From: Mesorhizobium sp. RMAD-H1
GTDB taxonomy: Bacteria; Pseudomonadota; Alphaproteobacteria; Rhizobiales; Rhizobiaceae
Assembly (NCBI RefSeq): GCF_014191375.1
Contig: NZ_JACHWN010000003.1
Coordinates: 62,001-126,000, forward strand
DNA length: 64,000 nt
Direction: 5' to 3'
This document shows, in pieces, positions 1 to 64,000 of the stretch (within the stretch, counting starts at the first letter, position 1; every line of letters begins with the position of its first letter). Made by a program: the position numbers and the translations under genes. Under the pieces are notes generated by a model. It did not search any database, was not told where the DNA came from, and saw nothing but the letters and a program-made list of their open reading frames with translations.

Positions 1-859
1 ATTGGCTGAGCGTGCCCTTTTCCACCAGCATGATCGTCATCGAGCGCACATACATGGCGCCGATGCCGAGGCCGATCGCGATGATGAAGAGGTTCTGCGT
101 CAGTGCGAAGGCGCCGATGACGCCATCGAAGGAGAAGCTGGCATCGAGCACCTCCAGATAGAGGAAGGCACCCAGGCCGCCCTTTGCCGCCGCGCTCATC
201 GTTTCCTGCGAGGCATCGAGCAGTCCGCCGATGATCTCCACGAGGAGGAAGGTCAGCAGGCCATAGATGCCGGAGTAGACGAAGGTGTGGGCTTCCTCCG
301 GTGGAAGCAGCATCGAGAAGCCGAAGATGAGGGAAAGAACGAAAGCGACCTCGATGCCCTTGATGGTCGCAAACCGCGCCATCTTGCTCTCCAGCCACTG
401 GATCCAGTGCACGTCCTTCTCGTGATCGAAGAAATAGCTGAGGCCGACCATCATCAGGAAGGTGCCGCCGAAGGCTGCGATCGGCAAATGCGCCTCATGC
501 ATGATGCGGGCATATTCTTCGGGCTTCGAGGCAGCCAGAACAATTGCTTCGATCGGGCCGATATGGGCGGCGATGACCACGATCAGCAGGGGAAAGACGA
601 TACGCATGCCGAAAACGGCGATCAGGATGCCCCACGTCAGGAAGCGACGCTGCCAGACGGGGGTCATGTCCTTGAGCTTGTTGGCATTGACGATGGCGTT
701 ATCAAAGGACAGCGAGATTTCGAGCACCGCGAGCACGGTGCAGATGAAAAAGACGGTCGCCATGCCGCCGAGCGTGCCGGTCGACTGCCATCCGAGCCAG
801 GCGCCGAGCGCCAGGCCGACCGCCGTGACGATGAAAGGCCATTTGAAATAGTTGATCAT
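1..859 (-). CDS. DUF475/TerC-like integral membrane protein (3' end cut by window edge)
   Basis: The reading frame is open from the ATG at 859 to the left edge, giving 286 residues without a stop. An AAGGAGG ribosome site lies about 7 bases upstream of the start. The protein is highly hydrophobic with about eight membrane segments. It has two TerC-type acidic repeats, LSFDNA near residue 50 and FSFDGV near residue 242, each inside a helix and typical of the DUF475 branch of the TerC/LysE-like superfamily. TerC relatives are linked to metal (manganese, tellurite) efflux, but DUF475 itself has no settled substrate. Full-length members are about 340-370 residues, so roughly 60-80 residues are missing. 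The 5' region is unusually rich in inverted repeats (see 1001-1139). Confidence 0.85.
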   Translation of the reverse strand, partial: MINYFKWPFIVTAVGLALGAWLGWQSTGTLGGMATVFFICTVLAVLEISLSFDNAIVNANKLKDMTPVWQRRFLTWGILIAVFGMRIVFPLLIVVIAAHIGPIEAIVLAASKPEEYARIMHEAHLPIAAFGGTFLMMVGLSYFFDHEKDVHWIQWLESKMARFATIKGIEVAFVLSLIFGFSMLLPPEEAHTFVYSGIYGLLTFLLVEIIGGLLDASQETMSAAAKGGLGAFLYLEVLDASFSFDGVIGAFALTQNLFIIAIGLGIGAMYVRSMTIMLVEKGTLSQ

Positions 860-1000
860 TGGTTCGCCTCCTTCGAAAGGGAGGCAATGGTTTCGATGTG
901 GAAATATGGTTCCACAGGGAGAATGCACGCGACCGGAAGGGCGCATGCATGAGGCATGAGATCAGTTTTCATGAGTTGATCAATCCGCCGGCTTGATTTG

Positions 1001-1139
1001 CTGGCGGTACCGACATCACGAGAGCGCCGTAAACTCTCGCCAGAGGGGCCCGGCACCAATGCTCCTCCCGCAGTCCGAGGTCTGTCGCGGGAGCGCCTTT
1101 TACTTAGCAGTGCCGGGCCGAACGTCAAGAGGCACTGCT
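1001..1139. ncRNA. Candidate structured leader RNA with mutually exclusive stems
   Basis: This gap lies between the divergent DUF475 gene and an MFS gene. It contains nested inverted repeats: CTGGCG 1001-1006 with CGCCAG 1038-1043; CGAGAG 1019-1024 with CTCTCG 1034-1039; GGCCCGGCAC 1047-1056 with GTGCCGGGCC 1110-1119 (perfect 10 bp) enclosing CTCCCGC 1065-1071 with GCGGGAG 1087-1093. A fifth stem, AGCAGTGCC 1106-1114 with GGCACTGCT 1131-1139, shares bases with the 10-bp stem, so the two cannot form together. That is the usual layout of a riboswitch or attenuator. The core of the yybP-ykoY manganese riboswitch, often found before TerC-like genes, was looked for and not found. Strand is undetermined because stems read on both strands. 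Confidence 0.35.
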
Positions 1140-1338
1140 GAAAGTTACCGTTTCCCCGACAAGCCATGTCGTTCGGACTGCCTTAATATGCAAATGTCTG
1201 ATCAAATAGAGCAGCCGCCAGCGGGCACGCACCGAAATTTTTCCGATAAGCGTGTCGGCTTTGAAGCGGCTTGTTCGTCTTGCAGGAGAACAGCACCCTG
1301 TGGTGCCGGCGCAATCAAACTTGCCAGGAGGTGTTCCC

Positions 1339-2565
1339 ATGTTGCATGCACAAAGCCAAAGCCCCTATCGCTGGGTGATCGTCGCGGCGGGCGGCCTTCT
1401 GGGCTGCGTCGCGATCGGCGCCATGTTCTCGCTGCCGGTCTTTCTCCTGCCGATCTCCCGCGACACCGGGTGGTCGGTTACCGGCGTGTCCAGCGCCATG
1501 ACGATCGGCTTTCTCGCACTGGCACTGGCAAGCATGATCTGGGGCACGCTGTCGGACCGCTGGGGGCCGCGTCCGGTGGTGTTGATCGGCTCGGCTGTCC
1601 TGGCGGTCTCCCTGGCTCTGGCAAGCCGGGCGACATCCCTCATCGAGTTCCAGCTCGTCTTCGGCCTTGCCGTCGGAGGTGCGACCGCGGCGATCTTCGC
1701 GCCGATGATGGCCTGCGTCACGGGCTGGTTCGAAACCCATCGCAGCCTTGCCGTATCGCTCGTATCGGCCGGTATGGGAATGGCGCCGATGACGATGTCG
1801 CCGCTCGCCGCATGGCTCGTCTCGATCTACGACTGGAGAACGTCGCTCCTCATCATCGCCGCTCTTGCAGCGGCCATCATGATCCCGGCCGCACTTCTGG
1901 TCCGTCGCCCGCCAGCTCTCGACGCTTCGAGCGGCATGGCTGCTTCAGGCGGAGAGCCGCAATCCGGCATCTCCGTGAAGCAGGCGATCCGTTCGCCCCA
2001 GTTCATCATCCTGCTTCTGACGAATTTCTTCTGCTGCGCCACCCATTCCGGCCCGATCTTCCATACGGTGAGCTATGCGATTACCTGCGGCATTCCCATG
2101 ATCGCAGCCGTCTCCATCTACAGCGTGGAAGGGCTGGCCGGCATGGGCGGACGCATCGCCTTCGGCCTCCTTGGAGACCGGCTCGGCGCCAAGCGCACCC
2201 TGGTCTGGGGGCTGTTCCTGCAGGCTTTCGGCGTCCTGGCCTATGCCTTTGTCAGCCAGCTCGGCGCTTTCTATGCCGTGGCGGCGCTGGTCGGCTTCAT
2301 CTATGCCGGCGTCATGCCGCTCTACGCCGTCCTCGCACGCGAGAATTTCCCCTTGCGGATGATGGGGACGGTCATCGGCGGCACGGCGATGGCGGGCAGC
2401 CTGGGCATGGCGACTGGGCCGCTGGCCGGCGGTTTCATCTACGACACCTTCGCCACTTACAGCTGGCTCTATATCGGCTCCTGGGGCATTGGGATCGGCG
2501 CTTTCCTGATCGCCACGACCTTCAAGCCCTTTCCAAAGGCCGCGCCTGTGCCGGCGGCAGCCTAG
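1339..2565 (+). CDS. MFS transporter (12-helix, OFA/MCT-like)
   Basis: A 408-residue major facilitator protein. The ATG at 1339 has AGGAGG 7 bases upstream; an in-frame upstream extension lacks a ribosome site. About twelve hydrophobic segments are visible. The loop after helix 2 carries the MFS motif GTLSDRWGPRP (residues 69-79), and a related GLLGDRLGAKR occurs in the second half. The WSV/GWF-type sequences after helix 1 resemble proton-linked monocarboxylate/oxalate-formate carriers. The substrate cannot be told from sequence; a small organic anion is a reasonable guess. It stands alone, convergent with the downstream nucleotidyltransferase gene 28 bases away. Confidence 0.85.
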   Translation: MLHAQSQSPYRWVIVAAGGLLGCVAIGAMFSLPVFLLPISRDTGWSVTGVSSAMTIGFLALALASMIWGTLSDRWGPRPVVLIGSAVLAVSLALASRATSLIEFQLVFGLAVGGATAAIFAPMMACVTGWFETHRSLAVSLVSAGMGMAPMTMSPLAAWLVSIYDWRTSLLIIAALAAAIMIPAALLVRRPPALDASSGMAASGGEPQSGISVKQAIRSPQFIILLLTNFFCCATHSGPIFHTVSYAITCGIPMIAAVSIYSVEGLAGMGGRIAFGLLGDRLGAKRTLVWGLFLQAFGVLAYAFVSQLGAFYAVAALVGFIYAGVMPLYAVLARENFPLRMMGTVIGGTAMAGSLGMATGPLAGGFIYDTFATYSWLYIGSWGIGIGAFLIATTFKPFPKAAPVPAAA

Positions 2566-2593
2566 GAGAGGGTGCCGGCGATTTGGGGAGCGA

Positions 2594-3367
2594 TTAAAGG
2601 AGGGTCTCCACGCGCTTGCTCAGATCACGGGCTGCGCGTCGGGTTTCTTTCCGATAGGCGCTCCAATCGATTTCCATCGATCCCAAATAACCATCCCGTG
2701 CGTAGCTGACCATTTTGGCCGCCGCGGCGGGCAGGCGGGGTATCGCCCATTCGGCCGCAGCATCCTTGGAAACGAACTCTCCTGTCGTCAGTGTCCGCCA
2801 CATGCGTGCCAGTGTCAGAAGGACGTTGCGCTCGTCTCCCTCGAGCGTGTCGAGCAAAGCGGGAAGCGCATCTCCCATCGCTCGATGCAGATCGGCCTTC
2901 GGGATGATGGGCAGCAGTTGGGCAGGATGGGGACCAGTGAGCACCTTCGCTTCGTGCCTCGCCTGCGCCAGGAGCACGGTCAGTTCCGGATCGGAGCCGG
3001 GTTCCGGCACTTCACCCGCCTCGAATGCTTCACGCAGCCATTCGCCATAGACGAATTCGCTGCGCGCGGGATAGGCCGGACTGGCGAGATCGTCGCGATG
3101 AAAGACGATCAGCTCGATGGGACGCATGATGTCCCCTCTGCCGGGATGTCCCGATATCTTCATCAGCTCGGTCGTCAGCTGCGCGCGCGCTGCATGTGTC
3201 GTCGGCTGATCGATGACGGCAAGCACATCCACGTCGCTGTTGGGATGCAGGCCACCCGCGACGGCCGAGCCGTGGAGATAGGCAGCCAGCAGTGAATGCC
3301 CGAATGTTTGCTTCAGGATCAAGAGCGCCTGCTCCGCCTCGGCAGGAATTGGCACTATTTCGCTCAT
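2594..3367 (-). CDS. AadA-like aminoglycoside 3''-O-nucleotidyltransferase
   Basis: A 257-residue protein of the ANT(3'') family (AadA is about 262 residues). The N-terminal nucleotidyltransferase core has HGSAVAGG (residues 32-39) followed by the metal-binding pair D45 and D47, and E85 sits where the catalytic base of AadA lies. The C-terminal helical domain has YGEW (W110) and GDERNVLLTLARMW (D178). These match the positions of AadA Trp112 and Asp182, which allow both streptomycin and spectinomycin to be used. The start at 3367 has GAGGAGATAG directly upstream. No integron, cassette site or mobile element is present, so this looks like a chromosomal housekeeping copy and not an acquired cassette. 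Resistance is inferred. Confidence 0.85.
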   Translation of the reverse strand: MSEIVPIPAEAEQALLILKQTFGHSLLAAYLHGSAVAGGLHPNSDVDVLAVIDQPTTHAARAQLTTELMKISGHPGRGDIMRPIELIVFHRDDLASPAYPARSEFVYGEWLREAFEAGEVPEPGSDPELTVLLAQARHEAKVLTGPHPAQLLPIIPKADLHRAMGDALPALLDTLEGDERNVLLTLARMWRTLTTGEFVSKDAAAEWAIPRLPAAAAKMVSYARDGYLGSMEIDWSAYRKETRRAARDLSKRVETLL

Positions 3368-3556
3368 CTATCTCCTCGTCTTTCCTGTCCCGGACAGATC
3401 ACCTCATGGTCGGCTAGTCCCTAGCATATTTCTGTTCTTCTTGGTCCGGAGCGCCGGTCACGCGTTTGACGGTGCATTCCTTTCCATGCTCGTATGCCGC
3501 TGCGTCCCATCCAGACGGGCGGAGGTGCTGCGATTTCTTGGGGGAGAGGTGCATTG

Positions 3557-4261
3557 ATGAAGAAAGCGCTGGTGACGGGTGGAGGCCGCGGCATCGGGTT
3601 GGCGGCTGCCCAGGCTCTGTGCGATGCCGGCTATGCGGTTACGGCCACCGCTGTCGATGCCGCCGAGATCGAAGCCATGCCGGAGGGGGCGGGCCTCAGC
3701 GGCTCAGTTCTCGATGTGCGCGACGAGGATGCGGTCAGGGCGCTTCTTTCTTCCTTCGATCGGTTGGACGCGCTGGTCAACTGCGCCGGGCTGATCCGGC
3801 GCGCCGGCGCCGAGTTCGATCCGATGACCTTCGCCGAGGTGCTCGATGTGAACCTCACCGGCACGATGCGGGTCTGCATGGCTGCAAAGTCCCTGCTTGC
3901 CGAAAGCAAGGGCGCGGTCGTCAACACGGCCTCGATGCTTTCCTTCTTCGGCGGCCCGGCGGTTCCCGCCTATACCGCAAGCAAGGGCGGCGTGGCGCAA
4001 CTGACCAAGGCGCTTGCCGTGGCCTGGGCGGGCGAGGGCATCCGCGTCAATGCGGTTGCGCCAGGCTGGATCGCGACCGAGCTGACCCGGCCCCTCTATG
4101 AGGACACCCAGCGTGCCGACCCTATCATCCAGCGCACGCCGATGCGCCGCTGGGGCACGCCGGAGGATGTTGCCGGCCCGATCGTCTTTCTATGTTCCGA
4201 AGCGGCGCGGTTCGTAACCGGTGTCATCCTGCCCGTCGACGGCGGGTATGCAGCAGCCTGA
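3557..4261 (+). CDS. SDR family NAD(P)-dependent oxidoreductase
   Basis: A 234-residue classical short-chain dehydrogenase. Cofactor motif TGGGRGIG is at residues 7-14, NCAG at 75-78, structural N99, and catalytic S126, Y139 and K143. The C-terminal VTGVILPVDGGYA is typical of the 3-oxoacyl-ACP reductase/gluconate dehydrogenase-like group. The start at 3557 follows a purine-rich GGGGGAGAGG; an in-frame start 63 bases upstream is possible but has no ribosome site. It lies 19 bases before a 2,4'-dihydroxyacetophenone dioxygenase-like cupin gene, so the two probably form an operon that acts on a ketone or secondary alcohol. The exact substrate is unknown. Confidence 0.85.
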   Translation: MKKALVTGGGRGIGLAAAQALCDAGYAVTATAVDAAEIEAMPEGAGLSGSVLDVRDEDAVRALLSSFDRLDALVNCAGLIRRAGAEFDPMTFAEVLDVNLTGTMRVCMAAKSLLAESKGAVVNTASMLSFFGGPAVPAYTASKGGVAQLTKALAVAWAGEGIRVNAVAPGWIATELTRPLYEDTQRADPIIQRTPMRRWGTPEDVAGPIVFLCSEAARFVTGVILPVDGGYAAA

Positions 4262-4280
4262 TCAATGGAGGAGAAAAATC

Positions 4281-4769
4281 ATGTCCTATGTTTCCGTCCA
4301 TCCCATGTCGCCGCCCGAGATCGTCACCGCGGCCCTGCCGGAGGATGAGCGCGTCTGGGTCCCACAGGCGCCGAATGTCTGGTTCCGGCCGCTGATGCTC
4401 AACACCGTCCAGGGCGGCTGGTGCAACCTGCTGCGGGTCAGACGGGCCGGCATTCTCAGCCGGCATCGCCATCCCGGCCCGGTGCATGGTTATGTCATCA
4501 AGGGCAAATGGCGCTATCTCGAACATGACTGGATCGCCACCGAAGGCTCCTATGTGTTCGAGCCGCCGGGCGAGACGCACACGCTCACCGTGCCCGATGA
4601 TGTCGAGGAAATGATCACCTTCTTCAATATTTCCGGCTGCATGTATTATGTCGACGAGAACGGCGAGCACACCGGTTTCGAGGATGTCTTCACCAAGATC
4701 GACATGTGCGTCGAGCACTACCGGAAGGTTGGGCTCGGAGAGGATTTCATCCGGCAGTTCGTGCGATAG
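4281..4769 (+). CDS. 2,4'-dihydroxyacetophenone dioxygenase-family cupin
   Basis: A 162-residue single cupin. Candidate metal ligands are H62, H64 and H69 in the first cupin motif and E98/H100 in PPGETHTL of the second. The length and the PNVWFRPL and GFEDVF segments match the 2,4'-dihydroxyacetophenone dioxygenase family, mononuclear iron enzymes that cleave the C-C bond of an aryl alpha-hydroxyketone. GGAGGAG lies 9 bases before the ATG. It follows the SDR gene closely, so the SDR may make or use the hydroxyketone. Many members of this family are uncharacterised, so the native substrate may differ. Confidence 0.78.
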   Translation: MSYVSVHPMSPPEIVTAALPEDERVWVPQAPNVWFRPLMLNTVQGGWCNLLRVRRAGILSRHRHPGPVHGYVIKGKWRYLEHDWIATEGSYVFEPPGETHTLTVPDDVEEMITFFNISGCMYYVDENGEHTGFEDVFTKIDMCVEHYRKVGLGEDFIRQFVR

Positions 4770-4799
4770 CAAAAGTTACAGCGGACAGACTATGGCGAT

Positions 4800-4828
4800 G
4801 TGCCTCTTCCGTCTAGGAGAAGAGGCAC
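4800..4828. terminator. Perfect 10-bp inverted repeat after the cupin gene
   Basis: GTGCCTCTTC 4800-4809 pairs with GAAGAGGCAC 4819-4828 around a 9-base loop, 30 bases after the cupin stop and between convergent genes (cupin +, tetR -). There is no T-run on either side, so this is a possible transcript-end hairpin and not a canonical intrinsic terminator. Confidence 0.4.
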
Positions 4829-4885
4829 GCTTGGCCAGTGTTGGACCAAGCGCTGATGCTCGACGCCGGCAAGACATTGAGCATG

Positions 4886-5473
4886 TCACATTAAAAATAG
4901 CGCTCGCGTCGTCAAAGCACACAGCGCAAGGAGGCGCTCCGGTGGCACCCCGTCCCGCGCCTGGATGGAAAGGCCGTGCAGAAGCGCTGCGAGCGAATCG
5001 CCCATCGCCTGTACCTGCGTTTCAGGGCCCAATTCTCCATCTCTTACCGCTTTTTCCAGACGCGCGACGATAGCGTTGGTCTGCATGAGGCGGCGCTCGG
5101 CAAGCCAATCACGAATCTGTTCGTTTTCCGCGGAACAACTTGTCGCCGCCGAAACGACCAGGCAGCCGCGCGGCCGTCCAGGTCGGGTATAGGTCTCGAC
5201 CGCCTCCCGCAACATGCGATCGACCGCCTCGCGTGCGGTAAGCTCCTCCTCCAGGGCCCGTGCGACGAAGCCCCCCTCCTGCGCCTCATAAAGCGCGACC
5301 GCTTCTCGGAATAGATCTTCCTTCGAGCCAAAGGCCGCATAGATGCGTGCCGGGGCAAGGCCGAGCGTTCCCACCAGGTCGGAGATCGAGGTGCCTTCGT
5401 AACCGCGCTCCCAAAAGGCGTCGCGCGCCTTGAGAAGCGCCTCATCCCGATCAAACTCCCGCGGCCGTGCCAT
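4886..5473 (-). CDS. TetR/AcrR family repressor of the adjacent MFS pump
   Basis: A 195-residue TetR-type regulator. The start at 5473 (MARPREFD, a very common family N-terminus) has GAGGA upstream; the frame continues upstream but through the operator. The helix-turn-helix covers about residues 28-50, with IYAAFGSKEDLF as the recognition-helix end. It is divergent from the 14-helix MFS gene, and the gap between them holds two copies of a 16-bp palindrome (5488-5503 and 5539-5554). Local repression of both genes, relieved by a substrate of the pump, is the expected circuit. The inducer is unknown. Confidence 0.88.
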   Translation of the reverse strand: MARPREFDRDEALLKARDAFWERGYEGTSISDLVGTLGLAPARIYAAFGSKEDLFREAVALYEAQEGGFVARALEEELTAREAVDRMLREAVETYTRPGRPRGCLVVSAATSCSAENEQIRDWLAERRLMQTNAIVARLEKAVRDGELGPETQVQAMGDSLAALLHGLSIQARDGVPPERLLALCALTTRALFLM

Positions 5474-5487
5474 CCAAATCCTCATTG

Positions 5488-5503
5488 TTGAATGATCAAT
5501 CAA
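5488..5503. promoter_or_regulatory. TetR-type operator, copy 1
   Basis: TTGAATGATCAATCAA is a near-perfect 16-bp palindrome of form TTGAnTGATCAnTCAA, 15 bases upstream of the tetR start. Its partner is at 5539-5554; the centres are 51 bp apart, about five helical turns. Confidence 0.7.
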
Positions 5504-5511
5504 TAATTCTC

Positions 5512-5554
5512 TTGACATCGAATTGCAAGCCTGGATTCTTGAGTGATCATTCAA
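5512..5554 (+). promoter_or_regulatory. MFS promoter with TetR operator copy 2
   Basis: TTGACA at 5512-5517 is a consensus -35 element lying between the two operator copies. The weak -10 region (about 5534-5540) abuts or overlaps the second palindrome TTGAGTGATCATTCAA at 5539-5554. A repressor bound there would block the MFS promoter directly. Confidence 0.55.
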
Positions 5555-5578
5555 TAATCCTAGAGGAGATAGATAGAT

Positions 5579-7018
5579 ATGGGTGCTTCGGATCAGTCGG
5601 CGGCCATCGGCGCGCCATCTACGGCAGGAGGATTGGGAGCCCGGCGCGGAGCGACGCTGGCGCTGCTTGCATTTGCCCAGCTCATTATCGCGCTCGATCT
5701 CAACATCGTCTTTGTAGCCCTGCCCGAAATCGGGGCCGGGTTGGGCTTTTCGGAGCAGACGCTGCAGTGGGTCGTCAGCGTATACACCGTCTTCACCGGT
5801 GGCTTTCTGCTATTTGGCGGGCGGGCGGCGGACCTCATCGGCCAGCGGCGCATGTTCATCTTTGCCCTATGGCTTTATGCGCTGTCGTCGCTGGTCGGTG
5901 GACTTGCCTGGAGCCCGGAGATGATCATTGTGGCGCGGGCCGTTCAGGGGATCGGCGGCGCCTTTCTTTTCCCGGCAACGCTTTCGCTGGTCAATCGGCT
6001 CTTCGCAGAAGGGCCTGAACGCAACCGGGCTCTTGCCGTGTGGGGCGGTGCGGGCGCAAGCGGCCTTACCATCGGCTCGCTTGCGGGCGGCTTCCTCACT
6101 GGCGCCTTCGGCTGGCCGTCAGTCTTTTACGTCAATGTCATCCTCGCGGGCATCGGCATTCTGGCGGCCTTTTTCGTTATCCCGCGCGATCCCACGCGAC
6201 ATGAGCATCGCAACTTCGACCTTGCCGGTGCGCTCACGGCGACCGCCGGGACGACCCTCCTCGTTTTTGCTCTGGTGCAGGGGCCGGAATATGGCTGGAG
6301 CGCGCCTGTTATCGTCTGGAGCGCCGGGCTTGCATTGGCCTTCCTCATTGTCTTCGTTCTTATCGAGGCCCTGAGTTCGGATCCGTTGATGCCGCTGCGG
6401 CTCTTTCGCAACCGCAGTCTCGTCGCCGGCATGACCATCACCTTCCTCTATATGGCGACTTTCGGAACGCTGCCCTACTTCCTGACGGTGCTGTTCCAGA
6501 ATGTGCAGGGCTTCACCGCCATGGAAACAGGTTTCGCCTTCCTCATTCCTTCCCTTGCCATCGCCGCAGGCACGCAGCTGGGCGAGCGTCTTGCGACCCG
6601 GTTTTCAATCCGCTCCACCTTGGTTGGCGGCATGCTCGTTGGTGCGGTTGGGACAGGACTGATGGTCCCAGGCGTGGCGGTCGATGCCAGCTACGCGGCA
6701 ATCGCGCCGGGCCTGATCATCTCCGGTATAGGGCAGGGCATCGTGTGGACGGGCATGTGGATCGCCGCCGCTTCCGGTGTTCATCACGACGAGCAGGGTG
6801 TCGCTTCGGGCATGGCTTCGACCATGCTCAATGTGGGCAATGCCATTGGTCTCGCCATATTGATCGCCATCGCCAATCGGCATCTTGACGGGTTGACGGG
6901 CGAGACTCTGCAGAAAGCCGTCACAGAGGGCATGCAACTCGCCTTCTGGCTTGCCGCTGCCGGCATTCTGCTCAGCATCCTCGTCGCACTGTGTTCGCAT
7001 CGCCGGGCGATGGCTTGA
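5579..7018 (+). CDS. MFS drug efflux transporter, DHA2 (EmrB/QacA) type
   Basis: A 479-residue membrane protein with about 14 predicted helices, the hallmark of the DHA2 group of proton-driven drug pumps. GGRAADLIGQRRMF after helix 2 is the MFS motif A, and the GPAGASGLTIGSLAGG-like segment in helix 5 corresponds to the antiporter motif C. AGAGGAG lies about 10 bases before the ATG. It is divergent from, and probably controlled by, the TetR gene. No membrane-fusion partner is adjacent, so it likely works alone in the inner membrane. Substrate unknown. Confidence 0.85.
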   Translation: MGASDQSAAIGAPSTAGGLGARRGATLALLAFAQLIIALDLNIVFVALPEIGAGLGFSEQTLQWVVSVYTVFTGGFLLFGGRAADLIGQRRMFIFALWLYALSSLVGGLAWSPEMIIVARAVQGIGGAFLFPATLSLVNRLFAEGPERNRALAVWGGAGASGLTIGSLAGGFLTGAFGWPSVFYVNVILAGIGILAAFFVIPRDPTRHEHRNFDLAGALTATAGTTLLVFALVQGPEYGWSAPVIVWSAGLALAFLIVFVLIEALSSDPLMPLRLFRNRSLVAGMTITFLYMATFGTLPYFLTVLFQNVQGFTAMETGFAFLIPSLAIAAGTQLGERLATRFSIRSTLVGGMLVGAVGTGLMVPGVAVDASYAAIAPGLIISGIGQGIVWTGMWIAAASGVHHDEQGVASGMASTMLNVGNAIGLAILIAIANRHLDGLTGETLQKAVTEGMQLAFWLAAAGILLSILVALCSHRRAMA

Positions 7019-7142
7019 GAAAAAACAGGAAGACGCTTGTCGGTGCCATTCTGCACGGGTTGGGGGACGCATTAATCCTGATGTTCTGGACATCATCCTG
7101 CATTGATGATATCGCTATTGTAAAGCTTCAAGGAGGCGTTTT

Positions 7143-7406
7143 GTGATCACCGCCGCGCAGATGCGTGCTGCCCGTGCGCTCCTGGGGATCGACCAGCGAC
7201 AGCTTGCGGAACTCGCCGGCGTGTCGGTGCCGACCATCCAGCGTATGGAAGCAAGCCAGGGCAATGTGCGCGGGGTGATCGACTCCCTGACGAAGATCGT
7301 CGAGGCGCTCGATCGCGCAGGCATCGAGCTCATCGGCGAAAATGCTGTCAGCAGCGGTGGCGGGAGAGGCGTTCGCCTCAAGCAGCCACCGCAGGAACAG
7401 CGCTGA
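7143..7406 (+). CDS. Small XRE-family helix-turn-helix regulator
   Basis: An 87-residue protein consisting of little more than a lambda-repressor-like HTH: ITAAQMRAARALLGIDQRQL, then LAGVSVPTIQRMEAS as the recognition region, and a basic tail. It starts at GTG 7143 with AAGGAGG 6 bases upstream. It lies 78 bases before the SulP transporter gene on the same strand. In alphaproteobacteria this type of small HTH protein is often found immediately upstream of SulP genes, so it probably regulates its neighbour. Confidence 0.85.
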   Translation: MITAAQMRAARALLGIDQRQLAELAGVSVPTIQRMEASQGNVRGVIDSLTKIVEALDRAGIELIGENAVSSGGGRGVRLKQPPQEQR

Positions 7407-7484
7407 TTTTGAAGCCGCAGAGCGGCGCCGACCCCAACCCGGCCGACGATCCCGCCCGTATCGTGATTGTGCGAAAGGATTGTC

Positions 7485-9212
7485 ATGGCCACGGGGTCCA
7501 TCAGGGCAAGTTTCTTCGAGCTTTATACGCCCAAGCTCGTCACCCTCCTGCGGGAAGGCTATCGCCTGCCGGACCTGAAGGCCGACGTCATATCGGGGCT
7601 GACGGTGGCGATCGTCGCCCTGCCGCTTTCGATGGCGATCGCCATCGCCTCGGGTGTCGCGCCGGAGCAGGGGCTCTATACCTCCATTTTCGGCGGCTTC
7701 ATCGTCTCGGCGCTGGGCGGCAGCCGTTTTCAGATCGGCGGCCCGGCAGGCGCTTTCATCGTGCTCGTCTCGGCGACCGTGGCGCAGCACGGCGTGGACG
7801 GGCTCCTCATCGCCACGCTTCTTTCCGGGCTGATCCTGCTGGCGATCGGATTGCTCAGGCTTGGGACCTTCATCAAATTCATTCCCTATCCCGTCACTGT
7901 CGGCTTCACGACCGGGATCGCGGTCATCATCTTCGCCAGCCAGATCAGGGATCTGTTCGGCCTCACGCTGGAGCACGAGCCGGGGCCGCTTCTGCCAAAG
8001 CTCCAAGCACTCGGCAAGGCGCTGCCAACGGCAAGCATGCCGGCAGTCCTCGTCGCCATCACCGCCATCGCCATCATCGTCGCGATCCGCCGTTACCGGC
8101 CGCACTGGCCGTCCTTCATCATCGCGGTGGCGGTCACGGCCGCCGCAACGGCGCTGGTCGGCCTGCCGGTCGAGACGATCGGCACCCGTTTCGGCGGCAT
8201 TCCGCAGTCGCTGCCCATGCCGCATCTGCCGCCGCTGTCGCTTGCCAAGGTGGTCGACGTGCTTCCCAACGCCTTGTCTTTCGCGCTGCTGGGCTGCATC
8301 GAGAGCCTGCTCTCCGCCGTCGTCGCGGATTCGATGACCGGCCGCCGGCATCGCTCCAATTGCGAGCTGGTGGCGCAGGGGCTGGCCAATATCGTCTCGC
8401 CGCTCTTTGGCGGGTTCTGCGTGACCGGCAACATCGCCCGCACGGCCATCAATGTGCGTTCGGGCGCGCGCGGGCCCGTTTCCGGCATGCTGCATTCGGT
8501 CTTCCTGCTTTTGTTCATGCTCGTTGCCGCACCGCTCGCCTCCTACATTCCGCTTGCCGCGCTCGCTGGCGTGCTCGCCGTGGTGGCCTGGAACATGGCC
8601 GAGAAACATGAATTCGCGGCGCTGGTCCGCACTTCGCGCGGCGATGCGGTGGTATTGCTCGTCACTTTCCTGCTGGTCATCTTCCGCGACCTGACCGAGG
8701 GCATCCTCGTCGGTTTTGCCATCAGCGCGCTCCTCTTCCTGCATCGCATGGCGCAGGCGGTTGAGGTGGAAAATACCTGTCCCTTTGCCGAGGATGACAG
8801 GGCTGATGGGGTCATGGACAACCGTAGGCCCTATGAGACGGATCTGGCGACCGATCCCGATATCGCCGTCTTCCGTATATCGGGGGCGTTCTTCTTCGGC
8901 GCGGCGGCCGCCGTTGGCGCGGCGCTCGACCGCGTGGGCGAGCATCCGAAGGCCTATGTCATCGACTTCTCGGCGGTACCGTTCCTCGATTCGACGGGAG
9001 CGGCCACCATCCAGGGCTTTGTGCGCAAGGCTCGACGCCAGGGCGCGGCGATCTATATCGCCGGCGCGGCGCGGCCGGTGCGCCGTATGCTCCTGGTCCA
9101 TGGGGTGAAGCCGCCGGCGGTGCGTTTCCGGACGTCGCTGGACGACGCCATAGCGGCCGCTCGCGACAGGACGAAATCGGTGGAACCGGCGGCGAAGCCG
9201 CTGCCGGTATAG
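7485..9212 (+). CDS. SulP family anion transporter with STAS domain
   Basis: A 575-residue SLC26/SulP protein. The N-terminal part has the conserved D-K-D-V-I-S-G-L-T-V entry, GGPAGAFIVL in the substrate-binding core and 12-14 membrane helices. The cytoplasmic C-terminus (about residue 455 onward) is a STAS domain with the VIDFSAVPFLDSTGA strand-helix signature. The start at 7485 has AAAGGA 5 bases upstream. SulP proteins carry sulfate, bicarbonate or dicarboxylates; the substrate cannot be assigned here because no carbonic anhydrase or sulfur gene is adjacent. Probably co-transcribed with the small XRE gene. Confidence 0.88.
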   Translation: MATGSIRASFFELYTPKLVTLLREGYRLPDLKADVISGLTVAIVALPLSMAIAIASGVAPEQGLYTSIFGGFIVSALGGSRFQIGGPAGAFIVLVSATVAQHGVDGLLIATLLSGLILLAIGLLRLGTFIKFIPYPVTVGFTTGIAVIIFASQIRDLFGLTLEHEPGPLLPKLQALGKALPTASMPAVLVAITAIAIIVAIRRYRPHWPSFIIAVAVTAAATALVGLPVETIGTRFGGIPQSLPMPHLPPLSLAKVVDVLPNALSFALLGCIESLLSAVVADSMTGRRHRSNCELVAQGLANIVSPLFGGFCVTGNIARTAINVRSGARGPVSGMLHSVFLLLFMLVAAPLASYIPLAALAGVLAVVAWNMAEKHEFAALVRTSRGDAVVLLVTFLLVIFRDLTEGILVGFAISALLFLHRMAQAVEVENTCPFAEDDRADGVMDNRRPYETDLATDPDIAVFRISGAFFFGAAAAVGAALDRVGEHPKAYVIDFSAVPFLDSTGAATIQGFVRKARRQGAAIYIAGAARPVRRMLLVHGVKPPAVRFRTSLDDAIAAARDRTKSVEPAAKPLPV

Positions 9213-9220
9213 GATCAATC

Positions 9221-9829
9221 CTATTCCACCAAGACTGGAGCCAGGGAAAGAACGAGCAGCGCGGCCAGGGTCCAGTTGAAGAGGCGCATCGCCCGTTCGC
9301 TCCTGATGAAGCGAGCGGTGCCCACACCCACCAAGGTCCAGGCGGCGGTGCTCGCAAAGGTGGCGATGCCGAAGAGGATTGCAAAAACCGCAGCAATGCC
9401 AAAGGGGTTGCCCTTTTCCGCTGCGCCGCCATAGACCGCGACGGCACCGGCAACCATGGCCCACAATTTCGGATTGACGAGCTGGAACAACGCACCTTGT
9501 GCGAGGGTGAGCGGATGGCTCGCGGGATCCGTCGCACCCGCCGTGTTCGGCGAGGTGTTGCCGATCCGCCAGGCGAGCCACAGGAGATAGAGGACACCCG
9601 CCCATTTCACGACGGCACGTGCCCGCGGATCGGCCACGAGAGGGGAGCCGGCGCCTGCGACGACCAGCATGATGACCGCCACTCCGATCGTTATCCCCGA
9701 TATGAGGGGCAGCGTCCGCCGAAAGCCGTGGTTTGCCCCCGATGCGGTGACCATCATGTTGTTCGGTCCGGGCGTGCCCGCCATCGCCAGCGCAAAAACC
9801 GATACCGCTGCAACCCAATCCCAATCCAT
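9221..9829 (-). CDS. LysE family amino-acid exporter
   Basis: A 202-residue LysE/RhtB-type inner-membrane protein with about six helices. The N-terminal AMAGTPGPNNMMV (around residues 16-28) is the family signature. It is divergent from an Lrp/AsnC-type gene, a pairing that recurs widely because Lrp-family proteins sense amino acids and switch on exporters. The exported substrate is unknown. It is convergent with, and 8 bases from, the SulP gene. Confidence 0.88.
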   Translation of the reverse strand: MDWDWVAAVSVFALAMAGTPGPNNMMVTASGANHGFRRTLPLISGITIGVAVIMLVVAGAGSPLVADPRARAVVKWAGVLYLLWLAWRIGNTSPNTAGATDPASHPLTLAQGALFQLVNPKLWAMVAGAVAVYGGAAEKGNPFGIAAVFAILFGIATFASTAAWTLVGVGTARFIRSERAMRLFNWTLAALLVLSLAPVLVE

Positions 9830-9943
9830 CGGTCGTCTCCGTCCTGTTCCGTGGGTTCCATGGGCAGGAGGTTAGATGGCCGGCCGCGCAATCGGGTTGC
9901 CAAGATGCCAAGAAAGGGTCATGGATTAGCATCCATTGCTTCA

Positions 9944-9990
9944 AATTTGGAAAAGAAGGGCCACAAATTCCAATGAATTTGGATGAAATC
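9944..9990. promoter_or_regulatory. Probable Lrp-type operator between lysE-like and lrp-like genes
   Basis: The 143-base divergent gap is AT-rich close to the regulator start and contains repeated half-sites of the AAATTTGGAA / AAATTCCAAT type in opposite orientations. This is consistent with Lrp/AsnC binding, but the motif is loose and the exact boundaries are uncertain. Confidence 0.35.
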
Positions 9991-10431
9991 GACAAGCGCA
10001 TCCTGCGCGAGCTGCAGCAGAACGGGCGGCTGCAGAATATCGAGCTTGCCAAGCGGGTCGGGCTCTCGCCATCGCCCTGCCTGCGCCGGGTCAAGCTGCT
10101 GGAGGATGCCGGCATCATCAGCCGCTACGTCGCCGTGGTCGATCAGGCCAAGGTGGGCTTGCGGCTTTCGATGTTCGCGCGCGTCTGGCTCACGGCCCAG
10201 GATGCCGAGACGATCGACCATTTCATCGCCGCCATGCGGCGGCTTCCCGAGATCGTCGAGTGCTACATCATGCTCGGCGAAAGCGATGCCCTGCTGCGTG
10301 TGGTGGTGGCCGATCTCGATGACTACAGGCGTTTCCAGGCCACTCATCTCACCCGCAAGAACGGCATCCAGAACGTCAAGACGGATGTGCCGAGCCAGAT
10401 CGTCAAGCAGACCTTCGCCCTGCCGCTCTGA
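9973..10431 (+). CDS. Lrp/AsnC family transcriptional regulator
   Basis: A 152-residue protein with the standard two-part layout. An N-terminal winged HTH (LDEIDKRILRELQQNGRLQN, then GLSPSPCLRRVKLLEDAGII) is followed by a C-terminal RAM ligand domain with the conserved CYIMLGESDALLRVV strand. It is divergent from the LysE-type exporter and probably activates it in response to an amino acid. The start at ATG 9973 lies inside the presumed operator, suggesting autoregulation. The ribosome site is weak (AGAAGGG, 13 bases upstream). Confidence 0.9.
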   Translation: MNLDEIDKRILRELQQNGRLQNIELAKRVGLSPSPCLRRVKLLEDAGIISRYVAVVDQAKVGLRLSMFARVWLTAQDAETIDHFIAAMRRLPEIVECYIMLGESDALLRVVVADLDDYRRFQATHLTRKNGIQNVKTDVPSQIVKQTFALPL

Positions 10432-10437
10432 TGCCGG

Positions 10438-11259
10438 TCACGGACGGATATTGCTCAGGCTCCGCAGGGGATAGCGGAGCGTCACGTCGAAAGGATTGAG
10501 GCCGGCGGCGAGGTTTGCGGCCTCGGTCTGAAGGATGCGCACGACGCCCGGCAGGCGCTCCGGGCCGAGCCGTTCGGCCAGCGTACCGACGCTGAGCGCA
10601 GCGACGGGGCGGCCCTGCGCATCGATGACCGGCACCCCGACCCCTGCCATTCCCGGGATGAGGCCGGTGTTGAGATTGACCCAGCCCTGCTCGCGCGCCT
10701 TGGCGATGGCCGCACGCAGACCTGCCTCGTCAAGGAAACCGCGGTCGATGAGGCGCGGGATATTGAAGCGGATGACTTCCTCCTGCTCGGACTCGGGCAG
10801 GTGGGCGAGGATCGCCAGACTGCCCTGGCCGAGCCCGAGCGGCACCTTGCCGCCGATGTCACCGGTAAAGGAGCGGATCGGAAAAGGCCCCTCGACGCGA
10901 TCGAGACACACCGCGTCATAGCCGTTGCGCACCAGGAAGAAGATCGTATCGCTCAAGGTGGTGGCAAGGCGCAGCAGCACCGGCCGGGCGAGATCACGTA
11001 TGCCACCCGCCTGTCCGGCCCGCGCGGCAAGCACGAAGAAATCGAGCGAAGGGCGGTAGCGCTTCCTGCCCTCGGCCTGCTCGACAAAGCCTTCCGCCAT
11101 CAGATCCTGCAGCGCGCGATGCGCCGTCGACTGGCTGCAGCCGGCGGCATTGGCAATATCCTTCAGCCGCATGCCCGCGGGGTCGCCACCGGCAACAATG
11201 CGCAAAAGAGCGAGCGCGCGGCGCAGGCTGGAAGGTCCCTTCTCCTGATCAGGCATCAT
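10438..11259 (-). CDS. IclR family transcriptional regulator
   Basis: A 273-residue IclR protein. The winged HTH is at about residues 10-65 (LKDIANAAGCSQSTAHRAL), followed by the GAF-like IclR effector domain with VCLDRVEGPFPIRSF and GMAGVGVPVIDAQGRPVAALSV. It is divergent from the ABC/dehydrogenase operon that starts at 11421, so it most likely controls that operon in response to the transported compound. It is convergent with the Lrp gene, 6 bases away. Confidence 0.88.
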   Translation of the reverse strand: MMPDQEKGPSSLRRALALLRIVAGGDPAGMRLKDIANAAGCSQSTAHRALQDLMAEGFVEQAEGRKRYRPSLDFFVLAARAGQAGGIRDLARPVLLRLATTLSDTIFFLVRNGYDAVCLDRVEGPFPIRSFTGDIGGKVPLGLGQGSLAILAHLPESEQEEVIRFNIPRLIDRGFLDEAGLRAAIAKAREQGWVNLNTGLIPGMAGVGVPVIDAQGRPVAALSVGTLAERLGPERLPGVVRILQTEAANLAAGLNPFDVTLRYPLRSLSNIRP

Positions 11260-11420
11260 TCCGAATCCACAAAATGAAAATCAATCGACATATGCGATAT
11301 AAAAATTCCATATACTAAAATAATATCAAGAAAAATTTTGCTAATTGGAATCTAGAATTGACTAAGCGCCGGAGCTGCAGCCTCCTTTGAACAGTTTCAA
11401 ACTGTGCTGTTGGTGGATGC
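11260..11420. promoter_or_regulatory. AT-rich divergent control region of the IclR/ABC operon
   Basis: This 161-base gap is strongly AT-rich compared with the flanking genes, especially 11275-11360. It contains the inverted half-sites ATTCCA (11305-11310) and TGGAAT (11346-11351), similar to halves of the TGGAAATNATTTCCA-type IclR operator but widely separated. Promoters for both directions must lie here. The exact sites are not resolved. Confidence 0.35.
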
Positions 11421-12482
11421 ATGGCTTTCCTGGCGCTTGAGCAGGTAAACAAGTTCTACGGCGAACTGGCGGCCGTTCGCGATGTCAATCTTAGCGTGGC
11501 CAAGGGCGAGTTCGTTTCGCTGCTCGGTCCTTCTGGGTGCGGCAAGACGACGACGCTGCAGATGATCGCCGGACTGGTCGAGCCTACCGGCGGCCGCATC
11601 GCGCTCGACGGACGCGACATTACGCGCGAGAAGCCGAACCGCCGCGGGCTGGGCGTCGTCTTCCAGAGCTACGCTCTCTTTCCGCATATGACGGTGGCGC
11701 AGAATGTCGCCTTCGGGCTGGAGATGCGCAAAATTCCGCGTGCCGAGCGGGACAGGCGCGTTGGTGAAATCCTTGAACTCGTGCATCTTGGCGGCATGGC
11801 GGAGCGCTATCCGCGCCAGCTCTCCGGGGGGCAGCGCCAGCGCGTCGCCATCGCCCGCGCGCTTGTCATCGAGCCACCGGTGCTCCTGCTCGACGAGCCG
11901 CTTTCCAATCTCGACGCCAAGCTGCGCGAGGAGATGCAGTTCGAGCTGCGCCGCATCCAGCGCAGTGTCGGCACGACGACCATCATGGTCACGCACGACC
12001 AGGCCGAGGCGCTGTCGATCAGCGACCGCGTGGTGGTGATGGAGGCGGGGCGGATGACGCAGGTCGACGCGCCCTACCGCCTTTACGAAAAGCCCGCGAC
12101 GGCCTTCATCTCGTCCTTTGTCGGCCGGATGAACCGGCTGGAAGGGATCTGGTGGCCCGCCGGAGCGTCCGGCGCAGTCGAGGTCGCCGGCGCGATGCTG
12201 GCAAGCGAAACGGCGGACATTCAGCCCGGAGCGGCGGTGACGGCGTCGATCCGTCCGGAAAAGCTCTTTCTCAAGAAGGGCGATGCGCGCCTCAACGGAC
12301 ATGTGGCGAGCCGGTTTTTCCTCGGTGGGCACTGGCTCTTCAACGTCGAGACCCCTGCCGGCCTCATCGTCGTCTCGATGCCGAACAATGGCGAGGAGCC
12401 GGCACAGGAAGGCGAGCGCGTGGGGATCGACTGGGCACCCGCAAGCCTGCGTGTCGAAGCATCGGCGGAGGCGGCGCGATGA
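11421..12482 (+). CDS. ABC transporter ATPase, spermidine/putrescine (PotA) type
   Basis: A 353-residue ABC ATPase: Walker A GPSGCGKT (residues 36-43), Q-loop near Q82, signature LSGGQ (134-138), Walker B LLLDEP (155-160) and H-loop H192. A C-terminal TOBE-like regulatory domain follows, as in PotA/PhnT-type importers. It is first in an eight-gene operon with two permeases, three dehydrogenase subunits and a binding protein. The stop overlaps the next start as ATGA. The likely cargo is an amine, amino acid or opine, inferred from the dehydrogenase genes it is joined to. Confidence 0.88.
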   Translation: MAFLALEQVNKFYGELAAVRDVNLSVAKGEFVSLLGPSGCGKTTTLQMIAGLVEPTGGRIALDGRDITREKPNRRGLGVVFQSYALFPHMTVAQNVAFGLEMRKIPRAERDRRVGEILELVHLGGMAERYPRQLSGGQRQRVAIARALVIEPPVLLLDEPLSNLDAKLREEMQFELRRIQRSVGTTTIMVTHDQAEALSISDRVVVMEAGRMTQVDAPYRLYEKPATAFISSFVGRMNRLEGIWWPAGASGAVEVAGAMLASETADIQPGAAVTASIRPEKLFLKKGDARLNGHVASRFFLGGHWLFNVETPAGLIVVSMPNNGEEPAQEGERVGIDWAPASLRVEASAEAAR

Positions 12483-13330
12483 CGCGGCCATCGGCCACTC
12501 CATGGCTGCTCGTCTCGCCCGGCGCGGTGCTCTTTGCCGGGCTCGTCATCGTGCCGCTCGTCCTCACTGTCATCCTTTCCTTCCTCACCTATGATTACAA
12601 CGCGGGCATCGGCGACGGGTACACACTCGCTCATTATGCGCAGGTCCTCTCGGACAGCTATTATCTCGAGATATTCTGGCGTACGCTGCGCCTCGCCTTC
12701 CTGACGACGGTTCTCTGCGCCGTCATCGGCGCGCCCGAGGCCTATATCCTGTCGCGGATGCGCAAGCCCTGGCGCTCCATCTTCCTCCTCGTGATCATCG
12801 GTCCGCTGCTCGTCTCGGTGGTGGTGCGCGCCTTCGGCTGGAGCATGCTGCTCGGCTCCACCGGTCTCGTCAACGCGGCGCTGGCGGTCCTCGGTCTTCG
12901 CCCGGTAAGGCTTCTTTATACGGAGACGGCCATCGTCATCGCGCTCGTCCATATCATGCTGCCCTTCATGGTCATCCCGGTGTGGACCGCGCTGCAGAAG
13001 CTCGATCCCATGGTTGAGGCAGCGGCCTGGAGCCTGGGCGCCTCGCGCTTCACCGCGCTCAGGCGCGTGGTGATGCCGCAGGTCAGCATCGGCCTTCTTT
13101 CCGGCAGCCTCATCGTCTTCGGGCTTTCGGCCAGCGCCTTCGCCATCCCCGGCCTCCTCGGCGGGCGGCGGCTCAAGATGGCGGCGACGCTGGTCTATGA
13201 CGAATATATGCAGGAGCTGAACTGGCCGATGGGTGCCGCGATCGCCATCATCGTGCTTATCGCCAATCTCGTCATCATGCTTGCTTACAATCGCGCCGTC
13301 GAGGCACGCGCGCGCCGGGCATTGGGGTGA
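12479..13330 (+). CDS. ABC transporter permease, PotB type
   Basis: A 283-residue inner-membrane permease with about six helices. The BPD_transp_1 coupling loop EAAAWSLGASRFTALRRVVMP is in the C-terminal half. It starts at ATG 12479 inside the stop of the ATPase gene and ends in a GTGA overlap with the second permease. It forms the translocation channel together with the next gene product. Confidence 0.88.
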   Translation: MTRPSATPWLLVSPGAVLFAGLVIVPLVLTVILSFLTYDYNAGIGDGYTLAHYAQVLSDSYYLEIFWRTLRLAFLTTVLCAVIGAPEAYILSRMRKPWRSIFLLVIIGPLLVSVVVRAFGWSMLLGSTGLVNAALAVLGLRPVRLLYTETAIVIALVHIMLPFMVIPVWTALQKLDPMVEAAAWSLGASRFTALRRVVMPQVSIGLLSGSLIVFGLSASAFAIPGLLGGRRLKMAATLVYDEYMQELNWPMGAAIAIIVLIANLVIMLAYNRAVEARARRALG

Positions 13331-14130
13331 GCGCCATGCAGAAGAACGGCCCCCTTGCGCTTCTCTTCCATGCGCTCGTCATCGCCTTCGTGCTTGCACC
13401 GCTGGTCATCGTCTGCCTCGTCGCTTTCACGCCTGAAAACACGCTCACCATACCGACGGTGCGGTTCTCGCTGCGCTGGTTCCGCGCCATTCTGGATTAT
13501 CCGGATTTTATCACCGCCTTCGGCAATTCGCTGTGGCTCGCAACCATGGCGGCCACCCTGTCCGCCATCATCGCCGTGCCGGCGGGGCTGGCCATCGACC
13601 GCTACCGCTTTGCCGGTCGCGATGCGCTCAACGCGCTCTTCCTCTCGCCGCTGATCATTCCCCATCTCGTGCTCGGCGTCGCGTTTCTCCGCTTCTTCGC
13701 GCTCGTCGGTGTCACCGGCAGTTTTGCCTGGCTGGTCATGAGCCATGTCATCATCGTCACGCCCTATGTGCTGCGGCTCGTCATCGCGGCGCTCTCCGGC
13801 CTTGACCGCAGCGCCGAGCAGGCGGCGATGACACTCGGTGCCTCGCGGCTCACCGTCTTCCGCCGCATCACCATGCCGATGATCCTGCCAGGCATTACCG
13901 GAGGATGGCTTCTCGCCTTCATCAACAGTTTCGACGAACTGACCATGTCGATCTTCGTGACGTCGCCGGCGACGGTCACCCTGCCGGTCCGCATGTACAT
14001 GTATGCCACCGATTCCATCGATCCGATGATGGCGGCCGTCTCGGCCCTCATGATCGCGCTGACCGCCATTGCCATGCTGGTGCTCGATCGCGTGTTCGGG
14101 CTCGACAAGATCCTCGTCGGCGAAAAGTGA
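13327..14130 (+). CDS. ABC transporter permease, PotC type
   Basis: A 267-residue permease with about six helices and the coupling loop EQAAMTLGASRLTVFRRITMP. The start is GTG 13327 overlapping the previous stop; ATG 13336 is an alternative with GGGGTGAG upstream. It pairs with the PotB-like permease. Loss of a single permease would disable import, and the tight overlaps suggest translational coupling. Confidence 0.86.
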   Translation: MSAMQKNGPLALLFHALVIAFVLAPLVIVCLVAFTPENTLTIPTVRFSLRWFRAILDYPDFITAFGNSLWLATMAATLSAIIAVPAGLAIDRYRFAGRDALNALFLSPLIIPHLVLGVAFLRFFALVGVTGSFAWLVMSHVIIVTPYVLRLVIAALSGLDRSAEQAAMTLGASRLTVFRRITMPMILPGITGGWLLAFINSFDELTMSIFVTSPATVTLPVRMYMYATDSIDPMMAAVSALMIALTAIAMLVLDRVFGLDKILVGEK

Positions 14131-14138
14131 GACGTTCC

Positions 14139-14429
14139 ATGCAGCTCTTCCACCGCATCGCCCGGCAGCAACATGCGCCGGTTCCCTTCATGCTCGATGG
14201 CAGGCCCTGCATGGGGAGGGAGGGCGATACGCTGCTCACCGCCATCCTCAATGCCGCCAGCGCGGTGCGCTCCAGCGAATTTTCAGGGAGCCCGCGCGCC
14301 GGCTTCTGCCAGATGGGGGCATGTCAGGATTGCTGGGTGACATTTGCGGACGGCTCACGTGCACGGGCCTGCACGACGCCGCTTGTCGCCGGCATGGAGA
14401 TCCTCACCGGAAAAGGAGCCGCCTCATGA
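14139..14429 (+). CDS. Small (2Fe-2S) ferredoxin-like subunit of an opine oxidase/HcnA-type dehydrogenase
   Basis: A 96-residue protein with cysteines C57, C62, C65 and C78 in the context GFCQMGACQDCW and RACTT. This is the plant-type [2Fe-2S] arrangement of HcnA-like subunits. In alphaproteobacteria and pseudomonads these form the gamma subunit of heterotrimeric D-hydroxyproline dehydrogenase or the small part of octopine/nopaline oxidases. It lies 8 bases after the permease and overlaps the next gene by ATGA, so the three dehydrogenase subunits are probably made together. Confidence 0.82.
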   Translation: MQLFHRIARQQHAPVPFMLDGRPCMGREGDTLLTAILNAASAVRSSEFSGSPRAGFCQMGACQDCWVTFADGSRARACTTPLVAGMEILTGKGAAS

Positions 14430-15811
14430 AAGACCGGCCGCAACCTCTCATCGTCGGGGCAGGACCGGCTGGCGTGCGCGCCGCGCAAGCGCTCGTTGCC
14501 GCGGGCCTGCGCCCGCTCGTCGTCGATGAAGCACGCGCCTGCGGCGGGCAGATCTATCGCCAGCGGCTTGTCGATGACGGGCGCAGCACGCAATCGCTCT
14601 ACGGTTCCGAGGCGCCCAAGGCGGAGCGGCTGCATCGCGATTTCGCGGCGCTTGAAAAGCGTATGGATTATTGGCCGCAGGCCCTTGTCTGGAACCTCAG
14701 CCAGGACAAGGCGCATGTCGCGGTCGCAGGCAGGAGCAGGGAGGTGACGTATGATGGTCTCATACTGGCGACCGGCGCGAGCGACCGTGTGCTGCCTATC
14801 CCGGGCTGGACGCTGCCAGGGGTCTTCACCCTTGGCGGCGCGCAGATCGCGCTTAAAAGCCAGGGCTGCGCCATCGGCAGCCGCGTCGTCTTCGCCGGTT
14901 CGGGACCGCTGCTCTATCTCGTTGCCTGGCAATATCTGAAGGCGGGCATCGATGTCGCGGCCGTACTCGACGCCACGCCGCTGATGGCCAAACGCCACCT
15001 GCTGCATGGCCTGGCGCTCGAACCTGCCATCATCCTGCGCGGAATGCGTTTCGCCGCGGAATTGCGGTTGCGTGGGGTTGCGATCCACTATGCCATCGAG
15101 GATCTCGCCATCGAGGGGGAGACCCGCGTTACGGGCGTGCGCTGGCGGCAGGGCCGGCACGAGCGGAGCCTTGCCTGCAACGCCGTCGGCTATGGCCTGG
15201 CCCTGCGCTCCGAGACTCAGCTCGCCGATCTCGTCGGTTGCAAGTTCACCTTCAACGCGCGCGACCGGGCTTTCCTGCCGGAGCGCGACATCAGCGGGCG
15301 TAGCAGTGTCGCAGGCGTCTATCTTGCTGGCGACGGGGCAGGGATCGCCGGCGCCGACGCGGCGGAGCTAGCCGGCGAGCGCGCAGCGCTGGCCCTGCTG
15401 GAAGATCGCGGCTTGGCCGGCGCGTCCGGACGGGCGGCGGAGATCGAGCGAAAGCTTCTGCACATCAGCCGCTTCCGTGATGTGCTGGAAGCAGCTTTCC
15501 CGTTTCCGTCGCATTGGGCACCTCGCATCGCCGATGACACGCTGGTCTGCCGGTGCGAGGAGCTAAAGGCCGGCACGCTGCGCCAGTCGGCACGCGATTT
15601 CGCGCTCAACGAGGTCAACCGACTGAAGGCGGTCAGCCGCATCGGCATGGGCCGCTGCCAGGGACGTTTCTGCGGGGCGTCCGCCGCCGAGATTCTCGCT
15701 GCCGAGACAGGGCGCGGCATCGATGCGGTCGGGCGTCTGCGCGCACAGGCGCCCGTCAAGCCTCTGCCCCTTATGTTGGAAGCGGAGCAAAAGCGGGAGG
15801 CTGCGGAGTGA
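14426..15811 (+). CDS. FAD/NAD(P)-binding dehydrogenase subunit (OoxA/HcnB-like) with BFD-type Fe-S domain
   Basis: A 461-residue flavoprotein. The N-terminal dinucleotide motif is GAGPAG (residues 11-16), followed by a Pyr_redox_2 fold. The C-terminus has C375, C377, C411 and C416 (VCRCEE and GRCQGRFC), a bacterioferritin-associated-ferredoxin-like [2Fe-2S] domain. This matches the alpha subunit of opine oxidases and D-hydroxyproline dehydrogenase. Electrons would pass from the substrate-oxidising subunit encoded next to an acceptor in the membrane or cytosol. A longer upstream frame exists but overlaps the small subunit; ATG 14426 is favoured. Confidence 0.83.
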   Translation: MKDRPQPLIVGAGPAGVRAAQALVAAGLRPLVVDEARACGGQIYRQRLVDDGRSTQSLYGSEAPKAERLHRDFAALEKRMDYWPQALVWNLSQDKAHVAVAGRSREVTYDGLILATGASDRVLPIPGWTLPGVFTLGGAQIALKSQGCAIGSRVVFAGSGPLLYLVAWQYLKAGIDVAAVLDATPLMAKRHLLHGLALEPAIILRGMRFAAELRLRGVAIHYAIEDLAIEGETRVTGVRWRQGRHERSLACNAVGYGLALRSETQLADLVGCKFTFNARDRAFLPERDISGRSSVAGVYLAGDGAGIAGADAAELAGERAALALLEDRGLAGASGRAAEIERKLLHISRFRDVLEAAFPFPSHWAPRIADDTLVCRCEELKAGTLRQSARDFALNEVNRLKAVSRIGMGRCQGRFCGASAAEILAAETGRGIDAVGRLRAQAPVKPLPLMLEAEQKREAAE

Positions 15812-17001
15812 GCCGGCGTCTCAATGTGGATGTCGCGATCATCGGCGGAGGCCTCGTCGGCTCGTCCGCGGCGCTGGCCTTGCGCGGGATGGGCATGAGC
15901 GTGGCGCTTCTCGATCGGCGCTTTTGCGGTGCGCAGGCAAGCGGCGTCAACTATGGCGGCGTGCGGCGGCAGGGCCGCCCGCCCGAGCAATTGCCGCTCG
16001 CCCAGCGTGCCCATGCCATCTGGCCGCGCCTCAAGGCGCTGATCGGGATCGATGGCGAATATATGCGCTCCGGCCACCTCAAACTCGCGGCAAGCGAGGC
16101 GGACATGGCTGCGCTCGAAACCTATGCGGCGAGGGTGGCGGACTGCGGCCTCGACCTGGAACTCATCGGCCATAACGAGCTGCGCCGTCGTTTCGCCTTT
16201 CTGGGCTCCGGCATTGTCGGCGCCTCCTTCTGTCCTGGCGACGGCCATGCCAATCCGCGCCTGGTGGCGAGCGGCTTTGCCGCGGCGGCACGGCGCGCTG
16301 GCGTGCATGTGCTGGAGAACACCCCGGTCAGGGAGATCACGCGAAATGGCGGGGGGTTTGTGCTGGAGGCCGGGGATGTAATTGACGTTTATACCCCCGT
16401 GGTCGTCAACAATGCGGGGGCATGGGGAGATGAGTTCGCCGCGCTTTTCGGCGAGCCGGTTCCGCTCACCCGCATCTATCCATCCATGGTGGTGACGGAG
16501 CCACTGGCGCCGGTGCTCACCGTCAATATCGGCATGGAGGGAGGCGGCATCTATGCCCGGCAGGTGGAGCGCGGCAATTGCATCGTCGGCGGCGAACGCA
16601 CCCAGCCCTTTGCCGACCCGGATTTCTCGCGCCCCAACAGCGAGAGCACGCTCCTCATGATGAACCGCGCTGCAACCCTTTTCCCAGGTCTCAGGCACGC
16701 GCATGTCATCCGCTCCTGGAGCGGGACAGAGGGCATGATGACCGACAGAAATCCCGTGATCGGGCCGAGCCGGACGACGCCGGGCCTGATCCATGCGTTC
16801 GGCTTTTCCGGCGCCGGCTTCCAGATCGCGCCGGGTGTCGGCGAGGTGCTGGCCGAGCTCGTCCGCGACGGCCGCGCGACGACGCCGATCGAGGCCTTCT
16901 CCATAACCCGCTTCGCAACGGACGCGGGGCCAACCATCGACCGCACCATTCACGGCTCGGGTGCGGAGCAGATCGCAGAGCCGCAACAAAGGGGAGTCTG
17001 A
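15808..17001 (+). CDS. FAD-dependent amino-acid/opine dehydrogenase (DadA/HcnC-like catalytic subunit)
   Basis: A 397-residue DAO-family flavoprotein. It starts at GTG 15808 (GTGA overlap; GGGAGG upstream). The FAD motif is IIGGGLVGSSAA (residues 11-22), and the C-terminal HAFGFSGAGFQIAPGVG is typical of D-amino-acid dehydrogenase, sarcosine/glycine oxidase and the beta subunit of D-hydroxyproline dehydrogenase. This is the subunit expected to oxidise the C-N bond of the substrate. Because the operon importer is polyamine-type and no racemase or hydroxyproline gene is present, the substrate (opine, betaine or imino acid) is open. Confidence 0.83.
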   Translation: MSRRLNVDVAIIGGGLVGSSAALALRGMGMSVALLDRRFCGAQASGVNYGGVRRQGRPPEQLPLAQRAHAIWPRLKALIGIDGEYMRSGHLKLAASEADMAALETYAARVADCGLDLELIGHNELRRRFAFLGSGIVGASFCPGDGHANPRLVASGFAAAARRAGVHVLENTPVREITRNGGGFVLEAGDVIDVYTPVVVNNAGAWGDEFAALFGEPVPLTRIYPSMVVTEPLAPVLTVNIGMEGGGIYARQVERGNCIVGGERTQPFADPDFSRPNSESTLLMMNRAATLFPGLRHAHVIRSWSGTEGMMTDRNPVIGPSRTTPGLIHAFGFSGAGFQIAPGVGEVLAELVRDGRATTPIEAFSITRFATDAGPTIDRTIHGSGAEQIAEPQQRGV

Positions 17002-17005
17002 CAAT

Positions 17006-18061
17006 ATGATCAATCATCGAACCATGTTCACCGCGGGCATTGCCGCGCTGGCGTTTGCCGCTTCCGGTGGCGCCGCCCTGGGAGAAACGAAGACGCTTTA
17101 TGTCGGCATGAATGGCGGCAATTTCGAGCGCACCTATCTGCAGGCGGTCTTTCCGGATTTCGAGAAGGCCAATGGCGTCAAGATCGTGGTCGTGCCCGGC
17201 ACGTCCGCCGATATTCTCGCCAAGGCCACCGCCGCCAAGGACAAGCCGCAGATGCATCTCATGTTCCTCGACGACGGCGTGATGGTGCGCGCCATCGGCG
17301 CGGGTCTGTGCGAAAAGCTGAAGCCAAGCCCCGAGCTCAATGAGATCGCGCCCAGCGCCCGGCTGAAAGGTGACATGGCTGCCGGCATCGATCTCGGCAT
17401 GACCGGCCTCGCCTATAACAGGAAGATGTTCGATGAGAACGGCTGGACGGCACCGACCTCCTGGATGGATCTGGCCGATCCGAAGTTCGAGGGCAAGGTT
17501 GTCTTCCAGTCGGCCGCAGCCTCCTCGTTCGGCCTCCACGCTTTCCTCATGTTCAACCGCATCCAGGGTGGTAATGAGGAGAATGTCGAGCCCGGATTCG
17601 AGAAATTTCCCGATACGATCGGCAGGAATGTTCTCGAATATATCCCGAATTCGGCCAAGATTTCGGAAATGGTGCAGACGGGCGACGCGGCGATCTTCCC
17701 GCTGACGCCTACCGCCGTCTCGACGCTTCAGGACAAGGGCATTCCCGTGGAATACGCCCAGCCCAAGGAGGGCTCGGTCATGCTGATGGTGGCGGAATGC
17801 GTGATCGCCAACAGTTCGGAGCCGGAACTGGCGCAGAAGCTTGCTGCCTATCTCCTTTCGGCGGACGCCCAGTCCAAGGCGCTCGCGGCCGGCAATATCG
17901 TGCCTTCCAACCCGAGCGCCAAGGCGACGACGCCCGAGGCGGAGAAGAAGCTCGAAGCCTTCCACACCTTTATGAAGACGGCGGTGACGCTGGACTGGGA
18001 TGCCATTAACGCCAAGCGGCCGGAATGGAACAGCCGCTGGAACAAAACGATCGAGCAATAG
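17006..18061 (+). CDS. ABC transporter substrate-binding protein, spermidine/putrescine (PotD) type
   Basis: A 351-residue periplasmic binding protein. It has a signal peptide (basic MINHR, hydrophobic core, cleavage near AALG/ET at about residues 26-28) and an SBP_bac-type fold with the PotD-like segments MTGLAYNRKMFDENGWTAP and SWMDLADPKFEGKVV. AGGGGAG lies 9 bases upstream of ATG 17006. It closes the operon and would hand the substrate to the PotABC-like membrane complex. A hairpin follows at 18072-18098. Confidence 0.87.
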   Translation: MINHRTMFTAGIAALAFAASGGAALGETKTLYVGMNGGNFERTYLQAVFPDFEKANGVKIVVVPGTSADILAKATAAKDKPQMHLMFLDDGVMVRAIGAGLCEKLKPSPELNEIAPSARLKGDMAAGIDLGMTGLAYNRKMFDENGWTAPTSWMDLADPKFEGKVVFQSAAASSFGLHAFLMFNRIQGGNEENVEPGFEKFPDTIGRNVLEYIPNSAKISEMVQTGDAAIFPLTPTAVSTLQDKGIPVEYAQPKEGSVMLMVAECVIANSSEPELAQKLAAYLLSADAQSKALAAGNIVPSNPSAKATTPEAEKKLEAFHTFMKTAVTLDWDAINAKRPEWNSRWNKTIEQ

Positions 18062-18071
18062 CTCTCAGTCC

Positions 18072-18098
18072 ATGGCCCGGTGACGATCGCCGGGCCAT
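18072..18098. terminator. Hairpin between convergent potD-like and lysR genes
   Basis: ATGGCCCGG 18072-18080 pairs with CCGGGCCAT 18090-18098 around a 9-base loop, 10 bases after the binding-protein stop and 14 before the end of the LysR gene. It is strong but has no T-run, so bidirectional termination is likely rather than certain. Confidence 0.45.
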
Positions 18099-18112
18099 AT
18101 GGCTCTACCACC

Positions 18113-19024
18113 TCAATGTCCAGGCCGCAGCACCTGTCTGGCCAGATCTATGAAGGCGCGCAGCTTCGGCTGGGTCTGGGCACGTTGCGGGAAATAGAGG
18201 AAGAGGCCCGGGGTCTGCGGCAGGAACAGCTCGAGCACGCGGACAAGCGCGCCGGTCGCAAGTTCCGCCTCCACCGCGATATCGGCGACATAGGCGAGAC
18301 CAAGGCCGGCGCGCGCCCATGCGACGAGAAGTTCGCTGTCGTTGACGATGAGACTGCCCCGGGGATCGACGGACAAGGCCTTGCCGTCGCGCTCGAATTC
18401 CCACCGGTAGATCGTGCCCGATCGGGGAAAGCGATAGCGGATCGCTTCATGGCCGGCCAGGTCCTCGGGCCCCCGCGGTTCGCCATGGGTGGCGAGGTAG
18501 GCGGGGCTCGCCACGACCGACCAGGTGATATCCCGCGTCAGCCGCACCGCCACCATGCCGGGCTCGATATATTCGCCGATGCGGATACCCGCGTCGAAGC
18601 CGCGCGCCGTCAGGTCTACGGTTGCATCCTCGATGGCGATCTCCACGGCGATCTTTGGATAGGTGCGCCTCAAGGCACCTACGGTCGGCTCTATGACGAG
18701 CGGGACGGCCATGCGCGGTACCGTCAGGCGCAGCAGCCCCGAGGGTTCATTGCCCAATGCGCTTGCCGCCTCGATCGCCGCCGCCATCTCCGCCGCGGCG
18801 GGGGCCGCCCGGGCGAAGAGGGCAGCCCCTGCTTCCGTCAGGCCCACGCGTCTCGTCGTGCGGATGAACAAAGGTGTTCCCACCCGCGCCTCCAATGCCT
18901 TTACCGCCTGGCTGACCGCTGCCGGCGAAACACCCAGCCGCGCCGCCGCGGCGGTAAAGCCGCCGGCCTCCGCCGCCGCGAGAAAGACCGAGAGGCCGGA
19001 GAAGGGATCAAGGGGCTGACTCAT
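18113..19024 (-). CDS. LysR family transcriptional regulator
   Basis: A 303-residue LTTR. The N-terminal HTH (about residues 10-65) reads FLAAAEAGGFTAAAARLGVS, then KALEARVGTPLF. The rest is the periplasmic-binding-like effector domain. It is divergent from a Tat-signal SDR gene at 19133 across a 108-base gap, the classical LTTR layout, so the SDR is its probable target. The effector is unknown. Confidence 0.88.
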   Translation of the reverse strand: MSQPLDPFSGLSVFLAAAEAGGFTAAAARLGVSPAAVSQAVKALEARVGTPLFIRTTRRVGLTEAGAALFARAAPAAAEMAAAIEAASALGNEPSGLLRLTVPRMAVPLVIEPTVGALRRTYPKIAVEIAIEDATVDLTARGFDAGIRIGEYIEPGMVAVRLTRDITWSVVASPAYLATHGEPRGPEDLAGHEAIRYRFPRSGTIYRWEFERDGKALSVDPRGSLIVNDSELLVAWARAGLGLAYVADIAVEAELATGALVRVLELFLPQTPGLFLYFPQRAQTQPKLRAFIDLARQVLRPGH

Positions 19025-19132
19025 GGGACAATTATTAACATCACCTTTAAAATCCTGAAAGATAGCATGGCTTTATCGCTGGAATGGCTTCGCGTAGCGT
19101 CTCCACAGATCACATGAGCAGGAGACCAGCCA

Positions 19133-20002
19133 ATGAGCCAGACGAGTTCCTCCGACCTTCTTCTTTCACGCCGCCACATGATTGTCGGCACGCTCGCCGC
19201 CGGTGCCGCGGCGGGCGCGGCGCTGGCCGCCTCTCCCGCGGCCGCACAAACGCCCGTCCTGCTGGAAGGCAAGGTGGCAATTATCACCGGCGGCACGTCA
19301 GGTATCGGCGCGGTGACGGCCGGAACGCTTGCTGCCGCCGGCGCCAAGGTGGCCTTCAATGGAAGACGTGAAGCCCTGGGCCGCGAAGTGGAGGACCGCA
19401 TTCGCGCGGCAGGGGGCGATGTCGTCTACATCAGATCGGATGTGCGCGACGCCAGTCAGATGGAGCGCTTCGTCGCGGAAACCGTGGAGCGCTATGGCCG
19501 GCTCGACATCGCGTTCAACAATGCCGGCATTGACCTGCCGCCCGCACCAATCGCCGAAACCGATATTGCCGGTTTCGACGACCAGGTCGCGACGAATTTG
19601 CGTGGCGTCTTCGTGGCGATGAAATACGAATTGCCGCATCTCGTGCTATCGAAAGGTTCCATCATCAACATGGCTTCGATCGGCGGCCGCCATGCCTTTC
19701 CGAACATTGTTGCCTATGGTGCCGCCAAGGCGGCGGTGATCCACATGACGCGCGCCGCCGCACAGGAATATGGTCGCGACGTGCGCATCAACGCCATTGC
19801 TCCGGGTCCGATTGAGTCGCCAATGCTGGAACGTGTCCGGCGTGACTGGAAAGTGACGACCGAACAGCTTGTCGCGCCCTATCCCATGCAGCGGGTCGGA
19901 ACACCCGAGGAGGTCGCATCCGTGGTTCTGTTCCTTGCCAGCGATGCCAGTTCCTATGTCAGTGGCCACGTGATCGGCATTGACGGCGGTGATCTCGCCT
20001 GA
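19133..20002 (+). CDS. SDR oxidoreductase with twin-arginine signal peptide
   Basis: A 289-residue short-chain dehydrogenase with an N-terminal extension. S12-R13-R14 is followed by a hydrophobic alanine-rich stretch and an AxA-type cleavage site near residue 38. The mature enzyme has TGGTSGIG (52-59), NNAG (129-132), catalytic S182, Y195 and K199, and a VSGHVIGIDGG end. The cofactor is NAD(P), so Tat export after cytoplasmic folding would carry a bound nucleotide into the periplasm; that is unusual but seen in some rhizobial SDRs. It is probably controlled by the divergent LysR gene. Substrate unknown. Confidence 0.85.
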   Translation: MSQTSSSDLLLSRRHMIVGTLAAGAAAGAALAASPAAAQTPVLLEGKVAIITGGTSGIGAVTAGTLAAAGAKVAFNGRREALGREVEDRIRAAGGDVVYIRSDVRDASQMERFVAETVERYGRLDIAFNNAGIDLPPAPIAETDIAGFDDQVATNLRGVFVAMKYELPHLVLSKGSIINMASIGGRHAFPNIVAYGAAKAAVIHMTRAAAQEYGRDVRINAIAPGPIESPMLERVRRDWKVTTEQLVAPYPMQRVGTPEEVASVVLFLASDASSYVSGHVIGIDGGDLA

Positions 20003-20009
20003 CCTGCAC

Positions 20010-20453
20010 TCACTCCTCCGGCCTGATGAAAGCCAGGCCGGTTTCGGGATCATGTTTCTTCCTGAGATATGCGGGGGATTCGGTCAGCACGATCTCGAGG
20101 GTGGGGCGGACGTGCCCCTCAGCCAGGTGACCGGCGATCGCGCTGCCGTCGCGCCTGCCGAGCACGGCGTGGATATGGATCGCCTGACCGCCATCCGGCG
20201 CTAGCGCGACATCACCGTTGAGCGAGGCGACCTCCACCTGCTCCTTCACCGGGTTGCGCAGATATTGCTTCGTTTCCCAGTCGAAATAGGTCATGACCGC
20301 CTCGCTGAAGGCACCGATCGCGGAAAATTGTGCGGCGGAAAGCTGCTCGCGTCGGGCGAAATCCTTCAGGCAGGCCATCAATTCGTCGCCCGTCTCCAGC
20401 ACGACGGCAAAGGTCCGCTGTCCACCATTCTCGGCAAGAAGTTTGGTCTGCAT
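20010..20453 (-). CDS. PPC (DUF296) domain protein
   Basis: A 147-residue protein that is entirely a plants-and-prokaryotes-conserved domain. H93, H95 and H109 (AIHIHAVLGR and GHLAEG) match the metal-binding histidines seen in bacterial PPC trimers. ATG 20453 is preferred over an in-frame TTG 18 bases upstream because GAGAGGA sits before it. Bacterial members are small trimeric proteins of unclear role; plant homologues bind AT-rich DNA, but a DNA-binding role here is not shown. It is convergent with the SDR gene, 7 bases apart. Confidence 0.82.
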   Translation of the reverse strand: MQTKLLAENGGQRTFAVVLETGDELMACLKDFARREQLSAAQFSAIGAFSEAVMTYFDWETKQYLRNPVKEQVEVASLNGDVALAPDGGQAIHIHAVLGRRDGSAIAGHLAEGHVRPTLEIVLTESPAYLRKKHDPETGLAFIRPEE

Positions 20454-20498
20454 GCTGTTCCTCTCGCGCAAATGAAGGCATTCGGGCCTTCGCGGCGC

Positions 20499-21017
20499 CT
20501 ATTCGCTTATCACGCCGCAGGCGATGCGGTCGCCGGAATTGCCCGAAGGCTGGCTCTTATAATCATCGGGGCCGGCGTGCAGGATGATCGCAGAGCCGTC
20601 ATCGTCCTTGAGGCGCTGGTCTCCTTCCGTGCCCAGGGTGAACCCGCGGGTGAAGAACTCCGCCTGCAGCATCCCGTCTTCCTGGACGTGGACATTCGGC
20701 AGATCGCCGGGATGCGGGGCGTTTTCCACATGAAGGCCGTGTTCCAATCCACGCGCAAGATGCCCGCCGGCGGATTCGAAACCGTTGTCCGCCTCGCATT
20801 TGCCGGTTTCATGGACATGTATGCCGTGCGCGCCCGCCGGCACGCCCTTGGCGTCGACCACCACATGCACGATGCCCGAAGCGGTCTCGGTCATGGTGAT
20901 CGTTCCGGTGATTCCCTCACCTTCCAGCGTCGCCTTGGCGGTGTCTCCTTCCGCGGCATGCGCCTGTGGCAGCAGAAGGCCCGCAATGATCGTCGTTCCA
21001 AGCAATAATCGTTTCAT
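20499..21017 (-). CDS. sodC: Periplasmic Cu/Zn superoxide dismutase
   Basis: A 172-residue protein. The signal peptide runs to about residue 21 (AHA/AEG). Copper ligands H67 and H69 (GIHVHE), bridging H86 (GGH) and H147 (ILHAGPDD); zinc ligands H93, H102 and D105; the disulfide pair is C74 and C167; the active-site arginine is R164 (GDRIACG). All key residues are present, so it should convert superoxide to peroxide and oxygen in the periplasm. ATG 21017 has GGGAG upstream; a long upstream frame in the same phase is only open reading and antisense to the AI-2E gene. Confidence 0.92.
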   Translation of the reverse strand: MKRLLLGTTIIAGLLLPQAHAAEGDTAKATLEGEGITGTITMTETASGIVHVVVDAKGVPAGAHGIHVHETGKCEADNGFESAGGHLARGLEHGLHVENAPHPGDLPNVHVQEDGMLQAEFFTRGFTLGTEGDQRLKDDDGSAIILHAGPDDYKSQPSGNSGDRIACGVISE

Positions 21018-21082
21018 CCCATCAACTCCCGCGTTCTGTGCAACCGATCGAACCGGCAAAGGTCGAAAATGTTCACGCGCCG

Positions 21083-22159
21083 CTAAGTTTCGCCGGGCAG
21101 ATCCGTGTCTTCGTGCAGCGTGTCCCGGATCCAGAGCTTCTTGACGAGGACGAAGACAACCACGGTCAGGGGCGTTGCGAACAGCACGCCCAGCGGGCCG
21201 AACAGCAGGCCGAAGGCGATAATGGCGAAAATGGTGACCGCCGGCGGAAGCCGGACGGTCTGCTCCTGGACGAGTGGCGTGATCACCATCCCCTCCACCT
21301 GCTGGATCACGATATAGAGGCCAATTACCCATGCCACCGTCGCGGGCCCTTCCCCCAGGGCGACAATTGCTGCCGGAACGACACCCAGCACCGAGCCGAT
21401 GACCGGCACGAATTCCAGCAGGCCGGCAATGAGGCCGAGGGCCAGGGCCGACGGCACACCCAGCGCCCAGAGCCCGACGGCCGTGAGGATGCCGACGAAG
21501 AGCATCGCCAGCAATTGCCCCAGAAGCCACAGCCGGAGGGCATCGAACAGGGCGGCCAGCGTATCGGACAGTTCGCGGCGTACCCCAGGCGCGGCAAGCA
21601 GCAGGATGCCGCGACGGTAAAGATCGGGATTGGCGGCCAGGTAGACGCCGGCCGCAAGAAGCAGCAGGAGGTTGGCGGCGGTGCCCGCCACAAGCGAGGA
21701 ATAGTTGGTGATGCGCGAGACGAGCGATGTCCCGTCGATCATCCGCCGTGCATATTCCTCCAGCCGTTCCTCCAGCCTGCTGATGCCGATCGCGTTTTCG
21801 ACCCTGTCGATCAGTTCGGGGAAGCGTTCGAACAACTGGCTGACCTGGGCGCTTATCTGTGCGCCAAGCAGGAAGATGAAGGCGGCGATCAGCGCGGCCA
21901 CGATCACGATGGCCAGGGCGAGCGCTCCTTTCGGCTTTAACGGGGTGTGGCTTTGGATAAGATCGGCGAAAGACCTGAGCACTACCGCCACGAGAACCGA
22001 GCCGAAGGCCAGCAGAATGAGATGGGAAAGCTGCCACAATGCAAAAAGGGCGGCGGCGAACCCTGCCGCGAGAAGAAAGATGCGGGCAAAGAAGGAGATA
22101 TCGGCGCTGCTGCCGAGGGTCTTTCCTGACACCGCTTCATCTTTCTTCACGTCGAGCAT
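21083..22159 (-). CDS. AI-2E family (PerM/YhhQ-like) membrane transporter
   Basis: A 358-residue protein with about eight hydrophobic segments. The typical family end GLLFGPLGVLFATPLTVVVFVLVKKLW is followed by a short hydrophilic tail. AI-2E family members have been tied to autoinducer-2 release or to sodium/proton exchange; the name is historical and the function here is not known. It starts at ATG 22159 and stands 65 bases upstream of sodC on the same strand, so co-transcription is possible. Confidence 0.82.
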   Translation of the reverse strand: MLDVKKDEAVSGKTLGSSADISFFARIFLLAAGFAAALFALWQLSHLILLAFGSVLVAVVLRSFADLIQSHTPLKPKGALALAIVIVAALIAAFIFLLGAQISAQVSQLFERFPELIDRVENAIGISRLEERLEEYARRMIDGTSLVSRITNYSSLVAGTAANLLLLLAAGVYLAANPDLYRRGILLLAAPGVRRELSDTLAALFDALRLWLLGQLLAMLFVGILTAVGLWALGVPSALALGLIAGLLEFVPVIGSVLGVVPAAIVALGEGPATVAWVIGLYIVIQQVEGMVITPLVQEQTVRLPPAVTIFAIIAFGLLFGPLGVLFATPLTVVVFVLVKKLWIRDTLHEDTDLPGET

Positions 22160-22833
22160 CCGGTCGGGTTGGCAATTCCAGAAGCCGGATGTCTAACCTT
22201 CTTGCCCTTCCTTGGTTCCCTCTTGAATGGCGAAGTCGATTGTGCGGAAGCAGTAAAAGATCATGTTCTTGCCGCGGATGCAGGTAAAGAAGAAACAAGA
22301 ATTATCTCAAATAATTTTACTAGAAGATATCGTGGAGTAATTCGATTATTCCCAAATTGGACGAAATATTTTCCACCTTTTACATAATATAACTATATTA
22401 GAATTTTCTAAACTGCAGAATAGTGAAAGTAGATTTACGCGTTGCCGCAGATGTGTTGGAATTATGACCATTTGCGCAGCGTCATCACACGAAATATTTC
22501 AAAGGTGAGATGTTGTTGTATTGCACTGCAGCATCATTCTCATATCGTCTTCGGCATGCCATTCATTCAGCGGCTGGGAATGTGCATGAGGAGTTCCGTC
22601 ATAGCGAGCAATCTGGATTTTCAACGCACCGGTTTGGATTTCCGCTTCGCGCGATGCGGGTTCTTGAAAAGCAGATTCCGGAAGAACCGGAAACAGGCGG
22701 CCAGTCGGTCTTCTGTTCATCGCCTTAAAATCCGCACCATTTTCCTGAGGGATGGTTATACTGCACCCCTGATTTGACACCTACGATGTCCGGATCCACG
22801 GGATCCGGGCGCCTTGCATAGGAACACAACGAC
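22160..22833. other. 674-base AT-rich intergenic region before the polysaccharide module
   Basis: No convincing gene is present; small open frames have no ribosome site or family. The stretch 22280-22440 is markedly AT-rich compared with the 60%+ GC around it. An inverted repeat CCGGATCC 22790-22797 with GGATCCGG 22801-22808 lies in the leader of ugd, just before the AGGAAC ribosome site. The promoter of the polysaccharide operon must be here but is not clear. Confidence 0.5.
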
Positions 22834-24231
22834 ATGAATTTAACGGTCTTTGGAATTGGCTATGTCGGCCTCGTGCAGGCGGCCGTGCTGGCTGAGGTCG
22901 GGCATGATGTGACATGCGTGGATGTCGACGCCGCAAAGGTGGAGCGGCTCAATCAGGGCATCATCCCGATCTATGAGCCGGGTCTCGAGGGCCTTGTCAG
23001 GGAGAATCATGCGGCAGGGCGTATCCGGTTCACGACCGATGCCGCAGCCGCGGTAAAACATGGCCAGATCCTGATGAGCGCGGTCGGTACGCCGCCCGGC
23101 GAGGATGGGTCGGCCGATCTCAAATATGTGCTTGCCGTCGCCGAGGCCATCGGGCGCGAGATGGAGGCGCCGAAGATCGTCGTCAGCAAATCGACGGTGC
23201 CGGTCGGCACCTGCGACAAGATAAGGGCCACCATTGCCGGCATCCTGAAGGAGCGGGGTCGCGAGAACCTTTCCTTCGACGTCGTCTCCAACCCGGAATT
23301 CCTCAAGGAAGGCTCGGCCGTGGCCGATTGCATGCGGCCTGACCGCATCATCATCGGCACCGGCAGCGAGAAAACCGAGAAGGTGATGCGGGAGCTCTAC
23401 GCCCCGTTCAACCGTAATCACGATCGCATCATCGTGATGGATGTGCGTAGCGCCGAGTTCACCAAATATGCCGCAAACTGCATGCTGGCGACCAAGATCA
23501 GCTTCATGAACGAGATGTCGAACCTGGCGGAGCGGCTGGATGCCGATATCGAGGCCGTGCGCAGGGGCATCGGCAGCGATCCCCGCATCGGCTATGATTT
23601 CATCTATCCGGGGCTGGGCTATGGCGGCTCGTGCTTCCCGAAGGATGTGCGCGCCCTGATCAAGACGGCGGAAACCGTCAATTTCGAGCCCAAGATGCTG
23701 AAAGCGGTCGAGCAGCGCAACAATGAGCAGAAATCGGTCCTGTTCGACAAGGTGAAGCGCCATTTCAACGGCGATCTCAAGGGCCGGACCTTCGCGCTCT
23801 GGGGCCTGGCGTTCAAGCCGAATACCGACGACATGCGCGAAGCTCCCTCCCGCATCCTGATGGAGGCGCTGTGGGAGGCCGGGGCGACCGTGCAGGCCTT
23901 CGATCCCGAGGCGATGCAGGAATGCCAAAACATCTATGGCCAGCGTGACGACCTGCTTCTGTGCGGAACCAAGGAGGCGGCACTGCGCGGCGCAGACGCG
24001 CTGCTGATCGCCACGGAGTGGAAGATTTTCCGCGCGCCGGCCTTCGACGCCATGCGCGAGGCGCTGAAGACCCCGGTGATCTTCGATGGCCGCAACCTCT
24101 ACGATCCCGAGGTCATGGCCCGCTACGGGATCGAGTATCACAGCATCGGCAGAAGGGCGGCTGGAGCGGTAGCGGCGGAATCGACCGCGGCCAAGGTGCA
24201 GGCACTGGCGGAGGTCGTCAACGCCAAATAA
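22834..24231 (+). CDS. ugd: UDP-glucose 6-dehydrogenase
   Basis: A 465-residue enzyme that oxidises UDP-glucose twice with NAD to UDP-glucuronate. The NAD motif is GIGYVG (residues 7-12). EFTKYAAN places K211 and N215. The catalytic C267 is in GGSCFPKD, the segment that forms the thioester. Its length is somewhat above the usual 435-450 because of an alanine-rich tail. It opens a five-gene polysaccharide module, so it probably supplies glucuronic acid for an acidic exopolysaccharide or capsule. Confidence 0.93.
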
Positions 24232-24246
24232 CGAGGAGCCACGTTC

Positions 24247-25326
24247 ATGAGAGTTCTGTTTGCCGGCGGCAATGGTTACTATCCGGAATTCAACGGCGGC
24301 GTCCAGTCGAGCACCCACCACCTCGTCGGACAGTTGCGTGCCCAGGGGCATGAGGCCGGGGTGCTGGCCGCCCTGTTCGGCGACGGCATCTTCGGCCTCA
24401 AGGCGCGCGCCAAGATGAAGCTGCTCCGGCAGCCGGCGGTGATCGACAATTTTCCCGGATATCCCGTTGTCCGCGCCTGGTTTCCGTGGGAGGCGGCGAG
24501 TTTCGCGGTGGAGCGCCTGCGGCCTCAGGTGGCGGTCGTGCAGTGTCACAAATCGGTGCCGATCGGCAAGGCGTTGCAGGCACACGGCGTGCCGCTGGTG
24601 GTCTATCTCAGGAATGTCGAATTCCATGAGCTGGCGGGCGATCTCAGGGAGCTGCCTTCGGCGCATTATATCGCCAATTCCAGTTTCACGGCGCAGGCCT
24701 ACAAGGAAAAGTTCGGTATCGACGCCACGATCATTCCGCCGACGATCGACCCCGGGCTCTACAGCACCCCGACAACGCGGGAATATGTGACGCTCATCAA
24801 TCCCTATAATGAAAAGGGGTTCGAGCTCGCGGTGCGCATTGCCGAGCAGTGCCCCGATATTCCCTTCCTCATGGTGGAGAGCTGGAAGCTCGATCCCGAT
24901 CACCGGGCGCAGATCGAGCGCACCATCGCGCCGCTCAAGAATGTCAGGCTGGAGAGCCGTACCAGCGATATGAAAACGGTCTATGGGCGCACCAAGATCC
25001 TGCTCGCTCCCAGCAAATGGGAGGAGGCGTGGGGCCGGGTCGCGTCGGAGGCCCATTGCAGCGGCATTCCGGTCGTCGGATCGCGGCGCGGCGGATTGCC
25101 CGAGGCGATCGGCGAGGGCGGCGTGGTGCTCGATTATGATGCGCCGCTCGAGGAGTGGGTCGAGGCTGTCCGCCGGCTGTGGACGGACGATGCCGAATAT
25201 GAGCGGCTTTCGCGGGCTGCGAAGGTTTTCTCGGAGAGGCCGCAGCTCGACCCGCAGCGGCAGTTCGCGACCTTCCTCGACATTCTCGATCAGGCCTCCA
25301 GCAACAATGCCAGGCAGGCGGCGTGA
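24247..25326 (+). CDS. Glycosyltransferase family 4 protein
   Basis: A 359-residue GT-B enzyme. The N-terminal glycine-rich loop FNGGVQSSTHHL is typical of GT4 acceptor domains. The C-terminal half has PSKWEEAWGRVASEAHCSGIP, the E-x7-E nucleotide-sugar binding signature. GAGGAG precedes the ATG, 15 bases after ugd. It would add one sugar to a growing lipid-linked repeat unit at the cytoplasmic face. The sugar is unknown. Confidence 0.85.
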   Translation: MRVLFAGGNGYYPEFNGGVQSSTHHLVGQLRAQGHEAGVLAALFGDGIFGLKARAKMKLLRQPAVIDNFPGYPVVRAWFPWEAASFAVERLRPQVAVVQCHKSVPIGKALQAHGVPLVVYLRNVEFHELAGDLRELPSAHYIANSSFTAQAYKEKFGIDATIIPPTIDPGLYSTPTTREYVTLINPYNEKGFELAVRIAEQCPDIPFLMVESWKLDPDHRAQIERTIAPLKNVRLESRTSDMKTVYGRTKILLAPSKWEEAWGRVASEAHCSGIPVVGSRRGGLPEAIGEGGVVLDYDAPLEEWVEAVRRLWTDDAEYERLSRAAKVFSERPQLDPQRQFATFLDILDQASSNNARQAA

Positions 25327-25373
25327 CGGGCACAACTACGAGTCGTCGCGAATTTTCGAAAGCCGGAAGAAAG

Positions 25374-26549
25374 ATGAAGATCGGCGTCGTCGTAGACCGG
25401 TTCCCGTCCTTGTCGGAAACATTCGTCCTCGATCAGGTCAACGCACTGCTGGAAAGAGGGTTCGAAGTCGGCGTGATCTGCAACGAGAACGCGCTCGGGC
25501 AATTTGGCGGCGAGCGCAACCGGCGGATACTCGCCGACAACACGGTCTGCTGGTGGGGTGGTGCCGGACGGCTGCGTCCCTATCTGCGCAAATGGTCCGG
25601 CCCGCTCTGGGACAAATCGTCGACAGCGATCGATGTCCTTTTCGCGGAAAAGCTGCGCGGCTTCGATGTCATCATCGCCCATTTCGGCAATAACGGCCTG
25701 CGCGTTGCCCGCGCGATGAAGAAAAGAAAGATCAGCGTCCCTCTGGTCACCATATTCCACGGCAATGATGTCGGTGTTCCGCTGCATGACGGGACCTTGT
25801 GGCGCTATAGGCCTGTCTTCGAACGCGGCGGGCTGCAGCTGACGGTCAATGAGGTCTTCCGGAAAGCCCTGATCGGAGAAGGTGCTTCTCCTGATCGGGT
25901 TCTGGTGCACCATATGGGCGTGCGCACCGATGAGATCGAATATGCATGGCACGCCCGGGAAAAAGACACGCTGAAGGTGATCTCGGTTTGCCGCCTGACC
26001 GAAAAAAAGGGCATCGAATATGCCCTTCGCGCGCTCACCGCGCTCTCGAAGACGCATGCGGGGATCGGCTGGCATTATACGATCATCGGCAGCGGAGAAC
26101 TGATGGACGCCCTGCAGCGATTGGCAGCAGAACTGGGGATCGCCGATCGGGTCATTTTTGCCGGAGCGCGCCCGCATGACGAGGTCAAGCGGTTGCTGGG
26201 TGAGGCCGATCTGTTCCTCCTGCCCAGCATCACGGCCTCGGACGGCGATGTGGAGGGCATTCCCGTGGCGCTGATGGAGGCCATGGCAGCCGGCCTGACG
26301 GTGGTCAGCACCCGTCATTCCGGCATTCCCGAGTTGATCGAAGACGGCAAGACAGGCTTTCTCGCACCGGAAAAAGACATTGAGGGATTAGCCGGCAAAC
26401 TCGCATGGATCGCGCAAAACCCGGCAGAATGCGAACGCATTTCGCTTGCCGCGCGAAAGAAGGTCGAGGCCGATTTCAACGCGGAGACATTGGCCGATAA
26501 TTTGGCGCAGATCCTCACCCGGCTTGCCGAGACAAGGGCCGTCGCGTGA
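25374..26549 (+). CDS. Glycosyltransferase family 4 protein (WcaL/AmsK-like)
   Basis: A 391-residue GT-B enzyme. The N-terminus MKIGVVVDRFPSLSETFVLD is characteristic of the colanic acid/amylovoran WcaL/AmsK group, and the C-terminal half has EGIPVALMEAMAAG (E-x7-E). An in-frame GTG at 25323 overlaps the previous stop, but ATG 25374 with GGAAGAAAG is preferred because it gives the family N-terminus. It acts with the previous enzyme in repeat-unit assembly and overlaps the flippase start by 4 bases. Confidence 0.85.
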   Translation: MKIGVVVDRFPSLSETFVLDQVNALLERGFEVGVICNENALGQFGGERNRRILADNTVCWWGGAGRLRPYLRKWSGPLWDKSSTAIDVLFAEKLRGFDVIIAHFGNNGLRVARAMKKRKISVPLVTIFHGNDVGVPLHDGTLWRYRPVFERGGLQLTVNEVFRKALIGEGASPDRVLVHHMGVRTDEIEYAWHAREKDTLKVISVCRLTEKKGIEYALRALTALSKTHAGIGWHYTIIGSGELMDALQRLAAELGIADRVIFAGARPHDEVKRLLGEADLFLLPSITASDGDVEGIPVALMEAMAAGLTVVSTRHSGIPELIEDGKTGFLAPEKDIEGLAGKLAWIAQNPAECERISLAARKKVEADFNAETLADNLAQILTRLAETRAVA

Positions 26550-28003
26550 AGGCGGATCACTCCCAGTTCGGCCGCATCGCGCTGCGCGGCGGGATCGTCA
26601 CCGGTGGCGCGCAGGCCATCAAGATGGGCCTGCAGTTCCTCTCCGTTGTCATTCTCGCCCGCCTGCTGGCGCCGGAGGATTTCGGCCTCATCGCATCGGT
26701 GGGGCCGATCGTCGCTTTCGTCGGGCTCTTCCAGAATCTCGGGCTGCAACAGGCGGTCATCCAGCGCAAGGAGATCGACCAGCGGCAGCTCAACCAGGTC
26801 TTCTGGCTGAGCGTGCTCGTCGGCCTCTGCTGCACGGGCATCGTCGCGGCACTTGCGCCGGCGGTGGCCGCCTTCTATGGCGATGCACGCATGACCGGGA
26901 TCACCATCGCGGCAGGCCTGCCGCTCTTTTTCGGCAGCCTGGCGGCCCTGCCTTTCGCACTGATGAACCGCCATCTCCAGTTCGGCCAATTGGCCATTAA
27001 CGATGTGATCACGGCGGTGGCGGGTTTGCTCACCGTCATCGTCGCGGCCCTGGCGGGGCTCGGCTACTGGTCGCTCGTGCTGGGGCCGGCGGTCTCCGCG
27101 ATCATGGCGCTCGCCGCCGCCTGGCGGGCGGCGGGATGGAAGCCGGACCGGCCGGTCTTCGGCGTCGATCGCGATATCATTTCCTTCGGCGCCAATCTGA
27201 CGGGTTTCAACCTCGTCAATTTCTTCTCGCGCAATCTCGACAACATCCTGATCGGCAAATACTCGGGCGCTGTCCAACTCGGCTACTACGACCGTGCCTA
27301 CAAGCTTCTCCTATTCCCGCTGCAGAATATCAACCAGCCGCTGACGCGGGTCATGATCCCGCTCTTAAGCCGCATCCAGGACGACAAGGCGCGGTTCCGC
27401 GATATTTATATGCGGACCAACTGGCTGCTCGCCGCCGTCACAATACCCGGTATTGCAGCGCTCACCCTGACCTCCGAACAGGTGGTCGGTCTTCTGTTCG
27501 GCGAGCGGTGGCTGGCGGTCGCCCCGATTTTCGCGTGGCTTGGCATCGCAGGCCTCATCCAGCCGGTTTCGAGCACGACCGGCTGGATCTTCATCTGCCA
27601 GGGCCGGACGAAGACGATGTTCCGCTGGGGCATCTATTCCTCGCTGACGACGGTCCTGTCCTTTTTCGTCGGCCTGCAATGGGGCGCCGTCGGCGTGGCG
27701 GCCGCCTATGCGATCAGCGGCTATGTGCTGCGCGTGCCGGTGCTTGCCGTGCTGATGCAGCGTGTCGGCCCGGTCACCGCAGTTGATTTCCTCATGGTGC
27801 AGGGCCTCTTCATCGTCTCGGCGCTGCTTGCCTGGGGCTGTTACCACCTATTGCCGGGATCGCTGATTGCGCATTCCGACCTTCTCGCCGTTATCCTGGC
27901 GGTGGCCTTAAACTACGCGATCGCGCTGTTCCTCGGTCTTCTCCTTCCGCAGCCGCGCAGGGCGCTTCTGGCTGTCCTTTCCAAGGTCACGGCTCTCCGC
28001 TGA
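26546..28003 (+). CDS. Wzx-like polysaccharide flippase (MOP superfamily)
   Basis: A 485-residue protein with about 12-14 helices and the family N-terminus (GGAQAIKMGLQFLSVVILARLL, then LAPEDFGLIA). It starts at GTG 26546 in a GTGA overlap. It would move the lipid-linked oligosaccharide across the inner membrane. No Wzy-like polymerase is visible in the module. Its last 96 bases overlap the convergent pyruvyltransferase gene. Confidence 0.86.
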   Translation: MKADHSQFGRIALRGGIVTGGAQAIKMGLQFLSVVILARLLAPEDFGLIASVGPIVAFVGLFQNLGLQQAVIQRKEIDQRQLNQVFWLSVLVGLCCTGIVAALAPAVAAFYGDARMTGITIAAGLPLFFGSLAALPFALMNRHLQFGQLAINDVITAVAGLLTVIVAALAGLGYWSLVLGPAVSAIMALAAAWRAAGWKPDRPVFGVDRDIISFGANLTGFNLVNFFSRNLDNILIGKYSGAVQLGYYDRAYKLLLFPLQNINQPLTRVMIPLLSRIQDDKARFRDIYMRTNWLLAAVTIPGIAALTLTSEQVVGLLFGERWLAVAPIFAWLGIAGLIQPVSSTTGWIFICQGRTKTMFRWGIYSSLTTVLSFFVGLQWGAVGVAAAYAISGYVLRVPVLAVLMQRVGPVTAVDFLMVQGLFIVSALLAWGCYHLLPGSLIAHSDLLAVILAVALNYAIALFLGLLLPQPRRALLAVLSKVTALR

Positions 28004-29287
28004 CCGTTCGGCAAGGAGCGGCCGCAGAAGCTCGGTAGCCGACATCGCCGATGCGTGTTCCTGCAGCACCGCCTCGAGGCTCGTGCTGCGGTAATGATCG
28101 AGATTGCCGACAAAGGCATCGAGCTTCTGGCGGGCTTCGTCCTCGGTGACGGTATCGATGTCGAGGAGAAGGTCCGAGACGCCGATGCGCTTGGCAAGCT
28201 CGCGCGTCTTGAACTCATAGGCGATCGGCAGCACCGGCGTGCCGACGCAAAGCGACATGATCATCATGTGCATGCGGGTGGCGACGACGAAATCGAAGCC
28301 CTTGACGAGCGCCATCAACTGCTCGGGCGTATGGAAGGAAGCGTCTACCTCGACGTGCCTGGCGATATCGGGATCGAGGCCCGCGACGATCGCCTTTGCG
28401 GTCTTGGAATCGTCATGCGCATATTCGGGCACGCCCTGGCAGGTGGAAACGAAGGTCACCTCCTTGCCATGGTCGCGCACGAGCGCAGTCGCGATCTTGC
28501 GGACCGAGCCGATATAGCGCTCCATGCCGTCCTCCCCGCCCTTGACGTAGTTCCAATGCCGCACGGAAATGGCGACACGGCCCGTACCGGCCGGCGGCTT
28601 CCTGCAGGCAAGGATATCCTTGATCCTGTCCGTGTCGGCTAAGGCGAAGACGGCATCGGCCACCACGTGGCATTTGTCCGGATCGTCCACGAGATCGCGG
28701 ATATGCTCCAGCGAGCGGGCGTCGCGCAAAAGGATGAGCGGGCTGCGGTCGAGGACCGGCTTCAGCGCGCTGCGATTGGCGCTCTTGTTGAAAGGCCCGA
28801 GCGACTGGGTGAAGAATACAGGGTCCTTGCCGAAGGCTGCGTCGATGCGGAACTGGTTGATGCGCTTGTCGAGATTGTAGGTCTCCACGAGATAGGTCCC
28901 CCCCGTGGTGATCACCAGATCGGCATCGCGATAGATGGCGAGGCTGCGGCGGTCCTCCGCATTGAACAGCGCTTCGCCCATAGGGCGGTTCTTGCCGAAG
29001 GATTGCAGCGCCTGAAAGGCAAGACGGTTATAAGCCGGCTTAAGCGCATTCTTCAGGACATTGTCGTCATATCTGTATTTGAAGATCGATTCCGACAGGA
29101 GCTTGTGGAATTCGATGTCCGGATAGTCCTTCCGGGGATAGAGCCTCGCCGCCACCGCGGGCTGGCTGTCGAAAACCAGGAAATGCAGGTCCTCATCCCA
29201 GGTCGATTTCAGAATACGTCTGATGGCCAGGAGAATGGCAGCATCACCGGTGTTCAGGCAGACGGTGTTTTCAATGACGATCTTCAC
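27908..29287 (-). CDS. Polysaccharide pyruvyl transferase family protein
   Basis: A 459-residue protein of the PF04230 family. The N-terminus IVIENTVCLNTGDAAILLAI carries the typical asparagine/glycine loop. VITTGGTYLVE, FFTQSLGPF and VVATRMHMMIMSLCVGTPVLP are family landmarks, the last around the active site. Members transfer pyruvate ketals from phosphoenolpyruvate to sugars, adding negative charge. It starts at GTG 29287. It is convergent with the flippase and overlaps it by 96 bases, so its last 30 or so residues (basic, low complexity) are encoded antisense to the flippase end. Confidence 0.85.
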   Translation of the reverse strand: MKIVIENTVCLNTGDAAILLAIRRILKSTWDEDLHFLVFDSQPAVAARLYPRKDYPDIEFHKLLSESIFKYRYDDNVLKNALKPAYNRLAFQALQSFGKNRPMGEALFNAEDRRSLAIYRDADLVITTGGTYLVETYNLDKRINQFRIDAAFGKDPVFFTQSLGPFNKSANRSALKPVLDRSPLILLRDARSLEHIRDLVDDPDKCHVVADAVFALADTDRIKDILACRKPPAGTGRVAISVRHWNYVKGGEDGMERYIGSVRKIATALVRDHGKEVTFVSTCQGVPEYAHDDSKTAKAIVAGLDPDIARHVEVDASFHTPEQLMALVKGFDFVVATRMHMMIMSLCVGTPVLPIAYEFKTRELAKRIGVSDLLLDIDTVTEDEARQKLDAFVGNLDHYRSTSLEAVLQEHASAMSATELLRPLLAERSAESRDLGKDSQKRPARLRKEKTEEQRDRVV

Positions 29288-29514
29288 TAGGCATCACCCT
29301 CAAGGACAGGATCTCGGCGGAAAACGCGACGTTCAACGCGGGTGGATGGCCAGGCCGGCTTGCAATCCGGTGGGCTGGCCAATGCTGCATGCTGCCATGA
29401 GAGTAATGGCATTTTTGCGGTGCAACAAGAATAAAAGCGGGCGTTGTCCCCATGCCTCGGCGGCCGCACCGGCGGCAGGCGGGAAGGGCTGGGGATCGGC
29501 AGCCGTTACGCGGA

Positions 29515-29727
29515 TTAGGATTGGGATATGCGGCGCTCGTGCGAGCGGCCATCGATGCGAAACGGCAGCCGCAAGGCGGCCTTGAATTTGATCGCCTCTT
29601 GATTGGCCGCTTCTCTCGACCCGCCTGCATGGCGCAGGATCATTTCGGCCTGCAAGGGTGTGATGCGATGTTTTTTCGCGAAATACTCGACCGAATATTG
29701 CTGCTTTCGATGTTTCTGATCAGCCAT
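29515..29727 (-). CDS. Small DUF3606-like hypothetical protein
   Basis: A 70-residue basic protein from ATG 29727. The segment YSVEYFAKKHRITPLQAEMI, then LRHAGGSREAANQEA, resembles the DUF3606 pattern (tryptophan/phenylalanine-K-K-hydrophobic, then an AV..VG-like helix) found in many small rhizobial proteins. The ribosome site is G-rich but not canonical. It stands alone between the pyruvyltransferase gene and the EF-G-like gene. Function unknown; the call rests on one motif. Confidence 0.5.
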   Translation of the reverse strand: MADQKHRKQQYSVEYFAKKHRITPLQAEMILRHAGGSREAANQEAIKFKAALRLPFRIDGRSHERRISQS

Positions 29728-30156
29728 GACACCCCCGATCCTGTCGATTTTCACCGCTGAACAAGTAGAAAATAGCACAGGCGCAACAACATCGATACAT
29801 CCCAATTATGAGGGGCCAATAAATTTTTATGACAATGTGAATTTTGCCGAGCAGATCATTCGCTACAGATGCTGCAGGAATGTGACGCTCCGTGTTGCGA
29901 AGAAAAAACGTCTGTTCCCCAGTGTCACCATTCCGAATTCGCACTATTTCGATATCAAGATCGATGCGAATTTCAGAAACAAGGGGACAATTGTAACCCC
30001 TTGAATCAAGTGTCGTTTTAATTTCACCGCTTGTTCACGAGCCCGATATCGGGATATTGCCGGCTTTGAAATCACGACACTTCGGCCTAGCGCTTCGCAC
30101 CATATGGGGGCATCCTAATGGGAGAGGATTGATCATTGGCAGAGGGAGGATGGCCG
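29728..30156. other. 429-base intergenic region with a short hairpin
   Basis: No supported gene is present; an open frame at 29726-30004 on the plus strand has no ribosome site and no recognisable family. The only notable structure is CAAGGGG 29980-29986 with CCCCTTG 29997-30003. The region is less GC-rich than its surroundings and probably carries the promoter of the EF-G-like gene. Confidence 0.45.
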
Positions 30157-32106
30157 ATGCGTTGCTTTACAGTCCTTGGACCGTCACAGACAGGAAAATC
30201 CACGCTCGTGGAAAGACTGGGCGCGCTGGAGGGCGCGCCGAAGAGATCCGTTTCTCCATATGGTTTGGGCCTGACCGAATTCGAATTCGGAAATGAGGCA
30301 TGGTGTGCGCTGGACACACCGGGGGCCGGCGAAAGCCTGGTCCATGTGCAGGAGGCGCTGCTGGCGAGCGACGCGTGCATCCTGTGCGTTTCGCCGGCGC
30401 CGGAGGAGGCTGTTCTCGCCGCTCCCTATCTGCGGGAGATCGAGGCTTCTGGGACCCCTTGCATCCTCTTCGTGAACCGGATGGACGAGCCGAGAGGCCG
30501 ACTGAGGGACGTCATTGCCGCGCTGCAGGACTATGCCGGTCATACGCTGCTGCTGCGGCAGGTGCCGATCCGTGATGGCGAGCGGATCATCGGCAGCTGC
30601 GATCTCATTTCGGAGCGCGCCTGGCGCTACCGCGAGGGGCAGCCATCGGCGCTGATCGAGATTCCGGAGACTGTCGCGGAGCGCGAGCGCGAGGCGCGGG
30701 CCGAGCTCCTGGAGCATCTCTCTGAATATGACGACTGGCTTCTGGAGGAGCTGGTGGAGGACCGGGAGCCGGCGAGCGACGCCATCTACAGTATCGCCTC
30801 GCGGGTTCTGCGGGAAAACAGGGTCATCCCCGTTCTCGTCGGCTCAGCTAGCCACGGCAATGGCATGATGCGGCTGATGAAGGCGCTCCGCCATGAGGCG
30901 CCGCCTGCCGCCACGCTTCGCCAGCGTCTTGCCGCCTCCCGCACAATCGACGAGGGCGCGTTGCTCGGCGTGAGCTTCCACGCCTACCATCGTCCCAGTG
31001 TCGGCAAGACGGTTCTCGTGCGCGCGCTGGGCGACGGGATCAGGCAGGGAGCGATGCTGGGCGGGGCCGGATTGGGCGCAGTGCAGGATCCCGCCACGGG
31101 AAAGCCGGTTCCGGCGGCCGAAGCCGGCATGATATTCGCCGCCGTCAAGTCCGATCACCTTTCCATTCCCGCTCTTCTGACCCGCGATGCCGCCTTGCCG
31201 GCACCGGCATGGACCGCCCCGCCGCCGCCGATGCTCGAGCGGATATTGTCGCCAGTCAATGAGCGCGACGAGACCAAGCTCTCGGGCATGCTGGCAAAGC
31301 TTGCCGAGACGGATCGGGGCCTGCTGGTCACCCAGGAGGAGGGGAGCGGCGCACACCTCGTCTGCGTCCAGGGACCGATGCATCTGCGCGGAATTTGCAA
31401 GACATTGGCCGAGGTATTCCATATCGAGGTGACCGACCGCTCCCCCGGCGCGGTTTACCGGGAGACGATAACCAAGCCGGCGGAGGTTCACTATCGACAC
31501 CGCAAGCAGACGGGCGGAGCCGGCCAGTTCGCGGATGTGAAATTGACCGTCCGTCCCACCGGGCGCGGGGACGGCTTCACCTTTGCCGAAACGGTCAAGG
31601 GCGGTGCCGTCCCGCGAAACTACATACCGGCCGTCGAGGCCGGCGCGCGCGAGGCGATGGAAAAAGGCCCACTGGGATTCCCGGTCATCGATGTCGGCGT
31701 GACGCTGACCGACGGACAGCACCATTCCGTTGACAGTTCGGATTTCGCGTTCCGCGCGGCAGCGAAGATGGGCGTGCGCCAGGCTCTTGCGCAGGCCTCG
31801 GCCGTTCTGATGCAGCCGATCGTGCGGGTGGAAATCCACATCCCATCCATCCATTCCGGCGGCCTCGTGCCGATCGTCTCCGCGCTCAAGGGCCAGGTCC
31901 TCGGTTTCGACAGGAATGAAGCCGTGAAGGGTTGGGACATCTTCCGAGCTCTCGTTCCCGGCAGCGCGCTCGATGAACTGGCCCGTTCGCTGCGCTCGGC
32001 GACCCAGGGCATGGGCTATTTCTCGAAGAGCTTCGATCATTTCGAGGAGCTCTACGGCAAGGAGGCGGAGGCGATCATCAGCATGCAGGGAGCGCAGGCG
32101 AGCTGA
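30157..32106 (+). CDS. Divergent elongation factor G paralogue lacking switch I and the catalytic His
   Basis: A 649-residue EF-G-like protein, shorter than true EF-G (about 700). The P-loop GPSQTGKS (residues 8-15) and DTPG (53-56) are present, but the two are only about 38 residues apart, so the switch I region with the RGITI effector threonine is absent. The residue after DTPG is alanine, not the catalytic histidine of DTPGH. The G4 motif is NRMD, not NKMD. Domains II-V are recognisable, for example GPMHLRG and YRETITKPAEV. Rhizobial genomes carry such a paralogue beside canonical FusA. Ribosome-stimulated GTP hydrolysis is probably weak or lost. ATG 30157 follows AGGGAGGA; TTG 30136 is an alternative. 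Confidence 0.82.
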   Translation: MRCFTVLGPSQTGKSTLVERLGALEGAPKRSVSPYGLGLTEFEFGNEAWCALDTPGAGESLVHVQEALLASDACILCVSPAPEEAVLAAPYLREIEASGTPCILFVNRMDEPRGRLRDVIAALQDYAGHTLLLRQVPIRDGERIIGSCDLISERAWRYREGQPSALIEIPETVAEREREARAELLEHLSEYDDWLLEELVEDREPASDAIYSIASRVLRENRVIPVLVGSASHGNGMMRLMKALRHEAPPAATLRQRLAASRTIDEGALLGVSFHAYHRPSVGKTVLVRALGDGIRQGAMLGGAGLGAVQDPATGKPVPAAEAGMIFAAVKSDHLSIPALLTRDAALPAPAWTAPPPPMLERILSPVNERDETKLSGMLAKLAETDRGLLVTQEEGSGAHLVCVQGPMHLRGICKTLAEVFHIEVTDRSPGAVYRETITKPAEVHYRHRKQTGGAGQFADVKLTVRPTGRGDGFTFAETVKGGAVPRNYIPAVEAGAREAMEKGPLGFPVIDVGVTLTDGQHHSVDSSDFAFRAAAKMGVRQALAQASAVLMQPIVRVEIHIPSIHSGGLVPIVSALKGQVLGFDRNEAVKGWDIFRALVPGSALDELARSLRSATQGMGYFSKSFDHFEELYGKEAEAIISMQGAQAS

Positions 32107-32494
32107 ACCGGGATGCGATAGATCAATTCGGCAGGCCGCTCTCCGCTCCATCCGGATGTGCTCTTCGCGGGTGAAGATGAACTACCGTTCTACTTTCATG
32201 GATCGTTAGATTGGATGGGGAAAAACTTCGCCTTGAAGGTCAGGCTGAATTTAATGTGCGAGGCATCGTCAAGCGCGGCGGACGCACGCAAATCCAGTGT
32301 TTCCTGCCAAAAGCAGAGTGAGATACACGTGTACCAGCTTATCCATAGAAGATACAAAAATACCTGATGTAATTTTTGAATTCATCGTGGTATTTAATTA
32401 TGACTTCTCCCAAAATTCTGGCGATATGAACGGTTTCATAACCATCATTCGGATATTTGCTTCGATTATTATTTAGGCATGTGCTATAGAACGA
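32107..32494. other. Intergenic region before small RNA 1
   Basis: This stretch lies between the EF-G-like stop and the first small RNA. A 69-codon frame at 32158-32367 has no ribosome site or recognisable family. The end of the region is AT-rich and contains the presumed small RNA promoter, with TATAGA at 32485-32490 as a likely -10 element; no clear -35 is visible. Confidence 0.45.
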
Positions 32495-32611
32495 ATCATT
32501 GAGTTCAACGCTTTGGCTCCTCCCTGAACTCAATACTGAACATGGCGCTCTCCTCCCTGCCGTGTTCATGGATATGGCCCGCTGCTCCTCCTCCCGCAGC
32601 GGGCCTTTTTT
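32495..32611 (+). ncRNA. Alpha-r14/NfeR1-like small RNA, copy 1 (anti-Shine-Dalgarno loops)
   Basis: Three consecutive hairpins are visible. Hairpin 1: TTGAGTTCA 32499-32507 with TGAACTCAA 32525-32533 and a loop ending GGCTCCTCCC. Hairpin 2: TGAACATGGC 32537-32546 with GCCGTGTTCA 32559-32568 and loop GCTCTCCTCCCT. Hairpin 3: GGCCCGCTGC 32576-32585 with GCAGCGGGCC 32596-32605 and loop TCCTCCTCCC, followed by a run of Ts. Every loop holds a CUCCUCCC-type motif complementary to Shine-Dalgarno sequences, the hallmark of the alpha-r14 family (NfeR1/Smr14C2 of Sinorhizobium). The length, about 117 nt, fits. Expected role: base-pairing with the ribosome sites of many transporter mRNAs. The 5' end is inferred from TATAGA at 32485-32490. 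Confidence 0.82.
32576..32611 (+). terminator. Intrinsic terminator of small RNA 1
   Basis: A perfect 10-bp GC-rich stem (32576-32585 with 32596-32605) is followed immediately by TTTTTT at 32606-32611. It is canonical for Rho-independent termination and doubles as the third hairpin of the RNA. Confidence 0.88.
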
Positions 32612-32883
32612 ATTGTTGCGTCGGATGTAATTTCATAATTTCCGGCGCTTCTTCAGAGAATTCATCGGGTTCTATTTGAAGACATCGTAAGGATGGCTCG
32701 CTTTCATCGAAAGCGGAAAGTATTTCTGAGATTTCACATTCGCTCAGACGGCCTGGTCGCTGATCATTGGCTCGGTATCAATGGGCAGATATTCCATCCG
32801 CCGCTCTTGAGGTTACGAAGCGAGCAGGGCTAGGGGCTGAAGCGGCAGAATCAAAGGAAGAACTGGACAGGTGCGTCCGTCAG

Positions 32884-32924
32884 AAAAAAACAACACCCGC
32901 CGCGGGAGGAGGTGCGGCGGGTGT
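32884..32924 (-). terminator. Intrinsic terminator of small RNA 2
   Basis: ACACCCGCCGC 32893-32903 and GCGGCGGGTGT 32914-32924 form a perfect stem. On the minus strand it is followed, after two bases, by seven Ts (complement of 32884-32890). Confidence 0.88.
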
Positions 32925-33001
32925 CGTTAGGGTAAGGCTGGCTGGGAGGAGGAGGTGCCAGCCTTAATCGCGCAGGTTTGGGAGGAGGTAAACCCTTGCG
33001 A
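32884..33001 (-). ncRNA. Alpha-r14/NfeR1-like small RNA, copy 2 (minus strand)
   Basis: Read on the minus strand, three hairpins again carry anti-Shine-Dalgarno loops. Hairpin 1: GGTTT with AAACC (bases 32975-32979 and 32990-32994, plus outer CGC/GCG pairs) and loop ACCTCCTCCC. Hairpin 2: a 9-bp perfect stem (32934-32942 with 32957-32965) and loop ACCTCCTCCTCCCA. Hairpin 3: an 11-bp perfect stem (32893-32903 with 32914-32924) and loop ACCTCCTCCC, then a run of Ts. It shares architecture and loop motif, but not stem sequence, with the plus-strand RNA 270 bases away, and the two transcripts converge. A likely -10 element, GATAGAG, lies at 33005-33011. Length is about 118 nt. Confidence 0.8.
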
Positions 33002-33136
33002 AGCTCTATCTTCGAAACTGAAAATAAACCAAATCGCCGGAATTGGAATGCACAATACTGCATAGCAGCAATGTTTCTGATGCAATGCAATATCGATTTC
33101 CCGCAGGGCGTTGGGCTGAGTCATGCCGGTAGGACG

Positions 33137-34714
33137 TCACGCTTCGGGGGCGGGCAAGACGGATTTGAGGCTTTTTATCTGTTCCTCGCATCGCTCCGCC
33201 GGCAGCCGGCAGGCGATCGCTAGGGCGAAGACGGCCAGCGAAAAGGCGGTGATTACGGCGATGTCCCAGCCGAAGGGCAACAGGCCGCGCCCGCCGAAGG
33301 TGCCGAAATAGGAGAAGCATCCCAGTCCGGCGAAATAGGGGAGGAGCCAGGCGGCTTCCCGGAAATCGAGCTTGCCGGGGGAGTGCCACCGCGCATGGAT
33401 CAGGAAAAGCGCGAGGCCGGCCAGAAGCGCGAGGCCCAGCCGCCAGAGCGTGTCCCACCCGCTCCAGTAGATGATCAGCGTCGACACCACGAATGCCGGA
33501 GCGGCGATCCATGTGACCGCGGGCAGGCGCAGAGGGCGCCGCTGGTTCGGCAGCAGATGACGAAGCGCCACGACGGTGACCGGTCCCACGACGAAGGAGA
33601 GAACGATTGCGGAACTGTTCAACTGCACGATTTCCTGGAACGGCAGCAGCACAAAGACGAGTGAGCTGAACGCGAAATTGACGAGCAGCGCCGGAAGCGG
33701 AATGCCGCGCCTGGAAAGGCCAGTGAGTAATTTCGGGAAGAAGCCGTTCCTCGCCAACGCATAGGCGAGGCGCGCATTGGAGCCCGTGGCCACCAGCCCG
33801 CCGCCGAAAGGGCCGATAACAGCGCCGACATTGAGCAGGCTGACGAGCCACAGGAGTCCGAGCGAGGTGGCGATCGCCTCGATCGGTCCGAACTGGGCAT
33901 CTATCAACAGCCCTTTCCATCCTCCGGACAGCATATCCGCCGGCAGCGCACCGACAAATGCGAGCTGCAGGCTGGCATAGACGACGAAGCAGATCAGGAC
34001 CGACAGGATGAGTGCCAGGGGAATGATGAGGCCCGGGCGATGGACCTCGCCGGCCATATCGATGGCGTGCCGGAAGCCGATATAGGAAAAGATGATGCCC
34101 CCCGTCGAGACGGCGGCGAAGATTCCATGCAGGCCAAAGGGCGAAAAGCCGCCCGCATCGCTGAAATTGGCGGTGTCGAAGCGCGTCCACAGAAGCGTGG
34201 CGATGATGACCAGCGGAATGGCGATCTTCACCCAGGTCAAGGTGGAGTTGACCCTGGCGAAGAACTGGACGCCGGCTGCATTGATGAGTGTGAAAATGGC
34301 AAGAAGGCCAATCGCCAGGAAAAGGGTCGGCCCGTGCGAGATGTCGCCGCTGATCCAGCTGAGATGAGGCGCGAGGTATCGCAGCATCGCCTCCACCTCG
34401 ACCGAGGCCGTGGTATTGTAGCCGATCCAGGCGCTCCACCCCATCGCCATCGCCACCACATTGCCATGGCTGAACTGCGGGACGCGGGCAATGCCGCCCG
34501 GGACCGGCAGCATGGCGGAAATCTCGGCGAAGGTGAGCGCAATCAGGAGGATCGCCACGCCGCCGATGGCCCAGGCGATGATCGCCGCCGGTCCAGCCTG
34601 CTCACTTGCTAGAAGCGGTGCGAACAACCAGCCTGAACCGAGCGTGCCGCTCACGGCCACGAAAGTAAGGCCGATCAGCCCTATTTCGCGCTTCATATGA
34701 TGGCTTTTCGTCAC
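33137..34714 (-). CDS. APC family amino acid/polyamine permease
   Basis: A 525-residue protein with about 12-14 helices. The N-terminal IGLIGLTFVAVSGTLGSGWLF contains the glycine-rich unwound segment of helix 1 (GTLGSGW), and GGIIFSYIGFRHAIDMAGEV matches the helix 6 region of amino acid-polyamine-organocation carriers. GTG 34714 has CCAGGA 6 bases upstream; ATG 34696 is an alternative without a ribosome site. It is downstream of nothing related, and small RNA 2 lies just past its end on the same strand. Substrate unknown; such transporters are typical targets of alpha-r14 RNAs, but no pairing was checked. Confidence 0.85.
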   Translation of the reverse strand: MTKSHHMKREIGLIGLTFVAVSGTLGSGWLFAPLLASEQAGPAAIIAWAIGGVAILLIALTFAEISAMLPVPGGIARVPQFSHGNVVAMAMGWSAWIGYNTTASVEVEAMLRYLAPHLSWISGDISHGPTLFLAIGLLAIFTLINAAGVQFFARVNSTLTWVKIAIPLVIIATLLWTRFDTANFSDAGGFSPFGLHGIFAAVSTGGIIFSYIGFRHAIDMAGEVHRPGLIIPLALILSVLICFVVYASLQLAFVGALPADMLSGGWKGLLIDAQFGPIEAIATSLGLLWLVSLLNVGAVIGPFGGGLVATGSNARLAYALARNGFFPKLLTGLSRRGIPLPALLVNFAFSSLVFVLLPFQEIVQLNSSAIVLSFVVGPVTVVALRHLLPNQRRPLRLPAVTWIAAPAFVVSTLIIYWSGWDTLWRLGLALLAGLALFLIHARWHSPGKLDFREAAWLLPYFAGLGCFSYFGTFGGRGLLPFGWDIAVITAFSLAVFALAIACRLPAERCEEQIKSLKSVLPAPEA

Positions 34715-35021
34715 AATATTCCTGGAGGCTAATTGTTTTTTGCAGTTGCTCGATGATTCGCGGCTCTTTATTTGAAGATTGCCGACTTGGAGAAAGAGCG
34801 CAACAAAAGGTTCTGCAAAGAACTACTTTTTCATTACAGCAGCAATTGCTGTCATCTATTGCCGATGCCGATCAGGAATTCGTCTTGTCTACTGCCTCCG
34901 GTGGCGGCCATTCCGTCTGTTGATTGAGATTTGGCACTCGCCAGCCGATCCTCCCGGAGCGCTATTTGTTCGCGTGGAGAAATCTTCTCCGGGTGCGCTG
35001 AATGGATTTTCGTGGAGTAAT
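34715..35021. other. 307-base intergenic region
   Basis: Between the APC permease and the DUF6481 gene. No gene is seen. The DUF6481 side contains an inverted repeat GCGCTGAAT 34995-35003 with ATTCAGCGC 35020-35028 that includes the DUF6481 stop codon; it lacks a T-run, so terminator function is uncertain. Confidence 0.5.
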
Positions 35022-35402
35022 TCAGCGCTGGCGGGCTTTGCGTGCGGCATAGCGGCGGTCGCGCTCGGCTTTCCGATCGGCATCATCTGCCAGGACACGC
35101 GCGATGCGGCCGTTCATTTCAGCTTGCTGAGCTTCTGCCATGGCTTTGGCCTCGGCGGCCGCCGCTTCGGCCAGGGCTGCTGCCTCTGCCAGCCGGCGGT
35201 CGCGCTCTTGCTGCTTCAACCGTTCGCGTTCGGCGCGTCGCGTTTCGCGCGCGATCGAAATTGCCAGGCGCTCTTCTCGTCTGGCCAGCATTTCGGGATC
35301 ATCGGGCTTGGGTGCGGTCTCGAATTTTTTCAGGAGCTGTTGCTTGGCTTCGGCTGCGGCTTTGCGGCGTTCGGCAAAGCCATTGTCGGTTGCATGTCTC
35401 AA
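35022..35402 (-). CDS. DUF6481 family protein
   Basis: A 126-residue, very charged protein, nearly all alpha-helical: a KFETAPKPDDPEM linker followed by a long arginine/glutamate/alanine-rich coiled coil (about residues 40-125). It begins at TTG 35402 with AAGGA about 10 bases upstream; no ATG is available at the expected N-terminus, which fits the family pattern RHATDNGFAERRKAAAEAK. DUF6481 genes often accompany cold-shock genes in Rhizobiales, as here (cspA-like gene 147 bases upstream on the same strand). Function unknown. Confidence 0.75.
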   Translation of the reverse strand: MRHATDNGFAERRKAAAEAKQQLLKKFETAPKPDDPEMLARREERLAISIARETRRAERERLKQQERDRRLAEAAALAEAAAAEAKAMAEAQQAEMNGRIARVLADDADRKAERDRRYAARKARQR

Positions 35403-35463
35403 TCCGGCGTCATCCTTGTCGCTGTGGATTCATCTCAACTATCACCGGTGATTTTCCGGCATG

Positions 35464-35491
35464 AAAAAGGCCAGGCGATCGCCTGGCCTTT
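35464..35491 (-). terminator. Intrinsic terminator of the cold-shock gene
   Basis: GGCCAGGC 35469-35476 and GCCTGGCC 35481-35488 form a perfect stem with loop GATC. On the minus strand the stem is followed by TTTTT (complement of 35464-35468). It lies about 58 bases past the cold-shock stop codon, before the DUF6481 gene. Confidence 0.88.
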
Positions 35492-35549
35492 CCTGGATTT
35501 CATCTCCGCCATGCCAGTACATCCGTGGTCATGGCGAGATCAAATATCG

Positions 35550-35759
35550 TTAGGCAGCTTGCAGCTGGCCTGCGGACATCTTGCCCGACTTGTTGTCGCG
35601 TTCCATCTCAAACCCGATCTTCTGGCCTTCGACGAGCTCGCGCATTCCGGCGCGCTCGACTGCGGAGATATGGACGAAAACGTCCGGACCGCCATTGTCA
35701 GGCTGAATGAAGCCGAAGCCCTTTGTGGAATTGAACCATTTAACTGTGCCAGTGGTCAT
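35550..35759 (-). CDS. cspA: Cold-shock protein (CspA family)
   Basis: A 69-residue single cold-shock domain. RNP1 KGFGFI (residues 13-18) and RNP2 VFVHIS (27-32) are intact, with the aromatic residues that stack on single-stranded RNA/DNA. It would act as an RNA chaperone in the cytoplasm. ATG 35759 has AAGGAAAGG upstream. The upstream gap (35760-36054) is long and AT-rich, with a hairpin (CCTTCCGT/ACGGAGG region, about 35790-35812), as expected of a cold-shock 5' leader. Several paralogues usually exist in a rhizobial genome, so the symbol names the family. Confidence 0.9.
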
Positions 35760-36054
35760 AACGAACCCTTTCCTTAGCAACATTCGTTCCCTCCGTACGA
35801 CGCACGGAAGGCATTGATTTCGATTATTGCAGTTGGAAGTTCGTCAAGAAAGCGCACCAGGCGCCAGCAAAAACAAAATATCAGCAAACAACTATCGAGT
35901 GCTATAGATAGGGTGTTCCTACTGCTTTGTCAACTTCCAGCCAATTTTGTTGGCCTGGTATGCGGTGACAGGCAAGGTTCGGCGCTTGCTGGCCGATGGT
36001 CGCAGATGCACTATCTGCTCTCATGACAAGGGATCCGGGAGTCGGTTGATATCG

Positions 36055-36468
36055 ATGAAAAAATCCAGAATGGAACAAGCGTTCTCAAATGCTGCCAATG
36101 CGGTGGCCAACGCAGCCGGCCGTCCATCGGTTTTTCTCCTGTGCTGTCTCATCGTCCTGATATGGGCCTTGAGCGGCCCGTTATTCGGCTTTTCAGATAC
36201 CTGGCAGTTGATCATCAACACCGGCACGACGATCGTCACCTTCCTCATGGTATTCCTCATCCAGAACACGCAGAACCGTGACGGCGCGGCCATACAGGCC
36301 AAGCTCGATGAACTGATCCGCGTCAGTTCCGGCCACAACAGCTTCATCGGCATCGAGCATCTTCCGGCATCGGAGGTCGAGGAGTTCCGACGCAAATGCG
36401 AGGAGGCGGCAAAGCAACATCATCGGACCCGGAGGCATTCCCGGCGAAGCGACGTGCATAAGGCATAA
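36055..36468 (+). CDS. Low-affinity iron permease family protein (PF04120-like)
   Basis: A 137-residue protein with two membrane helices (about residues 25-45 and 53-72: FLLCCLIVLIWALSGPLFGF, then ETWQLIINT-like and FLMVFLIQNTQNRDGAAIQ). The NTGTTIVTFLMVFLIQN stretch is diagnostic of the family named after yeast Fet4. A soluble histidine/arginine-rich tail follows. In bacteria its iron role is not proven. It starts at ATG 36055; the ribosome site is weak. It stands alone, divergent from the cold-shock gene. Confidence 0.75.
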   Translation: MKKSRMEQAFSNAANAVANAAGRPSVFLLCCLIVLIWALSGPLFGFSDTWQLIINTGTTIVTFLMVFLIQNTQNRDGAAIQAKLDELIRVSSGHNSFIGIEHLPASEVEEFRRKCEEAAKQHHRTRRHSRRSDVHKA

Positions 36469-36485
36469 GCGACGGCAGCGCGACC

Positions 36486-38468
36486 CTACATGAAATCGCG
36501 CGCGATCCGCTTCTCATAACCTTTCTCGAAGACGAGCGTTTCGCCCTCATAGGCCCTGACATGGGCACTTAGGAGCCAGTCCTCCTGCGTGCAGGTGAGG
36601 CGCGCGCGGCAGACGGTGCGCACCGACCAGTCGCCGCGCTGCATTTCGCAGGTCCAGGTGGACATGCCTGACATGGAATGCGGGTCCCCGGGGGCGATCG
36701 CCCAGTCCTCGTCGCGGATCTGGCAGGTGGCGAGCCCGGTATCGGGATGTTCCGACAGGCCGGTATCCTCGTGGATCCGGTAATGCGTCATGCCGGAAAC
36801 GAGATCACGCTCGACCGAGCGGCGGGTATCAGTGGGCGCGTGCTCGATATATTTCGGCAGCGGGTCGGGATTGGCCGGCTCGGGCATATCGATATCCTGA
36901 TGCGCTCCTAGCTTCGGCAGGTGCAACTCGAGGCTTGCCGCGTCGACCGTGATGCCCGGGTCGCCCGGGGCGGGCAGGATCATCGGCCAATAGGCTGTCG
37001 AAAGCGCCAGCCGTATGCGGTGGCCTTCCCGGAAGCGATAGCCGCAGGCATCGAGGACAAGTTCTATCCTGACCTTTTCGCCCTTCGGCATGGGCTTGGG
37101 ATCGGCATTGCCCTCGCGATGGGCGAGGTTGAGCACGCCGAAGCTGACGCGGGTCGCTGTGCCATCGGGATGGACGTCGACGAGCCGGGCAGCAAGATTG
37201 GCCCAATCGCCGTCACAGGCCATATCGATCGCCAGCACCGGCCGGCCGAGATAGTCGCGCGCCTCGGCCAGCGGTGTGGTCTCGAAAACGAGGGATTGCG
37301 CATCGTCGGCGCGCTGGTCCCCGGCCATCTCCGCATCCGGCTTGAGCGTGAAATATTCGCCTGCCGTGGTGCCAAGGTCGAGCGGCGACTTCAGGAAGAC
37401 ATCATGCGCATTTCCTCCCTGCCGCGGACCGGCTTCAAGAGCGCCCGTGGCCGAGACGTGGAACGCCTCCATCTCCGGCTTGCGCCATTCCTGTTTCGCG
37501 ATCCAGCGTCCGGGGTCGAATTCCCGCCGCCGTGCCGGGCGCGGGGCGTCGAGAATATAGGCGCGCACTTGAGGCAACGCCTCCGTCCCGTTCGGCTCGT
37601 CGCGCAGCCAGCGGTTCCACCAGCGGATCGCCTCGCCATGGAAGTCGGCGCGGGGCTTCGGCCAGGCGAAATGCGGATATTTGTGCACCCATGGTCCAAG
37701 GATCGCCTTGGCCCGGTCGCCGAGGCCTTCCACCGCCATCAGCGGCGTGTTGCGATAGCCGTCAGCCCAGCCGGCGATGACGAGCGCGGGGATGGGGACC
37801 GCGGAGAAATCCTCGCAGATCGATCCGTGCTGCCAGAAGGCGTCCCGCCTCTGGTGCTCCAGCCACTCTTCCAGGAAGAAAGGCTCGCCTTCCAGCCGCT
37901 CCAGCCACTGTTCGCGCCAGCGCTCGCCGACGATGGCGGGATCGGCCGGCCGCGACTGATAGGCGAGCATCGTCGCCGCCCAGGAGAGCTGCGCGGAAAG
38001 CTGGCAGCCATTCTTGTAGTGAATGTCGTCATTGTAGCGGTCGACGGTGGAGGCGATGGAAATGACCGCCTTGAGCGCCGGCGGCTGCAGGGCCGCCACC
38101 TGCAGACAGTTGAAGCCGCCCCAGGATATGCCCATCATGCCGACATTGCCGTTCGACCATTTCTGCCGGGCTATCCAGGCGATCACCTGGCAGGCATCGT
38201 CGAGTTCGCGCGGCGTATATTCCCCGTCGATCACGCCGTCCGATTCACCGGAGCCGCGGATGTCGACGCGCACGCCGGCAATGCCCGCCGCGGCAAAGAC
38301 GGGATAGGTGGATTCGTCGCGCGGCGACGTGCCATCGCGCTTGCGATAGGGCAGATATTCCAGGACCGCTGGCACCGGATCAGCCTCCGCCCCTTCCGGC
38401 ATCCATATGCGGGCGGCGAGCCGCGTTCCGTCGGCAAGGGTGATCCACTCGTTTTCAATCACGATCAA
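36486..38468 (-). CDS. CocE/NonD family hydrolase (X-Pro dipeptidyl-peptidase S15-like)
   Basis: A 660-residue serine hydrolase. The nucleophile S115 sits in GISWGG; RGSGESDG (71-78) is the oxyanion-side turn of the S15/CocE fold, with D253-H288 region ADGYRN and WVHKYPH as candidates for acid and base. The C-terminal half is a jelly-roll (DLV/DGDWANLAARLVDVHPDGT) as in cocaine esterase. No ATG matches the family N-terminus; TTG 38468 (giving MIVIENEW) with GAGAG upstream is the best start, and the frame open further upstream is probably non-coding. The substrate is an ester or peptide; the specific one is unknown. Confidence 0.82.
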   Translation of the reverse strand: MIVIENEWITLADGTRLAARIWMPEGAEADPVPAVLEYLPYRKRDGTSPRDESTYPVFAAAGIAGVRVDIRGSGESDGVIDGEYTPRELDDACQVIAWIARQKWSNGNVGMMGISWGGFNCLQVAALQPPALKAVISIASTVDRYNDDIHYKNGCQLSAQLSWAATMLAYQSRPADPAIVGERWREQWLERLEGEPFFLEEWLEHQRRDAFWQHGSICEDFSAVPIPALVIAGWADGYRNTPLMAVEGLGDRAKAILGPWVHKYPHFAWPKPRADFHGEAIRWWNRWLRDEPNGTEALPQVRAYILDAPRPARRREFDPGRWIAKQEWRKPEMEAFHVSATGALEAGPRQGGNAHDVFLKSPLDLGTTAGEYFTLKPDAEMAGDQRADDAQSLVFETTPLAEARDYLGRPVLAIDMACDGDWANLAARLVDVHPDGTATRVSFGVLNLAHREGNADPKPMPKGEKVRIELVLDACGYRFREGHRIRLALSTAYWPMILPAPGDPGITVDAASLELHLPKLGAHQDIDMPEPANPDPLPKYIEHAPTDTRRSVERDLVSGMTHYRIHEDTGLSEHPDTGLATCQIRDEDWAIAPGDPHSMSGMSTWTCEMQRGDWSVRTVCRARLTCTQEDWLLSAHVRAYEGETLVFEKGYEKRIARDFM

Positions 38469-38824
38469 GGGTGCATTTCTCTCTAGATTGGAACTGCAGA
38501 TAAACACATGAGGCTGCGCAACACAGTGGCTCGGTGCGTTTCGTTCAGGAGTATATGCATTATGCGTAGAAGAACGAGAGCTCAATCGTCCTGATGAGGA
38601 CCGGTCTGGTTTCCAGGAAGATTCAATCGCCTCATATCTCAAATCGTGACCATATCCGTGCGCCACGCGTTCTCCTCCGGAAGTGGAGGATAGGGGAGAG
38701 GCGGCATGTTCGCCACCACCTTTCGAGCGCGAAGACTTCCTGAACATTACGGACGGTTGCAAGGTTTGTCGCCTATTGCAGGAATGGCCAACGACAGCGG
38801 CGACATCGCCAAGCCACTTCCGGA
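38469..38824. other. 356-base intergenic region
   Basis: Between the CocE hydrolase and the MerR regulator, both on the minus strand. No gene or strong repeat was seen; the open frames here are in the same phase as CocE but lack family similarity. It should contain the hydrolase promoter. Confidence 0.45.
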
Positions 38825-39334
38825 TTACCGGTCGGATCTTCCGGCGCGTCCGGTACTGCTGCCAGTGCGCTTTCTTCGAGTTTCTTGCCGAAGCGGGCTG
38901 AGCTCCCCTGGCAACCCCAGCTGCTTTCGCCGCTTTCGTGCCTGCTCGGCGCTCGCGAGGTGGAGCATTCGCCGGAAGGTGGGACATTCCAGATGGCTCG
39001 GCGCCGGGCATTCCGCCGCATGGAGCAATCCATCGCGCAAAGCGGTGAGCTTCTTGATCGTTCGATCGATCTCATCCGCCTTGGCGACCAGTTGTGCGCG
39101 ATCAATCCGGGGGTTGCCGTCCGGAGCGAACATGGCGTCGATCTCCTCCAGGGAGAAACCGGCGTTCCTTCCAAGTGCGATCAGGGACAGGCGCTCAAGC
39201 ACGCTGACTTCGTACAGCCGGCGCAATCCCCGTCGTCCCACCGATTCGATCAGCCCCTTCTCGTCATAAAAACGCAGGGTGGAAGCGGGTAGGCCGGACC
39301 TCCGCGCGACTTCCGCGATATCGATCAATTTCAT
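38825..39334 (-). CDS. MerR family transcriptional regulator
   Basis: A 169-residue protein. The N-terminal MerR HTH (IAEVARRSGLPASTLRFYDE, then KGLIESVGRRGLRRLY) is close in type to SoxR, but the SoxR cysteine cluster is absent: only an isolated CPAPSHLEC pair is found around residues 110-118. A sensor other than a [2Fe-2S] cluster is implied. ATG 39334 has GAGG 7 bases upstream. It is divergent from an MFS gene, with a perfect palindrome (39343-39356) in between, so it probably activates the transporter by the usual MerR DNA-untwisting mechanism. Confidence 0.85.
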   Translation of the reverse strand: MKLIDIAEVARRSGLPASTLRFYDEKGLIESVGRRGLRRLYEVSVLERLSLIALGRNAGFSLEEIDAMFAPDGNPRIDRAQLVAKADEIDRTIKKLTALRDGLLHAAECPAPSHLECPTFRRMLHLASAEQARKRRKQLGLPGELSPLRQETRRKRTGSSTGRAGRSDR

Positions 39335-39336
39335 GC

Positions 39337-39367
39337 TTGACCTCAAGTTAACTTGAACTGGCAGTAT
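39337..39367 (+). promoter_or_regulatory. MerR-type promoter with SoxR-like palindrome
   Basis: TTGACC 39337-39342 as -35, then CAGTAT 39362-39367 as a weak -10, give a 19-bp spacer, the overlong spacing of MerR-controlled promoters. The spacer contains the perfect 14-bp palindrome TCAAGTTAACTTGA (39343-39356), identical in core to the SoxR box CCTCAAGTTAACTTGAGG. Confidence 0.65.
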
Positions 39368-39458
39368 CCCACGCATCCCCGATCAGGGCAAGGATGCGGC
39401 CGGCCGTGCCTGGTCGCGTCAGTGCCGTATCAGAATGCATTCCGATTTGGAGAAAGCT

Positions 39459-40868
39459 GTGTCAAATCAAGAAGCAATGGCATTCGGTTCCGTTGAGCGG
39501 ACCTCTCATCCCAAGACCGCTTTCGCGATTCTTGCCGCCGTCCAATCAATTCTCATCTTCACCATAGCGTTGATCATGATACCCCTGCCGACGATCGCAG
39601 AGGAGTTTGCGCTGTCCCCTGCTGAGGTCTTGCTGCTGCAGGTCGCCTATGGCCTGCCGTTCAGCGGGCTTCTGCTTTTTGGCGGACGGCTTACCGACCG
39701 CAATGGCGCGCGGCCCATGTTCGTGGCGGGCCTTGCGATATTCGGCGTCGCATCGATTGTGGCTGCCCTCACGACCAGCTATGGCATTTTGATCACGATG
39801 CGCTTTCTCCAGGGGATGGGCGGCGCGATCATTGCCCCTGCCGCGCTCGGCCTCGTCCGCGCCCTGTTCCCCGATATGGCCGCTTTTTCACGCGCCATGG
39901 CGGTCTGGGGCGGTGTATCCGTGCTGGGTGCCGTGCTGGGCTTCATCTCGTCCGGCATCATCGCAAGCTTCGTCAGCTGGCGCTGGATGTTTGTGGTGCC
40001 CATCGCGGTGGCCGCCCTCGGGCTTCTGGCCAGCGCCGTCCTGCTGCCTGCCGGCCGCCCGTGCGAGACAGCGCGTGCACGGCTCGATCCTCTCGGCGCG
40101 CTCCTTGCCACCGGGGGAATCGTGCTGGTGAGTGTCGGATTGATCGCCAGCCATGAGAGGAACTGGGCCTCTTCGGTTGTGTTGGCGCCACTGGCCGCGG
40201 GAATTGTGCTTCTGGTTGGATTCATGCTGGTGGAACGCAGGGTGCGCGATCCTCTGCTGCCGCCCTCGTTCCTGCTCGATCCCATCCGCATTGTCGGGCT
40301 TGCCGGCATGCTGCTTGCCGCGAGCGCGTCCCTGCTGATCGAGTTCGTGCTTTTGACCTACCTGCAACAGGTCCGCGACTGGACGCCGTTCGAGACCGCC
40401 ATCTCGTTTCTGCCATTCGCTGTCGCCCTGATCGGGACCAATCTTCTCGCTCCGGCGGTTGTCGGGCGGCTGGGGGCGCTGTCCACGACGGTTGCCGGTT
40501 TCGTGATGGCCGGCGTCAGTCTCGCGTGGTTCACCGTCCTTCATCAGGAAACGGCTTATCTGTCGGTGCTTCTGCCGGCACAGGCGCTCCTGGCCATCGG
40601 TATCGCACTTGTCTTTTCGGGCGCGGCCGTGCTGGCCACCGTTAACGTTCCGGCTGAGCAGATGGGACTCGCGGGCGGTGTGATGAATACGGCAATGGAA
40701 CTTGGCCCGACTGTTGGATTTGCATTCCTGATGGCCGTGGCGGCCACGCATGCCGACATGGTGGAAGGCTATGCGAGGGCGTTCGGAACGGCAGCCTTCT
40801 TCTACACCCTTGCCGCGCTGGTGACCTTGTTGGTGGCGCTGCGGCGGCGTGGGGCCGGCGCAAGGTGA
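39459..40868 (+). CDS. MFS transporter, DHA2-like
   Basis: A 469-residue membrane protein with about 14 helices. GGRLTDRNGARPMFV after helix 2 is motif A, and the GGVSVLGAVLGFISSG segment in helix 5 resembles the antiporter motif C. GTG 39459 has GGAGA 6 bases upstream and is preferred over ATG 39435, which has none. It is divergent from MerR, so it is likely an inducible efflux pump. Substrate unknown; a redox-active or electrophilic compound is suggested by the SoxR-like box only. Confidence 0.82.
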   Translation: MSNQEAMAFGSVERTSHPKTAFAILAAVQSILIFTIALIMIPLPTIAEEFALSPAEVLLLQVAYGLPFSGLLLFGGRLTDRNGARPMFVAGLAIFGVASIVAALTTSYGILITMRFLQGMGGAIIAPAALGLVRALFPDMAAFSRAMAVWGGVSVLGAVLGFISSGIIASFVSWRWMFVVPIAVAALGLLASAVLLPAGRPCETARARLDPLGALLATGGIVLVSVGLIASHERNWASSVVLAPLAAGIVLLVGFMLVERRVRDPLLPPSFLLDPIRIVGLAGMLLAASASLLIEFVLLTYLQQVRDWTPFETAISFLPFAVALIGTNLLAPAVVGRLGALSTTVAGFVMAGVSLAWFTVLHQETAYLSVLLPAQALLAIGIALVFSGAAVLATVNVPAEQMGLAGGVMNTAMELGPTVGFAFLMAVAATHADMVEGYARAFGTAAFFYTLAALVTLLVALRRRGAGAR

Positions 40869-40908
40869 CCACGCAACGCCCGTCGAAATATGGTGCAGGA
40901 GCAGACAC

Positions 40909-41412
40909 GTGAATACCACGCTGACATTCGGCATTGCCGCACTTCTGATCGGAGGCGGCGCAACCCTCTTCATGGATCTCTGGGCCGCGTTGCAGAAACG
41001 CCTTTTCGGCCTGAAGCCGCTCGATTACCGGCTGCTCGGTCGCTGGATCGGCCATCTCCGGCATGGACGATTCATGCACGAGAATATCATCGCCGCACCT
41101 CCGGTACGATCCGAAGCCGCCCTTGGCTGGTTCGCGCACTATCTGACCGGCGTGGCGTTCGCCGCCGTGCTGCTGGTGGTATCGGGGCTCGAATGGGCGC
41201 GCAATCCCACGCCCGGCCCGGCCCTTCTTGTCGGCATCGCAACCGTCGCGGCGCCCTTCCTGATCCTGCAGCCGGGCATGGGCGCCGGGATCGCGGCAAG
41301 GAGGACGCCACGGCCCAACGTCTCGCGGTTGCGGAGCTTTATAACTCATCTTTCGTTCGGTATCGGCTTATACGCCGCCGCACTGGTCACCGCCGCCGTG
41401 CTGCCCATCTAG
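40909..41412 (+). CDS. DUF2938 family membrane protein
   Basis: A 167-residue protein with about four helices, starting at GTG 40909 with AGGAG 8 bases upstream. Landmarks are LIGGGATLFMDLWA in helix 1, RHGRFMHENI after it, a basic stretch and THLSFGIGLYAAALV at the end, as in DUF2938. Function unknown. It lies 40 bases after the MFS gene and may be co-transcribed with it. Confidence 0.78.
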   Translation: MNTTLTFGIAALLIGGGATLFMDLWAALQKRLFGLKPLDYRLLGRWIGHLRHGRFMHENIIAAPPVRSEAALGWFAHYLTGVAFAAVLLVVSGLEWARNPTPGPALLVGIATVAAPFLILQPGMGAGIAARRTPRPNVSRLRSFITHLSFGIGLYAAALVTAAVLPI

Positions 41413-41516
41413 GTGAGTGACCGCTCGCCATAGAACCGCCGGGACACAACAGCGGCATCAAGAGCTTTAGCGCCCCATTTGTTGCCTTTGGACATGCTAA
41501 AAGGCATACTATCAGC

Positions 41517-41873
41517 ATGACGAAGAAGGATAACCATGACGCCTATATAGCCGCCGCACCGGAGCAGTTTCGCGCCACGTTGGGTCAACTGCGTGCACAG
41601 CTATCGCGGGCACTACCAGACGCCGAAGAAGTCATGAAGTACGATATGCCCGGGTTTCAGATCGAAGAAACGATTATCGCAGGCTATGCCGTCTTCAGTA
41701 AACAATGCGGCCTGTATGTTGACCCGGGTGCAATTGCTGCCCATGCAGACGAGATCGCTTCTTTGAAGCTCAAGGCAACTAAGACCGGAGTTACGTTCTC
41801 GGTGAGCAAGCCTATCACTGATGAATTAGTTGAGAAATTGGCAATTAGTTCGCGCAGCAAGAAGGGATTTTAG
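41517..41873 (+). CDS. DUF1801 (YdhG/YjbR-like) protein
   Basis: A 118-residue protein with ALPDAEEVMKYDMPGFQIEE and GLYVDPGAIAAHADEI, the conserved pieces of the DUF1801 fold (YdhG/Fra-like in Firmicutes). Fra-like members have been linked to iron handling, but the proteobacterial ones are uncharacterised. Base composition is somewhat lower in GC and codon use less biased than its neighbours, suggesting a later arrival. A TTCG-loop hairpin follows immediately. Confidence 0.75.
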   Translation: MTKKDNHDAYIAAAPEQFRATLGQLRAQLSRALPDAEEVMKYDMPGFQIEETIIAGYAVFSKQCGLYVDPGAIAAHADEIASLKLKATKTGVTFSVSKPITDELVEKLAISSRSKKGF

Positions 41874-41891
41874 CGGTTGCCTTCGGGCAAC
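41874..41891 (+). terminator. TTCG tetraloop hairpin after DUF1801 gene
   Basis: GGTTGCC 41874-41880, loop TTCG, GGCAACC 41885-41891, directly after the stop codon. The stable UUCG tetraloop supports RNA folding; there is no T-run, so it may be a 3'-protective or Rho-assisted end. Confidence 0.4.
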
Positions 41892-42105
41892 CCAAAACTC
41901 GGTTTACAAACCGGTGCAAACTCGGATCGGTCATTTGACCTGAAGCGTTCGGCCAAAGCGGACATTGGCTAATCACATTTCGGATGCAGTTTGGGCTCAT
42001 CGCCGTCATTCGATGCTATCGGAATTAATGGGGCCTGACCCTAAGAAGCTACTATCGCCGGCCCGAAGCCGCCTCTTCAGCGGTCTGTCAGGTTAATCGC
42101 CGTGA

Positions 42106-42636
42106 CTATGCGGGAACGTATGTCAACCTGATCACGTCCTCGCCGATACGATCGGTCGTCACGAGGCGCAGCGGAGGCCGTGGGCCGGCAAAGTACGGCT
42201 TGCCGCCGCCGAGCACAACGGGATGGAGGTATATTTGATACTCATCGACGAGGCCCAGCTCGGTCAGACTTCCCGCCAGTTCCGGTCCTGAAACTTCGAT
42301 CACCCCGTCGAGTTGAGCTTTCAACCCGCGTATCGCCGCCCCGAGCTCATCCTCGATAAGGGCGGCGTTCGGGCCAACCGACTTCAACGAGCGGGACACG
42401 ACCCACTTCGGTTGACTCCGCCACGCCGCCGCATAGTCACGTTCTGCCTCGTCCCACTCGGGACGATCCTCATCCCAATAGCGCATCACTTCATACATGC
42501 GGCGGCCGTACACACTGCCGGCCAGACCGCGAACGTCGTCGATGAAATGACGAAAGAGCACGGGATCGGGTGCAAATGCCATGTGGTCGACATAGCCGTC
42601 CAGCGACTGGTTCAATGCAAAGACGAGCTTCGCCAT
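42106..42636 (-). CDS. Dihydrofolate reductase family protein (RibD C-terminal-like)
   Basis: A 176-residue protein. MAKLVFALNQSLDGYVDH is the family N-terminus, GRRMYEVMRYW the second landmark, and LVDEYQIYLHPVVLGGGKPYF the C-terminal signature of the RibD_C/YyaP group. These are NADPH-dependent reductases of unknown substrate, distinct from true FolA. ATG 42636 has GAGGAG upstream; a short upstream extension is unlikely. It stands alone. Confidence 0.85.
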   Translation of the reverse strand: MAKLVFALNQSLDGYVDHMAFAPDPVLFRHFIDDVRGLAGSVYGRRMYEVMRYWDEDRPEWDEAERDYAAAWRSQPKWVVSRSLKSVGPNAALIEDELGAAIRGLKAQLDGVIEVSGPELAGSLTELGLVDEYQIYLHPVVLGGGKPYFAGPRPPLRLVTTDRIGEDVIRLTYVPA

Positions 42637-42774
42637 ATGGGATATTCTCCTCGGAGGTTGTCGAGGATACGCAAAAACGGCGGGGGTCACAATCCGGCGT
42701 CCGGCCTGCCGTCATCGACCAACTATGGGACGTCCTCTTCCTGCCAATCGCCAACAATCTCCAGGCGGTATCGA

Positions 42775-42806
42775 GGGGCGCTGCGACGGGAGTGTCGCAA
42801 CGCCCC
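42775..42806 (-). terminator. Hairpin at the end of the autotransporter gene
   Basis: GGGGCG-C-TGCGAC 42775-42787 pairs with GTCGCA-A-CGCCCC 42794-42806, giving a nearly perfect 13-bp stem (one C/A mismatch) with loop GGGAGT, 6 bases past the autotransporter stop. No T-run follows on the minus strand. Confidence 0.45.
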
Positions 42807-42812
42807 AATCGA

Positions 42813-45800
42813 TCAGAAGCGGAGCTTGAAGTCCGCGCGGGCCTTGTTTTCGGTCACGTCCTCAGAGAATTCGCCGTGATAGGAAACGCCGAAATCCGCG
42901 CGCTCGCTGAGCTTCATGCCGATCCCGAGCGAAACCTTGGCGGCGTCGCGTCCGATGGGGGTGCCCGAAACCAGGAAGCCGTCACCTCCGGCAAAGGACA
43001 CCCGGCTTTCGGGCGTCACATCCCCGAAGGCGTGCTGCCAACCGGCCATGGCGTTCCAGGTCATGGCAGCGCCGGTCAGGCCAAGATCGCCCTCGGCCCG
43101 CAGACCCACCGTGGTGAAGGTCGCATCGGCATCGCTGTCCGTCGCCGAGAGCGCCGCCGCCCCGCCGGTTTCGCGGAAGCCGTCCGTCGAGAGGGTGGCG
43201 TAGGACAGGTTGGCGAAGGGGGAGAGCTCCACCTGCTTGCCGAGTTTGAAGCCATAGCTCGCTTCGCCGAAGAATTGCGCCAGGCCTGCATCATAATCGG
43301 CCTTCAGCGAGTCCGAGAAACCGCTCAGGACGATCGACCGGCTCGTTTCGACCTGGTTGAAGCTATAGGCAGCGCCAGCCTTCAGCGACAGCTGGCCGAT
43401 GTCCTTTCCGCCATAGACGCCGACATGGTAGCTGTCGATATCCGCCGAACCGCCGGTGCGGTCGCTGTCGAGCGAGGAACGTCCCCATCCCGCCACCACG
43501 CCGAGGCGCACATCATCGGTGACGAAGCCGTCGCCGCCGATGAAGACACCGCCGCCGGAGAGGTCGTAGGACGCGGCATTGCCGTCGCTGCCGAAGCTGC
43601 TGCGCATGCCGTAGCCGGACGTCCATGCGCCGGTATCGCCAGAGCTCAGACGGTCGAGGACCGTATCGCTGACGATCCGGGAATTGCCGAGCAGGGCCGA
43701 CTGGACGCTGGCATGTTCCTCGCCGGAAAGCTGGTCGAAGGCGTTGCGCGCATTCTCCGCATTCATGAAGAGGACCGCGTTATAGAGCGGCAGACTGCTG
43801 GAGCCGGCCGATTGGTCGAGCGCATCGAGACCGGTCGCGACAGCCTGCTGGTTCGCAGTCTGCGCCGCGGTGGTAAAGGAACGGCCGCCCCAGGATGAGA
43901 GACGCAAGGTTACGTCGTTGACCGTGTAGAGGAGCTGCGAATTGATAAAGGCGGAGTCGATCAGAAGATTACCGAACTGCCCGGCCACATTGCCGGCTGT
44001 CAGGAATGTGTAGGACTGGCCTGACGCATAGCTGACGGTCGGGTCGAGCGCGATCACATTCAGGCTGGCACCGTCGATCGCAGCCGTTCCGCTGACGATC
44101 GTCCGGTCGGATGTGCCGTCATTGGCGATTTCCAGATCATAGGCGGAGCCAGGCGACAGTGTAAGATTGCCATTGACGTTGAGCGTGCCAATGGAATTGC
44201 CAGGAGACAGACGGCTGCCGCTTTTCAGCGCTACGCCTCCGACGGTGCCATTGCCGCCAAGGATTGCACCGGCCTCCACGTCCAACGATCCGCCCCACGA
44301 ACCATTGACCGCGAAACGGCCGCCGCTGACGAGTGTCGTTCCGGTGAATTGCGAACCGTCGCCCGTATAAACCAGATTGCCCGTTCCGCGCTTTTCAAAC
44401 CCGCCGGTCCCGGAGATGGTGTTGGCGAGCGTGCTTTCCACCAGCGTGTTGACCATCAATTGCCCAGCGGCATCGATCTGGATCGCCCCGGTGCCGAAAG
44501 CATTGCCGCTGCTGCCAGCGAGCACGCCGCCGCTGACGCGGGTACCGCCGGAATAGGTGTTGAGGCCGGTCAGCATCAGCATGCCGGTGCCTTCCTTCGT
44601 CAGCGTGCCGGTTCCGCCGATGTCGTTGCGCCAGGCGTCGAAGGCGTTGAAACCGTCGAGGCTCTTGTCCATGTTGACGGTGACGTCCTCCCAGAACGCG
44701 CCATAGCCATCGGCTGCCGCGAAGAGGTTGAGCCGGCCATAGCCTTCCGGATCGTCCATGACCGGATAGCCGGAGGGGAGGGCGGTGGTGGCGAGAACCG
44801 CGCGGCGCTGATCCACGGTGAGATAGGGCATGCGGGTTTCCAGCAGCACCTCCGCGCCCTTCGGCACATAGGCGGGCTTGTCCGTCGCGCCGATGGGCGC
44901 GAAGCCATAGGTCATGCGTTCGGCCACATAGGCTGCGTTGGCCTCCCGGCTGGCAAAACGGTCCGTCGAGAGATCAGCTGCATGCGCCGCGACATAAAGA
45001 TCGGCTGCCGTTGCCGAGTTCGTTTCCTTTTTCAGCCATGCCTGGGTCTGCTCATAGGCCTGGGCTTTGAGGTCCTGGGCGCTCGCCTGATTGAGATTGT
45101 AGACCACGGCTGCCGTGCCCAGCATGCGGCCGCCGATGACGTCGAGCGGGGAATGCATGCCGGCGATGATGCGGCTGTCACCCATCACGACAGCGCGCGT
45201 GATCAGTTCCTGGAAGCGCTGCGGCACGAGATAGGCCATGGCCAGCGCGTTGCGCCACGCCTCTGCGGTATGACCGCTCGGGAAGCCGCCATCGGTGACG
45301 GGTGAGCTGCTCTTGGCCGGCTCCAGCGTCGGAAGGACCTCGACGTCGCTCGACCAGCGCCACGGGCGCGCATATTTGAAGTAACGCTTGGAGGGTTCCG
45401 TGGAGGCGTCCGCGCCAACCCGGCCCAGAAGATCGACAGCCAGGCCAAGATCGGGATTGCCGCTGCTGCCGATGCCTGTGTTGTTGCCCTCGTCGTCATA
45501 TTTGACGGTCGTCGCATCGGGAGCGACATCGAGGATGGTCGTGAACTGCTTGGTGCCCTTGACCCAGGCATCCTGAAGCGGGCCGAGCCCGTCCAGCATG
45601 CTGATCGCCTTGCCGCGACGGTCATCGAGATAGGCTTCGGTCGCCTGCTGCGCGGTGCGATTGCGCGTGGCGTTGACGACATATTGGATATTATAGTCGT
45701 GCACCGCCTGATTGAGGATGATCCCATCCGTGGCGCTGCCCGGTATGCCATCCCAGTCCGTCGTCGGGACGGCGGGAAAGCCATCGCGTGCGGGGGCCGA

Positions 45801-46046
45801 CGTGCCGGCGTCCACAAAGGGCGTGCGGGGCTGCCAGATATCCAGGAACCCGCTGAGCAGCCGGACGGCTGCGTTGGTTTCCTTCGTGGCATAGCGGGCA
45901 TCCCCACGCTGGTTCGTTGCACCGGTATCCATGAAGGCCGGAACATCTTTGTTCAGATAGGCTTCTTGTGCCAGAGCCATGCTCGGGCAGGCGCTGAAAA
46001 CCAGGTAAAGCGCCGTGGATACGCGAAGTTTCGCAACTATAGGCAA
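42813..46046 (-). CDS. Autotransporter with N-terminal PAP2 acid-phosphatase domain
   Basis: A 1077-residue protein in three parts. A signal peptide (MPIVAKLRVSTALYLV, cleaved after ALA at about 27) is followed by a class A acid phosphatase/PAP2 domain to about residue 330 with the complete catalytic set: K-x6-RP in KRYFKYARPWRW (about 220-231), PSGH (256-259) and SR-x5-H-x3-D in SRIIAGMHSPLDVIGGR (about 291-307). Passenger repeats (PATR type, GTGTLTKEGTGMLMLTGLNT near 505 and a second copy) lead to a C-terminal autotransporter beta-barrel of about 270 residues ending in KLRF. The start is TTG 46046, with GGGGGA 6 bases upstream; GTG 46073 is also in frame but has poor spacing. The phosphatase would be displayed on, or released from, the cell surface. 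Confidence 0.87.
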   Translation of the reverse strand: MPIVAKLRVSTALYLVFSACPSMALAQEAYLNKDVPAFMDTGATNQRGDARYATKETNAAVRLLSGFLDIWQPRTPFVDAGTSAPARDGFPAVPTTDWDGIPGSATDGIILNQAVHDYNIQYVVNATRNRTAQQATEAYLDDRRGKAISMLDGLGPLQDAWVKGTKQFTTILDVAPDATTVKYDDEGNNTGIGSSGNPDLGLAVDLLGRVGADASTEPSKRYFKYARPWRWSSDVEVLPTLEPAKSSSPVTDGGFPSGHTAEAWRNALAMAYLVPQRFQELITRAVVMGDSRIIAGMHSPLDVIGGRMLGTAAVVYNLNQASAQDLKAQAYEQTQAWLKKETNSATAADLYVAAHAADLSTDRFASREANAAYVAERMTYGFAPIGATDKPAYVPKGAEVLLETRMPYLTVDQRRAVLATTALPSGYPVMDDPEGYGRLNLFAAADGYGAFWEDVTVNMDKSLDGFNAFDAWRNDIGGTGTLTKEGTGMLMLTGLNTYSGGTRVSGGVLAGSSGNAFGTGAIQIDAAGQLMVNTLVESTLANTISGTGGFEKRGTGNLVYTGDGSQFTGTTLVSGGRFAVNGSWGGSLDVEAGAILGGNGTVGGVALKSGSRLSPGNSIGTLNVNGNLTLSPGSAYDLEIANDGTSDRTIVSGTAAIDGASLNVIALDPTVSYASGQSYTFLTAGNVAGQFGNLLIDSAFINSQLLYTVNDVTLRLSSWGGRSFTTAAQTANQQAVATGLDALDQSAGSSSLPLYNAVLFMNAENARNAFDQLSGEEHASVQSALLGNSRIVSDTVLDRLSSGDTGAWTSGYGMRSSFGSDGNAASYDLSGGGVFIGGDGFVTDDVRLGVVAGWGRSSLDSDRTGGSADIDSYHVGVYGGKDIGQLSLKAGAAYSFNQVETSRSIVLSGFSDSLKADYDAGLAQFFGEASYGFKLGKQVELSPFANLSYATLSTDGFRETGGAAALSATDSDADATFTTVGLRAEGDLGLTGAAMTWNAMAGWQHAFGDVTPESRVSFAGGDGFLVSGTPIGRDAAKVSLGIGMKLSERADFGVSYHGEFSEDVTENKARADFKLRF

Positions 46047-46189
46047 GGCAGATCCCCCAATGAAAAATGTCACCCTTTGAGTGAGGGGTCTGCTCTAGTT
46101 GTTTAACTTATATCTTATATGACAAGGTTGCCGCGACACCGAGTTTCGGCCTTCTTGCCGGATCGGCTTGGTCGGATCAGCGTATCCCT

Positions 46190-46999
46190 TCAGTATCCAG
46201 TGCGGGCTATCGGCGGGGGCGCAGTAGCCGGTCCATCGCGGAATGCCTGCAGGGCGCGCGACGCTGCACCCACGAGCAGACCGACATCCGAGCCGATGGC
46301 GACGAACAGGGCTCCCAGTTCGAGATAGCGTTTCGCCAAGACCTGGTCGGAGGTGAGAATTCCGGCTGCCTTTCCGGTAGCACGGATGCGGTTCAGCCCA
46401 TTCTCGACGGCGCTCTGTACATCCGGTTCGCCCGGGCGGCCGAGATAGCCCATGTCGGCGGCCAGATCCGAGGGGCCGATGAAGATGCCATCGATGCCCT
46501 CGACGGCTGCGATTGCTTCTATGGCCTCAAGGCCCGCACGGCTCTCCACCTGCACAAGGAGGCAAATCTCCTCATTGGCCGTCTGGAGATAATCCGGAAT
46601 CCGATTGAAATTCGAAGCGCGGGCGAGTGCTGCGCCGACGCCACGAACTCCCTGCGGCGGATAGCGCACTGCGCGCACGAGTTGCTGCGCCTGTTCAGCC
46701 GTCTCCACCATCGGGATAAGAAGCGTCTGCGCGCCGATGTCGAGCACCTGCTTGATGAGCCACGCCTCGCCGACAGGCAGCCGCACCACCGCCTGGCCAC
46801 CCCGGGCCTGGATCGCCTGCAACTGCGCCATCATCAGGGGCAGGTCGTTGGGTGCATGCTCGCCATCGATCAACAACCAGTCGAAGCCGGCGCCGGCGCA
46901 GATTTCAGCGGTATAGGCATTCGCCAAGCCAAGCCAAAGCCCGATCTGGGCGCGGCCATCGGTCAGTGCCTGTTTGAAACGGTTCTCTGGAGCGGGCAT
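46190..46999 (-). CDS. hpaI: 4-hydroxy-2-oxo-heptane-1,7-dioate aldolase
   Basis: A 269-residue HpcH/HpaI-type class II aldolase. Catalytic/metal landmarks are DGEH (45-48, H48), R73, E152 (QVESRAG) and D178 (IGPSDLA). It splits 4-hydroxy-2-oxoheptanedioate into pyruvate and succinic semialdehyde, the last ring-derived carbon step of the homoprotocatechuate pathway. It is the last gene of the hpaFED-gabD-hpaGHI operon, 9 bases after hpaH. The N-terminal glycine-poor start agrees with the ATG at 46999 preceded by GAGGA. Confidence 0.92.
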
Positions 47000-47008
47000 G
47001 AGGGTTCC

Positions 47009-47818
47009 TCAGGCGAAATGGAGACTTACGGACCCATAGGAGCCGAAATCGGCATGGATGGTTGAGCCATGCAGCGCTTCAATAGGTCGGATGAAGGAGC
47101 CGGCAAGCACGATCTGCCCGGCCTCGATTCCCCCACCTTCGCCATACTGCGCAAGACGATCGGCAAGCCACGCTATGCCTCGCGCGGGGTGGTTGAGGAC
47201 GCCGGCCCCGAGACCCGTCTCCTCCACCTCGCCGTTGCGGGAGACGATCGCGCCCATCCAGCGCAGGTCCACCGCATCCGGCCGCATGGCGCGCCCGCCC
47301 CAGGCGATGCCGGCATTGGCGGCATTGTCAGCGATGGTATCGACAATGGTGCGCGTCTTCTTCGTTTCAGGATCAACGCGGAGAATGCGGGTGTCGAGGA
47401 TTTCCAGCGCTGGAACGACGTAATCGGTCGCGTTCAGCACGTCGAAAACAGTGACGCCGGGGCCTTGGAGAGGAGCTTTCATCACGAAAGCGACCTCTGC
47501 TTCGACGCGCGGCTGGATGAAGCGGTCGGCGGGAACAGTCGCGCCGTCCTCGAACACCATATCGTCGAACAGAACCCCGGAATCGGGTGTGTCGATGTTC
47601 AATGCATATTGCATGGCCTTGGACGTAAGCCCGATCTTCCAGCCGATCACCTTGCGGCCAGAAGCGCGCTTTTGTCGTACGAGGGCTTCCTGCACCGCGT
47701 AGGCATCGTCCATCGTCATGCCGGGATGCCTGAGCGAAAGAAGGCCGATCTGCGCCCGGCTTTCTTCGGCCTGGAACAGATCCTTGGCGGCGCCGTCGAT
47801 ATCGATCTGCGTAAGCAT
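47009..47818 (-). CDS. hpaH: 2-oxo-hept-4-ene-1,7-dioate hydratase
   Basis: A 269-residue member of the hydratase/decarboxylase family. Metal and substrate landmarks are VIGWKIGLTSKAMQ, QPRVEAEVAFVM and ALEILDTRI; the glutamates E103 and E105 of EAEVAF sit in the expected metal site. It hydrates 2-oxohept-4-enedioate to the aldol substrate of HpaI. The ATG overlaps the hpaG stop by one base (TGATG), so translation is coupled. An in-frame TTG one codon upstream is inside hpaG and disfavoured. Confidence 0.92.
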   Translation of the reverse strand: MLTQIDIDGAAKDLFQAEESRAQIGLLSLRHPGMTMDDAYAVQEALVRQKRASGRKVIGWKIGLTSKAMQYALNIDTPDSGVLFDDMVFEDGATVPADRFIQPRVEAEVAFVMKAPLQGPGVTVFDVLNATDYVVPALEILDTRILRVDPETKKTRTIVDTIADNAANAGIAWGGRAMRPDAVDLRWMGAIVSRNGEVEETGLGAGVLNHPARGIAWLADRLAQYGEGGGIEAGQIVLAGSFIRPIEALHGSTIHADFGSYGSVSLHFA

Positions 47819-48690
47819 CAAAGAACCTCGTCCGCGATCGTGTTGCGCAAGGTGCCGATGCCTTCGGCCTCGACCTCGACCAGATCGCCGGGCTTGAGCC
47901 AGATAGGAGGGTCGAAGCGCGCCCCCGCACCGGTCGGCGTTCCGGTGACGATCACATCGCCCGGAACAAGCGTCGTAAAGGTTGAGATGTAATTGATGAT
48001 CTTTCTGAAGGAAAAGATCATGCGGCTGGTCCGGTCCTGCTGGCGCACCTCGCCGTTGATGCGTGTTACAAGTTCGATATCTGCAAGCTGGGCTTCGCCC
48101 GTATAGGGGACGAGCCAGGGTCCCATCGAGCCGCTTCGGTCGAAATTCTTGCCTTGCGTCACGTTGAATTTTGCATGCCGCACCCAGTCCCGGATCGTGC
48201 CTTCGTTGCAGAGGGAAATCGCGGCGACATGATGAAGCGCTTCGGCTTCCGGAATGCGGCGGCCGCCCTTGCCGATGACAATCACGATCTCGCCCTCGTA
48301 ATCGAGCTGCAGGCTTTCCGGCGGGCGCATCAGCGGCTGTTCATGACCCGTGAAGGACCGTGGGAAGCGGATGAACAGCGACGGATTGGACGGAGCCGAC
48401 TGCCCGTCCTTGTATTCCTCGTTTCGGTCGGGGAAGTTCACGCCGACGCAGATCAGCTTTTCCGGTGCGGGAACCGGGATTTCATAACGGATTTCCTCGA
48501 GCGGGAAATCCGGCGCCAGATCGGCGCTTGTGTCAGCCAGCCGAACGAGGGCGTCATTCTCGATGACCTCGCGCAGAGTGGGCCAACGCGTGCCGTGGCG
48601 CGCCGAAAGGTCTGCGACGCCGCCTTTGACGAGCAGGCCGTAGCCTGCCTTGCCATTGCGCGAAAAACTCAAGAATCTAGGATGGGACAT
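47818..48690 (-). CDS. hpaG: Single-domain fumarylacetoacetate hydrolase-family isomerase/decarboxylase
   Basis: A 290-residue FAH-family protein. LICVGVNFPDRNEEY marks the start of the catalytic domain, LQLDYEGEIVIVIGK provides the metal-binding glutamates and aspartate, and VPGDVIVTGTPTGAGAR closes it. In E. coli HpaG is a 429-residue tandem-domain protein doing both decarboxylation of 5-oxopent-3-ene-1,2,5-tricarboxylate and isomerisation; in pseudomonads the two domains are separate genes. Here only one domain is present, so it must do both jobs or a partner is elsewhere. The start at 48690 has GGGGAG 7 bases upstream. Confidence 0.85.
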   Translation of the reverse strand: MSHPRFLSFSRNGKAGYGLLVKGGVADLSARHGTRWPTLREVIENDALVRLADTSADLAPDFPLEEIRYEIPVPAPEKLICVGVNFPDRNEEYKDGQSAPSNPSLFIRFPRSFTGHEQPLMRPPESLQLDYEGEIVIVIGKGGRRIPEAEALHHVAAISLCNEGTIRDWVRHAKFNVTQGKNFDRSGSMGPWLVPYTGEAQLADIELVTRINGEVRQQDRTSRMIFSFRKIINYISTFTTLVPGDVIVTGTPTGAGARFDPPIWLKPGDLVEVEAEGIGTLRNTIADEVL

Positions 48691-48703
48691 GGCGCGCTCC
48701 CCT

Positions 48704-50158
48704 TCAGGCAATGCCGCCCAGGCAAATATATTTGATTTCGGTGAACTCCTCGATGCCGTATCTGGAGCCCTCGCGGCCGAGGCCAGAGAGCTTGACGCCG
48801 CCGAAGGGTGCTTCTGCGGTCGAGATCAGCCCGGTATTGACGCCGACCATGCCGTATTCCAGCGCCTCGGCGACCCGGAAGACCCGCGACACGTCCCCGG
48901 CATAGAAATAGGAGGCAAGGCCGAACTCCGTGTCATTGGCCTGGGCGATCACATCCGCCTCGTCCCGGAAGCGGAAAAGCGGCGCGACGGGGCCGAAGGT
49001 CTCCTCCCGCGCCACCGCCATGTCCGCTGTGACATCGGCGATCACCGTCGCCTCGTAAAAGCTGCCGCCCAGCGCGTGGCGCTTGCCGCCGGCGATGATC
49101 CTCGCCCCTTTGGCAAGGGCGTCGGCGACATGTTCCTCCACCTTGGCAAGAGCTGGCTCGTCGATCAGCGGCCCGAGGACCACCCCCTCATCCATGCCGT
49201 TGCCGGTCCTGAGCCCTGCCACGGCGGCGGCGAGCTTTTCCGCGAAGGCGTCATAGACGCTCTCCTGCACATAAAGCCGGTTGGCGCAGACGCAGGTCTG
49301 GCCGTTGTTGCGGAACTTGGCGATCAGCGCGCCTTCCACCGCCGCGTCGAGATCCGCATCGTCGAAGACGATGAAGGGGGCATTGCCGCCAAGCTCCAGG
49401 CCGAGCTTCTTGATGGTCGGCGCGCTCTGCCGGTAGAGCTCCGCCCCGATCTCGGTCGAGCCGGTGAAGGTCAGCTTGCGCACGAGCGGATTGGCGGTCA
49501 TCGCGCCGCCGATCTCGCGTGCCGGGCCGGTGATGACCGAAAACAAACCTTCCGGCAGGCCTGCGCGCTCGGCGAGCACCGCAAGGGCGATGGCCGAGAA
49601 GGGCGTCTGGGAGGCGGGCTTCAGCACCATGGCGCAGCCGGCGGCGAGCGCCGGCCCGGCCTTTCGCGTGATCATGGCATTGGGGAAGTTCCAGGGCGTG
49701 ATCGCCGCCACCACGCCGATCGGCTGCTTCATCACCAGGATGCGCTTGTCCTTCTGGTGGCCGGGTATGATGTCGCCATGGATGCGGCGGCCTTCCTCGG
49801 CGAACCATTCGATGAAGCTCGCGCCATAGGCGATCTCGCCCTTGGCTTCGGCCAGCGGCTTGCCCTGTTCGAGCGTCAGGATGCGGCCGAGATCGTCCTG
49901 GTTCTCCATCATCAGCTCGAACCAGCGGCGCAGAATGCCGGCGCGCTCCTTCGCGGTGCGCGCCGCCCACGCCTTCTGGGCGTGCGCGGCGGCGTCGATC
50001 GCCATTGTCGTCTCCGCCGCGCCCAGCTTCGGCACATGGCCGATCACCTCGCCCGTCGCCGGGTTGGTCACGGCAAGTGAACTCGCCGCATCGGCCTCCA
50101 TCCAGCGGCCGCCAACCAAAGCGCACTGACGCAAAAGGGTGGGATCGTTGAGGTGCAT
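48704..50158 (-). CDS. gabD: NAD(P)-dependent succinate-semialdehyde dehydrogenase
   Basis: A 484-residue aldehyde dehydrogenase. Catalytic glutamate in LELGGNAPF and cysteine in FRNNGQTCVCANR. The whole sequence, including ITPWNFPNAMITRK and KLSGLGREGS, is of the GabD type. The pathway makes succinic semialdehyde as its end product, and this enzyme oxidises it to succinate for the TCA cycle, so the operon is self-sufficient. It lies 34 bases after hpaD and 13 before hpaG. ATG 50158 has GAGGA before it. Confidence 0.9.
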   Translation of the reverse strand: MHLNDPTLLRQCALVGGRWMEADAASSLAVTNPATGEVIGHVPKLGAAETTMAIDAAAHAQKAWAARTAKERAGILRRWFELMMENQDDLGRILTLEQGKPLAEAKGEIAYGASFIEWFAEEGRRIHGDIIPGHQKDKRILVMKQPIGVVAAITPWNFPNAMITRKAGPALAAGCAMVLKPASQTPFSAIALAVLAERAGLPEGLFSVITGPAREIGGAMTANPLVRKLTFTGSTEIGAELYRQSAPTIKKLGLELGGNAPFIVFDDADLDAAVEGALIAKFRNNGQTCVCANRLYVQESVYDAFAEKLAAAVAGLRTGNGMDEGVVLGPLIDEPALAKVEEHVADALAKGARIIAGGKRHALGGSFYEATVIADVTADMAVAREETFGPVAPLFRFRDEADVIAQANDTEFGLASYFYAGDVSRVFRVAEALEYGMVGVNTGLISTAEAPFGGVKLSGLGREGSRYGIEEFTEIKYICLGGIA

Positions 50159-50192
50159 CAATTAGTCCTCATGAGGCGAAGTACAGGCGCGG

Positions 50193-51173
50193 TCAGGGAG
50201 CAATGATCGGTTGCGCCTTCAACTGTGGCTCGCGGACAGGCGTATCGGCAAAGAGGCTGCCATGCTCGAACCAGGATTTCGGTGCGGGCGCTCCCCACAG
50301 CGTCTGACGTTGTGGGTCCTTCAGATCCCATTTGATCGGGTCGAGATCAGGATCCACCGTCTGGTAATCCGAGCAGTAGATCTCGATGCGATGGCCGTCC
50401 GGGTCGAGAATATAGAGGAAAAAGGCATTGGATATGCCGTGGCGTCCCGGACCGCGCTCGATATTGGACACCCAGCCGGTGGTCGCCATCAGATCGAGCA
50501 GGTCGATGATATTGAGCGGAGTAGGCACCCAGAAGGCGGTGTGGTGCAGGCGGGGCCCGCTGCCGTTCGTGAAGGCGATGTCATGCACGCCGCCCTTGCG
50601 GTGCGTCCACGCCGCCCAGAGGCGGCCGGTTTCCTCGTCCTCCGTATATTCGGTCACCCGGAACCCGAGCTCGTTGAAGAAGGCCACCGATTCATCGACA
50701 TTCGGCGAGAAGCAATTGAAGTGGTCGATCCTGAGTGGCTTCACGCCCTTGTAGAGAGCATATTTCTGATGGATCGGTGGGAGGCGATCCATCTTGGCAT
50801 AGAATTCCAGCGGGATGCCGTGCGGATCGCGGGTACGGAAGGTGCGCGCCTGATATGGGCGCTCGACCCACTCGACCGGCAAACCCTTGCCCTTGAAGAA
50901 GTGAACCGCCTTGTCGAGGTTCTCTTCATCGAAGACCTTGAAGCCGAGATCGCAGGCCCGTGGCTGCGCAGATTTCCTGAGCACGATGCAGTGGTGTCCG
51001 CGCTCCTCCATGGCGCGCAGATAAATCGTATCCGTGGTTTCGTCCGTTACCTGGAGACCAAGCGTGTCGACATAGAAGGCGCGCGACTTGGCGAGATCGG
51101 TCACACCCAGCTCGACATGGCTGAGCCTTACGATGTTGAAAGGTGGATAAAGAACAGGCTGGGGTATAGGCAT
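50193..51173 (-). CDS. hpaD: 3,4-dihydroxyphenylacetate 2,3-dioxygenase (extradiol, vicinal oxygen chelate type)
   Basis: A 326-residue type I extradiol dioxygenase. Iron (or manganese) ligands are H151 (RIDHF), H211 (RLHHTAF) and E264 (RIEIYCSD); second-sphere H197, H245 and Y254 are also in place. Its layout matches the Brevibacterium/Arthrobacter homoprotocatechuate dioxygenases, not the LigB-type HpaD of E. coli. It opens the ring of homoprotocatechuate to 5-carboxymethyl-2-hydroxymuconate semialdehyde. ATG 51173 has GGAGGAG 6 bases upstream; the upstream in-frame extension is unlikely. Confidence 0.92.
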   Translation of the reverse strand: MPIPQPVLYPPFNIVRLSHVELGVTDLAKSRAFYVDTLGLQVTDETTDTIYLRAMEERGHHCIVLRKSAQPRACDLGFKVFDEENLDKAVHFFKGKGLPVEWVERPYQARTFRTRDPHGIPLEFYAKMDRLPPIHQKYALYKGVKPLRIDHFNCFSPNVDESVAFFNELGFRVTEYTEDEETGRLWAAWTHRKGGVHDIAFTNGSGPRLHHTAFWVPTPLNIIDLLDLMATTGWVSNIERGPGRHGISNAFFLYILDPDGHRIEIYCSDYQTVDPDLDPIKWDLKDPQRQTLWGAPAPKSWFEHGSLFADTPVREPQLKAQPIIAP

Positions 51174-51231
51174 TTGTGCTCCTCCGGCCCGCCATGCCTC
51201 TGGCGGGCTCACGTGATTCGATAATTGGCCG

Positions 51232-52735
<1,504 letters not shown>

Positions 52736-52749
<14 letters not shown>

Positions 52750-53149
52750 TTACAATCCTGCTTCCATTTTCCCGCAGCCGCTGGTGCATGGCATTCCGTT
52801 TCCAACTGAGGACCGGGTCGATCTCACGTATTTCGAGCGAGAGGGCGAAATGCGGGCTTTCGAAAAGTGGGTGAAGCGCCTCCTCGGCCGCACCGAACAG
52901 CGCCTCCCCAAGACGCTTCTTGTCTTCCAGCGAGCGCCCGGCGCCCATGCGCAGATTCAGATCGGCAAAGGCGTTCTCCACGAGACCATCGGCAATCGCG
53001 TAATGCTCGCAGCATATGGCGCGCACCCGTATGGCTCCCTCTTCGAAGAGGCCCGTTTCCAGCGCTGCATCGCGGAGCCGCTTGCATAATGCTGCGATGT
53101 CCGCGCGTTCGCTCAGGTTGGCGGAATATTCGACGGTCAGATGCGGCAT
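52736..53149 (-). CDS. hpaF: 5-carboxymethyl-2-hydroxymuconate delta-isomerase
   Basis: A 137-residue tautomerase-fold protein (E. coli enzyme 126 residues). The N-terminal MPHLTVEYSANL exposes the catalytic proline P2 after methionine removal; GLFEEGAIRVRA and LNLRMGAGRS are further family segments. It moves the double bond of 5-carboxymethyl-2-hydroxymuconate for HpaG. As the first gene of the operon, its start at 53149 lies 24 bases downstream of a perfect HpaR-like palindrome. Confidence 0.92.
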
Positions 53150-53173
53150 TGCTTCCCGGCTCCATGATTTTAT

Positions 53174-53185
53174 TTAACATGTTAA
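53174..53185. promoter_or_regulatory. HpaR-type operator upstream of hpaF operon (perfect palindrome)
   Basis: TTAACATGTTAA, a perfect 12-bp palindrome, is in the 75-base gap between hpaF (start 53149) and the end of hpaC (53225). It lies where the hpaF promoter must be. The same sequence with 1-3 mismatches recurs at 55343-55354, 61172-61183 and 61831-61842 inside this island. Confidence 0.72.
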
Positions 53186-53224
53186 TATATGAGCCGATTG
53201 TCAAGGGAGTGAATGACGCATCTT

Positions 53225-53737
53225 TCATCCGCCGAAACTGCCTAGCTGCGTCGGCACATGCACGTAGCTGCGGTCGAAGTAGAGCAATGCGTGCCCGTCG
53301 CGTCGGCAGCGGATATCTGTCACCTCGCCGATGAAAACATGATGCGTGCCGACCAGGTGCGAGTCGGCCAGGCGGCAGTCGAAGGAGACGATCGCATCGG
53401 CCAACGCCTGACTGCCGGACGGCAGATCGATCCACTCCGCCGCCGCGTAGCGCGCCTCCATATCAGCCTGCTGGCCGGCGAAATAGCTTGCCAGATCCTT
53501 GTGCTCCTGGGTCAGCACATTGACGCAGAAGCGCCGGTTCCCGAGGAACAAGCCGGTCTGTGCCGAACGGCTGTTCATGCAGACGAGCAGCGTGGGCGGC
53601 TCGTCCGTAACTGAGCACATGGCCGTGGCGGTGAACCCGCCACGGCCGGCTGGCCCGTTCGTGGTGATCACATGGACGGGCGCGCAGACCCGAGCCATAG
53701 CGTTCCGGAATTCGGTTTTCGTAACAATGTCTGGCAT
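53225..53737 (-). CDS. hpaC: 4-hydroxyphenylacetate 3-monooxygenase, flavin reductase component
   Basis: A 170-residue flavin reductase-like protein (same length as E. coli HpaC). Segments FRNAMARVCAPVHVITTNGP, GFTATAMCSVTDEPPTLLVC and the HHVFIGEV strand are diagnostic, with FMN/FAD-binding loops intact. It makes free reduced FAD from NADH for HpaB. ATG 53737 has GAGG 8 bases upstream and is 10 bases after the hpaB stop; the longer upstream frame overlaps hpaB and is not real. Confidence 0.92.
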   Translation of the reverse strand: MPDIVTKTEFRNAMARVCAPVHVITTNGPAGRGGFTATAMCSVTDEPPTLLVCMNSRSAQTGLFLGNRRFCVNVLTQEHKDLASYFAGQQADMEARYAAAEWIDLPSGSQALADAIVSFDCRLADSHLVGTHHVFIGEVTDIRCRRDGHALLYFDRSYVHVPTQLGSFGG

Positions 53738-53747
53738 GGCGGTCGCC

Positions 53748-55310
53748 TCATTCGGCAGCGCTGCGGATCGGCTCGTCTTCGCCGAGCGGCGGTAGCCAGG
53801 TGTCTCCTGTCCAGCCATTCTCGTCGTAATCGGCCATGCACTGGTCGACCAGCGCCTCCATTTGCCTGAGCGTTCCGCCGCGCTCGGCACCCTTCAGGAC
53901 CTGCAGGCGAACCTCTTCCGGCGCGCCGGCATAGTTCAGCTCGTAGAGAGCATGGCGGCCGCCGAATTCGGTGCCTGTCGCGTCCCACAGGAGCTTCATG
54001 ATTTTGATGCGCTCCTTGTGGCCCATGTCGTTTGAGCCGCGCACGTATTGCGCCAGATAACGGTCGATGTCGGGATTGGTGAAATCCTTGGCCGAGGAAG
54101 GCAGATAGATAAGACCCGAGGCAACGGTGCGGCGCACGATGTCGATCACCTTTGGATAGGCTTCGGACATGAAGGTGCGATAGCAGAGCGCGGCTTCCAG
54201 GTTGGGCAGCACCGCGCCGTCGGCCCAGGGGATCGGATTGTAGGCCATGGCGTTGGAGAAGGCCCAGAACTGATGGCGGATCGCGATCACCTCCCCGAGC
54301 ATCGCCTGGTTGCCGCGAAAGGCGTCGCCCCCGGTGGCGCGCAATGCCTTGGCGAGGAGGCCTGCAATGAAATCCATCTTCACCGCGAGGCGGGTGCAGC
54401 CCTGGAAGCAATAGCCGTGCATGAAGCCCGATGCCGGGTGGAAGGAGAGGATCTTCGCCGCATCGCGCAGCACCAGGACGTCCTCCCAGGGCACGAAGAC
54501 ATTGTCGAGCACCAGAATCGCGTCGTTCTCGTCGAAGCGCGAGGAAAGCGGGTAATCGAACGGATGCCCCTGCGTATTCGCCGTTTGCTCATAGGACACG
54601 CGGCAGAACATCTTCACGCCTGGAGCGTTCATCGGCAGGATGAACATGACCGACATCGAGGGGTCCTCGGTCACGGTCGCGGAGCTCTGGGCAAGGAAAT
54701 TGTAGTGCGTCAGCGCCGAGGAGGTAGCAACCACCTTTGCGCCGGAGACGTAGATGCCGGCGTCGGTTTCCTTGGTGATGTGGACGAATACGTCCTTCAC
54801 CGCGTCCGCCGGCTTGTGGCGGTCGATCGGCGGATTCACGATGGCGTGGTTCATGAAAAGCACGGCCTCCTGGGCACGCTTGTGCCATGCGAGCGCGTTT
54901 TCCTTGAACGGACCGTACCATTCGGCATTGGCGCCGAGCGTGTTCATCAGCGCTGCCTTGTAGTCGGCGGTCCGCCCCATCCAGCCATAGGTCATGCGTG
55001 CCCACTCAGCGATGGCGCCCTGCTGGGCGACGAGATCGTTGCTGGAGCGCGCGACGCGGAAATATTTGTGCGTGTAGCCTCCCGAACCGGTATCCGTCGG
55101 GGAGGTCAGGTGATCCTTGGTCTTCTCGTCGTGGAGCGCATCGTAGAGACGGGCGAGCGAGCGGGCGGAATTGCGCATTGAGGGATGGGTCGTGACATCC
55201 TCGATGCGTTCGCCGTTGATGTAGACCTCGCGCCCGTCGCGCAGCGATTCCAGATATTCGGCCCCCGCAAAGGGGCGCCCCTTGTCGGCACGGTAATCCT
55301 CGGCGCGCAT
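53748..55310 (-). CDS. hpaB: 4-hydroxyphenylacetate 3-monooxygenase, oxygenase component
   Basis: A 520-residue flavin-dependent phenol hydroxylase of exactly the E. coli length. MRAEDYRADKGRPFAGAEYL is the usual N-terminus, with the RIEDVTTHP helix after it; the flavin-binding loop region GKEDFLVVLD-like VLDNVFVPWEDVLVLRD and RIVASGLIYLPSSA in the active-site area are present. It inserts oxygen at C3 of 4-hydroxyphenylacetate to give homoprotocatechuate, using reduced FAD from HpaC. ATG 55310 has GGGAGG 6 bases upstream; the frame runs another 16 codons upstream without a good start. Confidence 0.93.
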   Translation of the reverse strand: MRAEDYRADKGRPFAGAEYLESLRDGREVYINGERIEDVTTHPSMRNSARSLARLYDALHDEKTKDHLTSPTDTGSGGYTHKYFRVARSSNDLVAQQGAIAEWARMTYGWMGRTADYKAALMNTLGANAEWYGPFKENALAWHKRAQEAVLFMNHAIVNPPIDRHKPADAVKDVFVHITKETDAGIYVSGAKVVATSSALTHYNFLAQSSATVTEDPSMSVMFILPMNAPGVKMFCRVSYEQTANTQGHPFDYPLSSRFDENDAILVLDNVFVPWEDVLVLRDAAKILSFHPASGFMHGYCFQGCTRLAVKMDFIAGLLAKALRATGGDAFRGNQAMLGEVIAIRHQFWAFSNAMAYNPIPWADGAVLPNLEAALCYRTFMSEAYPKVIDIVRRTVASGLIYLPSSAKDFTNPDIDRYLAQYVRGSNDMGHKERIKIMKLLWDATGTEFGGRHALYELNYAGAPEEVRLQVLKGAERGGTLRQMEALVDQCMADYDENGWTGDTWLPPLGEDEPIRSAAE

Positions 55311-55342
55311 GATATCCTCCCTGGCTTGCAGCCAATGCTTGA

Positions 55343-55354
55343 TGCACATGTTAA
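55343..55354. promoter_or_regulatory. HpaR-like site upstream of hpaB/hpaA
   Basis: TGCACATGTTAA matches the island motif TTAACATGTTAA at 10 of 12 positions and sits in the divergent hpaB/hpaA control region, 33 bases upstream of the hpaB start. Confidence 0.55.
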
Positions 55355-55422
55355 TCATAGTGCCCGCGGCGCGCCTTTGCCGCCATAGACAGAATCCACA
55401 ATTCGCTGGTACTTTTTCCGGT

Positions 55423-56292
55423 ATGAAAAATCGTAATGAAGTTCCGAGCTTCTTTGTCTATGGCGAGCCCGCGCGCATGCTTGATGTGGGCTTCCTTCAT
55501 GTCGAGACCGTCATGGAGCGCAAGGCTTTGCATTTTGGTCATGTTGCACCCCACAAGCATCCCTGGATGGGGCAGATAACCTGGTGGTTCCAGGGCGGTG
55601 GCGCTTACCGGATTGAGGAACAGAATTGGATTTTTTCGGCTCCGGCGATCAGCTTCGTGCCGAGCAATGTGGTGCATGGATTCGATGTGGACGAGCCATC
55701 GGATGCAATCGTCATTTCGGTCTCTGACGACACGCTGAAGGCGATTCAGCCGCAAGCGGAGCTGAGCCTCGAGGTGCCCACTTTCCTCACCGGCCGACAA
55801 GGAGATCCGGTATGGCCGCGCATCGCCGTCCTTCTGGGCATGATCGCTGAAGAGTACCGGGAGCGCGGTGCCACGAGCGAAAAGGTGCTGACCGGGATGA
55901 TCGGCGTAGTGCTTTCCCTGATGGAGCGCCTTGGCGGCAGCGCCGCGCTTCCTTCGTCCTCGCCCACCGTGGCACTTGCTTTCGCGCTACGCCGCGCTAT
56001 CGACCTCTATTACAGGGATAGCTGGCCGGTCGGGCGCTATGTGGAATTGCTTGCGACCACGCCGCATCTTCTCGACAGGGCGGCGCGGGAGGTGTTCGGG
56101 ATGACGGTCAAGGAACTGCTACTGGAACGCCGGCTTCTGGAAGCCAAGCGTCTGTTGCGGTTCACCATCCGCTCGGTAGAAGATATCGGCCGCGACGTCG
56201 GCTTTGAGGATCCCGCCTATTTTTCACGCTTCTTCCGCAAGCGCACCGGTGAGTCCCCGACCTCCTGGCGCCTGCGTCCGGATTCGCGATGA
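55423..56292 (+). CDS. hpaA: AraC family activator of the hpaBC hydroxylase genes
   Basis: A 289-residue regulator (E. coli HpaA 296). An N-terminal cupin-like sensing half (HKHPWMGQITWWFQGGGAYR, then SFVPSNVVHGF) precedes the C-terminal double HTH: LLATTPHLLDRAAREVFGM, then RRLLEAKRLLRFT and IGRDVGFEDPAYFSRFFRKR. It is divergent from hpaB, as in E. coli, where HpaA activates hpaBC with 4-hydroxyphenylacetate. ATG 55423 gives a family-like N-terminus, though the ribosome site is weak; in-frame upstream codons are unsupported. Confidence 0.87.
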   Translation: MKNRNEVPSFFVYGEPARMLDVGFLHVETVMERKALHFGHVAPHKHPWMGQITWWFQGGGAYRIEEQNWIFSAPAISFVPSNVVHGFDVDEPSDAIVISVSDDTLKAIQPQAELSLEVPTFLTGRQGDPVWPRIAVLLGMIAEEYRERGATSEKVLTGMIGVVLSLMERLGGSAALPSSSPTVALAFALRRAIDLYYRDSWPVGRYVELLATTPHLLDRAAREVFGMTVKELLLERRLLEAKRLLRFTIRSVEDIGRDVGFEDPAYFSRFFRKRTGESPTSWRLRPDSR

Positions 56293-56310
56293 TTGCCGAA
56301 CCGAACGAAT

Positions 56311-57054
56311 TTACGCCGTAGCGTAAGATCCGTGTTCGCCGAAGCCCAGATAGGTTTCGATCAGCCGCCGGTCGGCGGCAAGTTCGGGCGCCGGTCCTTC
56401 CATGGCCATGGTGCCGGATTCCAGCACATACCCGTAATCGGCGATCTGCAGTGCGGCGCGTGCATTCTGCTCCACGATCAGGACGGCGACGCCGGCTTCG
56501 CGCAGCGACTGCACGATTTCGAGGACCTCCCGCACGATCAGCGGCGCCAGCCCCAGGCTGGGCTCGTCGAGCATGAGGAGCTTCGGCCGGGCCATAAGCG
56601 CGCGGGCGATCGCCAGCATCTGCCGTTCACCGCCCGAGAGGGTGCCGGCGAGCTGATTGCGGCGCTCACGGAGCCGGGGAAATCGCGCATAAGCCGCTTC
56701 GAGATCTGCCTCACGGCTGCCATCGCGGACGGCGCGGCGGGCATATGCGCCAAGCGCCAGATTGTCGGCGACGGTCATCTCGGCAAATAGCTCCCGTTTC
56801 TCCGCTACCAGACAGAGCCCTGCGCCGACGCGATCCTCAACGCTATCGGCGCTGACGTCGAGGCCGTTGAACTCGATGCGGCCACGGCACGGCAGAAGCC
56901 CCATCACTGCATTGAGGAGCGTCGTCTTGCCTGCACCATTCGGCCCGATCACCGTGACGATACTTCCCTGTTCTACCCGAAGCGAGACGTCCTGAACCGC
57001 GAGTACCTTGTCATAGGAAACCGAAATGTCGGTGATTTGGAGAAGGGGAATCAT
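56311..57054 (-). CDS. Branched-chain amino acid-type ABC transporter ATPase (LivF type)
   Basis: A 247-residue ATPase: Walker [11 protein letters not shown] (about 37-46), signature LSGGERQML, Walker [14 protein letters not shown], and [20 protein letters not shown], the LivF-specific end. It overlaps the fused LivM/LivG gene by 4 bases (ATGA). Fourth and last gene of the ABC operon downstream of the substrate-binding protein. Probably part of the uptake system for an aromatic acid, given the island. Confidence 0.9.
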
Positions 57055-58811
57055 GCGACTGCTCCAAGATAGGCGTCCTGCACCTTGCTGTTACCCTGTA
57101 TCTCCGCAGGCGTGCCTTCGGCGATCTTCTGGCCGAAATCCATCACCACCAGCCGGTCGACAAGGTTCATGACGAAATCCATGTCGTGCTCGACGATGAG
57201 GACGGTCATGCCCTCTTCTTTCAGGCGGCGGAGTATGGCGGCGAGTTCCTGTTTTTCATGATGGCGCAAGCCGGCTGCCGGCTCGTCGAGCAGGAGCAGG
57301 ACCGGATCGGCCGCGAGTGCCCGCGCGATTTCCAGCACGCGCTGCTGGCCGAGCGCCAGACCGCCGGCCGCGGTATGGAGATGGTTGCCGAGGCCCACCC
57401 GCTCCATCTGCCGCTTGGCCTCCAGAAGGAGAGAGCCTTCCTGTGCCCTGTCGCGGCGCAGGATCGCATGCAGCACGCCCTGACTGCTTCTGAGATGCCC
57501 GCCGACCGCGGTGTTCTCCAGCGCCGTCATATCGGATTTGAGCTGGACATGCTGAAAGCTGCGCGCGACGCCGAGCCGCGCGATAGCCCGCGACGGCAGA
57601 CCGTCGATGCGCGCTCCCTGGAACCGGATTTCGCCCGCACTCGGCCGCAGCACACCCGTGAGAAGGTTGAACATCGTCGATTTGCCGGCGCCATTGGGGC
57701 CGATGAGACCCACGATCTCACCGGCCTTGATCCGGAAAGACACGTCGTTCACGGCAACGAGTCCGCCGAAACGGCGCGTAAGGCCGCTCACCTCGAGCAG
57801 GCCGGTACCCGGAGCCGGCTTGTCGCGCCGGGGCAGGGGAGCAGCCCCTTCATCGACGGTGATCGGCGGCTTTTCCGGCAGGATGCGCTGCAAATAGGGC
57901 ATCAACCCCTTTGGCGCGCGCTGCAGGATGATGATCATCAGGAGACCGAAGAGGATGCTTTCCGCAGCTCCAGCGCCGCCAAGCAGGCCGGGCACGACGT
58001 CCTGCAATCCATCCCGCACCAGGATCAGGACGGCGGCGCCGAGGATTGCGCCCCCCAGTTGCGCCGCCCCGCCGATAACTGCCATGAACAGATATTCGAT
58101 GCCGCTGTTGAGGCCGAACGGCGTCGGGTTCACGAACTGGATGAGGTGGGCGTAGAGCCAGCCGGAAACGCTGGCGAGCAGCGCCGCGTGGATGAAGATC
58201 GCCGTCTTCAGGCGTGCTGTATCAATGCCGAAGCTTTCCGCCATGACGCGGCGGCCACGCAGGCACCGGATTGCGCGGCCGTCGCGGGAGGACAGCAGAT
58301 TTTGCACCGAGACGAACGCAATGAGCACGAAGGCCCAGATCAGCCAGGTATAGGCCGGACCTGCGATGGTCATTGCGAATATGCGTAATCCCGGCACGCC
58401 GGTGATGCCGTTATGTCCGCCCAGCATCTCGACGTTGCCCGCGAGAAAAACGAGGCTGAGGCTCCATGCGATGGTGGAGAGCGGCAGATAATGACCGGAA
58501 AGACGTAAGGTGATGGTGCCGATGAAGGCGGCGGCGACGCCGGCCACGGCCAAGCCTGCGAGTAGGGTGAGCCAGGGCGAGATGCCATAGGAGGTGGTGA
58601 GGAACGCAGTGGTGTAGGCACCCATGCCTACAAAAGCTGCCTGTCCAAAGGAGGTGAGTCCGCCGATGCCGGTCAGCAGCACGAGTCCCACGACCACTAT
58701 GACCGCAAGTCCGATGAAATTCATCAGGATCAACTGATAGGCGGAAAGCATCAGCGGAGCAGCAGCGATCGCTGCGACGGCGACCGCGGATAGAGAACGG
58801 CGCATCTTCAT
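57051..58811 (-). CDS. Fused ABC permease-ATPase (LivM-LivG type)
   Basis: A 586-residue fusion. The first 320 or so residues are a LivM-type permease with about nine helices ([20 protein letters not shown]), joined by a short linker rich in proline and charged residues (about 305-340) to a LivG-type ATPase with Walker [11 protein letters not shown], an extended LSSQGVLH region, [14 protein letters not shown] as signature, and Walker [13 protein letters not shown]. The ATPase keeps the HEKQ D-loop and VEHDMDFV switch. Both parts look complete, so the fusion should work. It overlaps livH by 4 bases and livF by 4 bases. Confidence 0.88.
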
Positions 58812-59848
58812 TCGTCGTTCTCCTCCAGCTCTTCTGCCTTCAGATTGCGCCAGAGCAATATCGGGATGAGAAGCGAAAAGACGATTACGTCCTTGAAGAT
58901 GCTCGCCCAGAAGGATGAAAAGGATTCGATCAACCCGATGCTGACCGCACCCAGCGCGGCGAGCGGATAGGAGACGAGCCCGCCGAGGATTCCGGCAACG
59001 AAGCCCTTAAGGCCGATGAGGAAACCTGTGTCGTAATAGATCGTCGTCAGTGGCGCGATCAGAAGACCCGATACCGCGCCGATCAGGGCGGCGAGCAGGA
59101 AAGTGAGCATGCCCGCGCTTTCGGTACGGATGCCGACCAGACGTGCGCCGGTACGGTTGAAGGCTGTGGCGCGCAACGCCTTGCCATGCAGCGTGCGGCT
59201 GAAGAACAGCGCCATGGCAATGATCATCACCAGCGAGGCGGCGATCACGAAAAGCGTCTGCAACGAAATGGAAATGCCGGCGATCTGCACGCGCCCGGCC
59301 ATGATCGGAGAGCTGCGCACGCCTTCGGCTCCGAAGAAGACGAGGCCAAGACCGGTCAGCACATAGTGGACGGCCATGGCAATGATGAGAAGGACAAGCA
59401 CCGGGGCATCGCCAAGCGGGCGGAAGGCTATACGATACATGAGCGGTCCGAGCGGCACGACGAGCAAGAGTGTCATCAGCACGTCGAACCAGGCTCCGGG
59501 CTTCAGGGGAATGCACGTCCAGGCAAGCACTGCAATGGCGATGGGCAGGACGGCATAAAGCGAGGCACGCTTCATGCTTCCGCCATACCCGCCGGTGCGC
59601 CAGGCCGCAGCGCACTCCATCGCGGCCGCAAGCAGGCCTGCGCCACAGAGGAGCCAGACCGTGCCTGGAGTCTGGCCGGTTCTGACCGCTGCCAGTGTGA
59701 GCGCAGCATAGGCGACGATTTCTCCCTGCGGAATCAGGATGACCCGCGTCACTGAGAAGACCATCACCAGCACCAGCGCAAGAAGTGCGTAGATGGCACC
59801 ATTCATCAGTCCGTTCTGCGCAAGCAGGACGGCGATCGTCGTATTCAT
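58808..59848 (-). CDS. Branched-chain amino acid-type ABC transporter permease (LivH type)
   Basis: A 346-residue permease with about eight helices. NGLMNGAIYALLALVLVMVF at the N-terminus and GSLKG/FVAGILGGLVSYPLAALG-like FLIGLKGFVAGILGGL at the C-terminus are LivH-family landmarks; the coupling helix R-T-N-R-T-G-A-R-L-V-G-I (RATAFNRTGARLVGI) is present. The operon order is binding protein, LivH, LivM-LivG fusion, LivF. Confidence 0.88.
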   Translation of the reverse strand: MNTTIAVLLAQNGLMNGAIYALLALVLVMVFSVTRVILIPQGEIVAYAALTLAAVRTGQTPGTVWLLCGAGLLAAAMECAAAWRTGGYGGSMKRASLYAVLPIAIAVLAWTCIPLKPGAWFDVLMTLLLVVPLGPLMYRIAFRPLGDAPVLVLLIIAMAVHYVLTGLGLVFFGAEGVRSSPIMAGRVQIAGISISLQTLFVIAASLVMIIAMALFFSRTLHGKALRATAFNRTGARLVGIRTESAGMLTFLLAALIGAVSGLLIAPLTTIYYDTGFLIGLKGFVAGILGGLVSYPLAALGAVSIGLIESFSSFWASIFKDVIVFSLLIPILLWRNLKAEELEENDE

Positions 59849-59940
59849 GGCAAGACTCCATTATGCTTGGGAGCGGAGGCTCGCATGCCGGACCGCTCAG
59901 TCGGAAAGGGTTGCGCCTACGCTGCTGGCCGGCGCCCGCA

Positions 59941-61092
59941 TCAATCCTGTGGAGCGTAAGTCCAGGTGCCGTTTTCAATGCGCACGAGAACCTCGGCCCG
60001 AAGATCGGTGCCGTTGTGATTCGTCGGGCTCATGTTGAAGACGCCCTGCGCGCCGACGAGTTCGCTGGTTCCCTCGATGGCGTCCCTCAACGCCGCGCGG
60101 AAGGCTTCGGTGCCGGGCTCGCCCGCTTCCTTCGCCTTTGGTGCGGCGGCTTCCACGATGAGGAATGCGTCCCAGATGGTGGCACCGAAAAGCGAGCGGG
60201 TGCCGGGGCCGTACTTCCCTTCGTAGGTTTGGACGTATTTGAGAGCGACCGGCTTCACTGGATTGTCGTCCGGAAGCTGCTCGGCCACGAGCGCGGGCGA
60301 AACCGCGAGCATCACCCCCTCGAGGCCTTCGCCGCCTACGCGCAGCACATCGGGATTGGCCATACCTTGATTGATGTAGATCGAGCCGCCGTAGCCCTGG
60401 TTGCGCAACTCGAGTATCGGAGCCACACCCGGCGTGCCGGACGAGCCGATTACCACCGCGTCGGGATTGACGGCAATGACCTGCAGGACCTGCGCGGTAA
60501 CGCTTGTGTCCTTTGCATTGTAGCGCTCGTCGGCGACTACCTGGATCCCTTTCTCTTCGGCGACCTTTTTGAATTCGCCGATGAAGGAATCGCCGAAAGC
60601 GTCGTTGAAGCCGATGAAGCCGACCGTCTTGTTGCCGTCTTTCTCCATCTGGCCATAGACATAGGCGGCCATGGTCGGCTCTTCCGGCGCCAGCTTGAAC
60701 ACCCAGGTCTTCGGGCCCTCTACCGGTTTTGCGATGACCGCCGAACCGGCGGCGGAAATCATCGGCGTCTTTCCGGCCGCGACCGTCTCGATGATGGCCA
60801 GCGATGTCGGCGTGATGGAGGGACCGAGGATGACGTCAACTTTCTCCTCATCGATGAGCTTCTTGGCCGCGCGCACTGCAGCCGAAGGGTCGCTGGCGTC
60901 GTCGAGTACGATATATTGCACCGGTTCACCATCAATGGTCCGGGGCAACACGTCTATCGTGTTCTTTTCAGGTATCCCAAGTGAGGCAGCCGGTCCCGTC
61001 AGCGACAGTATGGCACCGATCTTCATATCCGCATGTGCGGGGAAGGTGGCTATGAGCGATGCCACGACGACGCCGATCATCCGGTTTTGCAT
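59941..61092 (-). CDS. ABC transporter substrate-binding protein, LivK/aromatic-acid type
   Basis: A 383-residue Peripla_BP_6 protein. Signal peptide to about residue 22 (PAHA/DMK), then KIGAILSLTGPAASLG with the ligand-loop serine/threonine, and GFIGFNDAFGDSFIGEFKK. Such proteins bind amino acids, but in catabolic islands also aromatic carboxylates. No MFS-type HpaX is seen in the island, so this ABC system is the best candidate importer of 4-hydroxyphenylacetate or a relative. ATG 61092 has GGGAGGA 6 bases upstream; an HpaR-like site lies 80 bases upstream. Confidence 0.86.
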   Translation of the reverse strand: MQNRMIGVVVASLIATFPAHADMKIGAILSLTGPAASLGIPEKNTIDVLPRTIDGEPVQYIVLDDASDPSAAVRAAKKLIDEEKVDVILGPSITPTSLAIIETVAAGKTPMISAAGSAVIAKPVEGPKTWVFKLAPEEPTMAAYVYGQMEKDGNKTVGFIGFNDAFGDSFIGEFKKVAEEKGIQVVADERYNAKDTSVTAQVLQVIAVNPDAVVIGSSGTPGVAPILELRNQGYGGSIYINQGMANPDVLRVGGEGLEGVMLAVSPALVAEQLPDDNPVKPVALKYVQTYEGKYGPGTRSLFGATIWDAFLIVEAAAPKAKEAGEPGTEAFRAALRDAIEGTSELVGAQGVFNMSPTNHNGTDLRAEVLVRIENGTWTYAPQD

Positions 61093-61171
61093 GGTATATT
61101 CCTCCCTGAAAGATATTTTGAGGATGGAAAGGGTTGGTCTCTACCCTTTCATCCGCTCCCGAGGAATATAA

Positions 61172-61183
61172 TTAACATGTTCA
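61172..61183. promoter_or_regulatory. HpaR-like site upstream of the ABC operon
   Basis: TTAACATGTTCA matches the island palindrome at 11 of 12 positions, in the gap between hpaR (end 61230) and the binding-protein gene (start 61092). Confidence 0.62.
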
Positions 61184-61229
61184 TTTTATATGCGCAATCC
61201 TGCGCCGTTTCGCGTGCCTCCAGTCCGGA

Positions 61230-61784
61230 TCAGTCATCGGAGCCCTTCCGCTTGTCCGGTGCCGGAAGCGTGCCGGCTTCGATCGGGTCGCCGAGAACGG
61301 CTTCAAGTTCGCGCAGCATATTCTGCAGTTCTGCAAGCTTCTGTGCGCCGAACCGGCGGGTGATCTCCGCATAGATTGCTTCCGAATGGCTTCCGGCCAG
61401 GTCGATGAGCGAGCGGCCCTCCACGCTGATCGAGATGAGGCCGCGCCGCATGTCCTCGCGAGACGTGCGGCGAATGACAAGGCCCCGCTCTTCCAGATCC
61501 TTCAGGATGCGTGAAAGCGAAGGCGGCAGCAGGAAGGTCGCTTCCGCAAGCGCCATCACTTCTATGCTCTCAACGGTGGTCAAGGCGCGCAGCACGCGCC
61601 ATTGCTGTTCGGTAATTCCGAAATGATGCAGCCCGGGACGGAAATGCCGCATCACTGCTTCCCGCGCCCTGAGGAGCGACATCGGCAGGGAACGGGAGAA
61701 ATCCCGCAATCGCGCGCGCGAACCCGTTTTCTGGGCAGCGGTGTCGTTATCTCTGCCTTCTCCCTGATCGTCGTTCCGGTCCAT
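61230..61784 (-). CDS. hpaR: MarR family repressor of homoprotocatechuate degradation
   Basis: A 184-residue winged-helix protein. The MarR core runs about residues 30-150: REAVMRHFRPGLHHFGITEQ, then QWRVLRALTTVESIEVMALA, the recognition helix LPPSLSRILKDLEERGLVIRR and wing SREDMRRGLISISVEG. This is the HpaR/HpcR arrangement, in which the free acid (4-hydroxyphenylacetate or homoprotocatechuate) releases the repressor. It is separate from the operons. ATG 61784 has GGAG 7 bases upstream; a likely self-operator lies at 61831-61842. Confidence 0.87.
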   Translation of the reverse strand: MDRNDDQGEGRDNDTAAQKTGSRARLRDFSRSLPMSLLRAREAVMRHFRPGLHHFGITEQQWRVLRALTTVESIEVMALAEATFLLPPSLSRILKDLEERGLVIRRTSREDMRRGLISISVEGRSLIDLAGSHSEAIYAEITRRFGAQKLAELQNMLRELEAVLGDPIEAGTLPAPDKRKGSDD

Positions 61785-61830
61785 CGACTGTCTCCGATTC
61801 TGCTAAGAATGCGTCATCGCACATTGGCGA

Positions 61831-61842
61831 CAAATATGTTAA
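61831..61842. promoter_or_regulatory. Degenerate HpaR-like site upstream of hpaR
   Basis: CAAATATGTTAA matches the island palindrome at 9 of 12 positions with one intact half (ATGTTAA). It lies 47 bases upstream of the hpaR start and overlaps the end of the LysR gene. Confidence 0.45.
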
Positions 61843-62765
61843 CTATTTTCTGCGCGATAAGGCTCGGCCATCACTTCTCTGCAAAACGAGCGGAATGCTT
61901 CCGCGCGACGGGTGAGTTTAGCCGAACGGCTCCAGGCGAGCACGACCGGATAGCGGCTTCCCACGCCCGAGACATATCGCGTCACCACCCGGCTGCCATC
62001 GTAGGTAACAGGCGCAGCCGGCTTCTGGATCAGCATCGTATAAGCCAGGCCGCGCGCGGCGAGTGTGCGTGCCAGTTCGAAATTGGATGTGCGATAGGCG
62101 ATGCGGGGCTGCACGCCCGCCTGGGCAAAAACCTCGAAAGTGTTGCTGGCGGCGGGAGGCACCTCGAAGAGAATGAACGGCTCATGTGCGATATCGCGCA
62201 GGTCGATTTCCTTCTCTCCGGCAAGCCGGTGGTTCTCCTGGAGGACGAGATGTGGCCGCAATTCGTAGAGGCGCTCTCTCTCCACATCGTCGCCGAGGCC
62301 GAATTCATAGAGCAACGCCAATTCGCAGATGCCCGCGCGCAATTCTGCCCGGATTTCATCGGTGGAACCTTCCATAAGCTCCAGATCGATCGCCGGATGA
62401 CGCTCCCTGAAGCCCGAGAAGAGACGCGGCACGAGAAGTGGCGCCATTGTCGTATAGCAGCCAACGGTCAGGCGACCGGTAAGGCCCTGCTCCCACCCAT
62501 GGGCGGCTGAGTATAGATCGCCCGCCGCGTCCAGCACCGCGCGGGCCTCCCCCAGAAGCCTTACACCTGCAGCGGTCAGGTTAGCGCCGTGCGACCTGCG
62601 ACGGGCGAGTAGGGGCGTGCCCAGCTCCTCCTCGAGCTCCGTGAGGGCCTGGGAGAGAGCCGTCTGTGAGATGTTCAGCCGTTCGGAGGCCCCCCGTATC
62701 GATCCGGCCTCGGCGATGGCCAGAAAATAACCGATCTGCCGCAGCGAGAAACGCGGGATTTGCAA
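61839..62765 (-). CDS. LysR family transcriptional regulator
   Basis: A 308-residue LTTR. HTH region FLAIAEAGSIRGASERLNISQTAL (about residues 12-35) and LEEELGTPLLARRR; the effector domain follows. TTG 62765 has AAGGAG 7 bases upstream; an in-frame GTG at 62771 is only one base from the same site and disfavoured. It is divergent from a cytochrome P450 gene (62901), the classical arrangement for a LysR target, and may not belong to the hpa system. Confidence 0.86.
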   Translation of the reverse strand: MQIPRFSLRQIGYFLAIAEAGSIRGASERLNISQTALSQALTELEEELGTPLLARRRSHGANLTAAGVRLLGEARAVLDAAGDLYSAAHGWEQGLTGRLTVGCYTTMAPLLVPRLFSGFRERHPAIDLELMEGSTDEIRAELRAGICELALLYEFGLGDDVERERLYELRPHLVLQENHRLAGEKEIDLRDIAHEPFILFEVPPAASNTFEVFAQAGVQPRIAYRTSNFELARTLAARGLAYTMLIQKPAAPVTYDGSRVVTRYVSGVGSRYPVVLAWSRSAKLTRRAEAFRSFCREVMAEPYRAENS

Positions 62766-62900
62766 GGGCACTCTCCTTCTGCGGAAAAACCGTGATAGTA
62801 GCGCATATAAATCTATTTTACATGTTTTCTATTTGTCGCGAAACTCCTCGTCGAAGTGGCACGGCTCGGGGGCTCCGCTGTCGCTGTGGAGGAGAACGCG

Positions 62901-64000
62901 ATGGACGCGAAAGTTGCAAAGCCGGGCGAGGGCATCAGGCTCTCCGACCTGTGGAACGATCCATATCCGATTTATGCGAAGCTTCGCCGGGAGGTGCCGG
63001 TCGCCTGGGTTCCCGCGGCAAACCGCTACCTCGTCACGCGCCACGAGGATATCGTGGCGCTGGAGCGGCAGCCCGAGATTTTCAGCGCCGATGAGGAAAA
63101 CTCGCTGATGAAGCGTGTGATGGGCCACACGCTCCTGCGCAAGGACGGGCCGAGCCACAAGCGCGAGCGCGTTGCCTGTGAGCCGGCATTGCGCCCTGCT
63201 ACGGTGAAGAACCATTGGATGCCGGAATTCCGCCGCATCGTCGATGAACTCATCGACGGTTTCATCACAGATGGCGAGGCAGACCTGTTCGACCGCTTTG
63301 CCGCGCCCTGTGCGGCGCTGTCGCTCGCCCGCATGCTGGGCCTCACCAATGTCGACCAGAAGGATTTGCGTGAGTGGTCGCAGGCGATGATGGACGGCAC
63401 GGGCAATTATGCCGACGATCCGGAAGTCTGGAGGCGCGCGGAAGCGGCCTCCAGCGGGGTGGATGCAGCGCTGGACGAGGTCATCCCCTATCTCAGCCGA
63501 AATCCCGACCAGTCCTTGGTCTCCTGCATGCTTCACGCGGACGATCCGTTGAGCCGCGAGGAAATCGCCGCCAACGTCAAGGTCATCATCGGTGGCGGCC
63601 TGAACGAGCCGCGTGACGCGATCGCGACCGGCGCCTATGCGCTGCTGAGCAATCCCCGCCAACGCGCGGCTGTCGAAGCGGATTTTGCTTTATGGCGACT
63701 GGTCTTTGAGGAAACCATCCGCTGGGTCGCACCCATCGGCATGTATCCTCGCCAGACCACGCGTGAAGTCGAGCTGGGCGGCACGCTCCTGCCCAAGGGC
63801 GCGCGCATCGGCGTCGTGCTCGCCTCCGGAAACCGCGATGAGACCGTGTTTGAAAATCCGGATGTCTTTGACATTCATCGAGCGAAGAAGCCGCATGTCG
63901 CTTTCGGTGGCGGGCCGCATTTCTGTCTCGGCGCCTGGGCAGCTCGGGTGCAGGTCGGTGAGGTGGCGTTGCCGGCGCTCTTCGGGCGCCTGAAGAATCT
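62901..64000 (+). CDS. Cytochrome P450 (3' end cut by window edge)
   Basis: 366 codons are visible from ATG 62901 (GGAGGAG 6 bases upstream) to the edge, of a normal length of about 400-410. The ExxR motif ETIR is at residues 271-274, and the heme-binding loop FGGGPHFC (335-342) supplies C342. The I-helix segment reads GGGLNEPRD (231-239), with NEP where most P450s have the acid-threonine pair, so proton delivery may differ. It is a class I-like soluble bacterial P450 that would need a ferredoxin and reductase, probably encoded beyond the edge. Divergent LysR gene may control it. Substrate unknown. Confidence 0.88.
   Translation, partial: MDAKVAKPGEGIRLSDLWNDPYPIYAKLRREVPVAWVPAANRYLVTRHEDIVALERQPEIFSADEENSLMKRVMGHTLLRKDGPSHKRERVACEPALRPATVKNHWMPEFRRIVDELIDGFITDGEADLFDRFAAPCAALSLARMLGLTNVDQKDLREWSQAMMDGTGNYADDPEVWRRAEAASSGVDAALDEVIPYLSRNPDQSLVSCMLHADDPLSREEIAANVKVIIGGGLNEPRDAIATGAYALLSNPRQRAAVEADFALWRLVFEETIRWVAPIGMYPRQTTREVELGGTLLPKGARIGVVLASGNRDETVFENPDVFDIHRAKKPHVAFGGGPHFCLGAWAARVQVGEVALPALFGRLKN

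Follow-up and report, generated by a model that had tools for sequence, protein, structure and literature searches.

Two convergent αr14 RNAs at the locus

The window (the whole 64,000-nucleotide stretch of DNA that was analysed, G000:C3:62001-126000) carries two small RNAs of the αr14 family. They converge across 276 bases, measured between their Rfam matches; an earlier sequence-only reading had put the facing pair about 270 bases apart. Each RNA lies 3' of a gene on its own strand, the plus copy 387 bases from an EF-G-like gene and the minus copy 130 bases from an APC permease gene. The features of the locus are as follows.

32438..32448, plus: conserved element ATAACCATCAT upstream of the plus copy (from an alignment of six plus-type upstream regions)
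32460..32489, plus: predicted sigma-70-like promoter of the plus copy, CTTCGAT-N17-CTATAG
32494..32611, plus: αr14 small RNA, plus copy (RF02344, 69.9 bits; orthologs in 6/6 genus genomes)
32498..32534, plus: predicted hairpin 1, loop GCUCCUCCC, with a small 2-bp inner helix in the MFE fold
32537..32568, plus: predicted hairpin 2, loop UCUCCUCCC
32576..32605, plus: predicted hairpin 3, loop CUCCUCCUCCC, followed by a U tract (likely intrinsic terminator)
32517-32524, 32550-32557 and 32588-32595, plus: CTCCTCCC in the loops of the plus copy (motif search)
32888..33006, minus: αr14 small RNA, minus copy (RF02344, 98.2 bits; orthologs in 6/6 genus genomes)
32968..33001, minus: predicted hairpin 1, loop CCUCCUCCC
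32933..32966, minus: predicted hairpin 2, loop CCUCCUCCUCCC
32889..32928, minus: predicted hairpin 3, loop CCUCCUCCC, followed by a U tract (likely intrinsic terminator)
32904-32911, 32944-32951 and 32980-32987, minus: CTCCTCCC in the loops of the minus copy (motif search on the complement)
33060..33071, minus: conserved element TTGCTGCTATGC upstream of the minus copy (type found in 6/6 minus-type copies)
33071..33084, minus: LsrB-like box TGCA-N6-ACAT upstream of the minus copy (6/6 minus-type copies; one base off TGCA-N6-GCAT)

Family assignment, fold and loop motifs

The window was searched against all Rfam families with cmscan. The plus copy matched ar14 (RF02344) at 32494-32611 (+) with 69.9 bits (E 1.5e-10) and the minus copy at 33006-32888 (-) with 98.2 bits (E 7.8e-17), and no other family was matched at either RNA. 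Both scores clear the gathering cut-off of 58.8 bits. The covariance-model search that the sequence-only reading had named as a check thus upheld its identification of two αr14/NfeR1-type RNAs, and the ends it had given for both lie within 5 bases of the Rfam ends. By the latter, the RNAs are 118 nt (plus) and 119 nt (minus) long, the family criterion being about 123 nt and three hairpins. Each was predicted to fold into three hairpins, with energies 7.2 (plus) and 8.6 (minus) standard deviations below the mean of 200 dinucleotide shuffles of the same RNA, none of which was as good as the real sequence.

An anti-Shine-Dalgarno motif in the loops is a further αr14 criterion, and CTCCTCCC occurs three times in each copy, always in a loop, in agreement with the earlier description of three stem-loops per RNA and a motif in all six loops. 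Under a strict loop rule the plus copy scores 2/3, because the 2-bp inner helix of its hairpin 1 touches the edge of the motif; the remainder of that motif is unpaired. The exact 9-mer CCTCCTCCC is present in all three loops of the minus copy and in one loop of the plus copy, which has the 8-mer in the other two, and the ortholog of the plus copy in G005 has no exact 9-mer at all. The family description places a 9-mer, CCUCCUCCC, in every loop, but 18 of 57 αr14 copies outside the genus are without three exact 9-mers, so this feature does not define membership in practice. The motif falls in at least two MFE loops in 31/31 genus copies (all three loops in 24/31) and in 54/57 copies outside the genus (all three in 46/57).

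The third hairpin of both copies is rich in G+C and leads into a T tract, which fits the proposal that each RNA has its own intrinsic terminator. A generic terminator scan listed neither hairpin, probably because it was limited to loops of 8 and the loops here have 10. The stems of the two copies differ in sequence, as had been noted. When the third helix was compared in 19 copies, 25 cells were changed on both sides, against 8.2 in shuffles (0/500 reached 25), with the structure derived from the same 19-copy alignment.

Conservation and ancestry of the pair

The host genome (5.14 Mb) contains six ar14 matches. Besides the window pair, these are C1:452882, two neighbours on one strand at C10:57025 and 57148, and C1:217055, which at 54.9 bits is weak and the only one of the six below the cut-off. 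This last match (L006, G000:C1:217055-217167) belongs with L030 and L031 to a diverged αr14-like lineage seen in three genus genomes. Four to eight matches were found in each of the six genus genomes searched, and at least one in 146 of 151 genomes of a Rhizobiaceae-family sample. Multicopy αr14 has been described before in S. meliloti, where there are six NfeR1 loci, only one of which was reliably detected (PMC7143759). In several Sinorhizobium and Rhizobium copies (L161, L164, L169, L172 and L174) an extra ATGCACCTCCTCCCGC lies just upstream of the Rfam start, perhaps as part of a fourth motif-bearing hairpin.

A minus-type and a plus-type copy are convergent in all six genus genomes. In the window the two copies are 276 bases apart, and the corresponding distances are 55 bases in G002, 58 in G003 and 171 in G004; in G001 and G005 the gap is about 2 kb and holds SDR and AraC-type genes (L059 4172-5955 and L063 5505-7283; names from the translated sequence). 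The possibility that the 276-base spacer is a remnant of the G001 SDR/AraC genes was considered and set aside, the best match (E 0.018 over 18 bases) being unconvincing. Convergent αr14 neighbours were found in none of 23 clusters (copies less than 3 kb apart, tallied from the matches listed) in 40 genomes of 40 other genera (G006-G047 without G010 and G011); 22 clusters are same-strand and one is divergent, although some assemblies are in many contigs and one of the 22 (G037) consists of two overlapping matches. The divergent cluster, G021:C6:84335-85162, is the sole opposed pair among these genomes, with its copies about 590 bases apart.

The genes around the pair are less constant. The examined stretches of G004 and G005 lack the APC permease gene, and the stretches of G003 and G005 lack the EF-G-like gene (the contig of G002 ends too near to tell); the RNAs stay while the neighbouring genes change across the genus. 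The EF-G-like gene was rejected as a constant partner of αr14: in a search of the best 80 of 139 relative loci with model R1, an αr14 copy lay beside it only in L067 and L086, both genus members, although R1, with its 12 base pairs, is a weak model that may overlook divergent copies.

In a tree of the 31 genus copies, the plus-type copies (support 100/100) and the minus-type copies (96/99) form separate groups, with the minus group nested among copies from other contigs. The promoter and RNA of the plus copy, used together as a DNA query, gave matches that span most of the query in the six genus genomes only (E 1e-38 or better); in the rest of the 394 genomes the best match had E 2.5e-8, and most covered the third hairpin alone. 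Since the ortholog groups, the convergence and the DNA matches span all six species, the pair is older than these species. Judged by sequence, each window RNA is its own orthologous lineage.

How the pair arose is less clear-cut. The sequence-only reading had suggested family expansion in place, which would amount to one duplication at the locus before the genus radiated, followed by divergence there. A sister relationship of the two window sequences was rejected (p 2.9e-60), but a tree that joins the two ortholog groups in one clade is just 0.9 log units worse and was not rejected (p-AU 0.337), so expansion in place was not established. Same-strand αr14 clusters are common in the family, which speaks for local duplication. 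However, the minus copy is nearest to copies from other contigs and has a third-stem core identical to those of C1_452 and C10_b, its likely relatives outside the genus (minus-type L284 and L287) and those of the plus copy (plus-like L289, L290 and L291) are solitary in stretches of 14-16 kb, and an inversion would be required besides. Local duplication is regarded as possible, though less likely than not.

Upstream regions of the two copies

The published promoter of NfeR1 is CTTAGAC-N17-CTATAT (PMC10746234). The predicted promoter of the plus copy differs from this signature at 3 of 13 positions, a likeness equalled by 40 of 2000 mononucleotide shuffles; among the six plus-type copies there are two or three mismatches in four (that of the window included), and four and six in the others. 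In front of the minus copy no sigma-70 signature of NfeR1 form was recognised (7/13 mismatches). Its conserved element reads TTGCTGC-N2-TGC, with the type present in 6/6 orthologs. Outside the genus, an element of the TTGCTGCTATGC type stands at -53 to -81 in 9 of 46 copies that have no DUF1127-like ORF in front. In an upstream set of 88 copies, mostly high-scoring and not a random sample, 61 have no DUF1127-like motif upstream and 27 have one. A TTGC-type element was found at -95..-20 in 15 of the 61 (six of the 15 being minus-type) and in 1 of the 27, whereas at -470..-95 it occurred once per 22,875 bases without the motif and six times per 10,125 bases with it.

Counted from the Rfam start, the LsrB-like box of the minus copy begins at about -78, and alignment suggests that the RNA may really start some six bases upstream of the Rfam end. 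The LsrB box of NfeR1 was published at -72 to -60 (PMC10746234), and two Phyllobacterium copies (L162 and L163) combine the minus-type second element with an exact TGCA-N6-GCAT at -72 and -73. Within 150 bases 5' of the two window copies, neither an exact LsrB box nor a strict NtrC box (TGC-N11-GCA) was found, and there is no DUF1127-like motif within 600 bases upstream of either. It is proposed that the plus and minus copies answer different signals, the minus copy through an LsrB-like input and the plus copy through a different one.

Relation to known RNAs

The closest known system is NfeR1 of S. meliloti (Smr14C2), the founding αr14 RNA of RF02344, which the window RNAs resemble in length, in three hairpins, in anti-Shine-Dalgarno loops, in variable stems and in being multicopy; the minus copy also has the one-base-off version of its LsrB box. 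Unlike NfeR1, the window RNAs are convergent and without a strict NtrC box, and the host genome lacks the ntrB site. The boxes of NfeR1 were reported as LsrB TGCA-N6-GCAT at about -72 and NtrC TGC-N11-GCA at about -116 to -101 (PMC10746234). In S. medicae (L165) and S. fredii (L156), the copies that probably correspond to NfeR1 carry the two boxes close to these positions, whereas the window copies have neither exact box and, by this comparison, are not NfeR1 orthologs in the narrow sense.

Three other host copies (C1_452, C10_a and C10_b) have a short ORF with a DUF1127-like motif in front, as identified by motif. This layout is that of the CIN1-type loci of the CcsR/CcaF1 system (the cuckoo RNA family), from which the window copies differ in having no such ORF. 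We assume that the CcsR/cuckoo RNAs and the αr14 copies here share their loop motif. At the CIN1 locus the gene for a short DUF1127 protein (CcaF1) is followed by CcsR-like RNAs (PMC10253847). AbcR1 and AbcR2 show anti-Shine-Dalgarno-type pairing with transporter mRNAs of the kind proposed for the window RNAs, but the latter match ar14 and no other Rfam family. The AbcR1/AbcR2 family is presumably the one named αr15. LsrB co-activates AbcR1 and NfeR1, and the motifs of AbcR and NfeR1 are similar, though not identical (PMC10746234).

Ribosome-site complementarity and candidate targets

Candidate sites were defined as at least 7 contiguous bases of GGGAGGAGGAGG within 25 bases before the start. 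In the host, 64 binding-protein loci of three families gave 63 usable ORFs (L260 has no ORF, with internal stops); the control ORFs came from the window, less two binding-protein genes, and from ten stretches of 20 kb. A codon-position G+C filter was applied to both sets, and start codons were picked in both by the same rule, which favours a good Shine-Dalgarno sequence. Binding-protein matches were excluded from three host control stretches, and none from the S. medicae control. Sites were found in 20/63 binding-protein genes and 8/146 control ORFs (p 1.4e-6; 20/63 vs 9/148 before the window genes were removed). The difference persisted among genes with strong Shine-Dalgarno sequences, at or below -7 kcal/mol in both sets (20/43 vs 8/59, p 3.1e-4). 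By family, sites occurred in 16/29 Peripla_BP_4, 2/17 SBP_bac_5 and 2/17 SBP_bac_3 genes. In Sinorhizobium medicae, 19/28 Peripla_BP_4 genes had sites against 14/118 control ORFs (p 6e-9), and 19/25 against 14/58 among strong Shine-Dalgarno genes (p 1.7e-5). The Peripla_BP_4 loci that carry this surplus of GGGAGGA-type sites (L237-L266 in the host, L294-L323 in S. medicae) are samples of 30 of 41 host matches and 30 of 59 S. medicae matches, two of the latter 30 having no passing ORF.

Several observations qualify the surplus. Because genes within a family share ancestry, their site counts are not independent draws, and the Shine-Dalgarno sequences of the binding-protein genes are stronger overall than those of the controls (p 6e-4 in the host, p 7e-6 in S. 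medicae). Outside the Shine-Dalgarno region (-55..-30), 6-nt matches were in small excess at the binding-protein genes of the host (5/63 vs 2/146) but not at those of S. medicae (1/28 vs 4/118). Matches of at least 8 nt showed no surplus in S. medicae (5/28 vs 8/118, p 0.13), nor did the host control have significantly more GGAGGT-type sites (1/63 vs 7/148, p 0.44). G081, a genome in which αr14 gave no match, holds only 10 Peripla_BP_4 matches, not enough to serve as a negative control. The GGGAGGA surplus could instead be due to AbcR RNAs or to shared ancestry of the genes.

Within the window, a complement of at least 7 nt precedes 6 of 31 coding-like ORFs, and two of these six are transport genes by Pfam. 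The sequence-only reading had named nearby transporter genes, an APC permease and binding-protein genes, as first targets. Of these, the Peripla_BP_6 gene at 59941-61092, which encodes a branched-chain-type binding protein, has a GGGAGGA ribosome site, with duplex energies of -14.6 to -15.1 kcal/mol for the sRNA loops vs -10.9 for an assumed 16S tail. At a model GGAGGU site the 16S tail was preferred over five of the six loops. The APC permease was rejected as a target: none of the in-frame starts within its first 80 codons is preceded by GGAGG, no complement there exceeds 4 nt, and its duplexes with the loops are poor (-4.3 to -5.9). A 5-nt complement does precede a far internal ATG, but the Pfam domain already starts at residue 11. 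GGGAGGA is also present at the EF-G-like gene that lies upstream of the plus copy, and the best duplex of this gene is with plus loop 1 (-19.6). The published NfeR1 target ntrB, taken in the host as the 386-aa ORF directly before ntrC, was likewise rejected, with no contiguous complement longer than 3 nt and a best loop duplex of -10.4 kcal/mol vs -10.7 for the 16S tail. Elsewhere in the window, GGGAGGAG, an 8-nt αr14 complement (1062-1069, minus strand), lies directly in front of an Rfam terC RNA (RF03067, 63.9 bits; 1001-1061, minus strand).

Proposed function

The family match, the fold, the exposed motifs, the orthology, the upstream conservation and the surplus of sites at one binding-protein class were computed here. 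The αr14 family itself, its structure, its multicopy state and its mode of action are already in print (PMC7143759, PMC10746234). NfeR1 is activated by LsrB and repressed by NtrC, and its three redundant seeds occlude the ribosome site and lower protein levels (PMC10746234). The preferred reading, with a probability of roughly 0.85, is that the window encodes two αr14 trans-acting RNAs, each with its own promoter and ended at its third hairpin, whose loops block Shine-Dalgarno sites, which share a seed but answer different signals, and whose targets are uptake systems. Each RNA would be made from its own promoter and terminated by its own third hairpin. The single-stranded loops (CUCCUCCC/CCUCCUCCC) are predicted to pair with GGGAGGA/GGAGGAG Shine-Dalgarno sites, which would keep the ribosome off the mRNA and probably speed its decay. 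Repression, independence of Hfq and redundancy of the three seeds would follow by analogy with S. meliloti NfeR1. Given the shared seed, the two RNAs would have largely one target set. Uptake systems would be the principal targets, foremost among them the Peripla_BP_4-type binding proteins, which we take to be sugar-type.

Two other readings were weighed against this one. The RNAs could be mere strong terminators or 3'-UTR pieces of the EF-G-like gene and the APC permease gene, with no role of their own; both do lie behind same-strand genes, at 387 and 130 bases, and other host copies sit behind DUF1127-like ORFs. However, the flanking genes vary by species while RNA and upstream element are constant, and a terminator has no need of three hairpins or of a fixed motif in its loops, which makes this account very improbable. 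It is less easily dismissed that only one copy is active and the other is a paralogue with low expression, retained by chance or because it serves in rare conditions. The precedent is S. meliloti, with only one of six loci reliably detected (PMC7143759), and by the same token one or both window copies may ordinarily be silent. The single exact 9-mer of the plus copy, the lack of any in its G005 ortholog and the poor sigma-70 signature in 2/6 plus-type copies point the same way. Both types are nevertheless kept with structure and upstream element in 6/6 species, and a single active copy is considered possible but rather unlikely.

The preferred reading, of two trans-acting RNAs, might be carried further. 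The window pair would then be two αr14 lineages face to face, with different inputs and one seed, which together with their paralogues read a GGGAGGA mark on Peripla_BP_4-type uptake genes in rhizobia; this extension is tentative and, on present evidence, doubtful. As GGGAGGA is commoner at Peripla_BP_4-type genes in two genera, one seed could shut an uptake class and spare most translation. The surplus at one binding-protein family in two genera is a cheap and concrete handle on what αr14 regulates, and bears on how an RNA that mimics the ribosome's tail avoids halting all translation. Although αr14 is near-ubiquitous in the family (146/151 genomes), the functional work met concerns one member, NfeR1 of S. 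meliloti; the window offers two copies that can be told apart by upstream sequence and are kept in six species. A literature search for Paramesorhizobium with sRNA found no paper, most subscription papers being outside its scope. The convergent pair and the Peripla_BP_4 site surplus met with no mention in an αr14 literature that was mostly open-access, and neither is claimed as unreported.

Two further genes of the window were noted. An AadA-type aminoglycoside adenylyltransferase-like protein is encoded at 2594-3367 (minus strand), and the product of 42813-46073 (minus strand) is an autotransporter beta-domain protein with an additional PAP2 phosphatase domain.
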